Below are positions 1 to 64,000 of a stretch of DNA of 64,000 bases, piece after piece. Source of the stretch: Pelagibacteraceae bacterium AG-325-C10 (lineage in GTDB: Bacteria; Pseudomonadota; Alphaproteobacteria; Pelagibacterales; Pelagibacteraceae); NCBI GenBank assembly GCA_003282975.1, contig QBYD01000005.1, positions 1 through 64,000 of the forward strand, read 5' to 3'. Positions within the stretch are counted from its first letter, which is position 1. Each line of letters starts with the position of its first letter. The position numbers and the translations under genes are program-made. The notes under the pieces are model-generated. The model did no database searches, had not been told where the DNA came from, and saw only the letters and a list, made by a program, of their open reading frames with translations.

Positions 1-35
1 TAAACGAATACGGAAAATAGAAACTTATTCTTCAA
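1..35 (-). CDS. possible SURF1-like oxidase assembly protein, N-terminal fragment (runs off left edge)
   Basis: Downstream of ctaE on the minus strand, a TTG at 33-35 opens a frame reading LKNKFLFSVFV before the window ends. A short basic start followed by a hydrophobic stretch fits the first membrane segment of SURF1, which often follows ctaE in alphaproteobacterial oxidase clusters. Only about 11 codons are visible and no ribosome binding site is seen, so the identity rests mainly on position. Confidence 0.3.
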   Translation of the reverse strand, partial: MKNKFLFSVFV

Positions 36-45
36 GAGTTAAATA

Positions 46-834
46 TTAACTTCCCCAAATATAAATAGCTGCAAATAAGAATAACCAAACTACATCAACA
101 AAGTGCCAATACCATGCAGCGGCCTCAAATCCAAAATGATGATCTTTTGTAAAGTGGCCTAATTTACCTCTCCACAAACAAACAGCTAAAAATATTGTTC
201 CAACTATGACATGAAAACCATGAAATCCTGTTGCCATGTAAAATACTGCACCATAAATATGACCAGAATAATTAAAGGTTGCATGATGATATTCATAAGC
301 TTGAAGTAGAGTAAAAAAGAAACCTAAAATAACAGTCAAAGTTAAGCCTTGAATAAATCCCTTTCTGTCACCTTCTATTAACGAGTGATGGGCCCAAGTT
401 ACTGTAGTTCCTGAAAGTAACAAAACAAGAGTGTTGATTAATGGTATGTCCCAAGGATCAAAAGTTTCGATATCTTTTGGAGGCCAGACATTTCCAACAA
501 ATTCATTTGGAAATAAACTAATATCAAAATACGCCCAGAACCATGCTACAAAAAACATAACCTCTGATGCAATGAACAATGTCATTCCGTAACGATGATG
601 AATTTGAACGACAGGTGTATGGTGTCCTTGATGCTCTGCTTCGATCACAACATCTCTGAACCACATATAAGCGCCATATAAAACTAATGCTAAACCTAAG
701 TACATTCCCCAAGAAACATCATTGTGCATGTAAAAGATTGTGCCAATTGCTAAAACTAGACAAGAAAATGAAACGTAAATAGGCCAAGGACTTGGGTCTA
801 CTAGGTGGTAATCATGTTTTTTTTCAGCTGACAT
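46..834 (-). CDS. ctaE: cytochrome c oxidase subunit III
   Basis: Structural subunit III of the aa3-type cytochrome c oxidase in the inner membrane; in this family it stabilises subunit I and the proton entry path. The 262 residues match the family length and seven-helix pattern. Recognisable stretches are LVDPSPWP near the N-terminus, WFRDVVIEAEHQGHHTP around residues 58-74, a SEVMFF helix, SGTTVTWAHH, and the C-terminal FEAAAWYWHFVDVVWLFLF. It is the last oxidase structural gene of the cluster and lies 9 bases after ctaG, so it is probably co-transcribed. No anomaly is seen. Confidence 0.97.
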   Translation of the reverse strand: MSAEKKHDYHLVDPSPWPIYVSFSCLVLAIGTIFYMHNDVSWGMYLGLALVLYGAYMWFRDVVIEAEHQGHHTPVVQIHHRYGMTLFIASEVMFFVAWFWAYFDISLFPNEFVGNVWPPKDIETFDPWDIPLINTLVLLLSGTTVTWAHHSLIEGDRKGFIQGLTLTVILGFFFTLLQAYEYHHATFNYSGHIYGAVFYMATGFHGFHVIVGTIFLAVCLWRGKLGHFTKDHHFGFEAAAWYWHFVDVVWLFLFAAIYIWGS

Positions 835-843
835 TTTTCGTGA

Positions 844-1377
844 TTATGATTGTTTATAGTAATCTGTCGAGAAAAAAGTGTACGACATAGTTACATCCTG
901 TAAATTTTTTGTAGTTGGATCATTTACAAGCTCAGGATCTAAATAAAAAGTCATAACATAAGTAGCCTTCTCTCCAGCTTTAAGAGCCTGTTTTTCAAAA
1001 CAAAAACAACCTAATTTACTATAATATTTACCAAAGCTTGCTGGAGAAACATTAAAACTTGCGACACCATATGTCGTGTCTTCCCCATAATTTTTTACTT
1101 CAAACTCTATTCTATTGACTTGACCAACCTTTACATCAATAACATTTTTTTTAGCTTTAAAATCCCACTCAAGATTATTTACATTAGTATCAAATCTAAC
1201 ACTTACCACTTTATCTAAAATAATATTTGGAGCTTCTTTTGATACTTGAGTGGTGCCTCCAAATCCAGTTATTCTACAAAATGCATCATAAAGTGGAACC
1301 GCAGCGAAAGAGAGTCCCAACATAAGAAAAAAAATTCCTCCTAGTAAAACTGGTGTTAAAGTTTTCTTCTTAATCAT
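844..1377 (-). CDS. ctaG: cytochrome c oxidase assembly protein CtaG/Cox11
   Basis: Copper chaperone that delivers Cu(B) to subunit I of cytochrome c oxidase. The 177-residue protein has an N-terminal membrane anchor (about residues 9-28) with the conserved AVPLYDAFCRITGFGGT segment (Cys34), then a periplasmic Cox11 domain carrying the copper-binding CFCF motif (Cys124, Cys126). The start ATG overlaps the stop of the upstream 41-codon ORF as ATGA, which suggests coupled translation. It lies in the order expected for alphaproteobacteria: ctaB, small membrane ORF, ctaG, ctaE. Confidence 0.96.
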   Translation of the reverse strand: MIKKKTLTPVLLGGIFFLMLGLSFAAVPLYDAFCRITGFGGTTQVSKEAPNIILDKVVSVRFDTNVNNLEWDFKAKKNVIDVKVGQVNRIEFEVKNYGEDTTYGVASFNVSPASFGKYYSKLGCFCFEKQALKAGEKATYVMTFYLDPELVNDPTTKNLQDVTMSYTFFSTDYYKQS

Positions 1378-1499
1378 ATCTGTCTATCAAATACTCCAAC
1401 ATTGTATAAAGTAAAAACAAATAAAAAAACCATAAACGCTAAAATTAATATCGCAGTTAAAATATTTTTCTTTTTAGTTTTTTTATCAGGTATCATCAT
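1374..1499 (-). CDS. small single-span membrane protein of the oxidase operon (CoxF-like)
   Basis: A 41-codon ORF reading MMIPDKKTKKKN, then one hydrophobic segment (about residues 13-33), then YNVGVFDRQI. Its first ATG overlaps the ctaB stop as ATGA and its own stop overlaps the ctaG ATG in the same way, so it is locked into the operon at both ends. Many alphaproteobacteria carry a tiny one-helix protein at this place between ctaB and ctaG, often called CoxF; its role is not well defined. Assignment is by position and shape. The second codon is also ATG and could be the start. Confidence 0.75.
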   Translation of the reverse strand: MMIPDKKTKKKNILTAILILAFMVFLFVFTLYNVGVFDRQI

Positions 1500-2407
1500 A
1501 AAATTTTATCAATTAAAAATAGAACAAATATCAAAAATAGATATAAAATTGAATATCCAAATATAGATTTTGCTTTTTTCGCATTAAATTTATCTTTTTT
1601 ATAGTTGTAAAGCTCAAAACATAAAAAATTGTAATATAATGTTAAAATTAAAGATGGGATTAGAAATACTAAACTAACAAAGCCAATTGCAAAAGGCAAA
1701 ATAATTACTGGTAGCATAATAATAGAGTATATGAATATATTTAATTTTGTACTTTCAACGCCATTAGTTAAGGGAAGCATAGGTATCTTTGCTTTTTTAT
1801 AATCACTAGATTTATAAAGACTCAAAGCCCAAAAATGCGATGGTGTCCAAAAAAAGATAATTAAAAAAAATGTTAAAGGTTCTAAAGAAAGAGAGTTTGT
1901 GGCAATAGTCCAGCCGATTACAGGTGGTAAGGCACCTGCGGCCCCACCAATTACAATGTTTTGAGGGGTTTTTCTTTTTAGCCAGATTGTGTAAACAAAA
2001 ACATAAAATGAAATCGTAAACAATAATAAACCCGCTGATATTCTATTAGCAAAGAAATCAAGAGCAATTATAGAAAATATTGAAAGAGTAACACCAAAAA
2101 TTAATGCTTGATTTTTATTAACTTTGCCTGTCGGTATTGGTCTTAAGCAAGTTCTTGTCATCAAAGCATCAAGATCAGATTCATACCACATATTTAATGC
2201 ACCTGCAGCTCCTGCACCAATGGAAACTAATATAATTCCAATTATTGCATCTTTTGTTGGAACTATATTTGGAGCCATCAATAATCCAACTGCACATGTA
2301 AATATAACTAAAGACATCACTCTTGGCTTCATAAGCTTAAACAGCTCAGAAAAATTAAAAACGTCTTCCTGACTTAGGTTTCTATTTTTTAATTTAGACT
2401 TAATCAT
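1496..2407 (-). CDS. ctaB: protoheme IX farnesyltransferase (heme O synthase)
   Basis: Transfers a farnesyl group to protoheme IX to make heme O, the precursor of heme A for the aa3 oxidase encoded alongside. The 303 residues form a multi-helix UbiA-superfamily membrane protein. The prenyl-diphosphate/Mg site is visible as NMWYESDLDALMTRT (about residues 72-86) followed by RPIPTGK, and the second conserved loop reads SSDYKKAKIPMLP. It sits 28 bases after ctaD, and its stop overlaps the next start, consistent with operon expression. Confidence 0.96.
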   Translation of the reverse strand: MIKSKLKNRNLSQEDVFNFSELFKLMKPRVMSLVIFTCAVGLLMAPNIVPTKDAIIGIILVSIGAGAAGALNMWYESDLDALMTRTCLRPIPTGKVNKNQALIFGVTLSIFSIIALDFFANRISAGLLLFTISFYVFVYTIWLKRKTPQNIVIGGAAGALPPVIGWTIATNSLSLEPLTFFLIIFFWTPSHFWALSLYKSSDYKKAKIPMLPLTNGVESTKLNIFIYSIIMLPVIILPFAIGFVSLVFLIPSLILTLYYNFLCFELYNYKKDKFNAKKAKSIFGYSILYLFLIFVLFLIDKIL

Positions 2408-2435
2408 TAATTCTTAGTTTAAAAATCTAAAAAAA

Positions 2436-4887
<2,452 letters not shown>

Positions 4888-4948
4888 TTTTTTACCCTAT
4901 ATAGAGCGTCTTTTAAAAAAATACACTTTTACTTTTAGCGACAAAATA

Positions 4949-5647
4949 TCAATTAATGGCGTAATTTATGATCGATAGAGCAGAAATTATAGCAGTTTCA
5001 GATCTCAAGATGTTTTCATTGATTTTAATAGGCTGAACACCATTAAATTTAAGAATCTCTTCCCTTTCCTCCTCAGAGAAATCTCCCTCAGGTCCTATAA
5101 TAACACACGTAGGCTTTGTCGTTAACTTTTTAAGATCAATTTTAGTATTAGAGGTATTGAGATCAGTAAATATCAAATCCATATCATTACTAAGAAAATT
5201 TTTTAATTTTTGAGGTTCTTCAATAATTGGAACTGTAATTCTATTTGATTGTTCAGCAGCTTCTATAATTACTTTTTCCAATCTTTCTTTATTTATTTTT
5301 CTAACAATCGTTCTATCAAAAATAATAGGTAAAAATTTTGTAACTCCTAATTCAGTTGCTTTTTGTATCATGAAATTGAAATAATTTGATTTGATTGGTG
5401 AAAAAGCTAGCCATAGTTCTTTAAAATTTTCTTTTTGTCTTAATTGTTTTGTAATACTAAATTCAACATTGTTTTTTGAAATACTTAAAATTTTTGCTTC
5501 CCACTCACCACTACTATTAAATAAAGAGAAAACTTCGTTTTCTTTAATTCTCATAACTTTACTTACATAGTGAGATTGTGATTTATCAAGTGTAGCTATC
5601 AAATTAAGTGATAAACTTTTGGGATAAAATAATCTAATATTACTCAT
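4949..5647 (-). CDS. rsmE: 16S rRNA (uracil1498-N3)-methyltransferase
   Basis: SPOUT-class methyltransferase that methylates U1498 of 16S rRNA. The 232-residue protein has an N-terminal PUA-like domain (SHYVSKVMR at about 25-33) and a C-terminal knotted SAM-binding domain. Family signatures are QKATELGV (95-102), EAAEQSNR (129-136), GPEGDFSEEE (185-194) and LRSETA (214-219). The start codon lies only 16 bases from the start of the divergent HAD gene, so its promoter must overlap that gene. Confidence 0.93.
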   Translation of the reverse strand: MSNIRLFYPKSLSLNLIATLDKSQSHYVSKVMRIKENEVFSLFNSSGEWEAKILSISKNNVEFSITKQLRQKENFKELWLAFSPIKSNYFNFMIQKATELGVTKFLPIIFDRTIVRKINKERLEKVIIEAAEQSNRITVPIIEEPQKLKNFLSNDMDLIFTDLNTSNTKIDLKKLTTKPTCVIIGPEGDFSEEEREEILKFNGVQPIKINENILRSETAIISALSIINYAIN

Positions 5648-5653
5648 TATAAT
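5648..5653 (+). promoter_or_regulatory. candidate -10 element (TATAAT) for a near-leaderless HAD transcript
   Basis: The 16-base gap between the divergent rsmE and HAD start codons contains a perfect TATAAT on the plus strand. Its end is 10 bases before the HAD ATG at 5664. Transcription starting 6-7 bases downstream would leave a 5' leader of only a few bases. No clear -35 was identified, and in such A+T-rich DNA the hexamer could occur by chance. Confidence 0.35.
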
Positions 5654-5663
5654 AAGTTTAATT

Positions 5664-6326
5664 ATGAAAAATATTAAAGCAATAATTTTTGATGCATATG
5701 GAACTTTATTTGACGTAAATTCTGCAGCAGAGAAATGTAAAGAAAAAATTGGTGATAAGTGGGAGGTATTTGCAAACTACTGGCGAACTACTCAACTAGA
5801 ATATACTTGGCTTAGAAGTTTGATGAAAAAACATAAAGACTTTTGGCAAGTGACTGAAGATAGTTTGAACAAATCTATGAAAGCATATGAAATAGATTCT
5901 TCAATGAGAAATGAATTATTAGATCTTTATAAAACTTTATCACCATTTAAAGAAGTACCTGAAGTTTTAAAATCACTTAAAGAAAAAAATTATAAACTAG
6001 CTATCCTTTCAAATGGTACACCTGCCCTTCTTAATCAATTAGTTGTAAGTAATAATTTAGATAATTTATTTGATGATCTTTTTTCAATAGAACAAGTTGG
6101 TATTTATAAACCAGACTCTAAAGTTTACGATATACCAATTAAAAAATATGATATTCAAAAAAATGAAGTTACTTTTTTAAGTGCTAACACTTGGGATGTA
6201 TCAGGTGGTGGAAATTATGGCTATAATTCAATATGGGTAAACAGAAATAACAATATTTTTGATAATTTAGATTACAATCCTAAGCATGAAATTAAAGATT
6301 TGTCTGAGTTAGCGACCTTAATTTAA
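5664..6326 (+). CDS. haloacid dehalogenase, type II (HAD superfamily)
   Basis: Resembles L-2-haloacid dehalogenases, which hydrolyse 2-haloalkanoic acids through an aspartyl ester. In the 220 residues the nucleophile motif is FDAYGTLFDV (Asp10), followed by a helical cap, the LSNGTP motif (about 116-121), the KPDSKVY lysine, and SANTWDVSGGGNYGY...WVNR, typical of type II dehalogenases. Real substrates in this organism are unknown; it could act on phosphorylated or other small acids. It is the first plus-strand gene ahead of the small CxxC ORF and the DoxX-pirin-Qor set, but a 64-base gap separates it from them. Confidence 0.85.
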   Translation: MKNIKAIIFDAYGTLFDVNSAAEKCKEKIGDKWEVFANYWRTTQLEYTWLRSLMKKHKDFWQVTEDSLNKSMKAYEIDSSMRNELLDLYKTLSPFKEVPEVLKSLKEKNYKLAILSNGTPALLNQLVVSNNLDNLFDDLFSIEQVGIYKPDSKVYDIPIKKYDIQKNEVTFLSANTWDVSGGGNYGYNSIWVNRNNNIFDNLDYNPKHEIKDLSELATLI

Positions 6327-6390
6327 AGCGATCATTTGGCTAATATCACAAATTTATTTAAAATATATCTTTCACTTGAAAGGAAAAAAT

Positions 6391-6579
6391 ATGAGTGAAA
6401 AAAAAGAAATTTCTTTTGAGATATATTCTGACTCTGAGGAAATGTTAGAACAAATTGTAGATAAATACGATCTCCCTGATAAATCAAAAGCGTTAAGATG
6501 TCTTATGGATTACGTAGAAGAAAAAGAAACTGAATGGGATGAAATGTTTGCAACAATTCGTTGCAATAGATGTGGATAG
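6391..6579 (+). CDS. small conserved-looking protein, ribbon-helix-helix-like with C-terminal CxxC
   Basis: A 62-residue protein with no function I can name. The ATG at 6391 is chosen over an upstream in-frame TTG (6376) because AAAGGAAAA lies just before it. The N-terminal half reads as one strand (EISFEIYSD) followed by two helices (SEEMLEQIVDKYDL, KSKALRCLMDYVEE), the order seen in ribbon-helix-helix DNA-binding proteins. The tail has Trp and ends in RCNRCG, a possible metal or redox CxxC. The stop overlaps the DoxX start by 10 bases, so the two are probably coupled. A regulatory role is inference only. Confidence 0.75.
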   Translation: MSEKKEISFEIYSDSEEMLEQIVDKYDLPDKSKALRCLMDYVEEKETEWDEMFATIRCNRCG

Positions 6580-6992
6580 AAGTGCAAAATATTAATAAAA
6601 AAATTGATAATTTTTTTTCAAACATTGATGCATTAGCATCTTTAGTTTTTCGATTTGGAATTGGTATTGCTTTTATAATTCATGGTTTAAACAAATTCCC
6701 TTTACCTCCTCAGGGATTAATAGAGTATTTTGACCTTTCACCAACAATAGCGTCCATGGTAGCTATTTCTGAATTACTTTCAGGTTTAGTTTTAATCATA
6801 AGTGGATTTATTAAAAACCCTATAGGCAACTTATTAACAAGACTTTCAGGACTTAACATAAGTGTTTTAATGGTAAGTATACTTTTATTTGCACACCAAG
6901 ACTGGTTAATCACAACAAAGCTTTTTACAAGTGAACAAATATTTCTTTTAATTGGTGGAATATACTTTTTAATTAGAGGTAATAGAGCATAG
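6570..6992 (+). CDS. DoxX family membrane protein
   Basis: A 140-residue protein with four predicted membrane helices and the DoxX-type N-terminal segment (VFRFGIGIAFIIHGLNKFPL, with a His-Gly-x-x-K pattern near residues 38-42). DoxX proteins are linked to quinone or thiol redox chemistry in the membrane, and some act with oxidoreductases in oxidative stress defence. The start overlaps the end of the 62-residue ORF; GTG at 6582 is an alternative. The pirin gene follows after 2 bases and a quinone oxidoreductase after that, which supports a redox role. Confidence 0.82.
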   Translation: MWIEVQNINKKIDNFFSNIDALASLVFRFGIGIAFIIHGLNKFPLPPQGLIEYFDLSPTIASMVAISELLSGLVLIISGFIKNPIGNLLTRLSGLNISVLMVSILLFAHQDWLITTKLFTSEQIFLLIGGIYFLIRGNRA

Positions 6993-6994
6993 AT

Positions 6995-7831
6995 ATGAAA
7001 CAAATTGAGGTACAAAAAATAATTGAACCAATTGTGGCATCCGACGGCGCTGGAGTAAAATTAAAAAGAAGTATTGGCGTAGAACCAAATTACTTTGATC
7101 CATTTTTAATGTTAGATGAATTTGGGTCTGAAAATAGTGAAGATTATATTGCAGGTTTTCCACCCCACCCTCATAGAGGAATTGAAACGGTCACTTATAT
7201 GTTAGCTGGTGATTTTGAACATAAAGATAGTACTGGTGGTGAAGGTAGAATGACTGCAGGAGATGTTCAATGGATGAAAACAGGAAGTGGGATAATTCAT
7301 TCAGAAATGCCTGCTATGAAAGAAGGTAAACTTCATGGTTTTCAATTATGGATTAACATGCCTGCAAAATTAAAGATGAGTAAACCAGAATATATTTATA
7401 TTGATGCAGATAAAATGAGTGTTCATAGTGACGATGATAAGCAGGTAAAAGTTATAGCTGGTAAATTTGAAAATGCTGAAGGCCCTGTTAGAGATCATAA
7501 CGTTGAGCCAACTTATTTTGATGTTGAGTTAAATAAAGATAAAGAATTTAATTTTAAGTTACCATCAACTCATAATACTTTTATTTATTTGGTTAATGGT
7601 GAAATTGAAATTGGCAAAAACAAACACGACAATGTTAAAGATAGTACATTAATACTATTAACAAAAGGTGAAGATTTAAATGTAAAAGCAAAATCAAATG
7701 CAAAATTTTTACTGATATCTGGAAAGCCAATTAATGAAGAAATTGCAAGAGGCGGACCCTTTGTAATGAATACTAAAGCTGAGATCTTGCAAGCAGTTCA
7801 AGATTATCATAATGATACATTTGTTAAATAA
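6995..7831 (+). CDS. pirin family protein
   Basis: A bicupin of 278 residues. The metal-binding residues of pirins are in the N-terminal cupin: His58 and His60 in HPHRG, and His102 and Glu104 in IIHSEMP. The family stretches ETVTYMLAG and GDVQWMKTGSG are intact. Characterised pirins are iron proteins acting as quercetin 2,3-dioxygenases or redox-sensitive regulators; substrate and role here are unknown. It lies 2 bases after DoxX and 3 bases before the quinone oxidoreductase, so the three are almost certainly co-transcribed. Confidence 0.92.
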   Translation: MKQIEVQKIIEPIVASDGAGVKLKRSIGVEPNYFDPFLMLDEFGSENSEDYIAGFPPHPHRGIETVTYMLAGDFEHKDSTGGEGRMTAGDVQWMKTGSGIIHSEMPAMKEGKLHGFQLWINMPAKLKMSKPEYIYIDADKMSVHSDDDKQVKVIAGKFENAEGPVRDHNVEPTYFDVELNKDKEFNFKLPSTHNTFIYLVNGEIEIGKNKHDNVKDSTLILLTKGEDLNVKAKSNAKFLLISGKPINEEIARGGPFVMNTKAEILQAVQDYHNDTFVK

Positions 7832-7834
7832 ATT

Positions 7835-8806
7835 ATGAAAGTTGTATCTATTAAAAAATTTGGTGGGCCTGAAGTTTTAGAGGTTGAGAATGTAGAAATT
7901 GGAAAACCAGGATCAAAAGAAGTTTTAGTTAAAAACTTATCTATAGGCCTTAATTTTATAGATACTTATCATCGAACAGGACTGTACCCTATTCCACTAC
8001 CAAGCGGTATTGGTCTCGAGGCTTGTGGTGAAATTGAAGAAGTTGGTTCTGAAGTTAGTCTTTTTAAAGTTGGTGATCGTGTAACGCATGCATCAATGCC
8101 AATTGGTGCTTATGCAGAAAAGCAAATAATGCCTGAAGATAAATTAGTATCTGTACCTGATGGAGTTTCAAATGAAGTCGCGTCTTGTATCACTTTAAAA
8201 GGAATTACTGCTGAATATTTATTACATAGAGCTTACCCACTAAAAAAAGGTGATAAAGTTTTATATCATGCAGCAGCCGGAGGACTTGGACAGATTTTAT
8301 GCCCTTGGGCAAATGCAATTGGAGCTGAAGTAATTGGAACAGTAGGATCAAAAGAAAAAAAAGAGATAGCAAAAAAAAATGGTTGTCATCATGTAATTAA
8401 TTATACTGATAAAAACTTTGTAGAAGAGGTTGAAAAAATTGTAGGAAAAAATGGTATTGATGTTGTTTATGACGGTGTTGGTGCAAAAACATTTGAGGGG
8501 TCTATTGAAGTTTTAAAAATAAGAGGAATGATGGTTGCCTTTGGTAATGCATCTGGTTATGTCAACACTATAGATGTAAAAAAACACATAAATGCAAAAG
8601 GATTATTTTTTACAAGACCTTCAATAGCTCACTACACCGTAAAAAGAGAAGAGTTAGAAGAGTCTGCTAAAAAAGTTTTTGAAGCTGTATTAACTGGAAA
8701 GTTTAAAATTGAAATTGCTAAAAAATATGCTTTGGATGATGCTAGAAAAGCACATGAAGATTTAGAAGGTAGAAAGCTAACTGGACCTGCAGTTATACTT
8801 CCTTAA
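7835..8806 (+). CDS. NADPH:quinone oxidoreductase (zeta-crystallin type, MDR superfamily)
   Basis: A 323-residue zinc-free medium-chain dehydrogenase/reductase. The N-terminal GroES-like domain has the FIDTYHRTGLYP motif (about 41-52) typical of Qor, and the Rossmann domain has AAAGGLGQ (146-153). Characterised members reduce quinones with NADPH by one electron; the substrate here is unproven. It ends the DoxX-pirin-Qor run and overlaps the convergent DUF2721 gene by 4 bases, so the operon stops here. Confidence 0.9.
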   Translation: MKVVSIKKFGGPEVLEVENVEIGKPGSKEVLVKNLSIGLNFIDTYHRTGLYPIPLPSGIGLEACGEIEEVGSEVSLFKVGDRVTHASMPIGAYAEKQIMPEDKLVSVPDGVSNEVASCITLKGITAEYLLHRAYPLKKGDKVLYHAAAGGLGQILCPWANAIGAEVIGTVGSKEKKEIAKKNGCHHVINYTDKNFVEEVEKIVGKNGIDVVYDGVGAKTFEGSIEVLKIRGMMVAFGNASGYVNTIDVKKHINAKGLFFTRPSIAHYTVKREELEESAKKVFEAVLTGKFKIEIAKKYALDDARKAHEDLEGRKLTGPAVILP

Positions 8807-9207
8807 TCAACGCTTACATCCATATCAGACATATGAAGTTTTAATGCATTTGTTGATATATGAATTTCTCTAATAAAAAAAAGTATAGAAATAATCATTG
8901 ATAGACAGCAGGATCCAAAAATTAATCTAGCAATAAAAACTTCATTCAAATAAAGACCCAATACTGTCAACATATTAAATAAAAATCCAAATGCGGCAAA
9001 CATAATAGTCCATCGCAGAAGAGTAATTCTTCCACTTAAATTTATAAATTGTTTTCTCCATTCATTTGGAACATGATTTTCATAGACATGCTCATCATGT
9101 AGCTCTCTAATAAGCTTACTTAATGAATGAAACCTATTACTATAGATATTCATTAGTAATGGTATTGCTGGAAACATTAGGGCTGTGACTGTGTAATCTA
9201 TATTCAT
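8803..9207 (-). CDS. DUF2721 family membrane protein
   Basis: A 134-residue membrane protein with an N-terminal hydrophobic segment, a cytosolic charged stretch (HSLSKLIRELHDEHV) and two further helices (about 65-87 and 92-112). The pattern, including NRFHSLSKLIREL and LLRWTIMFAA, matches DUF2721, whose function is unknown. It is a single gene convergent with qor and divergent from ubiA, with a 49-base gap holding both start regions. Confidence 0.75.
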   Translation of the reverse strand: MNIDYTVTALMFPAIPLLMNIYSNRFHSLSKLIRELHDEHVYENHVPNEWRKQFINLSGRITLLRWTIMFAAFGFLFNMLTVLGLYLNEVFIARLIFGSCCLSMIISILFFIREIHISTNALKLHMSDMDVSVD

Positions 9208-9256
9208 ACGAATCAGTTTGATTATGAATCTAGCCTTTGTTATTTACAAGTAAATT

Positions 9257-10123
9257 ATGAACCAAATAAACCTATTTATAGAACTAATAAGATTGAAAAG
9301 GCCTATTGGCTTTATGCTTTTGTTTTGGCCTTGTCTATGGGGATTAACATTGGTTTATGACTTTCAATCAAGTTTATTAAATTATTTTTTTTATTCTGCT
9401 CTTTTCTTGTCAGGATCTATTTTAATGCGCTCCGCAGGATGCATTGTAAATGATATTGCGGATAAAAATTTTGATAAAAAAGTTGAGAGAACTAAAAAAA
9501 GACCAATTGCATCTGGAAAAGTTTCGGTGAAACTTGCTTCTATATATGCAATAATTTTATGTGGAATTGCCTTTTTAGTACTAATCAATTTCAATAAACT
9601 TACAATTTTGATGGCTTTAATCTCAATGCCTTTAGCTTTTACATATCCGTTAATGAAGAGAATTACTTATTGGCCTCAATTGTTTCTTGGAATTACATTT
9701 AACTATGGTTTGGTGCTTGCTTGGATCTCAATAGCTAATGAAATTTCAATTATTCCAATCATTTTCTATTTAGGAGCCATATTTTGGACACTAGGCTACG
9801 ACACAATTTACGGATTTCAAGATATTAAAGATGATGAAATAATAGGTGTAAAATCAACTTCAATAAAGTTTAAAAATGATCCAAAAAAATTTTTATTTAT
9901 TTCATATTGTATATTTATCATATCACTTCTTTTGATTGGAGTATTAATGAGTTTTAAATACTATTATTTTATGTTTTTAATTTTTCCAATTATTCATTTA
10001 CTAGTATTTCAAGTAAAAAAATTAAATACTGAACAACCAATCGATTGCCTAAACAGATTTAAAAGTAATAATTTTTTAGGGCTAATCATTTTTATGAATA
10101 TTCTGATAGGTAAATTAATTTAA
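9257..10123 (+). CDS. ubiA: 4-hydroxybenzoate polyprenyltransferase
   Basis: Prenylates 4-hydroxybenzoate in ubiquinone synthesis. This 288-residue integral membrane enzyme carries the first Asp-rich motif as NDIADKNFD (65-73) followed by RTKKRPIASGK, and the second as YDTIYGFQDIKDDEIIGVKS. About eight or nine helices are visible. It is followed after 4 bases by msbA, so it may share a transcript with the lipid A genes, although the functions differ. The starting ATG directly follows a 49-base divergent region. Confidence 0.94.
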   Translation: MNQINLFIELIRLKRPIGFMLLFWPCLWGLTLVYDFQSSLLNYFFYSALFLSGSILMRSAGCIVNDIADKNFDKKVERTKKRPIASGKVSVKLASIYAIILCGIAFLVLINFNKLTILMALISMPLAFTYPLMKRITYWPQLFLGITFNYGLVLAWISIANEISIIPIIFYLGAIFWTLGYDTIYGFQDIKDDEIIGVKSTSIKFKNDPKKFLFISYCIFIISLLLIGVLMSFKYYYFMFLIFPIIHLLVFQVKKLNTEQPIDCLNRFKSNNFLGLIIFMNILIGKLI

Positions 10124-10127
10124 ATAA

Positions 10128-11870
10128 ATGACAAAATCTAAGATATTCAAAAGACTTTATAAAAACTATACAGGTAAGTTTATAGGTAAGATTTTTATAG
10201 CTGCAATTTTTTCAGTAATAGTAGCAGCAAGCACTTCCGCAACTGCTTGGCTTCTAGATCCAGCAATAGAGAAAATATTTATCAACAAAGATCAAACTCT
10301 CATCATTTTAATTCCAATAGCAATCATAATTGCTTTTAGCGCGAAAGGAGTTTCTCTTTACTGTGCAAAATTAATAATGATTAACGTATCTGAGGAAGTC
10401 AAAAAAATGTTGCAGACAGACATGCTTAAATCTTTCATTAAAGCTGATACAGAAATTATTGATAATAAACATTCTGGTAATTATATCTCTAATCTAAATT
10501 TTGATGTTCAACAAATAACTAGGTTATTATCTGAAGCCTATTTAAGTATTTTTAAAGATGGACTTACATTAATAGGTTTACTTTTGGTTATGTTTTTTCA
10601 AAATTGGAAGTTGTCTCTAATAGCAATAATTATGATACCTCTTGCAACTATCACAGCAAAAATACTTGGAAAAAGAATGGGCAAAGTTACGACTCAAGCA
10701 CAAGAAAAGTCTGGAGATTTAAATAGGTACCTTATTGATTTGTTCAAAAATCATAAAATTATAAAAATATTTCAAAGAGAAAATTTTGAAAAATCTAGGT
10801 CTGAAAAATTTGTAAATGATCTCAAAGAAAAATCTGCAAAGATTGCTACTGTATATATAAGATCTGCCCCAATTATGGAAATTCTAACCGGTATATTGAT
10901 TGCCTCTTTGATATTCTATTCAGGTAAATTAATAATTAGTGGTGAACTAGCGATTAATAATTTTTTCTCATTTCTTGCAGCTATGATGTTAGCTTATCAG
11001 CCTGTAAAAACATTAACAAAAGTAAATGTAGCGATTGCACAAGGTTTTTCGGCTGCAGAAAGAATTCTGCCAATAATAGATACCCAAAACGAAATTAATT
11101 CAAATGAACAAGGTGATAAACTAAATATTATAGACGGTAATATTGTTTTAGATAAAATTAATTTTACTTATAAATCTAATCCTGAAAACAAAGTTTTACA
11201 TGATATGTCTCTAAAATTTGTTGGTGGAAAGATGACAGCTTTAGTTGGCCATAGTGGATCTGGAAAATCGACATTATTAAATATGATACCTAGAATTTAT
11301 TTACCAACTAGTGGAAATATATATTTTGATAATCAGGATATATCTAAAGTAAATTTAGCATCTCTAAGAAATCAAATTTCTATAGTAGATCAAAATACTA
11401 CATTATTTGATGATACTGTTTTAAATAATATAAAATATGCAAGACCAGATGCTGACAAAGAAGATATTATAGAGGCTGCAAAATTATCTATGAGTGATGA
11501 GTTTATTAATAATTTAGAAAATGGTTATGAAACAATGATTGGCGAAAATGGAGTAAAATTATCTGGAGGAGAAAAACAAAGACTATCAATCGCGAGAGCA
11601 TTTTTAAAAAATAGTAAAATTATATTATTAGATGAGGCAACCTCATCATTAGACTCTGAAACAGAGGAAAAAATTCAAAAAGCATTAAATAAACTAACCA
11701 CAAATAAAACTACAATAGTCATAGCTCATAGACTGTCAACAATACTTAGCTCAGATAATATTTATGTTGTTGATGGTGGTAAAATTATTGACACTGGGAA
11801 GCACGAAGATCTTTTGAATAATTCAAAAATTTATAAAAATTTTTATCAAAGACAATTAAAACAAAATTAA
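10128..11870 (+). CDS. msbA: lipid A export ABC transporter, MsbA type (permease/ATPase fusion)
   Basis: Half-transporter that flips lipid A-core across the inner membrane. In 580 residues there are six N-terminal helices (about 20-290) and an ABC ATPase domain: Walker A GHSGSGKS (374-381), signature LSGGEKQ (478-484), Walker B with DEATSSLD (502-509) and the switch His in IAHRLS. MsbA-like exporters act on diverse lipids, but neighbours waaA-lpxK-lpxL make lipid A the likely cargo. The stop codon overlaps the waaA start by one base (TAATG). Confidence 0.92.
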   Translation: MTKSKIFKRLYKNYTGKFIGKIFIAAIFSVIVAASTSATAWLLDPAIEKIFINKDQTLIILIPIAIIIAFSAKGVSLYCAKLIMINVSEEVKKMLQTDMLKSFIKADTEIIDNKHSGNYISNLNFDVQQITRLLSEAYLSIFKDGLTLIGLLLVMFFQNWKLSLIAIIMIPLATITAKILGKRMGKVTTQAQEKSGDLNRYLIDLFKNHKIIKIFQRENFEKSRSEKFVNDLKEKSAKIATVYIRSAPIMEILTGILIASLIFYSGKLIISGELAINNFFSFLAAMMLAYQPVKTLTKVNVAIAQGFSAAERILPIIDTQNEINSNEQGDKLNIIDGNIVLDKINFTYKSNPENKVLHDMSLKFVGGKMTALVGHSGSGKSTLLNMIPRIYLPTSGNIYFDNQDISKVNLASLRNQISIVDQNTTLFDDTVLNNIKYARPDADKEDIIEAAKLSMSDEFINNLENGYETMIGENGVKLSGGEKQRLSIARAFLKNSKIILLDEATSSLDSETEEKIQKALNKLTTNKTTIVIAHRLSTILSSDNIYVVDGGKIIDTGKHEDLLNNSKIYKNFYQRQLKQN

Positions 11871-13108
11871 TGTATTTTTTTTACGCCATACTAACTAATT
11901 TGGCTGTTATCATTTCACCTCTTATTTTTATTTATAGAATATTAAAAGGAAAAGAGGATCCTAAGAGGTTTAAGGAGAAAATTTGCATATATTCTCAAAA
12001 AAGAACAAAAAATAAAGTTTGGATACATGCTGCAAGTATTGGTGAACTAATGAGTGTAATTCCAATAATTAAGAAATTGGAGAAAAATAAAAAAATTAAA
12101 AGTATTATTGTTACAACAACAACAACTAGTTCTGCAAAAATATTTAAAAAAATAAGATTTAAAAAAACTTTTCATGTTTATTTTCCCTTAGATAGTAATT
12201 TTTTAACAAAAAGATTTATAAATTATTGGCAACCACAAACAGCAATTTTTGTCGAATCTGAAATATGGCCAAACATGTATAAAAACTTAAAAATAAAAAA
12301 AATTCCAATTATCATTTTAAATGCAAGAATAGTTAAAAAAACTCTTGATAGGTGGCAAATTTTTCCTAGTTTTGCCAAAGAAGTATTTAATAAAATTACT
12401 TTAGCTCTACCTTCTAATCTAGAAACTTTAAAATATCTAAAACAACTTCAGGTTAAGAATATTAGGGTCGCGGGTAACCTTAAATATTTTGGAGAAAAAA
12501 ATGTAGAAGGGATAAATGAAAAACTTTTAAAAAATAAATTTAAAAGCTCTATAATTTGGTGTGCAGCAAGCACACATAAAAATGAAGAAATTTTTTTAGG
12601 AAAACTGCATAAAAATTTAAAAAAAAATAATAAACAACTAATTACTATTATTATACCAAGACATATAAATAGAGCATCTCAGATAATTGATGACATGAAT
12701 AAACTTGGTTTAAAAACTATAACTAACTCTTCAAATCTTAAAATTAAAAATGATACTGATATATATCTGGTAGATAGTTATGGAGTTTCATCTAAATTTT
12801 ATAATCTCACTAATATAACTTTTGTAGGTGGCTCCCTAATTACTCATGGAGGTCAAAACCCCCTAGAGCCAGCCAGATTTGGTAATTTTATAATTAATGG
12901 TCCAAATGTGAATAATTTTAAGGAAATATACTCTTTTTTAATGAAGCATAAAATGTCGTTAACCACTTCAAGTAGTTTAAAGATGAAAAAAATTATTTTA
13001 AAAAAGTTAAACCATAAAAAAAATAAACAAAATATTAAAAAAATAAATAAAATTGGTGAGCAAGTTCTAGACAAAAATCTGCTTTATATTAACAAGTATA
13101 TAATATGA
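11870..13108 (+). CDS. waaA: 3-deoxy-D-manno-octulosonic acid (Kdo) transferase
   Basis: Adds Kdo from CMP-Kdo to the lipid A precursor. The 412-residue GT-B enzyme has an N-terminal membrane anchor (about 5-22), the HAASIGE motif with the catalytic Glu (53-59), and the C-terminal sugar-nucleotide-binding signature GGSLITHGGQNPLEPARFGN. Lys-rich and Asn-rich composition is high even for this genome. It overlaps msbA by one base and lpxK by four (ATGA), so translation is probably coupled along the LPS genes. Confidence 0.93.
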   Translation: MYFFYAILTNLAVIISPLIFIYRILKGKEDPKRFKEKICIYSQKRTKNKVWIHAASIGELMSVIPIIKKLEKNKKIKSIIVTTTTTSSAKIFKKIRFKKTFHVYFPLDSNFLTKRFINYWQPQTAIFVESEIWPNMYKNLKIKKIPIIILNARIVKKTLDRWQIFPSFAKEVFNKITLALPSNLETLKYLKQLQVKNIRVAGNLKYFGEKNVEGINEKLLKNKFKSSIIWCAASTHKNEEIFLGKLHKNLKKNNKQLITIIIPRHINRASQIIDDMNKLGLKTITNSSNLKIKNDTDIYLVDSYGVSSKFYNLTNITFVGGSLITHGGQNPLEPARFGNFIINGPNVNNFKEIYSFLMKHKMSLTTSSSLKMKKIILKKLNHKKNKQNIKKINKIGEQVLDKNLLYINKYII

Positions 13109-14028
13109 AGTTTTTAAAACCTTTATTTTGGAATTCTAAAAACATAATCTCTATAATACTTTTCCCACTTTCACTAATTACTTTGATAGTTAATGAGTTG
13201 AAAGAATTGAGTTCAAAGAAAAAATTTTTAATTAAAACAATATGTGTGGGAAACACATACTTAGGAGGTACAGGAAAGACATCTTTGGCAATTAAAATTC
13301 AAACTTTACTAAAAAAAAAATTTAAGACCGTTTTCATAAAGAAAAATTATACTAGTCAATTAGATGAAATAAATTTATTAGAAACAAAAGGGAGTTTGAT
13401 TAGTAAAGATAGTAGAGAAGAAGCTTTATATTTAGCATCAAAAAAAAAATATGAATTAGCAATTCTTGATGATGGATTACAGCAAAAAAATATTAATTAT
13501 GACTTAAAAATTATTTGTTTTAATACAGAAGATGGATTTGGGAATAATTATTTACTACCAGCAGGCCCATTAAGAGAGAATATTAATAAAATAAAAAATT
13601 ATGATATTGCCTTTATTAATGGAGAAAAAAAAAATAATAATCTTTTTTTAAAACTAAAATCTATAAATAGAAAAATTCAAATTTTTGAAGGCAAATACAA
13701 ACCAGTAAATTTAAAAAGATTTAATTTAAAAAAAAAATATCTAATGTTTTGTGGAATTGGTAACCCTCATGAATTTGAACAAACACTTGTTAAGAATAAA
13801 TTTTTAATCAAAGAAAGAATAATTTATCCAGATCATTATAAGATACCTGATGAAATATTTAATAAATTAAAACTAAAAGCTAAAAAGGAGAATCTTTCTA
13901 TAGTTACTACAGAAAAAGATTTTTTTCGTTTAAGTAAATCACAAAGAAAAAATATTAAATTTTTAAAAATTAGTTTAGAAATTAAAGATATTAAAAAATT
14001 TAAAAAACTTTTAATATCTAAATTATGA
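13105..14028 (+). CDS. lpxK: tetraacyldisaccharide 4'-kinase
   Basis: Phosphorylates the 4' position of the lipid A disaccharide to make lipid IVA. The 307-residue protein has an N-terminal membrane-associated segment and a P-loop in GNTYLGGTGKTS (49-60), matching the LpxK pattern. A DDGLQQ motif around residue 130 holds catalytic-type aspartates. The C-terminal region has the expected FCGIGNPHEFE and TTEKDFFRL stretches. It overlaps both neighbours by 4 bases. Confidence 0.94.
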   Translation: MKFLKPLFWNSKNIISIILFPLSLITLIVNELKELSSKKKFLIKTICVGNTYLGGTGKTSLAIKIQTLLKKKFKTVFIKKNYTSQLDEINLLETKGSLISKDSREEALYLASKKKYELAILDDGLQQKNINYDLKIICFNTEDGFGNNYLLPAGPLRENINKIKNYDIAFINGEKKNNNLFLKLKSINRKIQIFEGKYKPVNLKRFNLKKKYLMFCGIGNPHEFEQTLVKNKFLIKERIIYPDHYKIPDEIFNKLKLKAKKENLSIVTTEKDFFRLSKSQRKNIKFLKISLEIKDIKKFKKLLISKL

Positions 14029-14885
14029 GAAAAGTAATTTACTTCATAGAATTTATTTTAATTAAAATTTTATTCATCATCTTTAAATTAATTGGGTATA
14101 AATTTTCATCAGATTTAGGATTTTTAATTGGTAAAATTTTTGGTCCTTTATTTAAATCTAAAAAGCAAATTATTAAAAATTTAGAAAAAGCAAATATTCA
14201 AAAAAAACAAAATTTCAGAAACATAGCATCTAATGTTTTAGGAAATTATGGAAGAATTTTTGCAGAATATGTTCACCTAGAAGATTTTAGGAATGATAAA
14301 CTTAAAGAATATATATCCATTGAAGGTCTCGAGCACTTAGATTATTTAAAACAATCCAAAAAAAAAGCTATTTTTGTTTCAGGTCATTTTAATAATTTTG
14401 AACTTATGGCTATGCAAATTGAAAAAGCAGGAATTGAATTAGCTACTATTTACAGACCACTTAATAATGTTTTTTTGAACCAAACAATGGAAAAAATTAG
14501 AAGTGAAAATATTTGTAAAAATCAAATAAAAAAAGGCAGAGCTGGTAGTCGAGAAATAATTAAAAATGTAAAAAATGGAAAATCAATTGCAATAATGATT
14601 GATCAAAGAGTTAGAGAAGGAGAGAAAGTAAATTTTTTTAATCATCTGGCAACCACTACGACTATTCCTGCTCAACTGATTAAAAAATATGACTGTGAGT
14701 TAGTGCCTGTATATATTGAAAGAATAAAAAATAATTATTTTAAAATGTTTGTTTCCAAACCAATTAAAATTAATAATAAAAAACCAATTATAGAAATAAC
14801 TAAATTTCTTAATGATTTATTAGAAAGAATGATTTTGAAAAATATAGACCAGTGGATTTGGACGCACAATAGATGGAAAAATTAA
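14025..14885 (+). CDS. lpxL: lipid A acyltransferase, LpxL/HtrB family
   Basis: Adds a secondary acyl chain to Kdo-lipid A. The 286-residue protein has an N-terminal membrane helix and the HX4(D/E) active-site motif as HFNNFE (His121-Glu126). Other family stretches are TIYRPLNN, IMIDQRVREG and the C-terminal QWIWTHNRWK. It is the last gene of the msbA-waaA-lpxK-lpxL set and converges on a DUF2093 gene 4 bases away. LpxL versus LpxM specificity cannot be told from sequence. Confidence 0.9.
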   Translation: MRKVIYFIEFILIKILFIIFKLIGYKFSSDLGFLIGKIFGPLFKSKKQIIKNLEKANIQKKQNFRNIASNVLGNYGRIFAEYVHLEDFRNDKLKEYISIEGLEHLDYLKQSKKKAIFVSGHFNNFELMAMQIEKAGIELATIYRPLNNVFLNQTMEKIRSENICKNQIKKGRAGSREIIKNVKNGKSIAIMIDQRVREGEKVNFFNHLATTTTIPAQLIKKYDCELVPVYIERIKNNYFKMFVSKPIKINNKKPIIEITKFLNDLLERMILKNIDQWIWTHNRWKN

Positions 14886-14889
14886 ATCT

Positions 14890-15078
14890 TTATTTTTTTT
14901 CACGTTCAATTGCTGCCTCCACATATGAATAGTAAGCTTCCTGCTTTTCAACACTCCAGTAATTCAAATTTTCTAGGGGTATTTTTTTTTTTGATATCGC
15001 ACAAATTACATGATCTCCATTTTCAATAATTTCAAAATTATTTGGTAGAAATTTTAATTTAGCTAATTTATTTATCAT
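14890..15078 (-). CDS. DUF2093 small protein
   Basis: A 62-residue soluble protein (MINKLAKLKFLPNNFEIIENGDHVICAIS...) matching DUF2093, a small alphaproteobacterial family of unknown role. The typical PNNFEIIENGDHVICAISKK core and the LNYWSVEKQEAYYS segment are visible. In several other alphaproteobacteria, from memory, it sits next to xseA and purD; here purD is adjacent (divergent, 23 bases) but xseA is absent from the window. Confidence 0.8.
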   Translation of the reverse strand: MINKLAKLKFLPNNFEIIENGDHVICAISKKKIPLENLNYWSVEKQEAYYSYVEAAIEREKK

Positions 15079-15101
15079 TTATAAGATATATAAATATTAT
15101 T

Positions 15102-16364
15102 ATGAAAATTGCAATTTTAGGAAGTGGAGGCAGAGAACATGCGATAGCAGCAACAATTTCTAAATCCTCAAAAATAGAAAATATTTATTGCATTCCAGGA
15201 AATGCAGGGACTTTGGAAATTGCCATAAATATAGATTTAGATATTAATAACTTTGAAGTTATACATAAGTTTCTAGATGAGAATAAAATTGAATTAGTAG
15301 TGATAGGGCCAGAACAACCATTGGTAAATGGTATAGTTGATTATTTAGAAAAATTTAATATTAAAGTTTTTGGTCCTAATAAAATTGCATCTCAACTTGA
15401 AGGGTCAAAAATTTTTACAAAGAAACTTTGTGAAGACTATAATATTCCAACAGCAAAATTTGCTGTACTTGAAAATAAATTAGATGCAAAAAAATTTTTA
15501 GAAAACTCTAAATATCCCAACGTAATTAAAGCTGATAATTTAGCTTCAGGTAAAGGTGTTTATATTTGTAATAATGAAAATGAGTCTGATGTTGCAATTG
15601 AAGAAATATTCAATGGAAAATTTGGAGTAGCTGAAAATATCCTAATTGAAGAATTCCTTGAAGGTGAAGAAATGAGTTTTTTTATAGTTAGTGATGGAAA
15701 AACCATAAAAAATTTTGAAACCGCACAAGACCACAAAAGAGTGCTTGAAGGGGATAAAGGGAAAAATACTGGAGGGATGGGGGCTTACTCTCCTTCAAGA
15801 TTAGTTACAAAAGAATTAGAAGAAAAAATATTAAATAAAATTATTCATCCAACTATATTAGGTTTATCTAAAATGAACACAAATTATAAGGGTTTTTTAT
15901 ATGCAGGCCTTATGATTGTTAAAGATGAGCCATATTTAATTGAATATAATGTACGTATGGGAGATCCAGAGTGTCAAACAATTCTTCCTAAACTTGAAAC
16001 AGATTTAGCAGATATTTTTTTAGCTTGTTGTGATGAGACACTTGATAAAATTGATCTCAATTGGTCAAACAAGAAAAGTTTATGTGTTGTGATGTGCTCT
16101 AAAGGTTATCCTGATGAATTTGAAAAAAATGTAGAAATAAAAAACTTAGACAATCTTAAATTAAGTGATGATGAATACATATTTCATGCTGGTACATTAG
16201 AAAAGAATAAAAAATTATATGCTGTTGGAGGTAGAGTTTTAAATTTTGTAGTTACTTCTGATAATTTTAGTAATTCAAAAAATAGGATATTATTAAATTT
16301 GGAAAAATTAAATTGGCAAGGTGGTTTTTATAGAAAAGATATTGGTTATAAAGTAATAGATTAA
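15102..16364 (+). CDS. purD: phosphoribosylamine-glycine ligase (GAR synthetase)
   Basis: ATP-grasp enzyme for the second step of purine synthesis, joining glycine to phosphoribosylamine. The 420 residues match the family length. The N-terminal GSGGREHAI (7-15), the ATP-grasp core (VIKADNLASGKGVY), the KNTGGMGAYSPS segment and the metal-binding EYNVRMGDPECQ are all intact. The final codon overlaps the rsmD start by one base (TAATG). Confidence 0.97.
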   Translation: MKIAILGSGGREHAIAATISKSSKIENIYCIPGNAGTLEIAINIDLDINNFEVIHKFLDENKIELVVIGPEQPLVNGIVDYLEKFNIKVFGPNKIASQLEGSKIFTKKLCEDYNIPTAKFAVLENKLDAKKFLENSKYPNVIKADNLASGKGVYICNNENESDVAIEEIFNGKFGVAENILIEEFLEGEEMSFFIVSDGKTIKNFETAQDHKRVLEGDKGKNTGGMGAYSPSRLVTKELEEKILNKIIHPTILGLSKMNTNYKGFLYAGLMIVKDEPYLIEYNVRMGDPECQTILPKLETDLADIFLACCDETLDKIDLNWSNKKSLCVVMCSKGYPDEFEKNVEIKNLDNLKLSDDEYIFHAGTLEKNKKLYAVGGRVLNFVVTSDNFSNSKNRILLNLEKLNWQGGFYRKDIGYKVID

Positions 16365-16930
16365 TGAGAATTATTTCAGGGTCTCTTAAAGGAAGAAAAA
16401 TTTTAGAACCAAAAGATATTAAAACAAGACCACTAAAAGATTTAACAAAAGAATCAATATTTAATATTATAATTCACTCAAAAAAATTCAAAATAAATTT
16501 GGAAAACTCAGTTATTTTAGATCTTTTTTCTGGTGTTGGTTCTTTTGGTATTGAATGTTTGTCCAGAAATGTAAAAAAAGTAATTTTTGTAGAAAACTAT
16601 AATGTTGTTTTACCAATATTAAAAAGAAATTTAGAAAATTTAAATTTAAATGAAAAATTTTCAATTTTAGAATATGACATATATGAAGGTAATATACTTT
16701 CAAAGCTTGAAAATAAGTTTGATATTATTTTTTTAGACCCTCCATACAAAGATAAAAATTTGGACAAATTATTAATAGAAATTAATAATCAAAAAATTTT
16801 GAATGAAGGAGGGATAGTAATAATTCATAGACATAAAAATGAACAAGATATAATACCAAAAGTATTTCAAATTATTGAACAAAAGAAATATGGTATTTCT
16901 AAGATTACTTTTTTATCAAATTTAAATTAA
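16364..16930 (+). CDS. rsmD: 16S rRNA (guanine966-N2)-methyltransferase
   Basis: Methylates G966 of 16S rRNA. The 188-residue Rossmann methyltransferase has the N-terminal MRIISGSLKGRKI signature, the SAM-binding DLFSGVGSFGIE (53-64), an acidic VEN (76-78) and the catalytic DPPY (125-128). It is coupled to purD by a one-base overlap and converges on pgi with a 9-base overlap. Confidence 0.94.
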   Translation: MRIISGSLKGRKILEPKDIKTRPLKDLTKESIFNIIIHSKKFKINLENSVILDLFSGVGSFGIECLSRNVKKVIFVENYNVVLPILKRNLENLNLNEKFSILEYDIYEGNILSKLENKFDIIFLDPPYKDKNLDKLLIEINNQKILNEGGIVIIHRHKNEQDIIPKVFQIIEQKKYGISKITFLSNLN

Positions 16931-18079
16931 AATTTTTTTTGTTTCTTGTTTTATTAATTCTACAGCAGGTTGGTCATACGGATTTATATTAAGAGATTTT
17001 GCAATTAAAATTGTCTCTAAAATAAAAAAACAAAATAATTCTCCTAAGGTTTTTTCGTCTCTTTTTTTTATCTCAAAGCTTCTAAAGGGTATGTTTTTTC
17101 TATTAAAAACATTCTCTGTAGCTTTTTTTTGAGAGAAAATTATATCTCCCAAACTTTTATTTTTTAGATAACTTTTAGCAGATAAAATTTCTTTATTATT
17201 TAATTTTTCAGATCGTTCTTCATGAACATAAAAAAAAGTATAAAAATTATTTTTAAAGCCATCAAGATAAAGTTGCATTACACTATGATTGTCTTTGGGC
17301 ATACTAGAAATTACAGGTAATATTCCACTTTTTTTCTTACCTAAACTTTCAGCAATTAATTGCTGATACCATTTAAATAGACTGTCCGATTTTTCATCGT
17401 AATTAAGTATTATTGAGTTAAATTTTTTATTTCGAATGAAATATAGTGTTGAGCTTACATTCGAAATCAAATTGTTAAAAAAAGATTTATTTTTAATCAA
17501 AAAGTTAAGTTGTTTAAAATTGTTTATGTTTAAACCCATTAATTCAGCAGGTAACATGCCAACCTCAGATAGAACCGAGTATCTACCACCTATATAATCG
17601 TTATGGTGAATGATATCTGCTTTTAATTTCTCTGCTAAAAGATTTAAATAATTTTTTTTATTTTCAGTAATCAAAATATTTTGATCTTGTTTTTTTACTA
17701 ACAAATTTACATTAACAATAGTTTCAGTAGTATTTCCAGATTTAGAAATGATTAAGTTATTATGATTTTTCTTTTTTTTTTCTAGATTATTTATCTTTAA
17801 ATTATCAATAAAAAAAAAATTTTTTTTTATTTTATGTCTCAAAAAATTATAGATTGCTTGTGCTCCAAGTGAAGATCCTCCCACTCCTATCACTCTACAA
17901 TTTAAAGAATTTTTAAATTTTTTTAGTTTTTTATGATTAAAATTATATTTATAATCTTTTGATAAAGATTTTAAAATTTCATTTTTTTCTTTGATTAAAG
18001 TTGTGAGTTTTTTTCTGACTGATGAAAATTTTACTTTTTTTGATTTAAAATTTTTAAAAGAAATTCTTGATGTTAACAT
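16922..18079 (-). CDS. pgi: glucose-6-phosphate isomerase, short form
   Basis: Interconverts glucose-6-phosphate and fructose-6-phosphate. The two SIS domains are recognisable: GVGGSS (65-70), SKSGNTTET (112-120) and GGRYSVLSEVG (164-174), with a C-terminal QPAVELIK lysine region. At 385 residues it is clearly shorter than the roughly 550-residue E. coli or 450-residue Bacillus enzymes, and parts of the first domain look reduced. Its TAATG overlap with the DUF3035 stop puts it at the end of the ribF-ileS-lspA operon. Some doubt remains about its exact sugar-phosphate substrate. Confidence 0.87.
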   Translation of the reverse strand: MLTSRISFKNFKSKKVKFSSVRKKLTTLIKEKNEILKSLSKDYKYNFNHKKLKKFKNSLNCRVIGVGGSSLGAQAIYNFLRHKIKKNFFFIDNLKINNLEKKKKNHNNLIISKSGNTTETIVNVNLLVKKQDQNILITENKKNYLNLLAEKLKADIIHHNDYIGGRYSVLSEVGMLPAELMGLNINNFKQLNFLIKNKSFFNNLISNVSSTLYFIRNKKFNSIILNYDEKSDSLFKWYQQLIAESLGKKKSGILPVISSMPKDNHSVMQLYLDGFKNNFYTFFYVHEERSEKLNNKEILSAKSYLKNKSLGDIIFSQKKATENVFNRKNIPFRSFEIKKRDEKTLGELFCFFILETILIAKSLNINPYDQPAVELIKQETKKILI

Positions 18080-18393
18080 TAATTTTTCATGATTTTATCT
18101 AATAACAATTCTTCAAAATTTTTATTAATGTCTTTTTCATTAGATTTTATCTCTTGATTATCTTTAGTTATCAATGTTTTAAATTCATTCTCATCAATAT
18201 CGTTCTGAATTTCTATTTCTTTTGGAATTGGTAGCTCATCAAAATCTGGTGGCATTACCAATGGTGATTTTTTTTCAACTAAAAACTCATCGGTATTATT
18301 TTTTTTTTGATTCTCAAAAGCACTTTTCATTGTGCCACATGATGCTAGTAATAACACGAAATTTAACAGAATAAATTTTTTAAGTTTGTTCAT
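18079..18393 (-). CDS. DUF3035/BamF-like outer-membrane lipoprotein
   Basis: A 104-residue lipoprotein with signal peptide and lipobox LLLASC (Cys19). Downstream, the motif [22 protein letters not shown] matches DUF3035, the family of the alphaproteobacterial BAM-complex lipoprotein BamF. The rest is acidic and probably disordered. It directly follows lspA, the place this family usually occupies, overlapping it by 14 bases; LspA would process this very lipoprotein. A role in outer-membrane protein assembly follows from the family and is not shown here. Confidence 0.78.
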
Positions 18394-18883
18394 TATTTTT
18401 TTGATTATTAAAAATTAGCTCAAATAATATCATAATAATTACACCTATAGTAATGAATATATCGGCCACATTAAACACAAACCAATGAAATTCTTCTACG
18501 TGAAAATCAATAAAATCTGGAACAGCTTTATAGAATAAACGATCAAATAAATTTCCCAAAGCACCACCAAAAATCATTAATAATCCATACTTTTTAATAC
18601 CTTGACTATCAAAGATCATTTTTAAAATAACTAATATTATTATTGAGATAATTAAAGTTAATAAATTATATAAGTTGTTCTGACTAAAAGAGAAAAGCCC
18701 AAAAGCAATTCCTTCATTCCATATCAAATTTATATTCAAAAATTCCGATGTATATAATTCTGTAGACGAATTTTTAATATTAAAGTTAATTACATAAATT
18801 TTTGAAATTCTATCAATTATAAAAATTGAAAATATAATGGAGAGATTTATGTAAAAATTTTTTGTTAAATTCTTAAATATCAT
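18380..18883 (-). CDS. lspA: lipoprotein signal peptidase (signal peptidase II)
   Basis: Aspartyl protease that cleaves signal peptides of diacylated prolipoproteins in the inner membrane. Using the ATG at 18881-18883 gives 167 residues and a four-base ATGA overlap with the ileS stop; an in-frame TTG 18 bases upstream is less likely. Four helices are visible. The catalytic aspartates are Asp123 in VPDFIDF and Asp141 in FNVADIFI, with the conserved [11 protein letters not shown] before them. Confidence 0.93.
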
Positions 18884-21597
18884 TCGGAATGTCTTGAACA
18901 AGCTTCCTCAGTTATTTTCCAACATACTGGACATTTAGTTCCTTTTGCTTTGGTTGTTTCAGCACTTGTTTCAATTTTTTCATTATAAATTACCTCTGAG
19001 CTTGATGTGATACATAGTTCTGAAAAATCAACATTTTCAGTGATTTCAGATAATTTTTTATCTAAATTAATTTTTAGTTTAGCTTCTAAACTTGATCCAA
19101 TTTCTTTAGTTGCTCTTTTTTCCTCAATACTAATATTGCATATATTTCTTATCTTAATAAGATCTATCCATTTTTGATTAAGCTGGTCATTCTTAAATTC
19201 TTCTGGGTAATTTAAAAAAGACTCTAAATGGATACTATTATTATTGTTGAAAATTAATTTATAGATCTCTTCTGTTGTAAAAGAAAGAATTGGCGCAAAC
19301 CATCTTAATAATGAATTTAAAATCACATTTAACAAAATAATTGTTGATTGTCTTTTTTTTGAGTCTATTGGATCACAGTACAAAGTGTCTTTTCTAATAT
19401 CAAAATAAAAAGCTGATAAATCTACAGTACAAAAATTTAACAACTCTTTATATAAATTATGAAAATCATAATTTTTAAAGTAGTTTTTAAAATTTGAGTT
19501 TAACACATAGATTTTATGAAGCATGAATCGCTCAAGTTCTGGTAATTCAGATAAATTTATTTTTTGTAGATCAATTTTTTCAAAATTATCATTTAGATTA
19601 CCTAGCAAGTATCTGAATGTATTTCTGATTTTTCTATAAGACTCAGCGTGCTGATCTAAAATAGAGTGATCAATTCTTAAATCTTCAGCGTAGTTAGAAG
19701 ATGCCACCCAAATTCTTAAAATATCAGCTCCATATTTTTTTAAAATATCTTCTGGAGCAATCACATTTCCAAGCGATTTTGACATTTTTAAACCTTTTCC
19801 ATCAACAACAAAACCATGAGATAAAATTGATTCAAATGGGGCTCTTCCTCTCGTCCCACACGACTCTAGTAGTGATGAATGAAACCATCCTCTATGTTGA
19901 TCTGAACCTTCTAAATACATTGATGCTGGCCATTTTAAATCTTCTCTTTTTTCCAGAACAAACGAATGAGTGGAACCACTATCGAACCACACTTCAACAA
20001 TATCACTTAACTTTTCGTAATCCTTTGACTTATATTTTTTACCTAAAAATCTTTGCGGATCATCAGAAAACCAACAATCTGAACCTTCTTTTTCGTATAT
20101 ATTTGCTATAGTTTCATTTACTTCATCGTCTACCAGAATTTTTTTTGTTTTTTTATTTATAAAAATTGGAAGAGGAACGCCCCAAACTCTTTGTCTAGAA
20201 ACACACCAGTCTGGTCTAGTTTCGATCATTGATTTTAATCTTTCTTTTCCCTTGCTAGGATAAAAAGTTGTTTCATCAAGAGCTTTAAGTGCTGTTTCTC
20301 TCAACTTGTGACTTTCCATTGAGATAAACCACTGAGGTGTTGCTCTATGAACTAGTGGTGCTTTAGATCTCCAAGAATGAGGATAAGAGTGAATTAATTC
20401 ACCATTTGATAATAATTTTTTTTGTTCTTTAAGTTTTTCAATAACAATTGGGTTCGCCTTAAAAATATGGTTACCTTCAAATAATTGTACATTGCTAGTA
20501 TATTTTCCATCACCATCAACTGTTTCAATAGCTTTAATTCCATTATTTAAACATAAATTAAAATCATCTGGTCCATGACTTGGTGCACAATGAACAATAC
20601 CTGTTCCTTGTTCTGTGGTTACAAATCTTGCCTCCAACATTGGTATATCATATTCATAACCTAGATTATAGAAAGGATGATTGCAGATTGTATCTTCCAA
20701 ATCTTTACCTTTAAACTTTTTAATCTCTTGATAATTTTCTATTGAGCAGTCTTTAATAACTGAATCTAATAAAGCCTCCGCTATAACTATTTTTCGATTT
20801 TTAAAATCACCATCATCATTCAATTGAATTAACACATAATCAAGAGACTGGTTATAAGCTAGAGCTTTGTTGGCTGGTATTGTCCAAGGAGTTGTTGTCC
20901 AAATAACAACTTCACTTCCCTCGAGTTCTTTTATATTAGAAGATTTAACTGGAAAAGATGTGTAAATGGTGTCAGATTTATGATCTTGATACTCAACTTC
21001 TGCATCTGCAAGTGCAGTCTTTTCAACTGTCGACCATAAAACCGGTTTAAACCCTCTATATAAACTTCCTTCTTTAAGAAATTTTCCTAATTCTCTTACA
21101 ATTTGTGCCTCAGCATCAAAACTCATTGTAGAGTAATAATTTTCCCAGTCACCTATAACACCTAATCGTTTAAATTGACCTTTGTGAACTTCAATCCATT
21201 TTTCTGCAAATGATCTGCATTCTTTTCTAAATTCAACTATTGGTACTTCATTCTTATTTTTTTTATTTTTTTTATATTGTTCTTCTATTTTCCACTCAAT
21301 TGGTAGACCATGACAATCCCATCCTGGAACATATATAGAATCCTTTCCATCCATTTGATGAAACTTTACTATTATATCTTTTAAAATTTTATTTAGAGCT
21401 GTACCCATATGAATATTGCCATTTGCATAAGGAGGGCCATCGTGAAGAACAAATTTTTCTTTTCCTTTGCTTGAGCTTCTTAATTCATCATAAAGATTAA
21501 TTTTATTCCAATAGTCTAAAATTTCAGGTTCTCTAACTGGTAGATTCGCTTTCATGGAAAAAGCTGTTTTAGGTAGGTTTATTTGTGATTTGCTCAT
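18880..21597 (-). CDS. ileS: isoleucyl-tRNA synthetase
   Basis: Class I synthetase charging tRNA-Ile. The 905 residues include the HIGH-type motif as [10 protein letters not shown] near the N-terminus, the CP1 editing domain ([13 protein letters not shown]), and the KMSKS loop as [10 protein letters not shown]. The anticodon-binding region is followed by a very short zinc tail: CPVC, then CSRH only a few residues on, and the protein ends there. Most bacterial IleS use two CxxC pairs, so this is a C3H variant. It overlaps ribF by 4 bases and lspA by 4 bases. Confidence 0.97.
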
Positions 21598-22517
21598 TTT
21601 ATTTTTTTTGCAGTACTTAGATCAGTTTTAATTTGATTTTTTAACTGATTGACATTTTTAAATTTCTTCTCTTTTCTAATAAACTTTAAAAATTCAACTG
21701 ACAAATACTTATTATATAGATTGCCAGAAAAATTAAATAGATGGACCTCTAATAATATTTTTTTCTGATTAAATGTAGGTCTATAACCTAAATTAGCTAT
21801 CCCTTTTATATATTTAGTATCATTTTTTCTCAAAACTTTTACAGCATATACTCCTGGTTTAGCCAAAACATAATCCCCAATATCAATGTTGCATGTTGGA
21901 AAGCCAATCTTTTTTCCAATTTGCCTCCCTTTTTGAACAATTCCTTCAATAGACCAATTCCTTTTTAAAAGCTTATTAGCCTCTTTTAAAAAACCTTTTT
22001 CTAAATAACTTCTTATTAAAGATGATGAAACTATTTTTCTCTTTAATAAAAGGGGCTTTGGTTTAACAACTTTAAAATTAAATCTTCTCTGATTTTGAAT
22101 TAAAAGATTTACATCACCTTCTCTTTTATTTCCAAATCTAAAATTATTGCTCACAAATATAAATCTTGCACTTAATTTTTTTGATAAAATATTTTTTATA
22201 AAATTGATTGATTTTGTTTTAGAAAAAATTTTATCGAATTTTTTTGTAATTACAAAATCAACACCTTGATTATTTAATAAAACTAATTTTTGATTAATAC
22301 TCGATAATCTAAAATTTGTTAAAGATCTATTAAAAAACATTTTTGGCATTGGATCAAAATTGATAACACCAATTTTAAGATTATATTTTTTTTTATATGA
22401 CTGAGCTAATTTGAATAATTTTTGATGTCCTAAATGAACACCATCAAAATTTCCAATTAAAATTATTGATTGTTTCTGATTTTTATTAATATTAAAATTG
22501 TTATATAATTTTACCAT
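21594..22517 (-). CDS. ribF: bifunctional riboflavin kinase/FAD synthetase
   Basis: Makes FMN from riboflavin and then FAD. The 307-residue protein has the N-terminal nucleotidyltransferase domain with GNFDGVHLGHQKL (22-34) and SSSLIR (164-169), and a C-terminal flavokinase domain with GRQIGKKIGFPTCN (197-210) and EVHLFNF. It overlaps the upstream HAD gene by 7 bases (ATGGTAA) and ileS by 4, so it is the second gene of a tightly packed operon. Confidence 0.95.
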   Translation of the reverse strand: MVKLYNNFNINKNQKQSIILIGNFDGVHLGHQKLFKLAQSYKKKYNLKIGVINFDPMPKMFFNRSLTNFRLSSINQKLVLLNNQGVDFVITKKFDKIFSKTKSINFIKNILSKKLSARFIFVSNNFRFGNKREGDVNLLIQNQRRFNFKVVKPKPLLLKRKIVSSSLIRSYLEKGFLKEANKLLKRNWSIEGIVQKGRQIGKKIGFPTCNIDIGDYVLAKPGVYAVKVLRKNDTKYIKGIANLGYRPTFNQKKILLEVHLFNFSGNLYNKYLSVEFLKFIRKEKKFKNVNQLKNQIKTDLSTAKKIK

Positions 22518-23329
22518 TTCAAATCTGACTGAATATAATTAACAACTGTCTCATATTCCTTTGCTATTTGTTCTATACCTTGATCCATTATCTCATTTTT
22601 ATGAACACCATTAGAAATTAATAATGAGTCGTAATTTAAAAGATTGGCGCCTTTTATATCTGTGTTCAAATTATCCCCAATTGATAGAATTTTTTTATTT
22701 CTATTATCTATTGACTGATTATAAACTTCAGCATAAGGTTTACCGAAGTATACGACTTCTCCACCCATTTTTTCAAATACCAATGCAACAGAACCTGCGC
22801 ATAACTCTCTTCTGTTTCCTTTGTCAACAATTAAGTCTGGATTGGTACATATCATTTTTTTATTTATATATTTTTCAAGTAATTCTTTATAAAAATTTAA
22901 ATCTTTATCATGTTCATCAAATAGACCTGTGCACAGTAAATATTCACAATTTATGATGTTGTTTGATTTATATTTTTTAAAATTTTCAAATAAATCAAAA
23001 TCTCTTGGAGGCCCAATATGAAAAAATTTTTGTGAGTTATGATTTTTTTCTAGATAGCTTAATGATGCTTCTCCTGATGTAAAAACATGGTTTCTTAAAT
23101 TTTCTTCCATTCCCATTTTTTTCAAAATAATTTTTACAGTATCATTGGGTCTTGGTGCATTAGTTAATAGAATAAATTCTTTATTCAATTTTAATAATTC
23201 TTTTAAAACAAAGATCGCCTTTTCATGAAGTTTTATTCCATTATGAACCACTCCCCACAGATCAATATAGAACAGGTCATAATTCTCAGCAATTGCCTGT
23301 AAGCCCTTATTATCTAAATTTTTTGTCAT
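22511..23329 (-). CDS. HAD-superfamily hydrolase, subclass IIA (TIGR01459-like)
   Basis: A 272-residue HAD hydrolase related to NagD-type sugar or nucleotide phosphatases. The nucleophile motif is FYIDLWGVVHNG (Asp23, with Leu in the usual DxDG-like position), followed by LLTNAPRP, a C2-type cap, TNPDLIV and the terminal SIGDNLNTDIKGA metal-binding motif. This subfamily commonly neighbours ribF in alphaproteobacteria; the substrate is unknown. It opens the ribF-ileS-lspA operon and is divergent from groES. Confidence 0.82.
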   Translation of the reverse strand: MTKNLDNKGLQAIAENYDLFYIDLWGVVHNGIKLHEKAIFVLKELLKLNKEFILLTNAPRPNDTVKIILKKMGMEENLRNHVFTSGEASLSYLEKNHNSQKFFHIGPPRDFDLFENFKKYKSNNIINCEYLLCTGLFDEHDKDLNFYKELLEKYINKKMICTNPDLIVDKGNRRELCAGSVALVFEKMGGEVVYFGKPYAEVYNQSIDNRNKKILSIGDNLNTDIKGANLLNYDSLLISNGVHKNEIMDQGIEQIAKEYETVVNYIQSDLKW

Positions 23330-23348
23330 ATTTTAAGGTATAAACCAT

Positions 23349-23373
23349 AAAATCCTTAATTTCCTAGGATTTT
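23349..23373. repeat. inverted repeat upstream of groES (8-base arms, 9-base spacer)
   Basis: AAAATCCT (23349-23356) and AGGATTTT (23366-23373) form perfect 8-base arms around a 9-base spacer in the HAD/groES divergent gap. The arm/spacer geometry is close to a CIRCE element (9-9-9) but the sequence is not CIRCE, and it lies upstream of the proposed -35 box. It could be an operator, a weak terminator hairpin or chance. Confidence 0.4.
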
Positions 23374-23396
23374 TAGTAACTTATTTTTCAAATTAT

Positions 23397-23425
23397 CTTG
23401 AAATAGCTTGGTCAGTATCTATATG
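23397..23425 (+). promoter_or_regulatory. candidate RpoH (sigma-32) promoter of groESL
   Basis: CTTGAAAT at 23397 supplies the CTTG -35 core, and CTATATG at 23419 the -10 region, with 18 bases between. This agrees with the alphaproteobacterial heat-shock pattern CTTG-N17/18-CnTAT. The hsp20 gene has the same arrangement (CTTGAAAT-...-CCATATG, same spacing). It would give a leader of about 20 bases before the groES ATG, which has a strong AAGGAG site at 23441. Confidence 0.62.
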
Positions 23426-23451
23426 AAGCTCATATTTAATAAGGAGAATTT

Positions 23452-23742
23452 ATGAAGTTTAAACCGTTACATGACAGAGTATTAATCGAAGTTTTAGATA
23501 GCAGTGAAAAAACTGCTGGTGGAATAATTATTCCAGATACGGCACAAGAAAAACCACAAGAAGGTAAAGTAGTTGCTGTAGGTGGTGGAGCTAAAACAGA
23601 AGATGGCAAATTAATTCCAATGGATGTTAAAGTTGGTGACAAAGTTTTATTTGGCAAATGGTCAGGAACTGAAGTCAAAATTGATGGTAAAGAATACAGC
23701 ATAATGAAAGAGTCAGACATTATGGGTATTTCAGGTAAATAA
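23452..23742 (+). CDS. groES: co-chaperonin GroES
   Basis: 10-kDa lid of the GroEL folding chamber. The 96-residue sequence has the standard N-terminal [12 protein letters not shown], the mobile loop [19 protein letters not shown] (about 20-38), and the C-terminal [14 protein letters not shown] strong AAGGAGAA site precedes the ATG. groEL follows after 23 bases with its own AAAGGAG. It is the first gene behind a candidate heat-shock promoter. Confidence 0.98.
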
Positions 23743-23747
23743 TTTAA

Positions 23748-25427
<1,680 letters not shown>

Positions 25428-25452
25428 TCCCCCTACTCTCAAACAAAAATTT

Positions 25453-25483
25453 AAAAGGGCAGTTTTTACTGCCCTTTTTTTTT
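25453..25483 (+). terminator. rho-independent terminator of groESL
   Basis: A perfect 11-base-pair stem (25453-25463 with 25468-25478, core GGGCAGT/ACTGCCC), a TTTT loop and a continuing T-run. It is among the strongest intrinsic terminators visible in the window. Confidence 0.93.
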
Positions 25484-25520
25484 ATGTATAATCTTTTTCA
25501 AAATATCTTAAAAAAATCTT

Positions 25521-26111
25521 GTGAATAAAAAGTTAATTATTTTTTTAATATCATTATTAACTTTTCCACTACCAACACTTGCACATGATATTATGGGCAA
25601 AGTTGGATTTTATGATGGTCTTTCTCATCCAGTTTTAGGATTAGATCATCTCCTAGCTATGATAAGTGTTGGTATAATATCTGCACAGATCGGTGGTAGA
25701 GCTATTTGGACTGTACCATCCATTTTTGTGATCTTAATGACAATTGGTGGCTTGTTTGGATTTTTATTAATTATTCAAGAATTTTATTTTGTAGAAATTG
25801 GAATTATTTTTTCAGTAATACTTTTAGGAATTGGAATTAGTATTGAAAATAAAATACCCACTAAATTAATAATGATATTTGTGGCAACTTTCGGTTTGTT
25901 TCACGGAATTGCTCATGGATTAGAGGTGCCAGCAGCAGCAAATCCTATTTTATTTGTTTTTGGCTTCATTATTGGCACAACCACTTTACACTTATTAGGG
26001 GTCGTAATTGGACACGTATCAATAAAAAATAATATATCTTTAATTTTGTTACGATTAACAGGAGTATCTTTCGCTGTTTATGGAATATATTTGCTAAATC
26101 AAATTTTTTAA
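25521..26111 (+). CDS. HupE/UreJ family membrane protein
   Basis: A 196-residue protein with a signal peptide (cleavage near TLAHD, residue 20) and about six helices. The family motif HPVLGLDHLLAM is at 36-47, and a second His-containing helix reads GLFHGIAHGLEVP. HupE/UreJ proteins are proposed nickel or cobalt permeases, but many occur without hydrogenase or urease, as here, where the role is unknown. The start is GTG at 25521. It follows the groESL terminator and so needs its own promoter. Confidence 0.82.
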   Translation: MNKKLIIFLISLLTFPLPTLAHDIMGKVGFYDGLSHPVLGLDHLLAMISVGIISAQIGGRAIWTVPSIFVILMTIGGLFGFLLIIQEFYFVEIGIIFSVILLGIGISIENKIPTKLIMIFVATFGLFHGIAHGLEVPAAANPILFVFGFIIGTTTLHLLGVVIGHVSIKNNISLILLRLTGVSFAVYGIYLLNQIF

Positions 26112-26153
26112 AAAATTACAGGATTATTTTTTAAAGAATGGTAAAATAATTAG

Positions 26154-26267
26154 ATGTCAAAAAGATATAGTGGAAAATCATTTAAAGACTCAAGCGTTAG
26201 TAAAAAACCAAAATTGAGTCTTAAAGAAAAAAGAAAAATAAAAAAAGAAAAAGCTAAAAAATCTTAA
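26154..26267 (+). CDS. possible 37-residue Lys-rich basic peptide
   Basis: An ATG at 26154 opens a frame of 37 codons (MSKRYSGKSFKDSS..., then mostly Lys, Arg and Glu, ending KKS). Its end overlaps the convergent helicase gene by 4 bases. The ribosome binding site is weak and the sequence is low complexity, so the ORF may not be translated. If real, its charge suggests binding to RNA or ribosomes, like the basic tail of the neighbouring helicase. Confidence 0.4.
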   Translation: MSKRYSGKSFKDSSVSKKPKLSLKEKRKIKKEKAKKS

Positions 26268-27844
26268 AATTTTCTTCTTTTTTTATTGTGTTTTTTAAAT
26301 GTAAAGTTTTTTGGTCTACTGTTTCTGCTTTTAAACTTTTTCTTACCTTTAAAATTAAATTTTTTTCTTTCTCCATCTGATGATAAATTTTCTGAGTTTT
26401 GTTTTTCAAGATACTTTGGGTTATTTGTAAAACCGGCTGGTTTTGTTTGCTTTTTTTTAAAAAATTTGTTCTTACTATTAAAACTATAATCTTTTTTTTC
26501 TGTCTCCCTTAATGGTTTTTCAGATTTTCCTTTTCCAAAAGATTTTCTTTTATCTTTAAAATTTGATTTTTTCTTAAATCCAAATTTGCTATTATCATTA
26601 CCTCTTCTTGATTTATCGCGCTCTCCTTTTGCAAAAGGTCTTCTTTTTTCTTTGAAATTCAATTTTTTTTCTTCTCTTAATTTTCTTTTTTTGTTATTGG
26701 GTCCCTTACCTCTTCTTTTAATTTTAAAATTTCTTCTCAAATTACTAGGGGCTGACTTAAAATTTGGATCTATTAATTTATTAATTGAATTCCACATTAA
26801 TCTATCGTCAGTTGTCAAAAAAGTTAAAGCAGATCCTTCAGATCCAGCTCTAGCTGTCCTTCCGATTCTGTGAACATAATCTTCTGGAACTTGTGGAAGA
26901 TCATAATTAATGACATGTTGAATTAAAGGAATATCAAGACCTCTAGCAGCTACATCTGTTGCAATTAAAATTCTTTTTAAACCTTTTCTAAAAGAATTTA
27001 TAACACGATCTCTTTTACTTTGACGTAAATCACCATGTATTCCATCTGCAGAATGGCCCTCTTCCTTAAGACGTTTTACCATTTTATCTGCACTCCTCTT
27101 AGTTTTGACAAAAACCAAGATTGATCCTTTCCTTGCTAAAAATTGATCTATCAATTCATCGTATTTATTCTCTTTAAAGACTTGGAGTGTTTCTTGTTTA
27201 ATTTTAGCAATTGGAACTGATGTTGCTCCAGTAGAAATTCTTTCAGGTTTATTTAAATATCTCTCTGAAATTCTTAAAATATTTTGAGGTAAAGTTGCAG
27301 AAAATAGCAATGTTTGATGATCTTTAGGTACAAATTTTAAAACCATTTCAATTTGTGGGGTAAAGCCCATATCCAACATTCTGTCCGTCTCATCTAAAAC
27401 TAAATATTTTGTTGCCGATAAATTAAGGCTTTTTCTTTTTAAATGGTCATTAATTCTTCCAGGAGTACCAACTATTATTCTTGATCTATTTCCTAATTGT
27501 CTAAGTTGTTTTTGCATAGACTCACCGCCGATAAGTAAAGCTGTTTTAATATTTATCTTATCACTAATAATACTTTTAATTGCCTCCATCACTTGAGTAG
27601 CCAACTCTCTTGTTGGACACATTACTAATGCAAATGCATTTTTATCTAAAATTAATTTGTTAATTAATGGAATACTGAAGGCTAGTGTTTTTCCTGTGCC
27701 TGTTTGTGCTGTTCCAAGTATATCTTTGCCCTCCAACGCGGCTGGTATCGCCATACCCTGAATAGGTGTAGGTTTCGTAAAGTTCATTTTATTTAATGAA
27801 TTTTTCAAAGAGTCTTCAATTTTTAATAATTTAAAATTTTCCAT
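26264..27844 (-). CDS. DEAD-box RNA helicase, RhlE-like, with long basic tail
   Basis: ATP-dependent RNA helicase, probably acting in ribosome assembly or RNA decay. The helicase core (residues 1-365) has the Q-motif region PTPIQ, Walker A AQTGTGKT (46-53), PTRELA, GTPGR, motif II as DETD (151-154, not DEAD), SAT and HRIGRTARAG (325-334). Residues 370-526 form a Lys/Arg/Gly/Phe-rich tail with imperfect repeats such as FKEKRRPFAKGE and FKDKRKSFGKGK, a likely RNA-binding extension. It is divergent from typA across a 177-base gap. The exact subfamily is uncertain. Confidence 0.93.
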   Translation of the reverse strand: MENFKLLKIEDSLKNSLNKMNFTKPTPIQGMAIPAALEGKDILGTAQTGTGKTLAFSIPLINKLILDKNAFALVMCPTRELATQVMEAIKSIISDKINIKTALLIGGESMQKQLRQLGNRSRIIVGTPGRINDHLKRKSLNLSATKYLVLDETDRMLDMGFTPQIEMVLKFVPKDHQTLLFSATLPQNILRISERYLNKPERISTGATSVPIAKIKQETLQVFKENKYDELIDQFLARKGSILVFVKTKRSADKMVKRLKEEGHSADGIHGDLRQSKRDRVINSFRKGLKRILIATDVAARGLDIPLIQHVINYDLPQVPEDYVHRIGRTARAGSEGSALTFLTTDDRLMWNSINKLIDPNFKSAPSNLRRNFKIKRRGKGPNNKKRKLREEKKLNFKEKRRPFAKGERDKSRRGNDNSKFGFKKKSNFKDKRKSFGKGKSEKPLRETEKKDYSFNSKNKFFKKKQTKPAGFTNNPKYLEKQNSENLSSDGERKKFNFKGKKKFKSRNSRPKNFTFKKHNKKRRKF

Positions 27845-27955
27845 TTAATGATTTAAGTGTCAGGATATTGATTCTTTATTACGTCTAATTTAAGTGGGAT
27901 ATCTATATGTTTTTAAAACAATCACAAGCAATGAATTTTTAGTTTGAGCCAATTT

Positions 27956-27979
27956 ATCCAGTAAATACTGGATTTTTTT
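27956..27979 (+). terminator. terminator-like hairpin in the leader region of typA
   Basis: ATCCAGT (27956-27962) pairs with ACTGGAT (27967-27973) around a short AAAT loop and is followed directly by a T-run to 27979. The orientation works only on the plus strand. It stands in the 177-base gap between the divergent helicase and typA genes, 42 bases before the typA ATG. It would therefore end a short transcript started within that gap, as an attenuator or a small RNA. The rest of the gap shows no gene I can support. Confidence 0.6.
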
Positions 27980-28021
27980 AAGTTTTCAAATCAAAGAATT
28001 AATGTATAAGAGCCAAGATTT

Positions 28022-29848
28022 ATGAACAACAATATCAGAAACATCACCATCATTGCCCATGTTGACCATGGCAAAACCACTCTAATTGATAACTTAATGA
28101 AACAAAGTGGATCGTTTAGAGAAAACGAGGTTGTTGATGAAAGATTAATGGATTCAGGAGAGCTTGAAAAAGAGAGAGGAATCACAATTTTAGCAAAACC
28201 TGCTTCTATAAATTGGAAAAACTCTAGAGTTAATATTATTGATACACCAGGGCACAGGGATTTTGCTGCAGAAGTTGAAAGAGTTTTAAGTATGGCTGAT
28301 GGTGCATTATTGCTTATAGATTCAGCTGAAGGTGTAATGCCTCAGACAAAATTTGTACTATCAAAAGCGTTAAAACAAGGTTTAAAACCAATTGTAGTAA
28401 TAAATAAATTAGATAAAGCGGATCAAAGAGCTAATGAAGTTTTAGATGAGACTTTTGATTTATTTGTGAGTTTAGATGCAAATGAAGAACAATTAGATTT
28501 TCCTGTATTATATGCAAGTGGTAGATCAGGATGGGCTGATACAGAGGTTGACGGTCCAAGAACAAATTTAAATCCCCTTTTAGATTTAATTGTAGAACAT
28601 GTTAAGCCAGCTCAACTTGATAGAACTAAACCATTTGCAATGCTATCAACGCTGCTTTATGCAGATAGTTTTTTAGGAAGAAGCTTGGTTGGTAGAATCA
28701 CTCAAGGAACTGCTAAAGCAAATCAATCAATTAAAGCAATTAATTTAAATGGTGAAAAAGTTGATGAAGGAAAATTGACTAAAATTTTTAGGTATGAAGG
28801 AACTAAAAAAGTTCCAATTGAAGTTGGTGAAGCTGGAGATATTGTGGTTGTGGCTGGATTGGAAAAAGCAAATGTAGCTGACACAATTTGTGATCCTGAA
28901 GTAGTTGAACCAATACCCGCAACACCTATAGATCCACCAACAATGTCAATTACAATAACAGTAAATACTTCCCCTCTAGCAGGAACTGAAGGTAAGAAAT
29001 TAACTAGTACTCAAATAAGAGATAGATTGTTACAGGAAGCTCAAAACAACGTGGGTATTTCTTTCTCAGAAAATAATGGTAATGACTCTTTTGTTGTTAG
29101 TGGACGTGGTGAACTTATGTTGGAAATCTTGCTCACTCAAATGAGAAGAGAAGGATTTGAAATGACCGTAAGTCCTCCTAAGGTATTATATAAAACTGAC
29201 GATAATGGAAATAAACTTGAACCAATTGAAGAAATAACAATGGATTTAGACGAAGAACATTCTTCAAAAGTTATAGATTCAATGAATAGAAGAAAAGGTA
29301 AACTTATAGATCTAAAAGATACTGGTAAAAATAAGAAAAGATTAATATTTCACGCACCGACTAGAGGATTAATGGGATACACAAGTAGATTTTTAACTCT
29401 CACAAAAGGAAATGGTGTAATTAATAGAATATTCCATAATTATGGTCCTTTTGAAGGAGATATGGAAGGAAGAAGAAACGGTGCTTTAATATCTATGGAA
29501 AAAGGAAAAGCAGTTGCTTTTGCTATTTTTAATTTACAGGCTAGAGGGGAGATGTTTGTGACTCACAATGATCCTGTATATCCTGGTATGATAGTCGGTC
29601 TATCTCCAAAACCTGGTGATATGATAATCAATGTTATGAAAGGTAAAAAATTAACCAACATGAGAACACAAGGAACAGATGAAAATGTTGTGTTAACCCC
29701 AGTTAGAAAAATGTCTATAGCAGAACAATTGAGTATGCTGAATATTGACGAAGCTTTGGAAATAACACCAGATTCATGTCGATTAAGAAAAGCGATTTTA
29801 GATCCTCATGAAAGAAAAAGAAGTGAAAAAACAGGCGCTGCAGCCTAA
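28022..29848 (+). CDS. typA: translational GTPase TypA/BipA
   Basis: Ribosome-associated GTPase of the EF-G family involved in ribosome assembly and stress or cold adaptation. In 608 residues the G motifs are AHVDHGKTT (12-20), a GITI switch, DTPGH and NKLDKAD, followed by domains II, III and V and the BipA-specific C-terminal domain (KGKKLTNMRTQGTDENV). The start ATG lacks a clear ribosome binding site. The gene may be controlled by the upstream hairpin. The stop overlaps the convergent YczE-like gene by 4 bases. Confidence 0.96.
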   Translation: MNNNIRNITIIAHVDHGKTTLIDNLMKQSGSFRENEVVDERLMDSGELEKERGITILAKPASINWKNSRVNIIDTPGHRDFAAEVERVLSMADGALLLIDSAEGVMPQTKFVLSKALKQGLKPIVVINKLDKADQRANEVLDETFDLFVSLDANEEQLDFPVLYASGRSGWADTEVDGPRTNLNPLLDLIVEHVKPAQLDRTKPFAMLSTLLYADSFLGRSLVGRITQGTAKANQSIKAINLNGEKVDEGKLTKIFRYEGTKKVPIEVGEAGDIVVVAGLEKANVADTICDPEVVEPIPATPIDPPTMSITITVNTSPLAGTEGKKLTSTQIRDRLLQEAQNNVGISFSENNGNDSFVVSGRGELMLEILLTQMRREGFEMTVSPPKVLYKTDDNGNKLEPIEEITMDLDEEHSSKVIDSMNRRKGKLIDLKDTGKNKKRLIFHAPTRGLMGYTSRFLTLTKGNGVINRIFHNYGPFEGDMEGRRNGALISMEKGKAVAFAIFNLQARGEMFVTHNDPVYPGMIVGLSPKPGDMIINVMKGKKLTNMRTQGTDENVVLTPVRKMSIAEQLSMLNIDEALEITPDSCRLRKAILDPHERKRSEKTGAAA

Positions 29849-30492
29849 TTAAAAATTTTATTTACTAAATATAAACCTAGAGCAACACAGGGACCTATTC
29901 CAAAAGCAAATAATAAAGTTCCAACACCAACTGTACCTCCTAAGTACCAACCAATTGACATAACAGTTATTTCAAGAGCTGCTCTAACTGAGGCAATTGG
30001 AAAGTTAGTTTTTTTTTGAAGACCTATCATTAAACCATCTCTTGGTCCTGCTCCTAGATTGGCGACTAGATAAATTCCACCTCCTATGCCTACAGTTAGA
30101 ACTGCAAAAGCCCCAAGTAATATTTGAGAAATGAAATTTTCCGGTGTTGGAACATATTTAATACAAACATCAATCATTAATCCTATTATTAAAGCATTTA
30201 AAATAGTGCCAATTCCAGGTTTTTGTTTTAAGGGAAACCAAAGTAACAAAACCATAATACTTATTAAAATAGTCATGAGGCCAATGGAGAAACCTATGTT
30301 TAAGTATAAACCTTGAGCAAATACACTCCAAGGTGATGCTCCTGATGCTGAGACAATTAATAAACCTTCGCCTAAACCAAACAAAGTCAAACCAAAACAG
30401 AGAAAAAAAAATGTTGAAATTTTTGGTTTTAAATTTAATGGTTTTTCAGAACTCCACGAAACCTTTGGTATATTTTTAATTTTTAAAAACAT
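29845..30492 (-). CDS. YczE/YyaS/YitT-type membrane protein
   Basis: A 215-residue integral membrane protein with about five or six helices. Glycine-rich motifs GLGEGLLIVSASGASPW and NLGAGPRDGLMIGL match the YczE family, whose function is unknown. It is a single gene, convergent with typA and divergent from the secreted DUF6134-like gene. No substrate can be inferred. Confidence 0.72.
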   Translation of the reverse strand: MFLKIKNIPKVSWSSEKPLNLKPKISTFFFLCFGLTLFGLGEGLLIVSASGASPWSVFAQGLYLNIGFSIGLMTILISIMVLLLWFPLKQKPGIGTILNALIIGLMIDVCIKYVPTPENFISQILLGAFAVLTVGIGGGIYLVANLGAGPRDGLMIGLQKKTNFPIASVRAALEITVMSIGWYLGGTVGVGTLLFAFGIGPCVALGLYLVNKIFN

Positions 30493-30542
30493 TTTAATAA
30501 AATACTTCTTTTATTATCAAAGTCTATTAAACTAATTTTTTA

Positions 30543-31223
30543 ATGAAAAAATTTTTATTATTAATATTTTTCTTTTTATACTCTTTCAGTAGTACAGCTC
30601 ATATGGCTCACTACAATAAGTATAGTAAGATTGAAATGGAAATTTTAAAAGATGGAGAAGTTATTGGATATAATTATTATTTTTTTAAAAAAGATAAAAA
30701 TGAAACAATAGTTACTAATCAAATAAAATTTACCGTTAAATTATTAGGTGCAACTTTGTTTGAAATAGAAGGTTATGGAGAAGAAAAATATTTTAAAGAT
30801 AAACTTATTTCATTTAACTCAAAAACCCGTCAAAATAAGAAAGAAAAATTTGTAAATCTCAAATTGAATAAAGAAATAAATAAATTTGAAATAAAAGGAT
30901 CATCATACTCAGGTAAAGCATCAACAGATAATATAGTGGGAAATTGGTGGAACCATAAAATTCTTCAATCTAGCAGTCAAATAAGCCCCATATCTGGAAG
31001 TATTAAAGAACAAGTGGTCACTTTTATAGGTAAAGAAAAACTGGAACTTTATGGAAATTCTTACGATGTTGAGCATTTCAAATTAACATCCAAAGATATG
31101 TCTATTCCAAAAAATAAAAGATTAAATTTTGATATCTGGTTTGATAAAAAACATGCTTTAATTATGAAAGTTACATATTCTAGAATGGGTGATTGGGAAT
31201 ATAGAGTTAAAAATTTTGAGTAA
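30543..31223 (+). CDS. secreted DUF6134-like protein
   Basis: A 226-residue protein with a signal peptide (MKKFLLLIFFFLYSFSSTAH, cut near residue 19) and a beta-rich body. The SGKASTDNIVGNWWN and FDIWFDKKHALIMKVTYSR segments resemble the DUF6134 family of periplasmic proteins of unknown function. It is monocistronic and converges on the FAD oxidoreductase gene with a 2-base gap. No catalytic residues are recognised. Confidence 0.6.
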   Translation: MKKFLLLIFFFLYSFSSTAHMAHYNKYSKIEMEILKDGEVIGYNYYFFKKDKNETIVTNQIKFTVKLLGATLFEIEGYGEEKYFKDKLISFNSKTRQNKKEKFVNLKLNKEINKFEIKGSSYSGKASTDNIVGNWWNHKILQSSSQISPISGSIKEQVVTFIGKEKLELYGNSYDVEHFKLTSKDMSIPKNKRLNFDIWFDKKHALIMKVTYSRMGDWEYRVKNFE

Positions 31224-31225
31224 AA

Positions 31226-32197
31226 TTATTTAATAATTTTTTTATAAAGATCATTAGCACTTAACCAACCTGCCTCTAGTCTAGGTCCTACAAACCAGTC
31301 TGCACAAATACCTAAATTTATTGAAGGATCCCAAAAACTCTTCATTTTTAACGGACTTGAATTTGAAGAGTATTTCCATCCATGATTAAGTGAATGTAAT
31401 ATTTTTGTTTTTTTTATACCAGTAAGTTTAAAGAAATGATTAATTAAAAGTTGTGAATTTAGATCTTTGTTTTCTTTGTTTTTATTAATTTTTTTGTTTG
31501 CCCAATTGTATGTACTTTGTAAAGTCCATAAATCAAAATTACTTTTAAATCTTTTTTTACTATTTTCTTTAGCAGCCCAACCTAAAATTTGATCATCAAA
31601 GAAGTAACTACTGATATTACTTTTTGTTTTTTTAATTACAATCATCACAGTAATATTTGCATCCATTTTAACTCTTGATTTGATAAATGGACTTTTAATA
31701 AATTTTTTAGATAATTTATATAATTGTTCAAATGGACAGGTTAAAATGAGCTTATTGTAAATTTTTTTCTCTCCATTAGAAAAAGTTAAAAACCATTTTT
31801 TTTGTTTATAATCAATTTTTTTAAGCTCATGGAAATAACTGCATCTGATATTTTTTAAAAGATATTTACTAATATCATTATTACCTTTGCGACCAATTAT
31901 TTTTTTATGATTTTTAATCTCTTTTTTACTTTTATTTAAAAATAAATGTTTACCACTCCAGTTTTTTAAAACCTTTTTTTTTATTAATTTTTCTAAGAAT
32001 TTTTTAAATGCTAAAGTTTTAGGTGAGATATATTGAGTCCCATGATCAAATCCTTTTGTTTTATCAAGCCTTTTAAAAGATGCTCTACCACCAGGACCTC
32101 TAGCTTTATCAAAAAGATCGACCGAATGTTTTTTATTTAGAAGATTTGCAATTGTTGCTCCTGAAATCCCTGAGCCAATTACACAAAAATTACTCAT
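31226..32197 (-). CDS. FAD-dependent oxidoreductase, renalase/COG3380-like
   Basis: A 323-residue flavoprotein with the N-terminal dinucleotide motif VIGSGISGATIA (about 5-16) and an FAD-contacting GGRASFKR segment near residue 40, as in amine-oxidase-fold proteins. The C-terminal NLGICADWFVGPRLEAGWLSA closes the FAD site. The substrate is unknown. It overlaps the pmbA stop by four bases (ATGA), which places it in one operon with tldD and pmbA. Confidence 0.8.
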   Translation of the reverse strand: MSNFCVIGSGISGATIANLLNKKHSVDLFDKARGPGGRASFKRLDKTKGFDHGTQYISPKTLAFKKFLEKLIKKKVLKNWSGKHLFLNKSKKEIKNHKKIIGRKGNNDISKYLLKNIRCSYFHELKKIDYKQKKWFLTFSNGEKKIYNKLILTCPFEQLYKLSKKFIKSPFIKSRVKMDANITVMIVIKKTKSNISSYFFDDQILGWAAKENSKKRFKSNFDLWTLQSTYNWANKKINKNKENKDLNSQLLINHFFKLTGIKKTKILHSLNHGWKYSSNSSPLKMKSFWDPSINLGICADWFVGPRLEAGWLSANDLYKKIIK

Positions 32198-33510
32198 TTT
32201 CCAGCAACAGTCATGCCTTCAATCATTATAGTAGGTGAGTTCACTGAATATTTAAACTCTAAATCATTCGCTAATGTTATATTCTTAAAAATGTCATTAA
32301 AATTTCCAGCTATTGTTATTTCATTTACAGGATATTTAAATTCTCCATTTTCAATTAAGAAACCTGTAGCGCCTACAGAATAGTCGCCAGTTACTAAATT
32401 TGTTCCATGACCGATTGTTTCTGTAATATATAAATTTTTAGAATTAATTTTTAACAATTCCTCAAAACTCATTTTGCCATTTTCTAAATAAAGATTAGTA
32501 CTACCACCACTTCTGCCATTTGATTTTAATTCTAGTTTTCTGCCATTATAAGTATCCACAAGATATTCTCTAAGGAATCCATTTTCTACTAACTTTAGAT
32601 TTTCTGATTTAACGCCCTCTGAGTCAAAATATTGTGAGCCCAATCCTTTAACCAAGTCTGGTTTATCAAATATATTAATTGTGTCAGAAAAGATTTGTTG
32701 GTTAATTTTATCTTTTAAAAAGGATGTGCCTCTTGCAATAGCCGATGAGGATATCGCACTTGCAAAAGAGCTAAGCAACCCTTTCGCAATTCTTTTATCA
32801 AAAATTAAACTTATTTTATCACTTCCAATTTTTTTTGGGCTAAGCTTTTTGATCGTTTGTTCAGCTGCAATATTTCCTAAGTATTTTGGTTTTATTATAT
32901 CATTTAAATGACATCTGCTTGTAAATTCATAATCTCTTTCCATACTATTTTCATTTTTAGCAACTGTTACACACGATGCCGTAAATGATGAAGATTTATA
33001 TCCATTACAAAAACCATCACTATTTGCTAAAATAAAATTTCCTCTATTTTCTGAAAAACTGGACTCTGTATTTATAATTTTTTCATCTTTTGATGCTGTG
33101 TCCTCTAATTCTATTAAATAGTCAATTTTCTTATCATTTTCTAAGTGTGTTTCATCATACAAATCTAGCTCTTTTATTTCTTTTGCTAGTAAATCTTGAT
33201 CAGGTAAGGAATTAAATTTATCTTCAGGTGTAATCTTTGTTGTTTCAATACATTTTTCAATCAAAGTTTTTAAATTTTCATCTAATAAATTTGATGAAGA
33301 TATTGAAGATTTTTTTTTACCTATAAATGTTTGGATACTCATAGCTAGACTGTCAGATCTATTAGACTCATCTAAAGCCTTATTTCTAAAATTCACAGTC
33401 TCTGATATAGAATTTCCAACAGTTACACTTGCATCAGTTGCGCCTAATTTTTTTGCTAAATCTAGGCAGTACGATGCTTTAGACTTCAAATATTCTTGAT
33501 CTTTAATCAT
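32194..33510 (-). CDS. pmbA: TldE/PmbA subunit of the TldD/E protease
   Basis: Non-catalytic partner of TldD in a heterodimeric metalloprotease that matures some peptides and degrades unfolded substrates. The 438-residue protein shares the TldD/PmbA fold (GGSTNLYLENG, ETIGHGTNLVTGDYS, GATGFLIENGEF near the C-terminus) and lacks the HExxxH zinc motif, as expected for TldE. It starts 3 bases after tldD, which fits co-production. Confidence 0.92.
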   Translation of the reverse strand: MIKDQEYLKSKASYCLDLAKKLGATDASVTVGNSISETVNFRNKALDESNRSDSLAMSIQTFIGKKKSSISSSNLLDENLKTLIEKCIETTKITPEDKFNSLPDQDLLAKEIKELDLYDETHLENDKKIDYLIELEDTASKDEKIINTESSFSENRGNFILANSDGFCNGYKSSSFTASCVTVAKNENSMERDYEFTSRCHLNDIIKPKYLGNIAAEQTIKKLSPKKIGSDKISLIFDKRIAKGLLSSFASAISSSAIARGTSFLKDKINQQIFSDTINIFDKPDLVKGLGSQYFDSEGVKSENLKLVENGFLREYLVDTYNGRKLELKSNGRSGGSTNLYLENGKMSFEELLKINSKNLYITETIGHGTNLVTGDYSVGATGFLIENGEFKYPVNEITIAGNFNDIFKNITLANDLEFKYSVNSPTIMIEGMTVAGK

Positions 33511-33513
33511 TAT

Positions 33514-34926
33514 CTAGAGTTTGGTTCCGCCAACAGTCATTTTATCTATTAAAATTGAAGGCTGCGCTACTCCTACTGGAACACCTTGACCAGCTTTTCC
33601 ACAAGTTCCTATACCAGGATCCATCATCATATCATTTCCAACCATTGAAACTTCTTTTAAAATTGATGGACCATCTCCTATTAAAGTTGCACCTTTAATT
33701 GGTGAACCAATTTTACCATTATTAATCTCGTACGCCTCAGTGCAATTAAAAACAAATTTGCCAGAAGTGATGTCTACCTGACCACCACCAAAACTTACTG
33801 CAAAAATTCCCCTATCAACTGATTTGATCATCTCATCTTGAGTATGTTGACCACTCATCATCATGGTATTTCTCATTCTTGGTAGAACGATATGTTTATA
33901 ATTTTCTCTCCTTCCACTTCCAGTAGATTTAGTATTCATCAATCTTGCATTTAATCTATCTTGCATGAAGTTTTTTAAAATTCCGTTTTCAATTAATACT
34001 GTTTTTTCAGTAGGTGTTCCTTCATCATCAATTGTTAAACTTCCTCTTCTTTTTCCAATAGTTCCATCATCAACAATGGTAACACCCTCACTTGCAACCT
34101 TTTGACCCATTAAATTATGAAAAGCAGAGGTTTTTTTTCGATTAAAGTCTCCCTCCAGGCCATGACCTATGGCTTCATGAATTAAAATTGCCGGCCATCC
34201 AGGACCTAACACTACTTTCATTTCGCCTGCTGGCGCTGGTTTGCTATCCAAATTTACTGAAGCAATTCTTAATGCTTCTTCACAAACATTTTTCCAATTA
34301 TCATTTTTTAAATATTCATCATAAGATTGTCTTCCACCAATACCATAAACGCCAGTTTCTTTTCTTCCATTTTTTTCAAGCATCACAGAAACATTAAATC
34401 TTATTAATGGTCTAACATCTGTTAAAGCTTCACCACCCGAACGTATGATTTCAATTGATTTTTGTTCTCCGCTAAAACTTGCTGTAACCTGTTTTACCGA
34501 AGAGTCTTTTTTACGCAAATAATCATTAACCTTATTTAAAACCTCAAGTTTTGAGTCCAGTGATTTTTGTTCTATTGGGTTAATATCTTCATAATATTTG
34601 TTGTTAGTTTTTGGGATCTCATGATTATAAGTTCCTTTGCTTGACTTAAGAGTTGATTTAAGATTTTGTGAAGAATTTCTTAATGACTCTTTTGAAATTT
34701 CATTGGAATGAGAGTACGCAACCACCTCATTTGAAATAGCCCTAAATCCAAAACCTAAATCAGAACTATAATTTGAACTTTTAATTTTATTATCATCCAA
34801 TAAAATTGACTCTGATTTTGTGTCCTCTAAATACAGTTCGCCATCATCACAATTCTTAAGTGTATCGGAGACAATCTCATCTACATCTTTTCTGCTTAAA
34901 TCTGATTTATCTAGGAAATTACTCAT
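33514..34926 (-). CDS. tldD: metalloprotease TldD
   Basis: Catalytic subunit of the TldD/TldE protease. In 470 residues the zinc motif HEAIGH gives His250, Glu251 and His255, followed by GLEGDF, and a third ligand is expected in the C-terminal GTCGKAGQ. In E. coli the complex processes microcin B17 and the CcdA antitoxin; no such substrate is visible here. The gene leads an operon tldD-pmbA-FAD oxidoreductase and is divergent from a DCC-family gene. Confidence 0.95.
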   Translation of the reverse strand: MSNFLDKSDLSRKDVDEIVSDTLKNCDDGELYLEDTKSESILLDDNKIKSSNYSSDLGFGFRAISNEVVAYSHSNEISKESLRNSSQNLKSTLKSSKGTYNHEIPKTNNKYYEDINPIEQKSLDSKLEVLNKVNDYLRKKDSSVKQVTASFSGEQKSIEIIRSGGEALTDVRPLIRFNVSVMLEKNGRKETGVYGIGGRQSYDEYLKNDNWKNVCEEALRIASVNLDSKPAPAGEMKVVLGPGWPAILIHEAIGHGLEGDFNRKKTSAFHNLMGQKVASEGVTIVDDGTIGKRRGSLTIDDEGTPTEKTVLIENGILKNFMQDRLNARLMNTKSTGSGRRENYKHIVLPRMRNTMMMSGQHTQDEMIKSVDRGIFAVSFGGGQVDITSGKFVFNCTEAYEINNGKIGSPIKGATLIGDGPSILKEVSMVGNDMMMDPGIGTCGKAGQGVPVGVAQPSILIDKMTVGGTKL

Positions 34927-35012
34927 AATAAATACATAGTTATTTAAATATTATTTTCAATGGATGATTTTACGCATGTACAAAATAATCTTTATAGTTA
35001 CTTAAATAAATT

Positions 35013-35360
35013 ATGAAAGTTTACTTCAATAATTCTTGCAAAATTTGTAGAGCAGAGATTAATTTATACAAAAAAGAAAATATTAAAGAAATTGATTGGG
35101 TTGATATCACAAATAATTTAACTGCAGAAAAAGAAACACTTAAAAATGATAAAGATCTTTTAAGAAGATTGCATGTTAAAGAAGGTGAAAAAATAATCGA
35201 AGGCGCAGAAGCTTTTCTTTTTGTGTGGAAAAAAATTCCAAAGTATAAATTTTTGTATAATTTTTTTAAACTTCCAATAATTTTTACTTTATTTAAATGT
35301 GGATATGAAATTATTGCTTTTTTTTTATATCTAAAAAATAAACATCAACTTAAAAGCTAG
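35013..35360 (+). CDS. DUF393/DCC-family thiol-disulfide oxidoreductase-like protein
   Basis: A 115-residue protein starting with VYFNNSCKICRAEINLY, a thioredoxin-like CxxC (Cys9, Cys12). Members of the DCC family normally begin with a DxxCxxC motif; here Asn replaces the Asp. The C-terminal half has the conserved GAEAFLFVWKKIPKY stretch and a hydrophobic end. Redox activity is inferred from the CxxC. It is divergent from tldD, with an 86-base gap. Confidence 0.8.
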   Translation: MKVYFNNSCKICRAEINLYKKENIKEIDWVDITNNLTAEKETLKNDKDLLRRLHVKEGEKIIEGAEAFLFVWKKIPKYKFLYNFFKLPIIFTLFKCGYEIIAFFLYLKNKHQLKS

Positions 35361-35650
35361 TTAATAAAAAATAACATAAATTTACTTAGCAAAGACATAG
35401 AGGCAATAAACATAATCATTACTATGGAATACATAAATGTAATTATTTTATTTTTTTTTCTTCTTAGCCTAATAAAAGATTTATCATCTAAATCAGAAAT
35501 ATCTCTTTTGCCAACTACTTGGTAATCATAACTCCATCTCCAGGTTGAGTCTCCAAGTCTAGTATCTAAATTATTAAAGTACCTTATCCATGCAAGAGTG
35601 TATTGTAGTATTAAATACAAAATTACCATTACTAGAGTTCCAAAAAACAT
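35357..35650 (-). CDS. small two-helix membrane protein, unknown
   Basis: A 97-residue protein with an N-terminal helix (about 2-21), a charged central loop (DSTWRWSYDYQVVGKRDISDLDDKSF) and a C-terminal helix (about 74-95). I do not recognise the family. It lies 31 bases or so after the coiled-coil gene on the same strand and could be its operon partner; it overlaps the DCC-family gene by 4 bases. Confidence 0.6.
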   Translation of the reverse strand: MFFGTLVMVILYLILQYTLAWIRYFNNLDTRLGDSTWRWSYDYQVVGKRDISDLDDKSFIRLRRKKNKIITFMYSIVMIMFIASMSLLSKFMLFFIN

Positions 35651-35681
35651 CTCAAAATAATACTTAATTAATTAATAAATT

Positions 35682-36845
35682 TTAATTGGTATTTTTGGCT
35701 CTTTTTCTAGCAATTAATTGGGTTAAAGAGTCAACCATTGTGTCTGAAGCCTTAAAAATTTCATTATTTTTAAATTCATGAGAAATATTTTTTTCTGGAT
35801 TTGTTTTATCCTCAATAACTATTCCTTCGTCTGGTGAATTATTTTTTATATAAATTAATAATAACCATTCATCATCAACAGACTCGTCCCATTTTATAAA
35901 AATCTCTCCTGTTTCAAATCTTCTATCAATACATCTGAAAATGGACATATGTCTTGTAATATGTCTTTTGTTTAATTGGAAGACTAAGCTGCTGGCACTT
36001 CTAAAAAAACTTTCAAGAGCAAATTCAATTTTTTGTCTTGCTAAAGTATATTCTTTTTCTTTTTTTAATAATGTTTCTCTATCTTCATCACCTTGAATTT
36101 TAACACCTAAAGCCTCTACTCTTTCTCTTATCTTCTGATCTCTTATTATTCGATACTTTTCTTTTAATTGCTCTATTCTTTTTTGAAGACCAGCATAGTC
36201 GTCTCTTTTTTCTTTTAGAGATATTTTCTCAAGTTTTTCTAATTCCTTAACTTCTCTTACTCTAAATTTTTCAATCTGTTTTTCTAATCTTAATTGTTTT
36301 AAAAATTGTTTTTGTTTTTCTGCTTGTTCAATTCTTAATAGAGCCTGCTCTTTTCTTAAAAATAGCTTTATGTCCTTCGCTCTTTGTTTTTCTAATTTAA
36401 CCTCATCTTTTAAAGCTTGTTCTTTTAATTTAACTTTTAATTCTTGTTCTTTTTGTCTTTGTTGTGCAATTTCAATTTTTTCCTGTCTTTCTCTTTCTTG
36501 TTTTTCTAATTTTAATCTCCGCTCTTCATCTTTTTTGAGAATTTTATACTGAGAAATTGTTGTTGCAATTTTATCAAAAAATGCCTGGATGTATTTTTCA
36601 AAACTAAAATTTATTTTAAAATTTATCTCAGGTTTAAGAGAATTTTGAAAATTAATTACTTTTAAAATGAAATTTTGTTTTTTTGGAATTTTAGGTGTTG
36701 CTGATTTTTTTTTTAATCTTTTATTATTTTTTTTTAATCTTGATTTAATTTTTTTTACTTTCCTGCTTTTTGATTTTATCTTTTTATAAGTTTTGTACTT
36801 TACTCGATTTTTTGATGTTTTTGATGTTTTTGATTTTTTTTTCAT
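35682..36845 (-). CDS. basic coiled-coil protein, unknown function
   Basis: A 387-residue protein of unrecognised family. The ATG at 36843-36845 is preferred over a TTG 24 bases upstream. The first 60 residues are extremely Lys/Arg/Ser-rich, resembling histone-like or nucleic-acid-binding tails. Next come a short predicted helix region (FEKYIQAFFDKIATTISQYK) and a long charged coiled coil (about 100-280, many EKQ/KLE heptads). A C-terminal globular part of about 110 residues contains FRCIDRRFETGEIFIKWDES and ends in LTQLIARKRAKN. No signal peptide or membrane helix is seen. A structural role (nucleoid or cell-shape) is a guess. Confidence 0.75.
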   Translation of the reverse strand: MKKKSKTSKTSKNRVKYKTYKKIKSKSRKVKKIKSRLKKNNKRLKKKSATPKIPKKQNFILKVINFQNSLKPEINFKINFSFEKYIQAFFDKIATTISQYKILKKDEERRLKLEKQERERQEKIEIAQQRQKEQELKVKLKEQALKDEVKLEKQRAKDIKLFLRKEQALLRIEQAEKQKQFLKQLRLEKQIEKFRVREVKELEKLEKISLKEKRDDYAGLQKRIEQLKEKYRIIRDQKIRERVEALGVKIQGDEDRETLLKKEKEYTLARQKIEFALESFFRSASSLVFQLNKRHITRHMSIFRCIDRRFETGEIFIKWDESVDDEWLLLIYIKNNSPDEGIVIEDKTNPEKNISHEFKNNEIFKASDTMVDSLTQLIARKRAKNTN

Positions 36846-36873
36846 TTTCAAGAGAGCTAATTCTATCAATTAA

Positions 36874-38064
36874 TTATTGATAAATATAGTCTCTTGTGAC
36901 AGGAGTTGATGTATAATTTTTTGTTAGTTGAAATTGATATACTACCTGATCTCCCCATTTGAATGCCATCTCACATCCTGCTAAATAAAATTCCCACATT
37001 CTAAAAAATTTTTCATCAAACATTTGAATAATTTTTTCTTTGTTATTAATACAATTTTCTTTCCAATGTCTAAGTGTATGAGAATAATGAAGTTTCAATA
37101 CTTCAATATCAGCTACTATTAACCCTGCTTTTTCAATGGGTGTGGTTACCTCACTTAAACTTGGAGTATAACCACCAGGAAATATATATTTGGTGATCCA
37201 TGGATGCGGGTCTCTTGGTGGATTAACAGATCCTATGGTATGAATTAAAGATATTCCATCTTCATTAAGCAATTTATCAATTTGTTTAAAAAATTTTTTA
37301 TAAAACTTTCTGCCGACATGCTCAAACATTCCCACGCTTACAATTCTATCAAATTTTTCATTAAGTTCTCTATAGTCTATTAATTTAAAATTTAACTGAT
37401 TTTCTAAATTAAGTTCTTTTGCTTTTTTTCTACAATAGTTCAATTGATTTTCAGACAATGTGATTCCAGTAACTTCACAGTTGGCACTTTTAGCAATATC
37501 AATTGCTAAAGACCCCCAGCCACAACCAATATCTAAAACTTTTTGATTAGTTTTAATGTTAAGTTTTTTTATTATATGTTGTATCTTATTATTCTGAGCT
37601 TCCTCAAGTGTATCTGTTTCTTTTTTAAAATATGCACAAGAATATTGTCTTTTAGGATCTAAAAATAAATCGTAAAGATCATCAGAAATATCATAATGAT
37701 GTGAAACGTTCATTTTAGATTTCTTAATAAAATTAAAATTAGTTAAATATCTATAAGAGCCTCTTAATCTATTTATCAGATAACTAAAAAAGTTGAGTTC
37801 ATTCCTTCCAAAATTCATTAGTGCCAAATCTAAGAATTCACTTAAACTTCCATTTTCAATTTTAATATCACCATTAGTATAGGCTTCTCCAAAATATAAA
37901 TCCGGATGTAATAATAATTTGTAATGAAGCTTTTTATCTAGGATTTTAACTTTGATTGGTTTATCGTTTTTTGGCGATCCTATAATATAATTTTTAGAAT
38001 TTGCGTCGACTAAAATGAAACCATCGTTCTTAAAAACACTATTTAAGAATCTTGCTAATTGCAT
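36874..38064 (-). CDS. cfa: cyclopropane-fatty-acyl-phospholipid synthase
   Basis: Uses SAM to convert unsaturated phospholipid acyl chains to cyclopropane fatty acids. The 396-residue protein has the bicarbonate/lipid region with HHYDIS (122-127) and YSCAYF (141-146), a SAM site VLDIGCGWG (176-184), and EHVG (249-252). The C-terminal FYLAGCEMAFKWG has the conserved Cys. Related methyltransferases make methyl-branched lipids, so the exact product is open. It starts 1 base after the DapA-like stop. Confidence 0.93.
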   Translation of the reverse strand: MQLARFLNSVFKNDGFILVDANSKNYIIGSPKNDKPIKVKILDKKLHYKLLLHPDLYFGEAYTNGDIKIENGSLSEFLDLALMNFGRNELNFFSYLINRLRGSYRYLTNFNFIKKSKMNVSHHYDISDDLYDLFLDPKRQYSCAYFKKETDTLEEAQNNKIQHIIKKLNIKTNQKVLDIGCGWGSLAIDIAKSANCEVTGITLSENQLNYCRKKAKELNLENQLNFKLIDYRELNEKFDRIVSVGMFEHVGRKFYKKFFKQIDKLLNEDGISLIHTIGSVNPPRDPHPWITKYIFPGGYTPSLSEVTTPIEKAGLIVADIEVLKLHYSHTLRHWKENCINNKEKIIQMFDEKFFRMWEFYLAGCEMAFKWGDQVVYQFQLTKNYTSTPVTRDYIYQ

Positions 38065-38065
38065 T

Positions 38066-38950
38066 TTATGCCACCATTAATGATTTAATTGAAAAGTTAA
38101 ATTTCTCTAGGTTTTTTATCAATTCATTTTCATCTTGAGAATTCAAAGTATTTAATGGTGGCAAAACATTCATATAAGATTGGTTATATTTACCAAAGTA
38201 AGTATGAAGTCCTGATATTAAATTATATTTTTCAAATGAACCTCTTACGTCACATAATTTTTGGTTTACTGTTTGCTTATTTTGAGCAATAAAATCTTCA
38301 TAAACTTTTCTTGCCAACTCAGCAGTAGCATTGCAAGTTGCAGTTATAATTCCAGAACACCCTAGCTCAAGACCTTTTAGTAATTTTGACTCAGAGCCAG
38401 GTAAGATTGAAAAATTTTCTAATTTTAAATTTTCAAAAAGATTATAAGAGCTATCTTTTACTCCAACAATTTGATCGGGAAATCTTTTTACTAATTTTTC
38501 AACACATTCTATACTAAATTTATAACCACATAATTTTTCAAAATTATATAAAATTATTTCGCTTTCAGGAATTGACTCAACTATTTTCGAATAAAAATTT
38601 ATTACATCATTATCATCATATTTATAATATGCTGGCGGCATAATTAAAAATCTTTTAAAATCTAAAGATTTAGCAACATTCATTAAATTAATTGTTTCGC
38701 CTAACGAATTTAAGCCAGTACCAATTATATATTTTTCTCTATACTTACTTGTGGATAGCTCGTTTAATAAATTTATTTTTTCTGCAACAGGTATTAATTG
38801 AGCTTGCCCGGTACTGCCAAAAACCGCCACACCATGACATCCTTGATCAATAACCATTTCAGCATGGTTAATTGTTTCTTTAACGTTTAGCGTCAGATTT
38901 TTATTAATTACTGACATTGAAGCTGCATATATACCCTTTATCTTACTCAT
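38066..38950 (-). CDS. DapA/NanA-superfamily aldolase, not typical dihydrodipicolinate synthase
   Basis: A 294-residue class I aldolase-like TIM barrel. The Schiff-base Lys165 (GVKDSS) and Tyr135 (ILYNF) are present, and the binding loop reads FGSTGQ. True DapA has GTTGE and an Arg in YNVPSRTG; here the sequence is YNFEKLCGYK, with no such Arg. A different 2-oxo-acid substrate, rather than lysine synthesis, is therefore likely. It is placed between a DnaJ-domain gene and cfa. Confidence 0.8.
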   Translation of the reverse strand: MSKIKGIYAASMSVINKNLTLNVKETINHAEMVIDQGCHGVAVFGSTGQAQLIPVAEKINLLNELSTSKYREKYIIGTGLNSLGETINLMNVAKSLDFKRFLIMPPAYYKYDDNDVINFYSKIVESIPESEIILYNFEKLCGYKFSIECVEKLVKRFPDQIVGVKDSSYNLFENLKLENFSILPGSESKLLKGLELGCSGIITATCNATAELARKVYEDFIAQNKQTVNQKLCDVRGSFEKYNLISGLHTYFGKYNQSYMNVLPPLNTLNSQDENELIKNLEKFNFSIKSLMVA

Positions 38951-38995
38951 AAATAAAATTAATCTAAAAAAAAATTTTAGTAAAGATTAAATAAT

Positions 38996-39499
38996 TTAAG
39001 ATAAGTCTTTCAGAACTACTTCTTTTGCTTCATTTACTATTGCTGAAAGTCTTGCTGTTTCAGGAGAAATATCAGGATGAATTTTTTTTTGTATATTGAC
39101 ATAAGCTTTATTTACCATTTCTTTAGTTAAATTTTTTGAAGGTTCTAAATTAAGTATTTTATAAGCTTCTAGAGTTGTCATTGAAGAGGCGTTTGAATTG
39201 TTTTTATTATTAAATGAAAATCTTCCAGAATTTCTTAAAGTTTGTATCAATCTATATAATGAAATTAACTGAAATAAAGAAAGACCCTTTAGTTTCAACA
39301 AGGCTAAACTTGCAATTGTTAATGGTAGTGTTAATAAAAATTTGCCTGCAAGAGCAAATAAAACTGCAAAGATAATTAATCCTAAAAATAGTAATATTCT
39401 GAGGCTTTTGGATATTTTTTTTGAGTTAATACTGGCAAAAAATCTTAGGAAAAAATATAAAATAGTCAAAATTAACACTGTATAAATAATGATATTCAT
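38996..39499 (-). CDS. membrane-anchored DnaJ-domain protein
   Basis: A 167-residue protein with N-terminal hydrophobic helices (about 2-20 and 33-72) and a C-terminal J-domain (about 107-167) with intact HPD (141-143). This layout resembles TIM14/DjlA-type membrane co-chaperones that stimulate DnaK at the membrane. No DnaK gene is in the window. It may start the minus-strand run of DapA-like, cfa and coiled-coil genes, with a 45-base gap. Confidence 0.8.
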   Translation of the reverse strand: MNIIIYTVLILTILYFFLRFFASINSKKISKSLRILLFLGLIIFAVLFALAGKFLLTLPLTIASLALLKLKGLSLFQLISLYRLIQTLRNSGRFSFNNKNNSNASSMTTLEAYKILNLEPSKNLTKEMVNKAYVNIQKKIHPDISPETARLSAIVNEAKEVVLKDLS

Positions 39500-39514
39500 A
39501 TAATTCCTTATTTT

Positions 39515-41590
39515 ATGAAAATACCATATCTAAGAAAAAAACCAGAATTAAAATCTTGTCATAATGTTACATGGGAAGACAATTATAGCTGGATACATCA
39601 GGAAAATATCTTAGAGGTTTTAAGAGATAAAGATAAACTTTTACCAGAAGTAAGAGAATATTTAGAAAAAGAGAATGAATACACCAATCATCATTTGAAC
39701 AATACAAAAACTTTACAAAAAGATCTGTTTAATGAAATTAAAGGTAGAATTAAACTAGATGATGAGTCTCTTCTATATAAAGATCACACTTATGAATATT
39801 GGACAAAAACTACTGAAACTGGAAATTACTCAATTAAACTGCGTAAAAAAATTGGAAGTGATTTGGTTGAAGAAATTTGGAATGGAGATAATGAAAAAGA
39901 AAAACTAGGTGTTGAATATTTTGGTGTTGGAGATCTAGAGGTTAGTAATAATGACAAATATCTGGGATACTCTTTAGATACAAAGGGCTCAGAATATTAC
40001 ACAATTTTTATAAGGGAAATCAAAACTAATAATATTATTACAAAAGAAATTTCTGAAACATCAGGTGGTATTACTTTTAGTTTGGATGATAAATATATTT
40101 TTTATTCTAAACTTGATGAAAATCATAGAGCAAGAAAAATCTTTAGACATGAAATTGGAAAATTTAATGTTGAAGATGAATTAATTTTTGAGGAAAAAAG
40201 TGAGGCATTTACAGTTAGCATTGGTTTAAGTTCTGATGAAAACTATTACTTTATAAATACTTCAGATCATAATACCTCAGAACAATATTATTTTGGGGTT
40301 GATGAAGAAAAACCTTCACCCAAATTGATAATGCAAAGAGAAAAAGGTGTAATTTATTCAGTAAGTTCTTGGGATAACAAATTTTATAATCATACTAATA
40401 AAAATGCAGAAGATTTTAAAATCGATGTAGCTGATAGTTTATTAGATCAAAAATGGGAAACCTTCATTCCAGCTAGAAATGAAGTTTTAATTGGAGGATG
40501 TACTTTTTTAAAAAATTGGATTATTCGATCTGAAACTTCTAATGCATTAGATAAACTGTTTGTAAGAAACATCTCATCTGGTATCGAAGAGGAGTTAAAG
40601 TTTTCAGATGAAAATATTTATGTCCCTGGTATTTCTTTAACACAAAAAGATAGAGATACAGACGAAGTACATCTTGGGTATTCATCTCCAAAAACTCCTT
40701 CGAGAGTTTATAAATATAATTTATCTAACAAGTCAAAAAAACTTGTAAAAGAACAAGAAATACCATCAGGGCATAATCCTGAAGATTATATAGTTGAAAG
40801 AATAGAGTACAAATCTCACGATGGTAGAATGGTTCCGCTTACAATAACCCGGCATAAAGATACCAAAACTGATGGTTCAGCAAATTTATTACTTTATGGA
40901 TATGGTTCGTATGGAAATTCAATGAGCCCTGGTTTTTCTTCAACCAGATTAAGTTTAATCAATAGAAACATTATATGGGCCACAGCACATATCAGAGGTG
41001 GTATGGAAAAAGGTATGAAGTGGTGGAAAGAAGGAAAACTTACAAATAAAAAAAATACTTTTGAAGATTACATCCACGCAGCAAAATATTTGATAAAAAA
41101 TAATTATTCATCTCAAGGAAAAATAATAGGCATGGGTGGTTCTGCTGGTGGATTATTAATGGGTGCAGTTGTAAATCAAGCACCAGAGTTATTTTTAGGA
41201 ATTATTATGGCGGTACCATTTGTAGACTCATTAACAACAAATCTTGATCATTCTTTACCTTTAACAGTGGGCGAATTTGATGAATTTGGTAATGCAAAAG
41301 ATAACAAAGAGCACTTTGATTATATATTTTCTTATGCTCCATACAATAATATAAAAAAAATGGATTATCCACATATGCTAATTACTACAAGCTTAAGTGA
41401 TAATAGAGTTTTATTTGATGAGCCTGCAAAATTTACAGCTAAATTGAGAGAATATAAAACTGACAATAATTTACTTTTATTAAAAACTGAAATGAATGCT
41501 GGTCATGGTGGTAAATCTGGAAGAGATGGGGCCATTGAAGAAATTGCTATTGATTATGCCTTTGCATTAAAAATTGCTGAAAAAATTTAA
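39515..41590 (+). CDS. ptrB: oligopeptidase B (S9 prolyl-oligopeptidase family)
   Basis: Cytosolic serine peptidase cleaving short peptides after basic residues. The 691-residue protein has an N-terminal beta-propeller region and a C-terminal alpha/beta-hydrolase domain. The catalytic triad is Ser543 in GGSAGG, Asp629 in SLSDNRV and His664 in NAGHGG; the GYGSYG strand precedes it. No signal peptide is visible. The gene starts 15 bases from the divergent DnaJ-domain gene and precedes hsp20. Confidence 0.92.
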   Translation: MKIPYLRKKPELKSCHNVTWEDNYSWIHQENILEVLRDKDKLLPEVREYLEKENEYTNHHLNNTKTLQKDLFNEIKGRIKLDDESLLYKDHTYEYWTKTTETGNYSIKLRKKIGSDLVEEIWNGDNEKEKLGVEYFGVGDLEVSNNDKYLGYSLDTKGSEYYTIFIREIKTNNIITKEISETSGGITFSLDDKYIFYSKLDENHRARKIFRHEIGKFNVEDELIFEEKSEAFTVSIGLSSDENYYFINTSDHNTSEQYYFGVDEEKPSPKLIMQREKGVIYSVSSWDNKFYNHTNKNAEDFKIDVADSLLDQKWETFIPARNEVLIGGCTFLKNWIIRSETSNALDKLFVRNISSGIEEELKFSDENIYVPGISLTQKDRDTDEVHLGYSSPKTPSRVYKYNLSNKSKKLVKEQEIPSGHNPEDYIVERIEYKSHDGRMVPLTITRHKDTKTDGSANLLLYGYGSYGNSMSPGFSSTRLSLINRNIIWATAHIRGGMEKGMKWWKEGKLTNKKNTFEDYIHAAKYLIKNNYSSQGKIIGMGGSAGGLLMGAVVNQAPELFLGIIMAVPFVDSLTTNLDHSLPLTVGEFDEFGNAKDNKEHFDYIFSYAPYNNIKKMDYPHMLITTSLSDNRVLFDEPAKFTAKLREYKTDNNLLLLKTEMNAGHGGKSGRDGAIEEIAIDYAFALKIAEKI

Positions 41591-41600
41591 TTTTTTCAAT

Positions 41601-41629
41601 CTTGAAATTTTTAAAATAATTACCATATG
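41601..41629 (+). promoter_or_regulatory. candidate RpoH (sigma-32) promoter of hsp20
   Basis: CTTGAAAT at 41601 and CCATATG at 41623 are separated by 18 bases from the end of CTTG to the -10, exactly as upstream of groES. The predicted transcription start near 41635 would give a leader of about 57 bases that folds into two hairpins. It lies just after the ptrB stop. Confidence 0.62.
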
Positions 41630-41635
41630 CCTACA

Positions 41636-41685
41636 GTAAGTCGCCTAATGGGTCTTACATAAAATAAACTTGCTTAACAAAGGAG
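41636..41685 (+). ncRNA. candidate ROSE-like RNA thermometer in the hsp20 leader
   Basis: Hairpin I pairs GTAAG (41636-41640) with CTTAC (41654-41658), extended inward by C42-G52, C44-G51 and C45-G50 (last two digits after 416), one mismatch, one bulge and a TAAT loop. Hairpin II pairs TTGCT (41670-41674) with the ribosome binding site AGGAG (41681-41685) across a TAACAA loop. In ROSE elements a UYGCU motif masks the AGGA site with a G-G pair, and the same pairing is possible here. The folding is by eye only. Confidence 0.5.
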
Positions 41686-41691
41686 AATATT

Positions 41692-42138
41692 ATGACAAGT
41701 AAGGATCTATCTATCTTTAACTCACTAAGACCTTTTTCAATTGGTTTTGACGACATGTTTGACCAATTTGAAAATATGTTAGGAAATGGGAATTTGACAA
41801 TGCAGTCAAATTATCCTCCTTATAACATTAGAAAAACCGGTAAAGATAATTATGCTATCGAGGTAGCATTAGCTGGCTTTAACAAAAATGATGTTGAGGT
41901 AGAGTTTGAAGATAATTTATTAACTGTAAGAACTAAACAAGTTAATAAATCGGAAGAAAGCAATGTTGATGGAGAGATTATACATAAAGGTATTTCTCAA
42001 AGACAATTTGCAAGATCATTTACAATCGCAGATGATGTAAAAGTAAATGGTGCTGCATTAAAAGATGGTCTTTTAACAATATCTTGTGAAAGAATAATTC
42101 CAGAACATAAAAAGAAAAAACTTATTGAAATTAAATAA
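41692..42138 (+). CDS. small heat-shock protein, Hsp20/IbpA type
   Basis: Holdase chaperone of the alpha-crystallin family that keeps denatured proteins refoldable. The 148-residue protein has a variable N-terminus with FDDMFDQFENML, the alpha-crystallin domain starting YPPYNIRKTGKDNYAIEVALAGF (written in two halves: YPPYNIRKTG and NYAIEVALAG), and the C-terminal strand with the DGLLTISCER pattern. AAAGGAGAA lies 5-11 bases before the ATG. A heat-shock promoter and a possible RNA thermometer precede it, and a terminator follows. Confidence 0.95.
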   Translation: MTSKDLSIFNSLRPFSIGFDDMFDQFENMLGNGNLTMQSNYPPYNIRKTGKDNYAIEVALAGFNKNDVEVEFEDNLLTVRTKQVNKSEESNVDGEIIHKGISQRQFARSFTIADDVKVNGAALKDGLLTISCERIIPEHKKKKLIEIK

Positions 42139-42149
42139 GTTATACCTTG

Positions 42150-42182
42150 CTTGCGGGGATTTTTCCTCGCAAGTATTTTTTT
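42150..42182 (+). terminator. rho-independent terminator of hsp20
   Basis: CTTGCGGGGA (42150-42159) pairs with TCCTCGCAAG (42164-42173) across a TTTT loop, ten pairs with one G-T wobble, then a TATTTTTTT tail. The end touches the convergent lipoprotein stop. Confidence 0.9.
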
Positions 42183-42486
42183 AAAAACAACCGTTAGATA
42201 CAAACCCTATAACTATATTATCTGAGTTTATTTCAAATCTTCTCTCGCAAGGAATTCCATATTTTTTAGTATTATAAATTAATTCAAAATTACCTTTTGC
42301 ATTTTTAAAATCCTCATCAGGCTTTCCTAACTCCATTTGTAAAACACTTGCGGGCTTACTAATATATTTGCTAAGTTTTTCATTTTCCTTTTCAATAATT
42401 GCATCTGTTTTATCTTTGATTGTTTGACAACCAGTGATCATCAAAAGCATTAGAAATGAAAATAAAATAAATTTTAAGTTTTGCAT
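42181..42486 (-). CDS. small lipoprotein, unknown
   Basis: A 101-residue lipoprotein. The ATG at 42484-42486 (MQNLKFILFSFLML) is preferred over an upstream in-frame one because it gives a normal signal peptide ending in the lipobox LMITGC. The mature part has the SmpA/BamE-like feel of SVLQMELGKPDEDFKNAKG...YNTKKYGIPCERRFEI, with two further Cys near the end, but I cannot assign a family. It is divergent from the purine permease. Confidence 0.72.
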   Translation of the reverse strand: MQNLKFILFSFLMLLMITGCQTIKDKTDAIIEKENEKLSKYISKPASVLQMELGKPDEDFKNAKGNFELIYNTKKYGIPCERRFEINSDNIVIGFVSNGCF

Positions 42487-42505
42487 AAAAAGATAATAAC
42501 AACTC

Positions 42506-42520
42506 AATTATGGCATAATT
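42506..42520. repeat. perfect 15-base palindrome between lipoprotein and permease genes
   Basis: AATTATG-G-CATAATT lies in the 126-base divergent gap. It is flanked by a second inverted pair, ACAACT (42499-42504) and AGTTGT (42532-42537). Either could be an operator for the lipoprotein or the permease. A+T-rich palindromes arise easily by chance, so confidence is low. Confidence 0.35.
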
Positions 42521-42612
42521 ATAAACTTCTCAGTTGTAATTTGTGAATAAACAATAGTTTTAAAGGGTATTTATTAACAGAATCGCATACTTAACACATA
42601 TTAGGAGGAAAA

Positions 42613-43923
42613 ATGCTTGATAATTATTTCAATTATAAAAAACACAAAACAGATTTCAAAACAGAAGTAATAGCTGGAACAACTACGTTCTTAACCATGG
42701 CTTATATAATGTTTTTAAATCCATTTATCTTATCGGGAGAATTTGCCGGACCCGAAAAAGGTTTCTTTGATTTCGGCGCAGTGTATACGGCTACAATATT
42801 AGCAACAGCATTAGCATGTTTTATAATGGCTTTTTATGGAAAAACATGGCCAATCGGACTTGCACCTGGTATGGGAATTAATGCCTTTGTTGCTTTTGGT
42901 GTTTGTGCAGGAATGGGTTACACACCCCAGGAAGCTTTAGGCGCAGTTTTAGTTGCTGGTGTATTATTTTTAATTATATCTCTCACACCTATCAGAGCCT
43001 GGCTAATTAACTCAATTCCTAAAAGTCTTAAGTTAGGAATTGGAGCTGGAATAGGATTGTTCTTAGCAATAATTGGTCTTCAAATAATGGAAGTCGTTGT
43101 AGATAATCCAGTAACACTAGTTCAGTTAGGTGACTTAAGTAACCCTCTAGTATTATTAGGTTGTGCAACTTTTATAGCAATTATTGTATTAGAAAAAATG
43201 AATGTGAAGGGTAACATTATTATAGGTATTTTAGTATTTAGTATAATTGCATGGGCTACAGGTCTTGCTAAATTTAATGGTATAGCGAGCTCTCCACCAC
43301 CAATGACATATTTATTTGAGTTTGACTTATCAGCTGCAATGACTGCTGGAATGTCTACTGTAATATTTACCTTATTATTCATTGACTTTTTTGATACTGC
43401 TGGAACGTTAACTTCAGTTGCAAACGTTGCAGGTAAGGTTGATAAACAAGGAAAAGTTCAAGACATCAATAAAGCTATGTTATCTGATAGTGTTGGTACA
43501 GTTGCGGGTGCAATGATGGGTACTACAACTGTTACAAGTTATGTTGAGTCTGGTGCTGGGGTTAAAGCTGGTGGAAAAACTGGAATGACATCTCTTGTAA
43601 TTGGTTTGCTATTTTTAGCATGTATATTTTTTGCTCCTTTAGCAACCAGTTTACCAAAACAAATTGATGGTGCAGCTTTACTTTTTGTTTCAGTTTTATT
43701 TATTAGAAATATTACCGACATTGAGTGGGATGATATATCAGAGTCTGCCCCTGCTATACTTGCAATGATTGCAATGCCTTTAACATACAGTATTAGTAAT
43801 GGTATTGCTTTAGCTTTTGTGTCTTATGCTTTAATCAAATTATTTACTGGAAAGTTTTCAAGCACTTCGCCAGCAATTTGGGTTATAGCGATACTTAGTG
43901 TTGTAAGTTTTGCGGTTGCATAA
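42613..43923 (+). CDS. purine permease, NCS2 family AzgA/PbuG type
   Basis: Proton-coupled uptake of hypoxanthine, guanine or adenine. The 436-residue protein has about 12-14 helices. The AzgA-type stretches TAGTTTFLTMAYIMFLNP-like (here AGTTTFLTMAYIMFLNP), GMGINAFVAFGVC and IDFFDTAGTLTSVANVAG are clear. AGGAGG precedes the ATG. It faces a phosphoribosyltransferase gene across a bidirectional terminator, a pairing that points to purine salvage. The exact base is not determinable. Confidence 0.92.
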   Translation: MLDNYFNYKKHKTDFKTEVIAGTTTFLTMAYIMFLNPFILSGEFAGPEKGFFDFGAVYTATILATALACFIMAFYGKTWPIGLAPGMGINAFVAFGVCAGMGYTPQEALGAVLVAGVLFLIISLTPIRAWLINSIPKSLKLGIGAGIGLFLAIIGLQIMEVVVDNPVTLVQLGDLSNPLVLLGCATFIAIIVLEKMNVKGNIIIGILVFSIIAWATGLAKFNGIASSPPPMTYLFEFDLSAAMTAGMSTVIFTLLFIDFFDTAGTLTSVANVAGKVDKQGKVQDINKAMLSDSVGTVAGAMMGTTTVTSYVESGAGVKAGGKTGMTSLVIGLLFLACIFFAPLATSLPKQIDGAALLFVSVLFIRNITDIEWDDISESAPAILAMIAMPLTYSISNGIALAFVSYALIKLFTGKFSSTSPAIWVIAILSVVSFAVA

Positions 43924-43935
43924 AAAATAATAATC

Positions 43936-43965
43936 TAATAGGGCTAGTCTCTTCTAGCCCTATTA
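43936..43965. terminator. bidirectional terminator between permease and phosphoribosyltransferase
   Basis: A perfect 12-base-pair stem (43936-43947 with 43954-43965, core AGGGCTAG/CTAGCCCT) and a TCTCTT loop lie between two convergent genes. The T-runs are modest on both strands, but the GC-rich core stands out in this A+T-rich sequence. Confidence 0.85.
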
Positions 43966-43968
43966 AAA

Positions 43969-44502
43969 TTAATTCTTCTTAATAATTTCCTCGATAGATA
44001 ATTCCTCATAGTGTTCAGTTGGTTGAACGATCCATGGGTCTCCATTTAATCTTACAGGACAAAAATCTGGCTCAAATGTTGATGATTTTTTTTTCCATAA
44101 ACAAGCTGTTTTTACTTCTTTAATATAATCTTTTGTTGGGGCATAATTTTTTAACCACTCAATACTTTTGTTAAGCGTTAACCCCGTGTCTGAAAGATCA
44201 TCAATCAAAAGAATTTTATTATAATCTTTATTTTCAGCTAAAGAGCTAATTTCCCTAGCAAACATTAATTGACCTTGTTTATCCTCCATTCCTTCTCCTG
44301 AGTAACTTTGAATAACAATATACGCAATGGGTAGTTTTAAGATTCTTGATAAGATATCAAGTATTGGCGCTGCACCTCTCATGATACCAACAAGAACTGT
44401 TGGCTTATATTCTTTGTGGATTTGTATTGCTAATTTCTCAACAATTTTAGTATATTCTTCAAAGCTAATAATTAATTTATCTGCCATGAAATTTATTAAC
44501 AT
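43969..44502 (-). CDS. purine phosphoribosyltransferase (Gpt/Hpt-like)
   Basis: Type I phosphoribosyltransferase, likely joining a purine base to PRPP. The 177-residue protein (an ATG at codon 6, MADKL, is an alternative start) has VGIMRGAAPILDILSRILKLP and the PRPP loop LLIDDLSDTGLTL (about 98-110). The C-terminal WIVQPTEHYEE resembles the purine-contacting end of xanthine-guanine enzymes. The convergent NCS2 permease supports purine salvage. A pyrimidine or other base cannot be excluded. Confidence 0.82.
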   Translation of the reverse strand: MLINFMADKLIISFEEYTKIVEKLAIQIHKEYKPTVLVGIMRGAAPILDILSRILKLPIAYIVIQSYSGEGMEDKQGQLMFAREISSLAENKDYNKILLIDDLSDTGLTLNKSIEWLKNYAPTKDYIKEVKTACLWKKKSSTFEPDFCPVRLNGDPWIVQPTEHYEELSIEEIIKKN

Positions 44503-44530
44503 AATTAAATTATTTTAAAAAGGAGTTATC

Positions 44531-44818
44531 ATGAAAGGATATTGGGTATGTATATATGAAAAGATTCATAATGAGGAAAAACTGAAGGACTATGCATTGA
44601 AAGCTAAGCCTGCAGTAGAAAAATTTTCTGGAAAATTCTTAATTAGAGGTGGAAAAAATAGAACTAATGATGGAATTAACTCCCCAAGAACTGTCGTTGT
44701 TGAATTTCCAGATTATAATACTGCTATAGAATGTTATGACTCTAAAGATTATAAAGAAGCACACAATATTCTGTCAGGTCACGCTGTAAGACACCATCAG
44801 ATTGTTGAAGGTAGTTAA
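44531..44818 (+). CDS. DUF1330 family protein, copy 1
   Basis: A 95-residue protein of the dimeric ferredoxin-like DUF1330 family. Family features are the MKGYWVCIY start, FLIRGGKNR, RTVVVEFPDYNTAIECYDSKDY and the final RHHQIVEG. Function unknown. A strong AGGAG lies before the ATG. It is followed after 26 bases by a paralogue. Confidence 0.85.
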   Translation: MKGYWVCIYEKIHNEEKLKDYALKAKPAVEKFSGKFLIRGGKNRTNDGINSPRTVVVEFPDYNTAIECYDSKDYKEAHNILSGHAVRHHQIVEGS

Positions 44819-44844
44819 TATTAACACTATTAAAAGGATATATT

Positions 44845-45141
44845 ATGAAAGCCTATTGGATCAGTTTATATACAAAAGTTGAAAATCAAGACAATTTAAA
44901 AAAATACTCAGAAGTCGCAATACCAGTTATTAAAAGCTTTGGTGGAGTTCCTATTATTAGAGGTGGAAAACACGAAACATTTGAAGGAGATGATTTTTCA
45001 AGAACAGTTGTGTGGGAATTTCCAAGTTATGAAAAAGCAATCGAATGTCATAATTCTAAAGAGTATTTGGCAGGTTGGGATCTAGCAAAAAATACAACTG
45101 TTAGACATATGCAGGTAGTTGAAGGGTTTAGTACTGAATAG
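44845..45141 (+). CDS. DUF1330 family protein, copy 2
   Basis: A 98-residue paralogue of the preceding gene, with MKAYWISLYTKV, PIIRGGKHE, RTVVWEFPSYEKAIECHNSKEY and RHMQVVEG at matching positions. It has its own AAAAGGA site. The two copies have diverged substantially outside the core, so the duplication looks old. It overlaps the convergent DNA glycosylase by 14 bases. Confidence 0.85.
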   Translation: MKAYWISLYTKVENQDNLKKYSEVAIPVIKSFGGVPIIRGGKHETFEGDDFSRTVVWEFPSYEKAIECHNSKEYLAGWDLAKNTTVRHMQVVEGFSTE

Positions 45142-45763
45142 GTTCAGGATCTATACTTCTCCATAAATACCAAGTTGCAACAGAACAATATGGTGAAAAT
45201 CTTTTGTTTAATAAATTTACATATTTCTCTGGTGGTAAATATTCTTTTTTATAATTTTTAGAAATTGCTCTCAATAAACCAATATCTTGTATAGGCCAAA
45301 TATTTGATCGATTGTAAGTAAATAGTAAAATCATTTCTGCGGACCATCTTCCAATTTGTCTAAGCTTGGATAAATATATTATCGCCTCTTCATCCGACAT
45401 GCCTGGAATAAGTTTTGAGTTAAATGTTTTATTCAATGTTTGTTTAGCTAAGCTTTTGATTCCTTTTACTTTTTGTCTACTTAATCCACAACTTTTTAAT
45501 TGAGTTGTTGTTAACTTATAAACAGTTTTAGCATTAATCTTATTTTTACATTTTTTCTTAAATTTTGAAAATACAGAATTAGCAGCAGCAACACTTATCT
45601 GTTGACCAATAATACTTTTGCATAATGAATAGAAAATATCTTTTCTTGAAGTAAGGGTGACTTCAGACGGTTCAGAATATTTTTGAATTAAATATTTCAT
45701 AACTTTATCTTTTCTAGATAAATATTTTTTCGCTAAACTCCAATATTTTGGTACTTTACTCAT
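45128..45763 (-). CDS. DNA-3-methyladenine glycosylase II-like (HhH-GPD)
   Basis: Base-excision repair glycosylase of the AlkA type. The 211-residue protein has IIGQQIS (51-57), a helix-hairpin-helix LRQIGRWSAEMIL (about 135-147) and a catalytic-type Asp160 in WPIQDIGLLRAI. There is no Fe-S cluster motif. It overlaps the EamA transporter stop by 8 bases, so the two share a transcript. Confidence 0.87.
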   Translation of the reverse strand: MSKVPKYWSLAKKYLSRKDKVMKYLIQKYSEPSEVTLTSRKDIFYSLCKSIIGQQISVAAANSVFSKFKKKCKNKINAKTVYKLTTTQLKSCGLSRQKVKGIKSLAKQTLNKTFNSKLIPGMSDEEAIIYLSKLRQIGRWSAEMILLFTYNRSNIWPIQDIGLLRAISKNYKKEYLPPEKYVNLLNKRFSPYCSVATWYLWRSIDPEPIQY

Positions 45764-46640
45764 GTCTAGTTGTTGATGGAAATTTTTCTTTATAGTAGAT
45801 TTCTCTCCGCAAGATGATTAGTGAAGAAAAAACTACTAGCATTGCACCTAACAAGGTTTTTATAGTTGGAACTTCATCCCAAATGAAGTAACCAAAAATT
45901 ATTCCAAATACTAATGCTAAGTATTTTAGTGGAGACACAAGCGAAACTTCTGATAACTTAAACGATTGTCCAAGCCATAAGTTTGCAAAACCTCCTAAAA
46001 ATCCAATCATACAAAGTAATATTAAATCTTTAATATTTGGCATTACCCAGCCAAATGGTATTGTAAAAAAGCTAGCTAGAGTAATAGCAGCTGAAAAATA
46101 TAAAGAAATTAGCCAGACTGGCTCTGTTGTTGACAATTGTCTTATAGCAATAGCAACATAGGATAAACCTAAACAAAAAATTATTGGATATATGTAGTAT
46201 ATATTTAAAGAGTCAAAACCTGGTTCTGTAATTATTATAATACCAATAAAACCAATTAACACTGCCAACCATCTGTAAAAACCTACTTTTTCACTTAAAA
46301 AAAAAATTGAAAAGATCGTTGTAAAAATTGGAGCTGCAAAAGAAATACTTACAACTGTAGCTAATGGTAAATTTCGTAAAGCAATAAATATAGCAATTAA
46401 AGCTATTAGTCCAAAAAAACATCTTAAAAAATGTAAACCAATTCTTTTAGTTTGATAAAAATTTTTTATTCTTTCTCTTGGCATTATGAAAAAATATATA
46501 ATTACTCCAAAAAAACCTCGAAAAAACAAAACTTGCCCTAATGGATAATGTTCAGACCATTTTACAATTAAATCCATGACTGAAAATGCACATACAGACA
46601 TAAACATGTACAAAAAGCCTAATTGATTTTTAGAGAGCAT
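45756..46640 (-). CDS. EamA/DMT-family transporter
   Basis: A 294-residue membrane protein with about ten helices and two EamA repeats (first about 8-135, second about 150-285). The signature LFFRGFFGVIIYF and SPLKYLALVFGIIFGYFIWDE mark the family. Substrates in this family range from amino acids to SAM and osmolytes; none can be assigned. It is divergent from msrA with a 34-base gap and coupled to the downstream glycosylase. Confidence 0.88.
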   Translation of the reverse strand: MLSKNQLGFLYMFMSVCAFSVMDLIVKWSEHYPLGQVLFFRGFFGVIIYFFIMPRERIKNFYQTKRIGLHFLRCFFGLIALIAIFIALRNLPLATVVSISFAAPIFTTIFSIFFLSEKVGFYRWLAVLIGFIGIIIITEPGFDSLNIYYIYPIIFCLGLSYVAIAIRQLSTTEPVWLISLYFSAAITLASFFTIPFGWVMPNIKDLILLCMIGFLGGFANLWLGQSFKLSEVSLVSPLKYLALVFGIIFGYFIWDEVPTIKTLLGAMLVVFSSLIILRREIYYKEKFPSTTRHE

Positions 46641-46674
46641 AGAATAACTTATAGATTAATTTACAGAATAATAA

Positions 46675-47118
46675 ATGGAAATAGCAGTTTTAGGATTGGG
46701 ATGTTTTTGGGGTCCAGAAATAAAGTTTAGTAAACTTGATGGAGTTATTAAAACTGAAGTAGGATATTGTGGTGGTAACACCGCTCAAACTAATTACAAA
46801 GAGGTTTGCACGGGTGAAACAAATCATGCTGAAGTAGTAAAGTTAGATTTTGATCCTGAAATAATATCATACGAAAAAATTATAAAATATTTTTTTGACT
46901 TTCACGATCCAACAACTTTAAACTCTCAAGGTCCAGATTTTGGGACACAATATAGAAGTGAAATTTTTTACTTAAACGATAAGCAGAAGATAATGGCAGA
47001 AAAAATATTAAATGAAGAAAATAAAAAATTATCTGGAAAAGTTGTAACTAAAATTTCTGCAGTCAAAAACTATTGTCCAGCTGAAGAATATCACCAAAAA
47101 TATTTAGAAAAAAGATAA
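46675..47118 (+). CDS. msrA: peptide methionine-S-sulfoxide reductase MsrA
   Basis: Repairs methionine-S-sulfoxide in oxidised proteins. The 147-residue enzyme has the catalytic GCFWG (Cys10), GYCGG, the acceptor FFDFHDPTT, and a C-terminal resolving-type Cys in YCPAEEYHQKYL. It is slightly shorter than many MsrA proteins, lacking an N-terminal extension. The next gene, a sulfurtransferase, starts one base later. Confidence 0.94.
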   Translation: MEIAVLGLGCFWGPEIKFSKLDGVIKTEVGYCGGNTAQTNYKEVCTGETNHAEVVKLDFDPEIISYEKIIKYFFDFHDPTTLNSQGPDFGTQYRSEIFYLNDKQKIMAEKILNEENKKLSGKVVTKISAVKNYCPAEEYHQKYLEKR

Positions 47119-47119
47119 G

Positions 47120-47932
47120 ATGTCCTTAGTCAGTTCAGATTGGTTAGAGAAGAATATTGATAATGTAAAAATAATTGATTGCTCGTGGCACATGCCACAA
47201 GCTCAAAGAAATGGTTTTGAGGAATATAAAAAAGATCACATACCCAATGCAATTTTTTTTGACTTAGATAAAAATTCAAAGATAGATACTGATTTACCAC
47301 ATATGTTGACCGACTCTAGATCATGGGAAAAAATAATAAGCAATATGGGTATTAGTAATACTGATCAAATAGTAATTTATGATAACTCTGATGTAATAAG
47401 TTCCTGCAGATGTTGGTATAATTTAATTTATTATGGTCATGATCCAAAACTAGTTCATGTTCTTGACGGGGGACTTAAGAAATGGAAAAAAGAAAATAAA
47501 ATCACAAACAATAAAGAGGCGATCATCAAAACCTCTGTATATACATGTGAAGAAAATAAAGAACTTGTTAAAAATAAAAAACAGATTGATGAAAACATTG
47601 ATACAAAAGTATTTAATGTTATTGATGCAAGAAGCAAAGAAAGATTTGAGGGTAAAGTTGTAGAGCCTAGAAAAGGTTTAAGAAGTGGATCAATAAAAAA
47701 TTCTTTTTGTTTACCTTTTTCCGAATTAATAAATGATGATCATACTTTTATAAGTAAAGATAAAATTAAAACCCAATTTGAGTTATTAGAATTAAATCAA
47801 GATAAAAATTTAGTATTTTCCTGTGGTTCAGGAGTGACTGCAAGTGTATTGGCACTAGCTTATTCCTTAATAAATGATAAATATATGCCGACAATTTACG
47901 ACGGTTCATGGTCTGAGTATGGAAAAAACTAA
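47120..47932 (+). CDS. sseA: thiosulfate/3-mercaptopyruvate sulfurtransferase
   Basis: Two-domain rhodanese. The 270-residue protein has an inactive first domain (VKIIDCSWHMPQ, NAIFFDLDKNS) and a catalytic second domain with Cys235 in CGSGVTA, the loop sequence typical of mercaptopyruvate sulfurtransferases. It lies 1 base after msrA and 3 bases before the RND adaptor gene. Donor preference is inferred from the loop and not proven. Confidence 0.88.
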   Translation: MSLVSSDWLEKNIDNVKIIDCSWHMPQAQRNGFEEYKKDHIPNAIFFDLDKNSKIDTDLPHMLTDSRSWEKIISNMGISNTDQIVIYDNSDVISSCRCWYNLIYYGHDPKLVHVLDGGLKKWKKENKITNNKEAIIKTSVYTCEENKELVKNKKQIDENIDTKVFNVIDARSKERFEGKVVEPRKGLRSGSIKNSFCLPFSELINDDHTFISKDKIKTQFELLELNQDKNLVFSCGSGVTASVLALAYSLINDKYMPTIYDGSWSEYGKN

Positions 47933-47935
47933 AAT

Positions 47936-48931
47936 ATGAAAAGATCAACAAAAATTATTTCAATAGTATTATTATTCTTTTTTATCATTACAGCAGTAAT
48001 CATTGCTAGAACAATGATTGGCAATCATTTTAAAAAAAAATTTAGTAAAAGACCTCCTCCAGGAATAATTGTAAAAGTTGTTGAACAAAAAATGTTTCAA
48101 AACACAATTGAAACATTTGGAACTGCAGTTCCAGCACAAATTAAATCGTTCAATATTGAAAAATATGAAATTTTAGAGCCTATAAAATATAATACAAAAG
48201 TTAAGGCTGGTGACGTGATTGCTAAACTCAAGAATAGAAATATAACCACTCCTTTTGATGGCATTATTGGTAAGAGAGATTTTTCAAACGATATTGATGT
48301 ATCAAAAAGTTCTATTATAGTAAATCTAGAGGATACATCTATTCTTTTTGTTGATGTAGATATACCTGAAACATTCGCACCGTATGTAAAAAAAGGTCAG
48401 AGCGTAGATATAAAATTTTCTGGAAATGCTCTTAAAAATTATCCTGGAATTGTGGAGTCAACTGCAAGCAGAATTGATACAAACAAAAGATCACTTCCAG
48501 TAAGAATTAAACTTGATAACCCTAACAATGAACTTTTATCAGGGTCACTATTAGAGATATCTATTAATTATAATGAGAGAAATTCATTAAGTATTCTTGA
48601 TACCAGTCTGATAATGGAAGGTGATAATGTTTATGTATACAAAGTAGATAAAGAAAATACTGTAAAAAAAGTACCAGTAGAAATTGGACTAAGAAAAAAA
48701 GGAATTGTAGAAATCAAAACTGGCCTAGAAGATGGCGATACAGTAGTTGCTGAAGGCCTTAAAAAAACAAGGGCTAATGGAAAAATTAGGCCAATTAAGT
48801 ATGGTGTAAAACAAAAAGCTTCAAGTTGGAAAAAAAAAGGTAAACCAGCTAAAACTGAAACAAAAAAAGATAAGTTTGATTGGTTAAAAAAATTAAACCC
48901 ATTTAAAAAATCTGAGACTGAGAAAAAATAA
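47936..48931 (+). CDS. RND efflux periplasmic adaptor (membrane fusion protein)
   Basis: A 331-residue adaptor with an N-terminal membrane anchor (about 8-25), a split barrel-sandwich (VKAGDVIAKLKNRNITTPFDG, given in two parts: VKAGDVIAKL and TTPFDGIIG), a beta-barrel domain and a membrane-proximal domain. The alpha-hairpin is very short or absent, and the last 45 residues are Lys-rich. It pairs with the next gene, 4 bases later. No outer-membrane channel gene is adjacent. Confidence 0.88.
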   Translation: MKRSTKIISIVLLFFFIITAVIIARTMIGNHFKKKFSKRPPPGIIVKVVEQKMFQNTIETFGTAVPAQIKSFNIEKYEILEPIKYNTKVKAGDVIAKLKNRNITTPFDGIIGKRDFSNDIDVSKSSIIVNLEDTSILFVDVDIPETFAPYVKKGQSVDIKFSGNALKNYPGIVESTASRIDTNKRSLPVRIKLDNPNNELLSGSLLEISINYNERNSLSILDTSLIMEGDNVYVYKVDKENTVKKVPVEIGLRKKGIVEIKTGLEDGDTVVAEGLKKTRANGKIRPIKYGVKQKASSWKKKGKPAKTETKKDKFDWLKKLNPFKKSETEKK

Positions 48932-48935
48932 ATAG

Positions 48936-51900
48936 ATGTACATCACTGAAGTAAGCATAAAACGACCTGTTGTAGCATGGGTTATGTCTTTAATTCTTAT
49001 TGTATTTGGTTTATTTGTTTACTCTGAACTACCAGTTAGAGAGTTACCAGATGGTTTGCAACCACCTGTAGTCCAAGTCAAAGTTGATTATAAGTCTGCA
49101 TCAGCTCCAATTATCGATCAAGAAATAACTCAAGTAATAGAGGATGTCATAGGAGGTGCTGAAGGGATTAAGAATATCGACTCTAAATCTGAAAATGGAA
49201 GAAGTAGTATTAAGATAGAGTTTGATACAGATATTGAACTTGATGATGCTGCAAATGATATAAGAGAAAGAGTGGCAAGAATAGTAGATGCTCTTCCCTC
49301 AGAAGCAGATGCCCCACAAATATTAAAACAAGCCGCTGGTTTCACTACAACAATGTGGCTTTCAGTTTCTTCATTAACATGGTCTGATTTAGAACTTGGT
49401 GATTATGCAGATAGATATTTAGTGGATGCTTTTTCAAGTGTAAAAGGGGTTGGAAGAATTCTACTTGGAGGACTTAGAGAGCTAAGTGTAAGAGTTTGGA
49501 TTGATCCTATCAAATTAGCTGCAAATGATATGACTATTCAAGAAGTCGAAAATGCACTAAGAAATGAGAATATAAGCTTGCCTGCAGGGACTTTAGAAGC
49601 AGATAATATAGACTTAACAATTAACTTAGATAAATCTTATACAAATATTGATGAGTTAAAATTTTTACCCATTAAAAAAACAAAAGATAAAATTGTAAGA
49701 TTATCAGATGTTGCAAATGTAGAATTGGGTCCTGTTTCTGAAAAAACATTATTTAAATCTCAAAGTAAAAATAATTTGAATCAAAAAACAGTTGGTATAG
49801 GGATATACGCAAAAAGTGGTGCCTCAACAGTTGAACTATCAAATGAAATTCAAAAAAAAATTAAAGAGGTTAGAAAAACTTTACCTGATAGTTTAAAATT
49901 AGATGTTTCATTTAATAGAGCGACATATGTAAAAACAGCTATAGATGAAGTTTATAAAACTTTAGCGATTGCTTTTGTTTTAGTTGTAATAATAATTTAT
50001 TTATTTTTGGGAAATATAAAAGCAGTGATTGTTCCTGCTGTAGCGCTACCGGTAAGCTTAATAGCATCATTTTTAGGTATTTATCTATTTGATTTATCAA
50101 TAAATATTTTTGTACTTCTTAGTTTTATACTTGCAATTGGAATTATCACTGATGACTCTGTTATTATGACTGATGCAATATATAGAAGAATAGAAAATGG
50201 AGAAAGTCCATTGATTGCTGCATATAATGGATCTAAACAAATTACCTTTGCGATAATTGCAACAACTTTAATTTTACTTGCTGTTTTCATTCCATTAATT
50301 TTTATTAAAGGAATATCTGGAACTTTATTTAGAGAAACTGCTATAGCTTTATCTTTTTCTATAGTTGTCTCATCATTTGTTGCATTAACGCTTTCACCAA
50401 TGCTAGGAAGCAAGTTTCTAAATAAAAAAACAACCTCTGGTTTTTTTGTTAGAAAATTTAATGTTTTTTTTCAAGGTTTTTCTAATTTTTATAGAGAAAC
50501 ATTAGATTATTGGTTAAATAAAAAGAAAACGATAATAACCTTCATTATTTTAATTATTGCAGGATCTGTTGCTTTATTCATGTACACAACCAAAGAACTT
50601 CTTCCAAAAGAAGACAGGGGTGTTTATTTGGTTATTGGATTTACTGATGAAGGAAGTTCTTTTGATTACACGCAAGAAAAAGCTCAGGTAGTAGAAAAGA
50701 GGTTGCTACCATTGCTTCAAGCTGAGAATAGTCCTTATGAAAAATTTATAATGAGAGTTCCAGGATTTGGAAGCTCTGCAAATTCATTTAATAGTTTTAT
50801 TATTATTGCTTTACTTGAAGACTGGAAAAAAAGGGAAAAAGGTGCAATGACAATAATGCGAGAAGCTATAGGTAAAATAGTAACTGTGCCTCAAACTTTA
50901 GCATTTCCAATTTCACCCCAATCCATAAGGGTATCTAATTATAATAAACCAGTTCAAATGGTAATTTTGGGAAGTACATATGAAGAACTTGAAAGTATTC
51001 AAAATGAAGTGATTAGTAAACTTAGAAGAAATAGAGGACTATCTAGAATTGAGTCAGACTATAATAGAAACAAACCAGAAGTAAAATTAGTTATCAATAA
51101 AAATAAAGCTAAAGATTTAGGAATATCAACTAAATCTATTGGCCAAACATTAGAGACACTATATGGTGGTAAAAAAGTTACTACGTTTAATAAATTGGGT
51201 AAAGAATATCCGATTATTCTTCAACAATATTTATTTGATAGAAAAGATAAAGATAGTTTAAGTAAACTTTTTGTAAGATCTAACATAACTGGAGAATTAA
51301 TCTCATTATCAAACTTAGTTGACCTAAGAGAAGAAGGCTCAGCAAAAGTATTAGCAAGATATGACCGACAAAGAGCTGTAACAATTTCTGCAAATATAAA
51401 TGAAAATTATTCTTTATTTGAGGCGATTGAATATATGGAAAATATAATGGCAGAAGTAGCGCCTACTAATCAAATTACTTGGAAAGGTGAGTCTGAGGAA
51501 GTTAAAGAAACAACAAATGAACTTTATATAATTTTTGCCCTTGGTTTACTAACTGCTTATTTAGTAATGGCTGCTACGTTTAACTCATTTATTCATCCAT
51601 TTATAATTATGCTAACTGTACCATTGGCTGTTTTTGGAGGACTGGTATTTATTTTATTCTTAAATAGTTCAATAAATATATTTTCTCAAATTGCTTTGGT
51701 AATCTTGATAGGTATCTCAACAAAAAACAGTATTTTGATAGTTGATTATGCAAATCAAATAAGAACCACTGGAAAAAAAATAGAAGACTCAGTTAAAGAG
51801 GCTTGTGAATTAAGATTTAGACCCATTATGATGACATCTATAAGTACAATGATAGCAATGTTACCTTTGGTAATAGGAAATATTGGACCAGGTGCTGGTG

Positions 51901-52064
51901 AAGCTTCTAGATTAGCTGTAGGAGCAACTATACTTGGGGGGATGATAATTTCTACTTTCTTTACACTCTATGTAACTCCAACAATGTATTTAACACTCGC
52001 TAAAAATACAAAAAGGATAGATTCGGTTGATTTAGAGTTAAAAAAAGAATTATCTAAAAAATAA
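48936..52064 (+). CDS. RND efflux permease, HAE1 type
   Basis: Proton-driven multidrug/lipophile exporter of the AcrB family. The 1042 residues contain two repeats of six helices and two periplasmic loops. The proton-relay aspartates Asp406 and Asp407 lie in GIITDDSVIMTDA. Other family marks are FSINIF-like loop SINIFVLL and the C-terminal GISTKNSILIVDYA. Substrate unknown. Its end overlaps the convergent SLT lipoprotein gene by 11 bases. Confidence 0.95.
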   Translation: MYITEVSIKRPVVAWVMSLILIVFGLFVYSELPVRELPDGLQPPVVQVKVDYKSASAPIIDQEITQVIEDVIGGAEGIKNIDSKSENGRSSIKIEFDTDIELDDAANDIRERVARIVDALPSEADAPQILKQAAGFTTTMWLSVSSLTWSDLELGDYADRYLVDAFSSVKGVGRILLGGLRELSVRVWIDPIKLAANDMTIQEVENALRNENISLPAGTLEADNIDLTINLDKSYTNIDELKFLPIKKTKDKIVRLSDVANVELGPVSEKTLFKSQSKNNLNQKTVGIGIYAKSGASTVELSNEIQKKIKEVRKTLPDSLKLDVSFNRATYVKTAIDEVYKTLAIAFVLVVIIIYLFLGNIKAVIVPAVALPVSLIASFLGIYLFDLSINIFVLLSFILAIGIITDDSVIMTDAIYRRIENGESPLIAAYNGSKQITFAIIATTLILLAVFIPLIFIKGISGTLFRETAIALSFSIVVSSFVALTLSPMLGSKFLNKKTTSGFFVRKFNVFFQGFSNFYRETLDYWLNKKKTIITFIILIIAGSVALFMYTTKELLPKEDRGVYLVIGFTDEGSSFDYTQEKAQVVEKRLLPLLQAENSPYEKFIMRVPGFGSSANSFNSFIIIALLEDWKKREKGAMTIMREAIGKIVTVPQTLAFPISPQSIRVSNYNKPVQMVILGSTYEELESIQNEVISKLRRNRGLSRIESDYNRNKPEVKLVINKNKAKDLGISTKSIGQTLETLYGGKKVTTFNKLGKEYPIILQQYLFDRKDKDSLSKLFVRSNITGELISLSNLVDLREEGSAKVLARYDRQRAVTISANINENYSLFEAIEYMENIMAEVAPTNQITWKGESEEVKETTNELYIIFALGLLTAYLVMAATFNSFIHPFIIMLTVPLAVFGGLVFILFLNSSINIFSQIALVILIGISTKNSILIVDYANQIRTTGKKIEDSVKEACELRFRPIMMTSISTMIAMLPLVIGNIGPGAGEASRLAVGATILGGMIISTFFTLYVTPTMYLTLAKNTKRIDSVDLELKKELSKK

Positions 52065-52653
52065 TATATTTATTTTTACTTAACGAGCTACTACATTCTT
52101 TTAGTTGATTTTTATAAACATTAGATTGTTTCTCAACTCTTTTTGCTAGATTAATAATCTTTTTATCTTTTTTGTAATGTTTAAAATTTCCCCATCCTTC
52201 ATGATAAGCAACATATTGTTTAAAAGCATCAGTTTTAGAAATTTTTAAAATAGAGCTTGATTTGTTAGTATACCATCCAATGAAATCAACACTATCTTTA
52301 AACCTAGTTCTTACTGCAAGCTTATTTCCTGTTTCTTTTTTATATTGTTCCCAGGTGCCATTAATTGCTTGAGAATAACCAAATGAACTTGAGGGTCTTT
52401 TATAAGGAATTACTTTAAAAAGTTTTTGTCTAGGAGGTTTAGCAAGCCAATCAAAATCTGACTCCATTTTAATAATAGCGAGCTGTAAATAAACAGGGGT
52501 TCCCCATTTTTTTTCTGATTTATTAGCATGTTTAAACCATAAATACCTTTCATTAAATATTGAACAACTATTTGATGTGTTTGAAGGTACTGAAGAACAA
52601 GCTGAAATGAAAAACAATATTATAAAAAATAAGTTAATTCTAAAAATTTTCAT
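52054..52653 (-). CDS. SLT-domain (lytic transglycosylase-like) lipoprotein
   Basis: A 199-residue lipoprotein with lipobox FISAC (Cys19). The SLT-like core has IIKMESDFDW (probable catalytic Glu near residue 64), SSSFGYSQAINGTWEQYK, and AYHEGWGNF. It fits an outer-membrane anchored murein transglycosylase. Family distance makes activity less certain. It stands divergent from gpmA with a 50-base gap. The murU-amgK recycling genes lie nearby. Confidence 0.83.
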   Translation of the reverse strand: MKIFRINLFFIILFFISACSSVPSNTSNSCSIFNERYLWFKHANKSEKKWGTPVYLQLAIIKMESDFDWLAKPPRQKLFKVIPYKRPSSSFGYSQAINGTWEQYKKETGNKLAVRTRFKDSVDFIGWYTNKSSSILKISKTDAFKQYVAYHEGWGNFKHYKKDKKIINLAKRVEKQSNVYKNQLKECSSSLSKNKYIIF

Positions 52654-52703
52654 ATAATTTTATTAGTAGTTATATTTTATAAATTAAATTAAAAGATTAA
52701 CAA

Positions 52704-53417
52704 ATGAGTTATTTAATTTTAGTAAGACACGGCCAAAGTATATGGAATCTTGAAAAAAAATTTACAGGTTGGGTTGATGTAGACTTGACCGAAAATGGTA
52801 AATCTGAAGCTATAAAAGCTGGTGAACTGATAAAAACGAAAAATATAAATATTGATATTTATTATTCATCTTATCAATTAAGAGCAAAAAACACCTTAAA
52901 ATTAATAAAACAAACACTGCAAGATACAAAAGTTCCAAAAGAGGCTTGGCAATTAAATGAACGACACTATGGATCCCTGACAGGTTTAAATAAAGATGAA
53001 ATGAAATTAAAACTTGGTGAAGAAAAAGTTCATCAATTTAGACGTTCGTGGGATTTACGACCAGACCCGTTAGATAAAAAAAATCCTCACCATCCTATCA
53101 ATATTGATGCTTATAAAGAAATACCAATTGATAAAATTCCAGACACAGAGTCTCTTAAAGATACTTATGAAAGAGTATTAGAGTTTTATAAACAAGAAAT
53201 TGAAAGTGAAATTTCAAAAAAAAATATTTTAATTTCTGCGCATGGAAATTCTATTAGAGCATTATGTAAATACTTATTTAAATTAGATGAAAATCAAATA
53301 TCTAAATTAGAGATTCCAACTGGAAATCCATTATTAATAAATTTAGATATAGAAAATAAAATTACAGATTGCAAATACTTAGACAAAGAAAGAGCTAAAG
53401 ACCTTGTAGTTTTCTAA
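52704..53417 (+). CDS. gpmA: 2,3-bisphosphoglycerate-dependent phosphoglycerate mutase
   Basis: Glycolytic/gluconeogenic enzyme converting 3-phosphoglycerate to 2-phosphoglycerate. The 237-residue protein has the phosphohistidine RHG (His9), FTGWVDVDLTENG, LNERHYGSLTGLNK and SAHGNSIRAL, all typical of dPGM. It converges on murU with a 23-base overlap. Confidence 0.94.
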   Translation: MSYLILVRHGQSIWNLEKKFTGWVDVDLTENGKSEAIKAGELIKTKNINIDIYYSSYQLRAKNTLKLIKQTLQDTKVPKEAWQLNERHYGSLTGLNKDEMKLKLGEEKVHQFRRSWDLRPDPLDKKNPHHPINIDAYKEIPIDKIPDTESLKDTYERVLEFYKQEIESEISKKNILISAHGNSIRALCKYLFKLDENQISKLEIPTGNPLLINLDIENKITDCKYLDKERAKDLVVF

Positions 53418-54084
53418 AAGTTTCGAGATCAGTTAAATGATAAAAATTATTATTAGTCTCAAAGCCAAATAATTCTTTTTTTTTAATTAGATCATTCCAT
53501 ACATTTGTTATAGAAAATTTTTTATCTTTATATTTGGAAAGAATTTTTTTATTCATAATTTGGCATCCTGTATAAATAAATTTACTCTCATTATTTTTTA
53601 TAATCAAATTTGCTTTTAGATCAAAATCACCATTTAAATTTTTATCAAAACTTAATTCTTTTTTTACTAGTAAAAGTATATTTTTAATTTTTTTTGAAAA
53701 ATATATATCTTCCATTTCAATAATTTCATTTGAATAATTTTTTTCCCATATTGTGTCTGGATTAAATATTAAAACATTTTCTTCATTTGTATGTTTCATC
53801 ATATTGCTAATGCCACCTCCTGTATCAAGAATTTTCTCTCCATCATCAATAATTGTAATTTTAGAATTAAATTTTTTATAATTTATAAAGTCATGAATTT
53901 GATCTTTTAAATAAAAAGTATTAAGAATAATTTGTTGTATACCTAAATTTTCAATTAGATTAATACAAGTTTCAAGCACTGCAATATTGTTTAATTTGAT
54001 AAGAGGTTTGGGGGTTTCTAGTGTGAGCGGATTTAATCTTTTTCCAAATCCTGCACATAAAATTAAAGCTGTATTAATTCTCAT
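53395..54084 (-). CDS. murU: N-acetylmuramate-1-phosphate uridylyltransferase (MurU-like)
   Basis: Nucleotidyltransferase of 229 residues with LCAGFGKRLNPLTLETPKPL (about 9-28), a GGGISNMM segment, and FNPDTIWEKNY where the metal-binding Asp lies. Together with AmgK it would convert recycled MurNAc (by way of MurNAc-1-P) to UDP-MurNAc, bypassing early murein synthesis. Assignment depends largely on being 1 base behind amgK; other sugar nucleotidyltransferases look alike. Confidence 0.82.
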   Translation of the reverse strand: MRINTALILCAGFGKRLNPLTLETPKPLIKLNNIAVLETCINLIENLGIQQIILNTFYLKDQIHDFINYKKFNSKITIIDDGEKILDTGGGISNMMKHTNEENVLIFNPDTIWEKNYSNEIIEMEDIYFSKKIKNILLLVKKELSFDKNLNGDFDLKANLIIKNNESKFIYTGCQIMNKKILSKYKDKKFSITNVWNDLIKKKELFGFETNNNFYHLTDLETFRKLQGL

Positions 54085-54085
54085 T

Positions 54086-55036
54086 TTAATTGTTAATAAA
54101 TTTAGGAAAATTTGATGCTAATAACAACTTCAAATTATTTAAGTCTTTGTTTTTACTTAACCTGTTATCAATCATCTTCCAGGCATATGGAATTAGCTTT
54201 AAATATTTTCTTTTTTTATCTCTTTCTGCCAATCTCATGAATATTCCAATAATCTTTAGATTTCTAAGAACTGATAAAATATCAAAATCATTCTTAAATT
54301 TATCTGCATCAATTTGTTTATTAGTGTTTAAATAATATTTGTATACTTTGTCTTTTAATGAATTAGGTGTTTTGTATCTAACATCATCAATTAAGGAGGC
54401 TAAATCATAGGCTTTGTTACCAAAAAGAGCATCTTGATTATCAATAAATCCAATTTGATTTTTAAAATTTATGATTAGGTTAGAAACATGAAAATCTCTA
54501 TGAACAAAAGTATCATTTTTAAAATTTAAATTTGATAATAATTCCTTAATTTCTTTATCAAATTTGTTGTTGAAAGTTTTAATTTTTTTTTTATTTATCT
54601 TTTTTGGAACATACCAATAACTAAATAACTTTGTCTCATTAAATAAAATCTTACTTTTATATTCTTTAATTAGGTAAAATTTATTTCTGAAATTTTTAAT
54701 TTTTTTATCTTTGATTAATTGAATTTTATTTAAAGCATTAATTGCTTTTTTAAATATTATATATTGATTTTTTTTATTTTTTAAAAATATTTGATAAACA
54801 GTTTTTTTTCCTAAATCCTGTATTTCAATATAATTTTTTTTATAATTTTGACTAATTAGTTTAGGAGCTATTATGTTATTTTTGATTAAAATTTTATTAA
54901 TTGAGTCATAAATTAATAAATTTTTAATTTTTTCTCTGTTTGCAAAAACTATAATTGAATTTTTTTTGGTGTTTCTATAAAATTTTCTAAAAGAAGCATC
55001 TCCTTTAATTTCCTTAAAATCTTTTGAAAGTTTCAT
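54086..55036 (-). CDS. amgK: N-acetylmuramate/N-acetylglucosamine kinase (AmgK-like)
   Basis: Aminoglycoside-phosphotransferase-fold kinase of 316 residues. The catalytic loop reads VHRDFHVSNL (His179, Asp181, Asn186) and the metal Asp is Asp199 in GFIDNQDALFG. It is expected to phosphorylate MurNAc at the anomeric position. It lies 9 bases after tsaE and 1 base before murU, as in many proteobacteria. The Lys-rich composition of the N-terminal lobe is typical of this genome. Confidence 0.84.
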   Translation of the reverse strand: MKLSKDFKEIKGDASFRKFYRNTKKNSIIVFANREKIKNLLIYDSINKILIKNNIIAPKLISQNYKKNYIEIQDLGKKTVYQIFLKNKKNQYIIFKKAINALNKIQLIKDKKIKNFRNKFYLIKEYKSKILFNETKLFSYWYVPKKINKKKIKTFNNKFDKEIKELLSNLNFKNDTFVHRDFHVSNLIINFKNQIGFIDNQDALFGNKAYDLASLIDDVRYKTPNSLKDKVYKYYLNTNKQIDADKFKNDFDILSVLRNLKIIGIFMRLAERDKKRKYLKLIPYAWKMIDNRLSKNKDLNNLKLLLASNFPKFINN

Positions 55037-55045
55037 ATTAAAAAA

Positions 55046-55501
55046 TCAGTCTAAACCATCGATTTTTACAGATCTATTATTTAATTCATTTTCATAGTTA
55101 AATATTAAGTCTATAGTCTTCTCAAAATTTCCTTTACTAATTAACTCAGGCCATTCAATAAGTGTTATTGTATTTTGATTTTTATCAAATAGATCTAAAT
55201 TTTTAACTTCAGATTCATCTTTTAATCTAAATAAATCATAATGTTTAATAATTAAATCATCTGCCTCATACTCATTAAGTAAGTTAAAAGTTGGACTTGT
55301 TACTTCTGTAGTTTGTAATCTTTTTTTTATTTGAAATTGATTAATTAAATATTTTACAAAAGTAGTTTTGCCCACCCCCATTTCTCCATATAAAAAAATT
55401 ACATCTCCACCTTTAAGATAATTAGAAAAATTTTTCGCTAATTCTTTGGTCGTCTCTTCTGAAGATATATCTATTAAGCTATTTTTAATAGCGATAGGCA
55501 T
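55046..55501 (-). CDS. tsaE: tRNA threonylcarbamoyladenosine biosynthesis ATPase TsaE
   Basis: ATPase needed for t6A modification of tRNA with TsaB, TsaC and TsaD. With the ATG at 55499-55501 the protein has 151 residues and Walker [11 protein letters not shown] (39-48), followed by [11 protein letters not shown] and the IEWPE motif. This start overlaps the ahcY stop by 17 bases; an upstream in-frame start would overlap by 47 and is less likely. Confidence 0.92.
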
Positions 55502-56771
55502 CTGGTTTGAAAGGACCTTCTGTCCCAACACTTATATAGTCCGCTTGTTCTTTGGATAATTTAGTAAGTTTAGCCCCAACTTTTTTTAAATGAAGCGTTG
55601 CAACTTTTTCATCCAAATGTTTAGGAAGAACATAAACTTTGTTTTCATAGTTTTTATGATTATTCCAAAGCTCTATTTGTGCAATTACTTGATTTGTAAA
55701 TGAAGCACTCATTACAAAACTTGGGTGACCAGTGGCACAACCCAAATTTACTAATCTTCCTTCTGCTAATAGAATAATTCTTTTTTTACTTGGCAATTCT
55801 ATTTCGTGAACTTGTGGTTTAACCTCTGTCCATTTATAATTTTTCAATGCCTCAACTTGTATTTCGTTATCGAAATGACCAATATTGCATAAAATTGCTC
55901 TATCTTTCATATCTCTCATATGATCAGCTGTAACTATGTCTTTGTTACCTGTGGCTGTTACAACAATATCAGCTCTACTAATAGCTTCTTCCATTAAAAC
56001 AACTTCATAACCTTCCATTGCAGCTTGAAGAGCACAAATAGGATCAGCCTCTGTTACTAAAACTCTTGCCCCACTTTGTCTCAATGATGCAGCACTACCC
56101 TTTCCTACGTCTCCAAAACCTGCGACAACAGCAATTTTTCCTGACATCATAACATCCGTAGCTCTTCTAATTCCATCAACTAAACTTTCTCTACAACCAT
56201 ATAAATTATCAAATTTTGATTTTGTTACAGAGTCATTTACATTGATTGCAGGCACTAAAAGTGAGTTATCTTTTTCCATTTTATTTAAAGCTTTGATTCC
56301 AGTAGTAGTTTCCTCAGAAACGCCTTTTATATCTTTCATTAGATCTTGATATTCATTGTGCATAATTGCAGTTAAATCACCACCGTCATCTAAGAGCATA
56401 TTTGGTTTCCAATCTGGCTTTCCAATTATAGTTTGCTTAATACACCATAAATATTCTTCTTCAGTTTCACCTTTCCAAGCAAAAACTGGTATACCAGCTT
56501 TAGCAATTGCTGCAGCTGCATGGTCTTGTGTTGAAAATATATTACAAGAAGACCATCTAACTTCAGCTCCTAGGGCTACTAATGTTTCTATTAGTACCGC
56601 AGTTTGAATTGTCATGTGCAAGCATCCAATAATTCTTGCTCCATTTAAAGGTTTAGACTCTGAATATTCCTCTCGCAATGCCATTAAACCTGGCATTTCA
56701 CTTTCTGCAATTGAAATTTCTTTTCTACCAAATTCAGCAGACGATATGTCTTTTACTTTAAAATCTTCCAT
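55485..56771 (-). CDS. ahcY: S-adenosylhomocysteine hydrolase
   Basis: Splits S-adenosylhomocysteine to adenosine and homocysteine, relieving product inhibition of methyltransferases. The 428-residue protein has [16 protein letters not shown] (49-64), [11 protein letters not shown], and the NAD-binding GFGDVGKGS (218-226). The C-terminal KPDAYRY is the usual end. It leads a tight run ahcY-tsaE-amgK-murU, a layout seen in many alphaproteobacteria. Confidence 0.97.
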
Positions 56772-56813
56772 GAGAGAACTTATATAACTAAGTATTAATT
56801 AATCAATAAGAGA

Positions 56814-58355
56814 TTACGAGGTTGGAAAACTAATTTCCATAATTGCGCCATCACCTTCAAGACGGTTTGATGCTACAATTTTACCATCATGCAAATCAAC
56901 CAAATTTTTCACAATATTTAAACCCAGGCCTGAGTGTTCTCCAAATTTATCTGGTCTATTACTGTAAAATCTATTAAATATTTTCGACATATCTTTCTCT
57001 TTAAAACCTTGACCTTCATCAATAATTTTAATTATGATTTTATTATCAGTCGATTTAGAGACGTCCACTAAAATCTCTCCATCTTTTTTGGTAAAAGAGA
57101 TAGAATTATCTAATAAATTTGCAATTATTTGCTCAATTCTATTTTCTATACCATTAATTAAATACTCTTTTTTACCATCATTTTTATATTTTATATTAAT
57201 ACCTTTCTTAACATTATAAATACTATTGAAGTCGTCTACAACAGACTCAATTATTGGTTCAATATTAATTTTCTCAATCTTTTCATTGCTTAAAGCCACT
57301 TCATCTTTTAGCATTTGAGAATAATCTGTAATTAACCTTTCAATTCTAAGAACATCATGATTAAGTATATTTAATAATTTTAATCTTTGATCTGAACTAT
57401 TGGTATCTTTTAAAATTTCAGAAGCACTTTTCAATGATGCTAAAGGATTTCTAATTTCGTGCACAAGATCTGTTGAAAAATTTTCTGCATGAGCTACTCT
57501 TTTTTGAAGTTCAGTTGTCATATCTTCCAAAGAATTAGATAGAAGTCCTAATTCATCATTTCTATTTTTTAAGTTATCAATACTTAATTTTTCATGGCTT
57601 TTTTCTTTAATATTTTTTGTATAACTTACTAAATTTTGTATTGGTTTAATAAAATATCTACTTAAAACAAAAGAAAATATTAAGATTACAAAACCCACTG
57701 AAATCGCTGTCCTAATAACAAATGCTTTTCGTTCATCTATTGCAACTTTAATATCATTTGCATTTTCAGTGATTAAAATATAACCAATATTTAAATCTTC
57801 CTTTGTCACATTTTTTATAGTTGTTAATTTAAACTGATTAAAATTTTCTTTTGCAAAAGTAAAAGGATCTCCATATTCGTCTGAACTTACATATTTTTTT
57901 AAAATTAATTCAAAAGAAATAAATTTTTTCTCATCAACATTTTTACTTTTATCTTTATTTTCTTTATTAATTTTTTTTTCATTCAAACTTTCAAATTCAA
58001 TATCATTTAATCTTGTTGAAAATGCTCTTGGATCAAGATCTAATGTATCTGTGTCTCCAATTAGATTAAGGTCATTATCAAAAAAAATTACTCTATCTAA
58101 GTTTTGAAAAATAAATCTTGTAGAAAATAAAAATTTTCTAATATCTTCAGTGACAAACTTTACCTCTAATCTAAGTAAATTATCGACAGTATTGTTAATA
58201 ATATTTATATGATTAATTGATTTTTTTTTAATTAAATTTGGCTGAATATTATTTAAATATATAATTGTAAATAATCCAATAATTGTAAAAATGATAAAAT
58301 TTATGAATAAAAATTTTTTTAAAATTGATAAACTTTTTAAGTATTTACTAAACAT
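56814..58355 (-). CDS. chvG: sensor histidine kinase, ChvG type
   Basis: Inner-membrane kinase with two helices (about 13-34 and 214-232) bracketing a periplasmic sensor domain, then HAMP, HisKA with DLVHEIRNPLASLKS (phospho-His299), and a HATPase domain ending with SGLGLNIVKNLVDLH. At 513 residues it is somewhat shorter than rhizobial ChvG. ChvG/ChvI controls envelope, acid and host-associated functions in relatives. It overlaps chvI by one base (TAATG). Confidence 0.9.
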   Translation of the reverse strand: MFSKYLKSLSILKKFLFINFIIFTIIGLFTIIYLNNIQPNLIKKKSINHINIINNTVDNLLRLEVKFVTEDIRKFLFSTRFIFQNLDRVIFFDNDLNLIGDTDTLDLDPRAFSTRLNDIEFESLNEKKINKENKDKSKNVDEKKFISFELILKKYVSSDEYGDPFTFAKENFNQFKLTTIKNVTKEDLNIGYILITENANDIKVAIDERKAFVIRTAISVGFVILIFSFVLSRYFIKPIQNLVSYTKNIKEKSHEKLSIDNLKNRNDELGLLSNSLEDMTTELQKRVAHAENFSTDLVHEIRNPLASLKSASEILKDTNSSDQRLKLLNILNHDVLRIERLITDYSQMLKDEVALSNEKIEKINIEPIIESVVDDFNSIYNVKKGINIKYKNDGKKEYLINGIENRIEQIIANLLDNSISFTKKDGEILVDVSKSTDNKIIIKIIDEGQGFKEKDMSKIFNRFYSNRPDKFGEHSGLGLNIVKNLVDLHDGKIVASNRLEGDGAIMEISFPTS

Positions 58356-59062
58356 TAGCTAACATTCCATCTATATCCACTACCATATCTAGTTTCAATA
58401 GCTGAAAAATCAGGGTCAACTTTTTTAAATTTTTTTCTTATTCTTTTAACGTGACTATCTATAGTTCTATCCTCAATATCAGTGTCTTCTCTATAAGCAA
58501 TATCCATTAACTGAGCTCTTTCTTTAATAATACCAGGTCTTTTAGCTAATTCTTTAACAATTAAAAATTCAGTAGTAGTTAATTTATCAGGTAATTGTTT
58601 ATTATTCCATTCACATTCAAGTTGAGAAGGATCCAATTTCAATCGTCCATGTGCAATCAAACTTTTATTTTCTTCTAATGTATTATTGGTATCATTTTTT
58701 CTTAACTGAACTCTAATTCTTTCAATCAAAACCTTAATCGAGAAACCTCCAGATTTTTTTACAAAATCGTCAGCTCCTAATTTTAAACCTAATAATTCAT
58801 CAATTTCATCATCTTTTGATGTTAAAAAGATCACTGGTAATGAAGTTTTTTTTCTAAGTTTTTTTAAAAGTTCCTCTCCATCCATTTTAGGCATTTTGAT
58901 ATCAATTACAGCTAAATCAGGAGGGGTTCTAGTAAGACCAATCAAAGCACTTTCACCATCTATATAGGTTTGAACTTTAAAGCCTTCTTTTTCAAGAGCA
59001 ATGCTTAAACTTGTTAAAATATTTCTATCATCATCAATTAAAGCTATGGTTTGTTTATTCAT
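58355..59062 (-). CDS. chvI: response regulator, ChvI type (OmpR family)
   Basis: A 235-residue OmpR/PhoB-type regulator with receiver residues Asp10-Asp12, phospho-acceptor Asp54 (VIDIKMPKMDG), the switch Thr and Lys (FLTSKDD, KKSGGFS with KK in the expected loop), and a C-terminal winged helix (TTTEFLIVKELAKRPG, DRTIDSHVKRIRKKF). It is co-transcribed with chvG and lies 53 bases after polA on the same strand. Confidence 0.93.
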   Translation of the reverse strand: MNKQTIALIDDDRNILTSLSIALEKEGFKVQTYIDGESALIGLTRTPPDLAVIDIKMPKMDGEELLKKLRKKTSLPVIFLTSKDDEIDELLGLKLGADDFVKKSGGFSIKVLIERIRVQLRKNDTNNTLEENKSLIAHGRLKLDPSQLECEWNNKQLPDKLTTTEFLIVKELAKRPGIIKERAQLMDIAYREDTDIEDRTIDSHVKRIRKKFKKVDPDFSAIETRYGSGYRWNVS

Positions 59063-59115
59063 TATTTGTTAATATAAAAATACTAAATTGTTCTAATTTG
59101 GGCAAACTTATAAAA

Positions 59116-61890
59116 TTAATGAAGCATACCCCAATTATCACCAACATTTATATCAACAGTTAATGGTATTGAGAAAGAATGATGATCGCTTTTTACAACA
59201 CTAGCCATTTCATCTTTAATTAGTTTAACCATTATTTTCTCATCATTTTTTGGAACCTCAAATATTAATTCATCATGTATCTGTAATAACATTTTAGATT
59301 GAATATTTTTTTTATCAGATAATTTTTTATTCAATCTAATCATTGCTAGACGCATAATTTCTGAGGCAGAACCTTGTATTGGAGCATTAATTGCTGCTCG
59401 TTCCTGAAAATTTCGCACATTAAAATTTTTATCATTAATTCCATTAAAATGAGATCTACGACCAAAAATGTTATTTACATATCCACTTTTCCTACAAAAT
59501 TTAATAGTGTCATTCATATAAATTTTAATCTCAGGAAATTTTGCAAAATAGGCATCTAAAAATTCTTCGGCCTCATAATTAGAAACATTAATTTGCTTTG
59601 CTAAACCATATTGTGAAATCCCATAAATAATTCCAAAATTTATAGCTTTGGCTTTTCTCCTTTGGTCCTGATCTACTTTTTTAATATCAACATTAAAAAT
59701 CTGACTAGCCGTCAAAGAATGAATATCTTCATCATTCTTAAAAGCTTTTTTTAATTCTTTAACATCAGCTAAATCAGCCAAAATTCTCATCTCTATTTGA
59801 TTGTAATCTGCTGAAATTAACAAATGATTTTTTCGTGACGTGAAAGCTTTTCGAATATCTCTACCATCTTCTGATTTAATCGGAATATTTTGTAAATTAG
59901 GATCACTGGATGCAAGCCTACCCGTTGTTGTTGCTGCCAATAAAAATGAAGTATGAACTCTTTTAGTATTTGGATTTATATGTTCTGGAAGCGAGTCTGA
60001 ATACGTATTTTTCAGTTTTGAAACTTGTCTCCAATCTAATACTAATTTAGGAAATTTATGACCTTTAAATGCCAAATCTTCTAGAACACTTGCACTTGTT
60101 GCAAAACTTCCTTTTTTAGTTTTTTTTAACCCTGCAATTTTAAGATCATTATAGATTATTTCACCTAATTGTTTAGGTGATGCAATATTAAAATCTTTTT
60201 TTGATATTTTAAAAATTTCTTTTTCTAAATTTTTAATTTTTTTTTCAAATTTAGAAGAAAGTGTTTTTAAAAATTTATTATCTACTTCAACTCCTTCCAT
60301 CTCCATAAAAGCAAGAATTTTTATTAATGGCTTTTCAAAAATTTCATAAATATTAATCATTTTTTCTAATTTCAAATTTTTTGAAAATTTTTTATACAAC
60401 CGAAAAGTGATATCAGCATCCTCTGCCGCATAATCTTTAGCCCTTTCAATTTCCACCTCACTGAAATTTATTTCCTTTTTTCCAGTACCTACTATTTCTT
60501 TAAAAGAAATTGTTTTATGACCTAAATGAATTTCAGATAGCGTATCCATATTATGTCTGTTTTTGCCAGCATCTAAGACATATGACATCAACATAGTATC
60601 TTCCATTGATGTCATCTCTATGCCTTGTTTAAATAAAACAATGAAATCAAATTTTATATTTTGACCAATTTTTTTTACACTTGGATCTTCCAATAAAGGT
60701 TTTAATTTTTTAATTACATCATTTTTATTAATACATTTTGAGGACTTGTGACCAATTGGAATATAGCAAGCCCTACCAACTTTTGATGATAAAGAAATTC
60801 CTACTAAATCTGCTTGATGAGGATCTAGTGAGTTTGTTTCTGTATCTACTGCTAACTCACCTGTTTCCTCTGCTTCTTTAATCCATTCATCTATTTGTTT
60901 TATATCAGTGATTAAAAAATAATTTTTGTTACTAATTGGTTTTTGCTTTTCTATTAACTTGTCTTCAACAGTTTCACTTGATAATTTTGGTTCACCATAA
61001 GCTGAGATTGCAGAGCTCAATAATCTATTAAACTCCATTTCTCTTAAAAATTTATATAGTTTATCCTTATCTATTTCTTTTAATTTAAATTCACTTAGAT
61101 CTCTATTGACAGGAGAGTCTTGTTTTAATGTCACAAGTTGTTTGCTAATTATAGCTTTGTCTTTATTTTCAATAAGAGTTTCTCTTCTTTTATTTTGCTT
61201 TATCTCATTAGCAGACTTCAAAAGTTTTTCTAAAGTTCCATATTTATTAATTAGCTCAGCAGCAGTTTTTACTCCTATACCAGGAACTCCTGGGACGTTA
61301 TCACTACTATCACCTGCAAGAGACTGAACATCTATTACTTTTGATGCGTCAACTCCAAATTTATTAATTATATCTTCCTCAGAAATAAATTTATTTTTCA
61401 TCGGATCAAATATACGAACACCTTTTTTATACAATTGCATCAAATCTTTATCTGATGAAACAATAGTAACTTTAGCTCCTTTTTTTAATATTTTTTCAAC
61501 ATAAGTGGCTATTAGATCATCTGCTTCATAATTAGGGAGATCAACTGAAGGTAAATTAAAAGCTAATACTGATTTTCTAATATATTCAAATTGAGGAGCA
61601 AGATCATCTGGTGCTTCAGATCTATTTGCCTTGTAATCACTGTAAATTTCATTTCTAAATGTTTTTCTAGCTGAGTCAAAAATTACTACAAAATGTGTTG
61701 GTTTTTGTAAATTTTGATCTGATTTGGAATCTTCTAGAAGTTTGAACAACATACTACAAAAACCACTAACTGCACCAGTTGGAAGTCCGTCACTCTTTCT
61801 AGTTAAAGGTGGTAATGCATAATATGCTCTAAAAATATATCCTGAACCATCTATTAAATAAAAATGATCAGTTTTTTGAATTTTATTCAT
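59116..61890 (-). CDS. polA: DNA polymerase I
   Basis: Repair and Okazaki-fragment polymerase of 924 residues. It has the N-terminal 5'-3' exonuclease (LIDGSGYIFRAYYALPP), a 3'-5' exonuclease domain with an apparently intact first motif (AVDTETNSLD), and the polymerase domain (SADYNQIEMRILADLAD, RRKAKAINFGIIYGIS, QIHDELIFEVP). All three activities look present. It is divergent from bioY across 112 bases, where I see no other gene. Confidence 0.97.
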   Translation of the reverse strand: MNKIQKTDHFYLIDGSGYIFRAYYALPPLTRKSDGLPTGAVSGFCSMLFKLLEDSKSDQNLQKPTHFVVIFDSARKTFRNEIYSDYKANRSEAPDDLAPQFEYIRKSVLAFNLPSVDLPNYEADDLIATYVEKILKKGAKVTIVSSDKDLMQLYKKGVRIFDPMKNKFISEEDIINKFGVDASKVIDVQSLAGDSSDNVPGVPGIGVKTAAELINKYGTLEKLLKSANEIKQNKRRETLIENKDKAIISKQLVTLKQDSPVNRDLSEFKLKEIDKDKLYKFLREMEFNRLLSSAISAYGEPKLSSETVEDKLIEKQKPISNKNYFLITDIKQIDEWIKEAEETGELAVDTETNSLDPHQADLVGISLSSKVGRACYIPIGHKSSKCINKNDVIKKLKPLLEDPSVKKIGQNIKFDFIVLFKQGIEMTSMEDTMLMSYVLDAGKNRHNMDTLSEIHLGHKTISFKEIVGTGKKEINFSEVEIERAKDYAAEDADITFRLYKKFSKNLKLEKMINIYEIFEKPLIKILAFMEMEGVEVDNKFLKTLSSKFEKKIKNLEKEIFKISKKDFNIASPKQLGEIIYNDLKIAGLKKTKKGSFATSASVLEDLAFKGHKFPKLVLDWRQVSKLKNTYSDSLPEHINPNTKRVHTSFLLAATTTGRLASSDPNLQNIPIKSEDGRDIRKAFTSRKNHLLISADYNQIEMRILADLADVKELKKAFKNDEDIHSLTASQIFNVDIKKVDQDQRRKAKAINFGIIYGISQYGLAKQINVSNYEAEEFLDAYFAKFPEIKIYMNDTIKFCRKSGYVNNIFGRRSHFNGINDKNFNVRNFQERAAINAPIQGSASEIMRLAMIRLNKKLSDKKNIQSKMLLQIHDELIFEVPKNDEKIMVKLIKDEMASVVKSDHHSFSIPLTVDINVGDNWGMLH

Positions 61891-62002
61891 TAATTTAATT
61901 AAATATTACAGTGGTAAAAAAATCTGTATATAAAAAAATTTATTTTAATTTAGAGTATTTTTTATTGCTAGATTATTATTAATATTAAGAGTATTATTTA
62001 AT

Positions 62003-62557
62003 ATGCAATTAACTAAAAATATATCACAAACATCAATAATAAAATCTTTATTAGCTATAATACTTGGCTCAATTGCTTTGACCATATCAGCAAAAATTAA
62101 GATACCTTTTTATCCAGTGCCAATGACTATGCAAACATTTGTTGTATTGTTTTTGGGAATAAGTTTAGGATACAAAATTGGATTAGCTAGTATTGGATTA
62201 TATTTGTTTGAGGGAATAATTGGACTACCAGTTTTTTCAAATTCTCCAGAAAAAGGTGTGGGATTAATTTACTTTACTGGACCTACAATGGGATATTTGA
62301 TTGGCTTTCTGAGTGCTGGCTTTTTAGCCTCAAAAATAAATAATAAAGATAGTTTTTTATTAATTTTAGGAAAGCTTGTAATTGCAACTTCTACTATTTA
62401 TCTTTTTGGATTGTTATGGCTGGGAATGCTTATTGGATGGGATAAACCAATCTTTGATTTGGGAGCTAAACCTTTTTTATTAGCTGAAGTATTTAAAATT
62501 ATACTTTTGACTCTTATTACAAAACAAATAGTAAAAATTAGAAATTTTATTATCTAG
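62003..62557 (+). CDS. bioY: biotin transporter BioY
   Basis: Substrate-binding membrane subunit of biotin uptake (ECF S component). The 184-residue protein has about six helices, the FYPVPMTMQTF stretch and GPTMGYLIGFL. No bioM/bioN are adjacent, so it acts alone or with distant partners. Biotin uptake is plausible in an organism with a reduced genome. It overlaps the convergent actR by 8 bases. Confidence 0.93.
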   Translation: MQLTKNISQTSIIKSLLAIILGSIALTISAKIKIPFYPVPMTMQTFVVLFLGISLGYKIGLASIGLYLFEGIIGLPVFSNSPEKGVGLIYFTGPTMGYLIGFLSAGFLASKINNKDSFLLILGKLVIATSTIYLFGLLWLGMLIGWDKPIFDLGAKPFLLAEVFKIILLTLITKQIVKIRNFII

Positions 62558-63113
62558 GTGATCTTTTAGATAGAATTCTTTGAAGAGTTCTTCTGTGCAT
62601 TTTTAGTCTTCTTGCTGTCTCAGAAACATTCCTATTACATAGTTCAAAAACTCTGTGAATGTGTTCCCACTTTACCCTATCTGCAGACATTGGATTTTCT
62701 GGTGGAGCAGCTTTCTTATCAGGATCTGCTAATAAGGCTCTTTCAACATCTTCAGCATCAGCTGGTTTAGCAAGATAGTCTATTGCACCTTCTTTAATTG
62801 CAGCAACTGCTGTTGGAATATTTCCATATCCAGTTAACATAATTATTCTGCTGTCATTATTCGTCATCTGGATTTGTTTTACTACCTCTAATCCATTACC
62901 ATCACCTAATCTTAAGTCTACCACAGCAAAACCTGGTTTTTTTGCTTTTACTGAATCAATACCTTTTTGTACACTCTCAGCTTGAAAAACTTCAAATCCC
63001 TTTTTTTCCATAGCTCTAGCTAATCTTTCTCTAAAAGGATTATCATCATCAACTATAAGGAGAGATTTATTATCAAAATCACTCAGGTTTTTAAGGGCAA
63101 TTTGTTCTTTCAT
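62550..63113 (-). CDS. actR: redox response regulator ActR/RegA/PrrA
   Basis: Global redox regulator of respiration and carbon metabolism in alphaproteobacteria, partner of RegB/PrrB. The 187-residue protein has receiver residues DDD at 22-24, Asp66 (VVDLRLGDG), Thr and Lys of the receiver switch, and a Fis-type helix-turn-helix (NVSETARRLKMHRRTLQRIL) nearly identical to the family. The cognate kinase is not adjacent. It is divergent from the decarboxylase gene with a 145-base gap. Confidence 0.95.
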   Translation of the reverse strand: MKEQIALKNLSDFDNKSLLIVDDDNPFRERLARAMEKKGFEVFQAESVQKGIDSVKAKKPGFAVVDLRLGDGNGLEVVKQIQMTNNDSRIIMLTGYGNIPTAVAAIKEGAIDYLAKPADAEDVERALLADPDKKAAPPENPMSADRVKWEHIHRVFELCNRNVSETARRLKMHRRTLQRILSKRSPR

Positions 63114-63201
63114 ACCACCTATATGGCTACTAACTTCTAAAATACAATACCTATTATTTGCTTTACTTTGTTTACCTATAGGCTTAATAGGGGGAAATTT
63201 T

Positions 63202-63231
63202 AAAGTTTTTTCTAGTAAAAGACTTTTTTTT
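63202..63231 (+). promoter_or_regulatory. weak attenuator-like hairpin in decarboxylase leader
   Basis: AAAGTTTTT (63202-63210) can pair with AAAA-G-ACTTT (63217-63226) around a TCTAGT loop, followed by TTTTT. It lies 15-20 bases before the GGAGG of the downstream gene. The stem is almost entirely A-T with one bulge, so it may be no more than base composition. The rest of the 145-base gap shows only repeated CCTATA/TATAGG pieces. Confidence 0.3.
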
Positions 63232-63258
63232 GTTAAATTTTTTTTGGAGGCATTAATA

Positions 63259-64000
63259 ATGCAAAAATTTAAATCAGTTGAAGAGTTGGTAAATCAACTG
63301 AAACCTGAAAAACCTGTATACTGTATCAGAAAGAATTCTATTCAATCTGCAACCAAATTTTTCAAAGATAATTTCCCAGGTAAAATATTGTATGCGGTAA
63401 AAACTAATCCTCATCCAGTAGTTATCAAGCAGATAATTGAAAGTGGGGTAGATCAATTTGATGTTGCATCTATTGAGGAAATCAAAGCTATCAGAAAATT
63501 TAGTCAAACTGTCAAATGCTCCTACATGCATACTGTTAAAAGTAGAGAAAGCATTAAAGAAGCTTATTTTAAATATGGAATTAAAACTTTTTCACTAGAT
63601 ACTAAAGATGAATTAATTAAAATTATTGAAAGCACAAATAATGCAAAAGACTTAGAATTATTTGTAAGAGTAGCAGTTTCTAATGAGCATGCCGAAATAG
63701 ATTTATCAAAGAAATTTGGCGCTTTGAGTTCTGAGGCTACAGGATTATTAAGACTTGTTAAACAATATTCTAAAAAGATTGGTTTAAGTTTTCATGTTGG
63801 ATCTCAATGCATGCATCCAATTTCTTACGCTAAAGGAATTAGTGATATAGGAAATATAATAAAAAAAACAAAAATTATTCTAGACTATATTAATGTTGGT
63901 GGTGGATTCCCAACTATTTATCCAGACTTAATTCCCCAATCTATGGAAAATTATTTTAATGAAATTAAAAAAAGTTTAGATGATTTAAAACTTGAAAATT
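63259..64000 (+). CDS. group IV PLP decarboxylase, ornithine/lysine type (cut by right edge)
   Basis: The first 247 residues of a fold-type III PLP enzyme, read from the ATG at 63259 after a strong GGAGG (63246-63250). The PLP lysine is Lys48 in YAVKTNPHP. Other family stretches are DQFDVASIEEI, CSYMHTVKSRESI, FGALSSEA, SFHVGSQCMHP and the phosphate-binding INVGGGFPT. The CxxMHTVKS segment suggests an ornithine/lysine decarboxylase (polyamine synthesis) more than a diaminopimelate decarboxylase. The C-terminal catalytic Cys is outside the window. Confidence 0.9.
   Translation, partial: MQKFKSVEELVNQLKPEKPVYCIRKNSIQSATKFFKDNFPGKILYAVKTNPHPVVIKQIIESGVDQFDVASIEEIKAIRKFSQTVKCSYMHTVKSRESIKEAYFKYGIKTFSLDTKDELIKIIESTNNAKDLELFVRVAVSNEHAEIDLSKKFGALSSEATGLLRLVKQYSKKIGLSFHVGSQCMHPISYAKGISDIGNIIKKTKIILDYINVGGGFPTIYPDLIPQSMENYFNEIKKSLDDLKLEN

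Follow-up and report, generated by a model that had tools for sequence, protein, structure and literature searches.

The small heat-shock gene hsp20 of a SAR11 bacterium is preceded by a short leader of two hairpins, which very probably acts as a ROSE-like RNA thermometer controlling hsp20 translation. The structure is conserved and covaries, holds its position before the gene together with a promoter motif, and is strictly linked to hsp20. In the mechanism we propose, RpoH would transcribe hsp20 under heat stress. At low temperature, ribosomes would be kept off by an imperfect pairing, with one G left over, between the Shine-Dalgarno (SD) sequence and the UUGCU strand of hairpin II. Upon warming, the weak hairpin II would melt while hairpin I stays folded, and Hsp20 would be made. 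SAR11 cells are among the most abundant in the ocean, and their genomes are very small. If real, a heat sensor on hsp20 that works without protein would provide a concrete, testable tie of water temperature to the stress response in cells that are hard to manipulate.

The hsp20 locus and its promoter

The window, i.e., the whole stretch of 64,000 nucleotides that was analyzed, belongs to a genome assembly 1.09 Mb in size from SAR11 (Pelagibacteraceae). The hsp20 gene (Table 1) has a prolyl oligopeptidase gene on one side and a xanthine/uracil-type permease gene on the other, and an identical Hsp20 is also encoded in single-cell genomes, e.g., AG-325-F15. The original prediction had placed TTGCT at 41670-41674 and AGGAG at 41681-41685, and all its coordinates are exact; the hsp20 ATG is at 41692. 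The leader comprises 57 bases (41635-41691). The probable intrinsic terminator directly 3' of hsp20 suggests a single-gene transcript.

An RpoH-type promoter had also been proposed upstream of the gene, and at the level of sequence this proposal is borne out. An RpoH-like -35/-10 pair is found upstream of 89 of the 95 leaders of relatives, in 80 cases with a spacing of exactly 16 nt, and rpoH is encoded in the source assembly. Transcription of hsp20 would then start near 41634-41636. The pattern CTTGAA-N15-17-CCATAT occurs a single time in the 1.09-Mb assembly, at hsp20, while a spacer of 11-15 misses this site. Since the reversed-pattern control equally gave one match, the promoter match on its own is not significant; the significance of the putative motif comes from its conservation in relatives.

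Table 1. Coordinates of sequence features at the hsp20 locus (window numbering).
Feature	Position	Strand	Basis
-35-like CTTGAA of RpoH-type promoter	41601..41606	+	sequence; conserved with CCATAT-like -10 in relatives
-10-like CCATAT	41623..41628	+	sequence and conservation
Hairpin I: GUAAG/CUUAC stem, CGCC/GGG apex, unpaired G41643	41636..41658	+	covariation in 91 leaders
Hairpin II: anti-SD CUUGCUU (41669-41675) against AAGGAG (41680-41685), G41672 unpaired	41669..41685	+	folding; near-invariant core
SD AGGAG, masked in hairpin II	41681..41685	+	sequence; 6-7 bases 5' of hsp20 ATG
hsp20, small heat-shock protein, 148 aa	41692..42138	+	PF00011 (HSP20 domain), 63.7 bits (cut-off 20.8)
AAGUAAG in hsp20 codons 2-4, complementary to anti-SD 41669-41675 over 7 pairs	41697..41703	+	possible competing partner
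Probable intrinsic terminator after hsp20, CTTGCTTGCGGGG..CCTCGCAAG then T run	42146..42182	+	direct sequence reading

Folding of the leader and predicted temperature response

Folding at several temperatures reproduced the two-hairpin leader of the original prediction, with its UUGCU/AGGAG pairing and the extra G that is the signature of ROSE elements. For the stretch 41635-41694, the two hairpins form the minimum-energy structure at 10-30°C, and hairpin II is weaker by 40°C; in a slightly longer stretch it was kept to 37°C. The pairs of hairpin II are C41669-G41685, U41670-A41684, U41671-G41683, C41673-G41682, U41674-A41681 and U41675-A41680, with G41672 left unpaired. When melting of the leader alone was predicted, hairpin II opened before hairpin I, a result that varies with the length of coding sequence folded. 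The predicted mean unpaired fraction of the SD was 0.21 at 5°C and 0.39 at 42°C, i.e., the opening is modest. The temperature response of the hsp20 leader and its working range are inferred.

The predicted state of the SD depended on the 3' end of the folded stretch, being open for ends at 41700-41710 and closed again, in the cool, at 41725. The SD opens in the folds ending at 41700-41710 because codons 3-5 of hsp20 compete for the anti-SD strand. In a comparison with dinucleotide shuffles of the stretch to 41710, the native SD was no more closed than in the controls (at 5°C, closure in 172 of 200 shuffles equalled or exceeded the native one); this stretch includes the coding competitor that opens the SD, and the negative result applies to that length. 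When 60-90 coding bases were folded, the core pair was often weak, and the energy rules leave out the non-canonical contacts of ROSE elements. SD closure was also compared with that of other genes of the window, only five of which had a recognizable SD.

Conservation of the leader and its link to hsp20

Among 147 genomes of the family, 96 contain hsp20, and 91 SAR11-family hsp20 leaders were aligned. Over the whole structure, 95% of the cells of this alignment can form the proposed pairs. Two-sided (compensatory) cells numbered 84, whereas shuffling the columns gave 17.7 and sliding the partners gave no more than 36; in a second alignment the count was 93 versus 21.8 in shuffles. One pair of hairpin I, for instance, is A-U in 57 leaders, U-A in 15, C-G in 12 and G-C in 4. 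Since hairpin II hardly varies, the covariation supports mainly hairpin I.

Conservation of the UUGCU/AGGAG pairing in relatives had been named beforehand as a decisive point, and it was found: the position of the unpaired G in hairpin II holds a G in 91/91 leaders (90/91 for the corresponding position of hairpin I), and apart from UCGCU in four genomes, the sole variant of the core motif, CUUGCU and the SD hardly vary. The ROSE consensus is U(U/C)GCU with an extra G, both for Pseudomonas ibpA (PMC3669281) and for ROSE-like elements generally (PMC11342760). The leaders fall into two types, ACUUGCUUA and CCUUGCUA; in the CCUUGCUA type one upper U-A pair is lost and one lower C-G pair is gained. 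Two divergent second hsp20 genes (L099, L100) carry no U(U/C)GCU motif before their start.

The leader might be no thermometer at all, with hairpin I merely protecting the 5' end of the mRNA and the UUGCU/SD match arising as a by-product of SD conservation. Nearly all covariation does lie in hairpin I, and the energy models give weak closure. However, SD conservation fails to explain why U(U/C)GCU is almost invariant just ahead of the SD, both in the 91 SAR11 leaders and in 127 leaders sampled from phages of several host groups, and we consider this reading very improbable.

A covariance model, hereafter R1, was built from SAR11-family hsp20 leaders. On the window it scored the hsp20 leader at 75.5 bits (E 9e-15), a value that is not independent since the window was in the training set, and nothing else exceeded 12.2 bits. 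When 60 family genomes were searched, a match (E up to 3.2e-4) was obtained in all 41 hsp20-positive genomes but in only one of the 19 hsp20-negative ones, where it lay at a contig edge.

The signal could also be the protein itself, Hsp20 binding the leader and repressing its own translation in response to free Hsp20, or to Hsp20 and temperature together. At the place aligned with the E. coli protein, the window Hsp20 has an arginine (GISQRQFARS, against GIAERNFERK in E. coli IbpA). E. coli IbpA represses translation via its 5' UTR and needs Arg93 to do so, a residue that is common in alphaproteobacterial IbpA as well (PMC10474464). Such feedback has been demonstrated in gammaproteobacteria only and would not, taken alone, make the weak U(U/C)GCU/SD core necessary. 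We judge it possible but rather unlikely; it would be compatible with a thermometer.

Relation to ROSE elements and other known systems

Several features that characterize ROSE-like elements are present in the hsp20 leader: imperfect pairing of U(U/C)GCU with the SD, two hairpins (ROSE-like elements have two to four) of which the 3' one contains the SD, a small heat-shock gene and an RpoH-type motif, which is usual for the class but does not define it. What the original prediction had observed at the leader is confirmed, and its ROSE-like interpretation is supported as a structure and as the likely mechanism.

In the proposed search with the Rfam ROSE models, ROSE_3 (RF02523) matched the window leader over its full length, with E 0.03 in a 141-base search of the site, but at 19.7 bits, below the gathering cut-off of 43, and because of this shortfall we name the element ROSE-like and keep it out of RF02523. 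ROSE_3 gave no match at E up to 1 in 20 other SAR11 loci. A search of 147 family genomes with RF02523 also gave none and carries little weight since the controls equally remained without a match; the class-wide search yielded two weak matches, adjoining clpB-like genes. R1, run over 337 genomes of the class, found hsp20 leaders in other alphaproteobacteria. Two of these leaders reach 34.5 and 28.6 bits on ROSE_3, and the hsp20 leader of the Methylophilales phage Melnitz-3 reaches 34.1 bits. As far as sequence comparison goes, the gap between the window leader and ROSE_3 is bridged by these better-scoring homologues, including the GCC/GGG apex and the unpaired G of hairpin I. The window leader shares these two features and the two-hairpin plan with ROSE_3, from which it differs in its shorter loops and A+T-rich stems.

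Other Rfam matches at the site were weak, among them preQ1-II (14.9 bits), and were judged to be due to chance. A fourU thermometer was rejected since the strand facing the SD is CUUGCUU and not four consecutive U.

A close likeness is to the Pseudomonas ibpA leaders, which have two hairpins and 61-62 nt and whose thermometer function has been proven by experiment; the shared features include similar size, U(U/C)GCU facing the SD in hairpin II, a stable hairpin I, a sigma-32 promoter and a small heat-shock gene (PMC3669281). The Pseudomonas elements differ in being gammaproteobacterial and experimentally proven, and the text consulted describes no coding-region constraint (PMC3669281). Classic rhizobial ROSE (Bradyrhizobium hspA, ROSE1) shares the motif and the gene class, but its leader is longer and forms three to four hairpins (PMC3669281). 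The compactness stressed by the original prediction holds relative to the rhizobial elements, but is not novel given the size of the Pseudomonas leaders.

A possible but not further specified RNA thermometer was reported in 2019 from strain HIMB5, a member of the same SAR11 clade (PMC6429828), and this may be the present hsp20 element. The text of an earlier RNA study of Pelagibacter contains no mention of thermometers or heat shock (PMC2704228).

Constraint on the first codons of hsp20

In 106 unique hsp20 sequences, codons 2-4 (ACA AGT AAG) show zero synonymous change, which is true of no other codon among the 135 tested. These three codons are equally without synonymous change in 72 genomes whose protein starts with MTSKD, MTSRD or MTGKD; the set of 106 includes genomes beyond these 72. 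Lys4 is encoded by AAG in 104/104 cases, a codon that makes up 19% of the lysine codons elsewhere in these genes, and the adjoining permease gene has AAA at its N-terminal lysines. The duplex of the anti-SD strand with the coding segment has a mean energy of -8.7 kcal/mol versus -3.0 kcal/mol for synonymous recodings. At the level of these sequences, the constraint is real and, because the complementarity is missing from the other genera of the family, specific to the lineage of Pelagibacter and its close genera.

Our preferred reading of this constraint, which we put forward tentatively, is that in these genera the element extends into the coding region and works as a two-state switch. In the off state, the SD would be the partner of the anti-SD strand; in the on state, codons 2-5 (AAGUAAG/AGUAAGG) would take its place, and warming would shift the balance toward this SD-exposed form. 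This would refine the thermometer reading and is not exclusive with it. Codons 2-4 are frozen at the nucleotide level, with the minority codon AAG always used for Lys4, and the seven complementary positions are kept in both leader types despite their different register. The exchanges K4R via AGG (L016) and S3G via GGU (three genomes) preserve the pairing. With 33 as well as 90 coding bases included, warming increases the predicted on/off ratio in 67 of 70 genomes, but with 60 coding bases it does so in only 48 of 70, and the predicted probability of the on state is small in most genomes. Furthermore, the complementarity is absent in other genera of the family and broken in L020. The main alternative is a conserved SD-like UAAGGA: the segment contains this sequence, and the constraint could accordingly have another cause. 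The two-state reading is therefore possible rather than probable.

Occurrence in phages

The distribution of the leader in phages is unexpectedly wide and the coding-region constraint is unusual. A search of IMG/VR with the hairpin II pattern returned at least 120 stretches. In the 80 loci listed from this search, R1 gave 73 matches with E below 0.003; of those inspected, almost all lay directly before hsp20, phage dnaK or, once, groES. Searches starting from proteins agreed: R1 matched in 63 out of 64 viral loci with an Hsp20 similar to that of the window and in 78/78 with one similar to a cyanophage Hsp20. Nearly all of these matches lie immediately 5' of hsp20, and the weakest have E up to 0.4. 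At phage dnaK loci, a match right before dnaK (E below 0.005) was found in 66 of 80, and 51 of these 66 had another just after dnaK. The phage locus sets (L269-L348, L389-L471, L472-L551, L552-L631) contain near-duplicates, and the counts are not independent. Phage dnaK-hsp20 pairs often have one leader before each gene. In total, 508 phage records encode a relative of the window Hsp20, and the leaders were examined in a minority of them.

With E values from 1e-8 to 0.003, R1-positive phages include the Pelagibacter phages HTVC008M, Mosig, HTVC103P and HTVC115P, Melnitz-3, and the cyanophages S-CAM8, P-SSM4, S-MS29, P-SSM2, S-PM2, S-CAM9, S-CREM1, ACG-2014f, syn9, S-CRM01 and P-HM2. Pseudomonas phage Ettore shows a weaker match (E 0.07) with UUGCG. 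In 127 phage leaders, the hairpin II core is nearly invariant and 378 two-sided cells were counted versus 109 in shuffles, in an alignment fitted to the model, which favours structure. We regard the phage leaders with confidence as structures of the ROSE type.

The lambda cIII thermometer of phage has another motif and acts on another gene, not a chaperone gene. The same applies to the fourU thermometer of blyA in prophage SPbeta, through which phage RNA thermometers were likewise already known (PMC10586365). No report of ROSE-like leaders on phage hsp20, dnaK or groES was found in the literature searched, which omits most subscription journals. Should phages that infect Pelagibacter, Synechococcus and Prochlorococcus have this sensor on their chaperone genes, temperature could act directly on the expression of phage genes during infection. 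It is a more speculative and, on present evidence, doubtful idea that ROSE-type thermometers form a module shared by aquatic bacteria and phages, with temperature-set phage chaperones and the two-state switch as the version of the Pelagibacter host.

In Prochlorococcus phage P-HM2 (L400), an ATG that lies in frame 72 bases into the annotated hsp20 gene marks the end of the leader match, and the annotated start is probably too far upstream. A viral contig carries a glutamine riboswitch (L441:1107-1157, 64.1 bits) downstream of hsp20.

Leader matches before other genes

In four members of the class (L143, L149, L151, L157), R1 matched directly before a gene for an RpoH-type sigma factor (24-35 bits). 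A further match lies before bacterial dnaK in L155, L178 and L180, where hairpin I is recognizable; in the latter two, hairpin II shows less clearly. The scores of these rpoH and dnaK leaders of the class are modest (23-35 bits), and we treat them as leads. The rpoH leaders of the source assembly and six relatives gave no convincing match, and a search of the order to which one genome with a matching rpoH leader belongs covered three genomes. A 2014 review states that ROSE accompanies small heat-shock genes in every case (PMC4166951); contrary to this, the sequence matches make it seem that the ROSE-like element is not confined to them.

Weak R1 matches (25-29 bits) were also noted before a proteorhodopsin-like gene in L161 (G031) and L162 (G054), an assignment that is our own reading (NCBIfam gave none for the fragment). 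The hairpin at these two sites is followed by a U run and is terminator-like.
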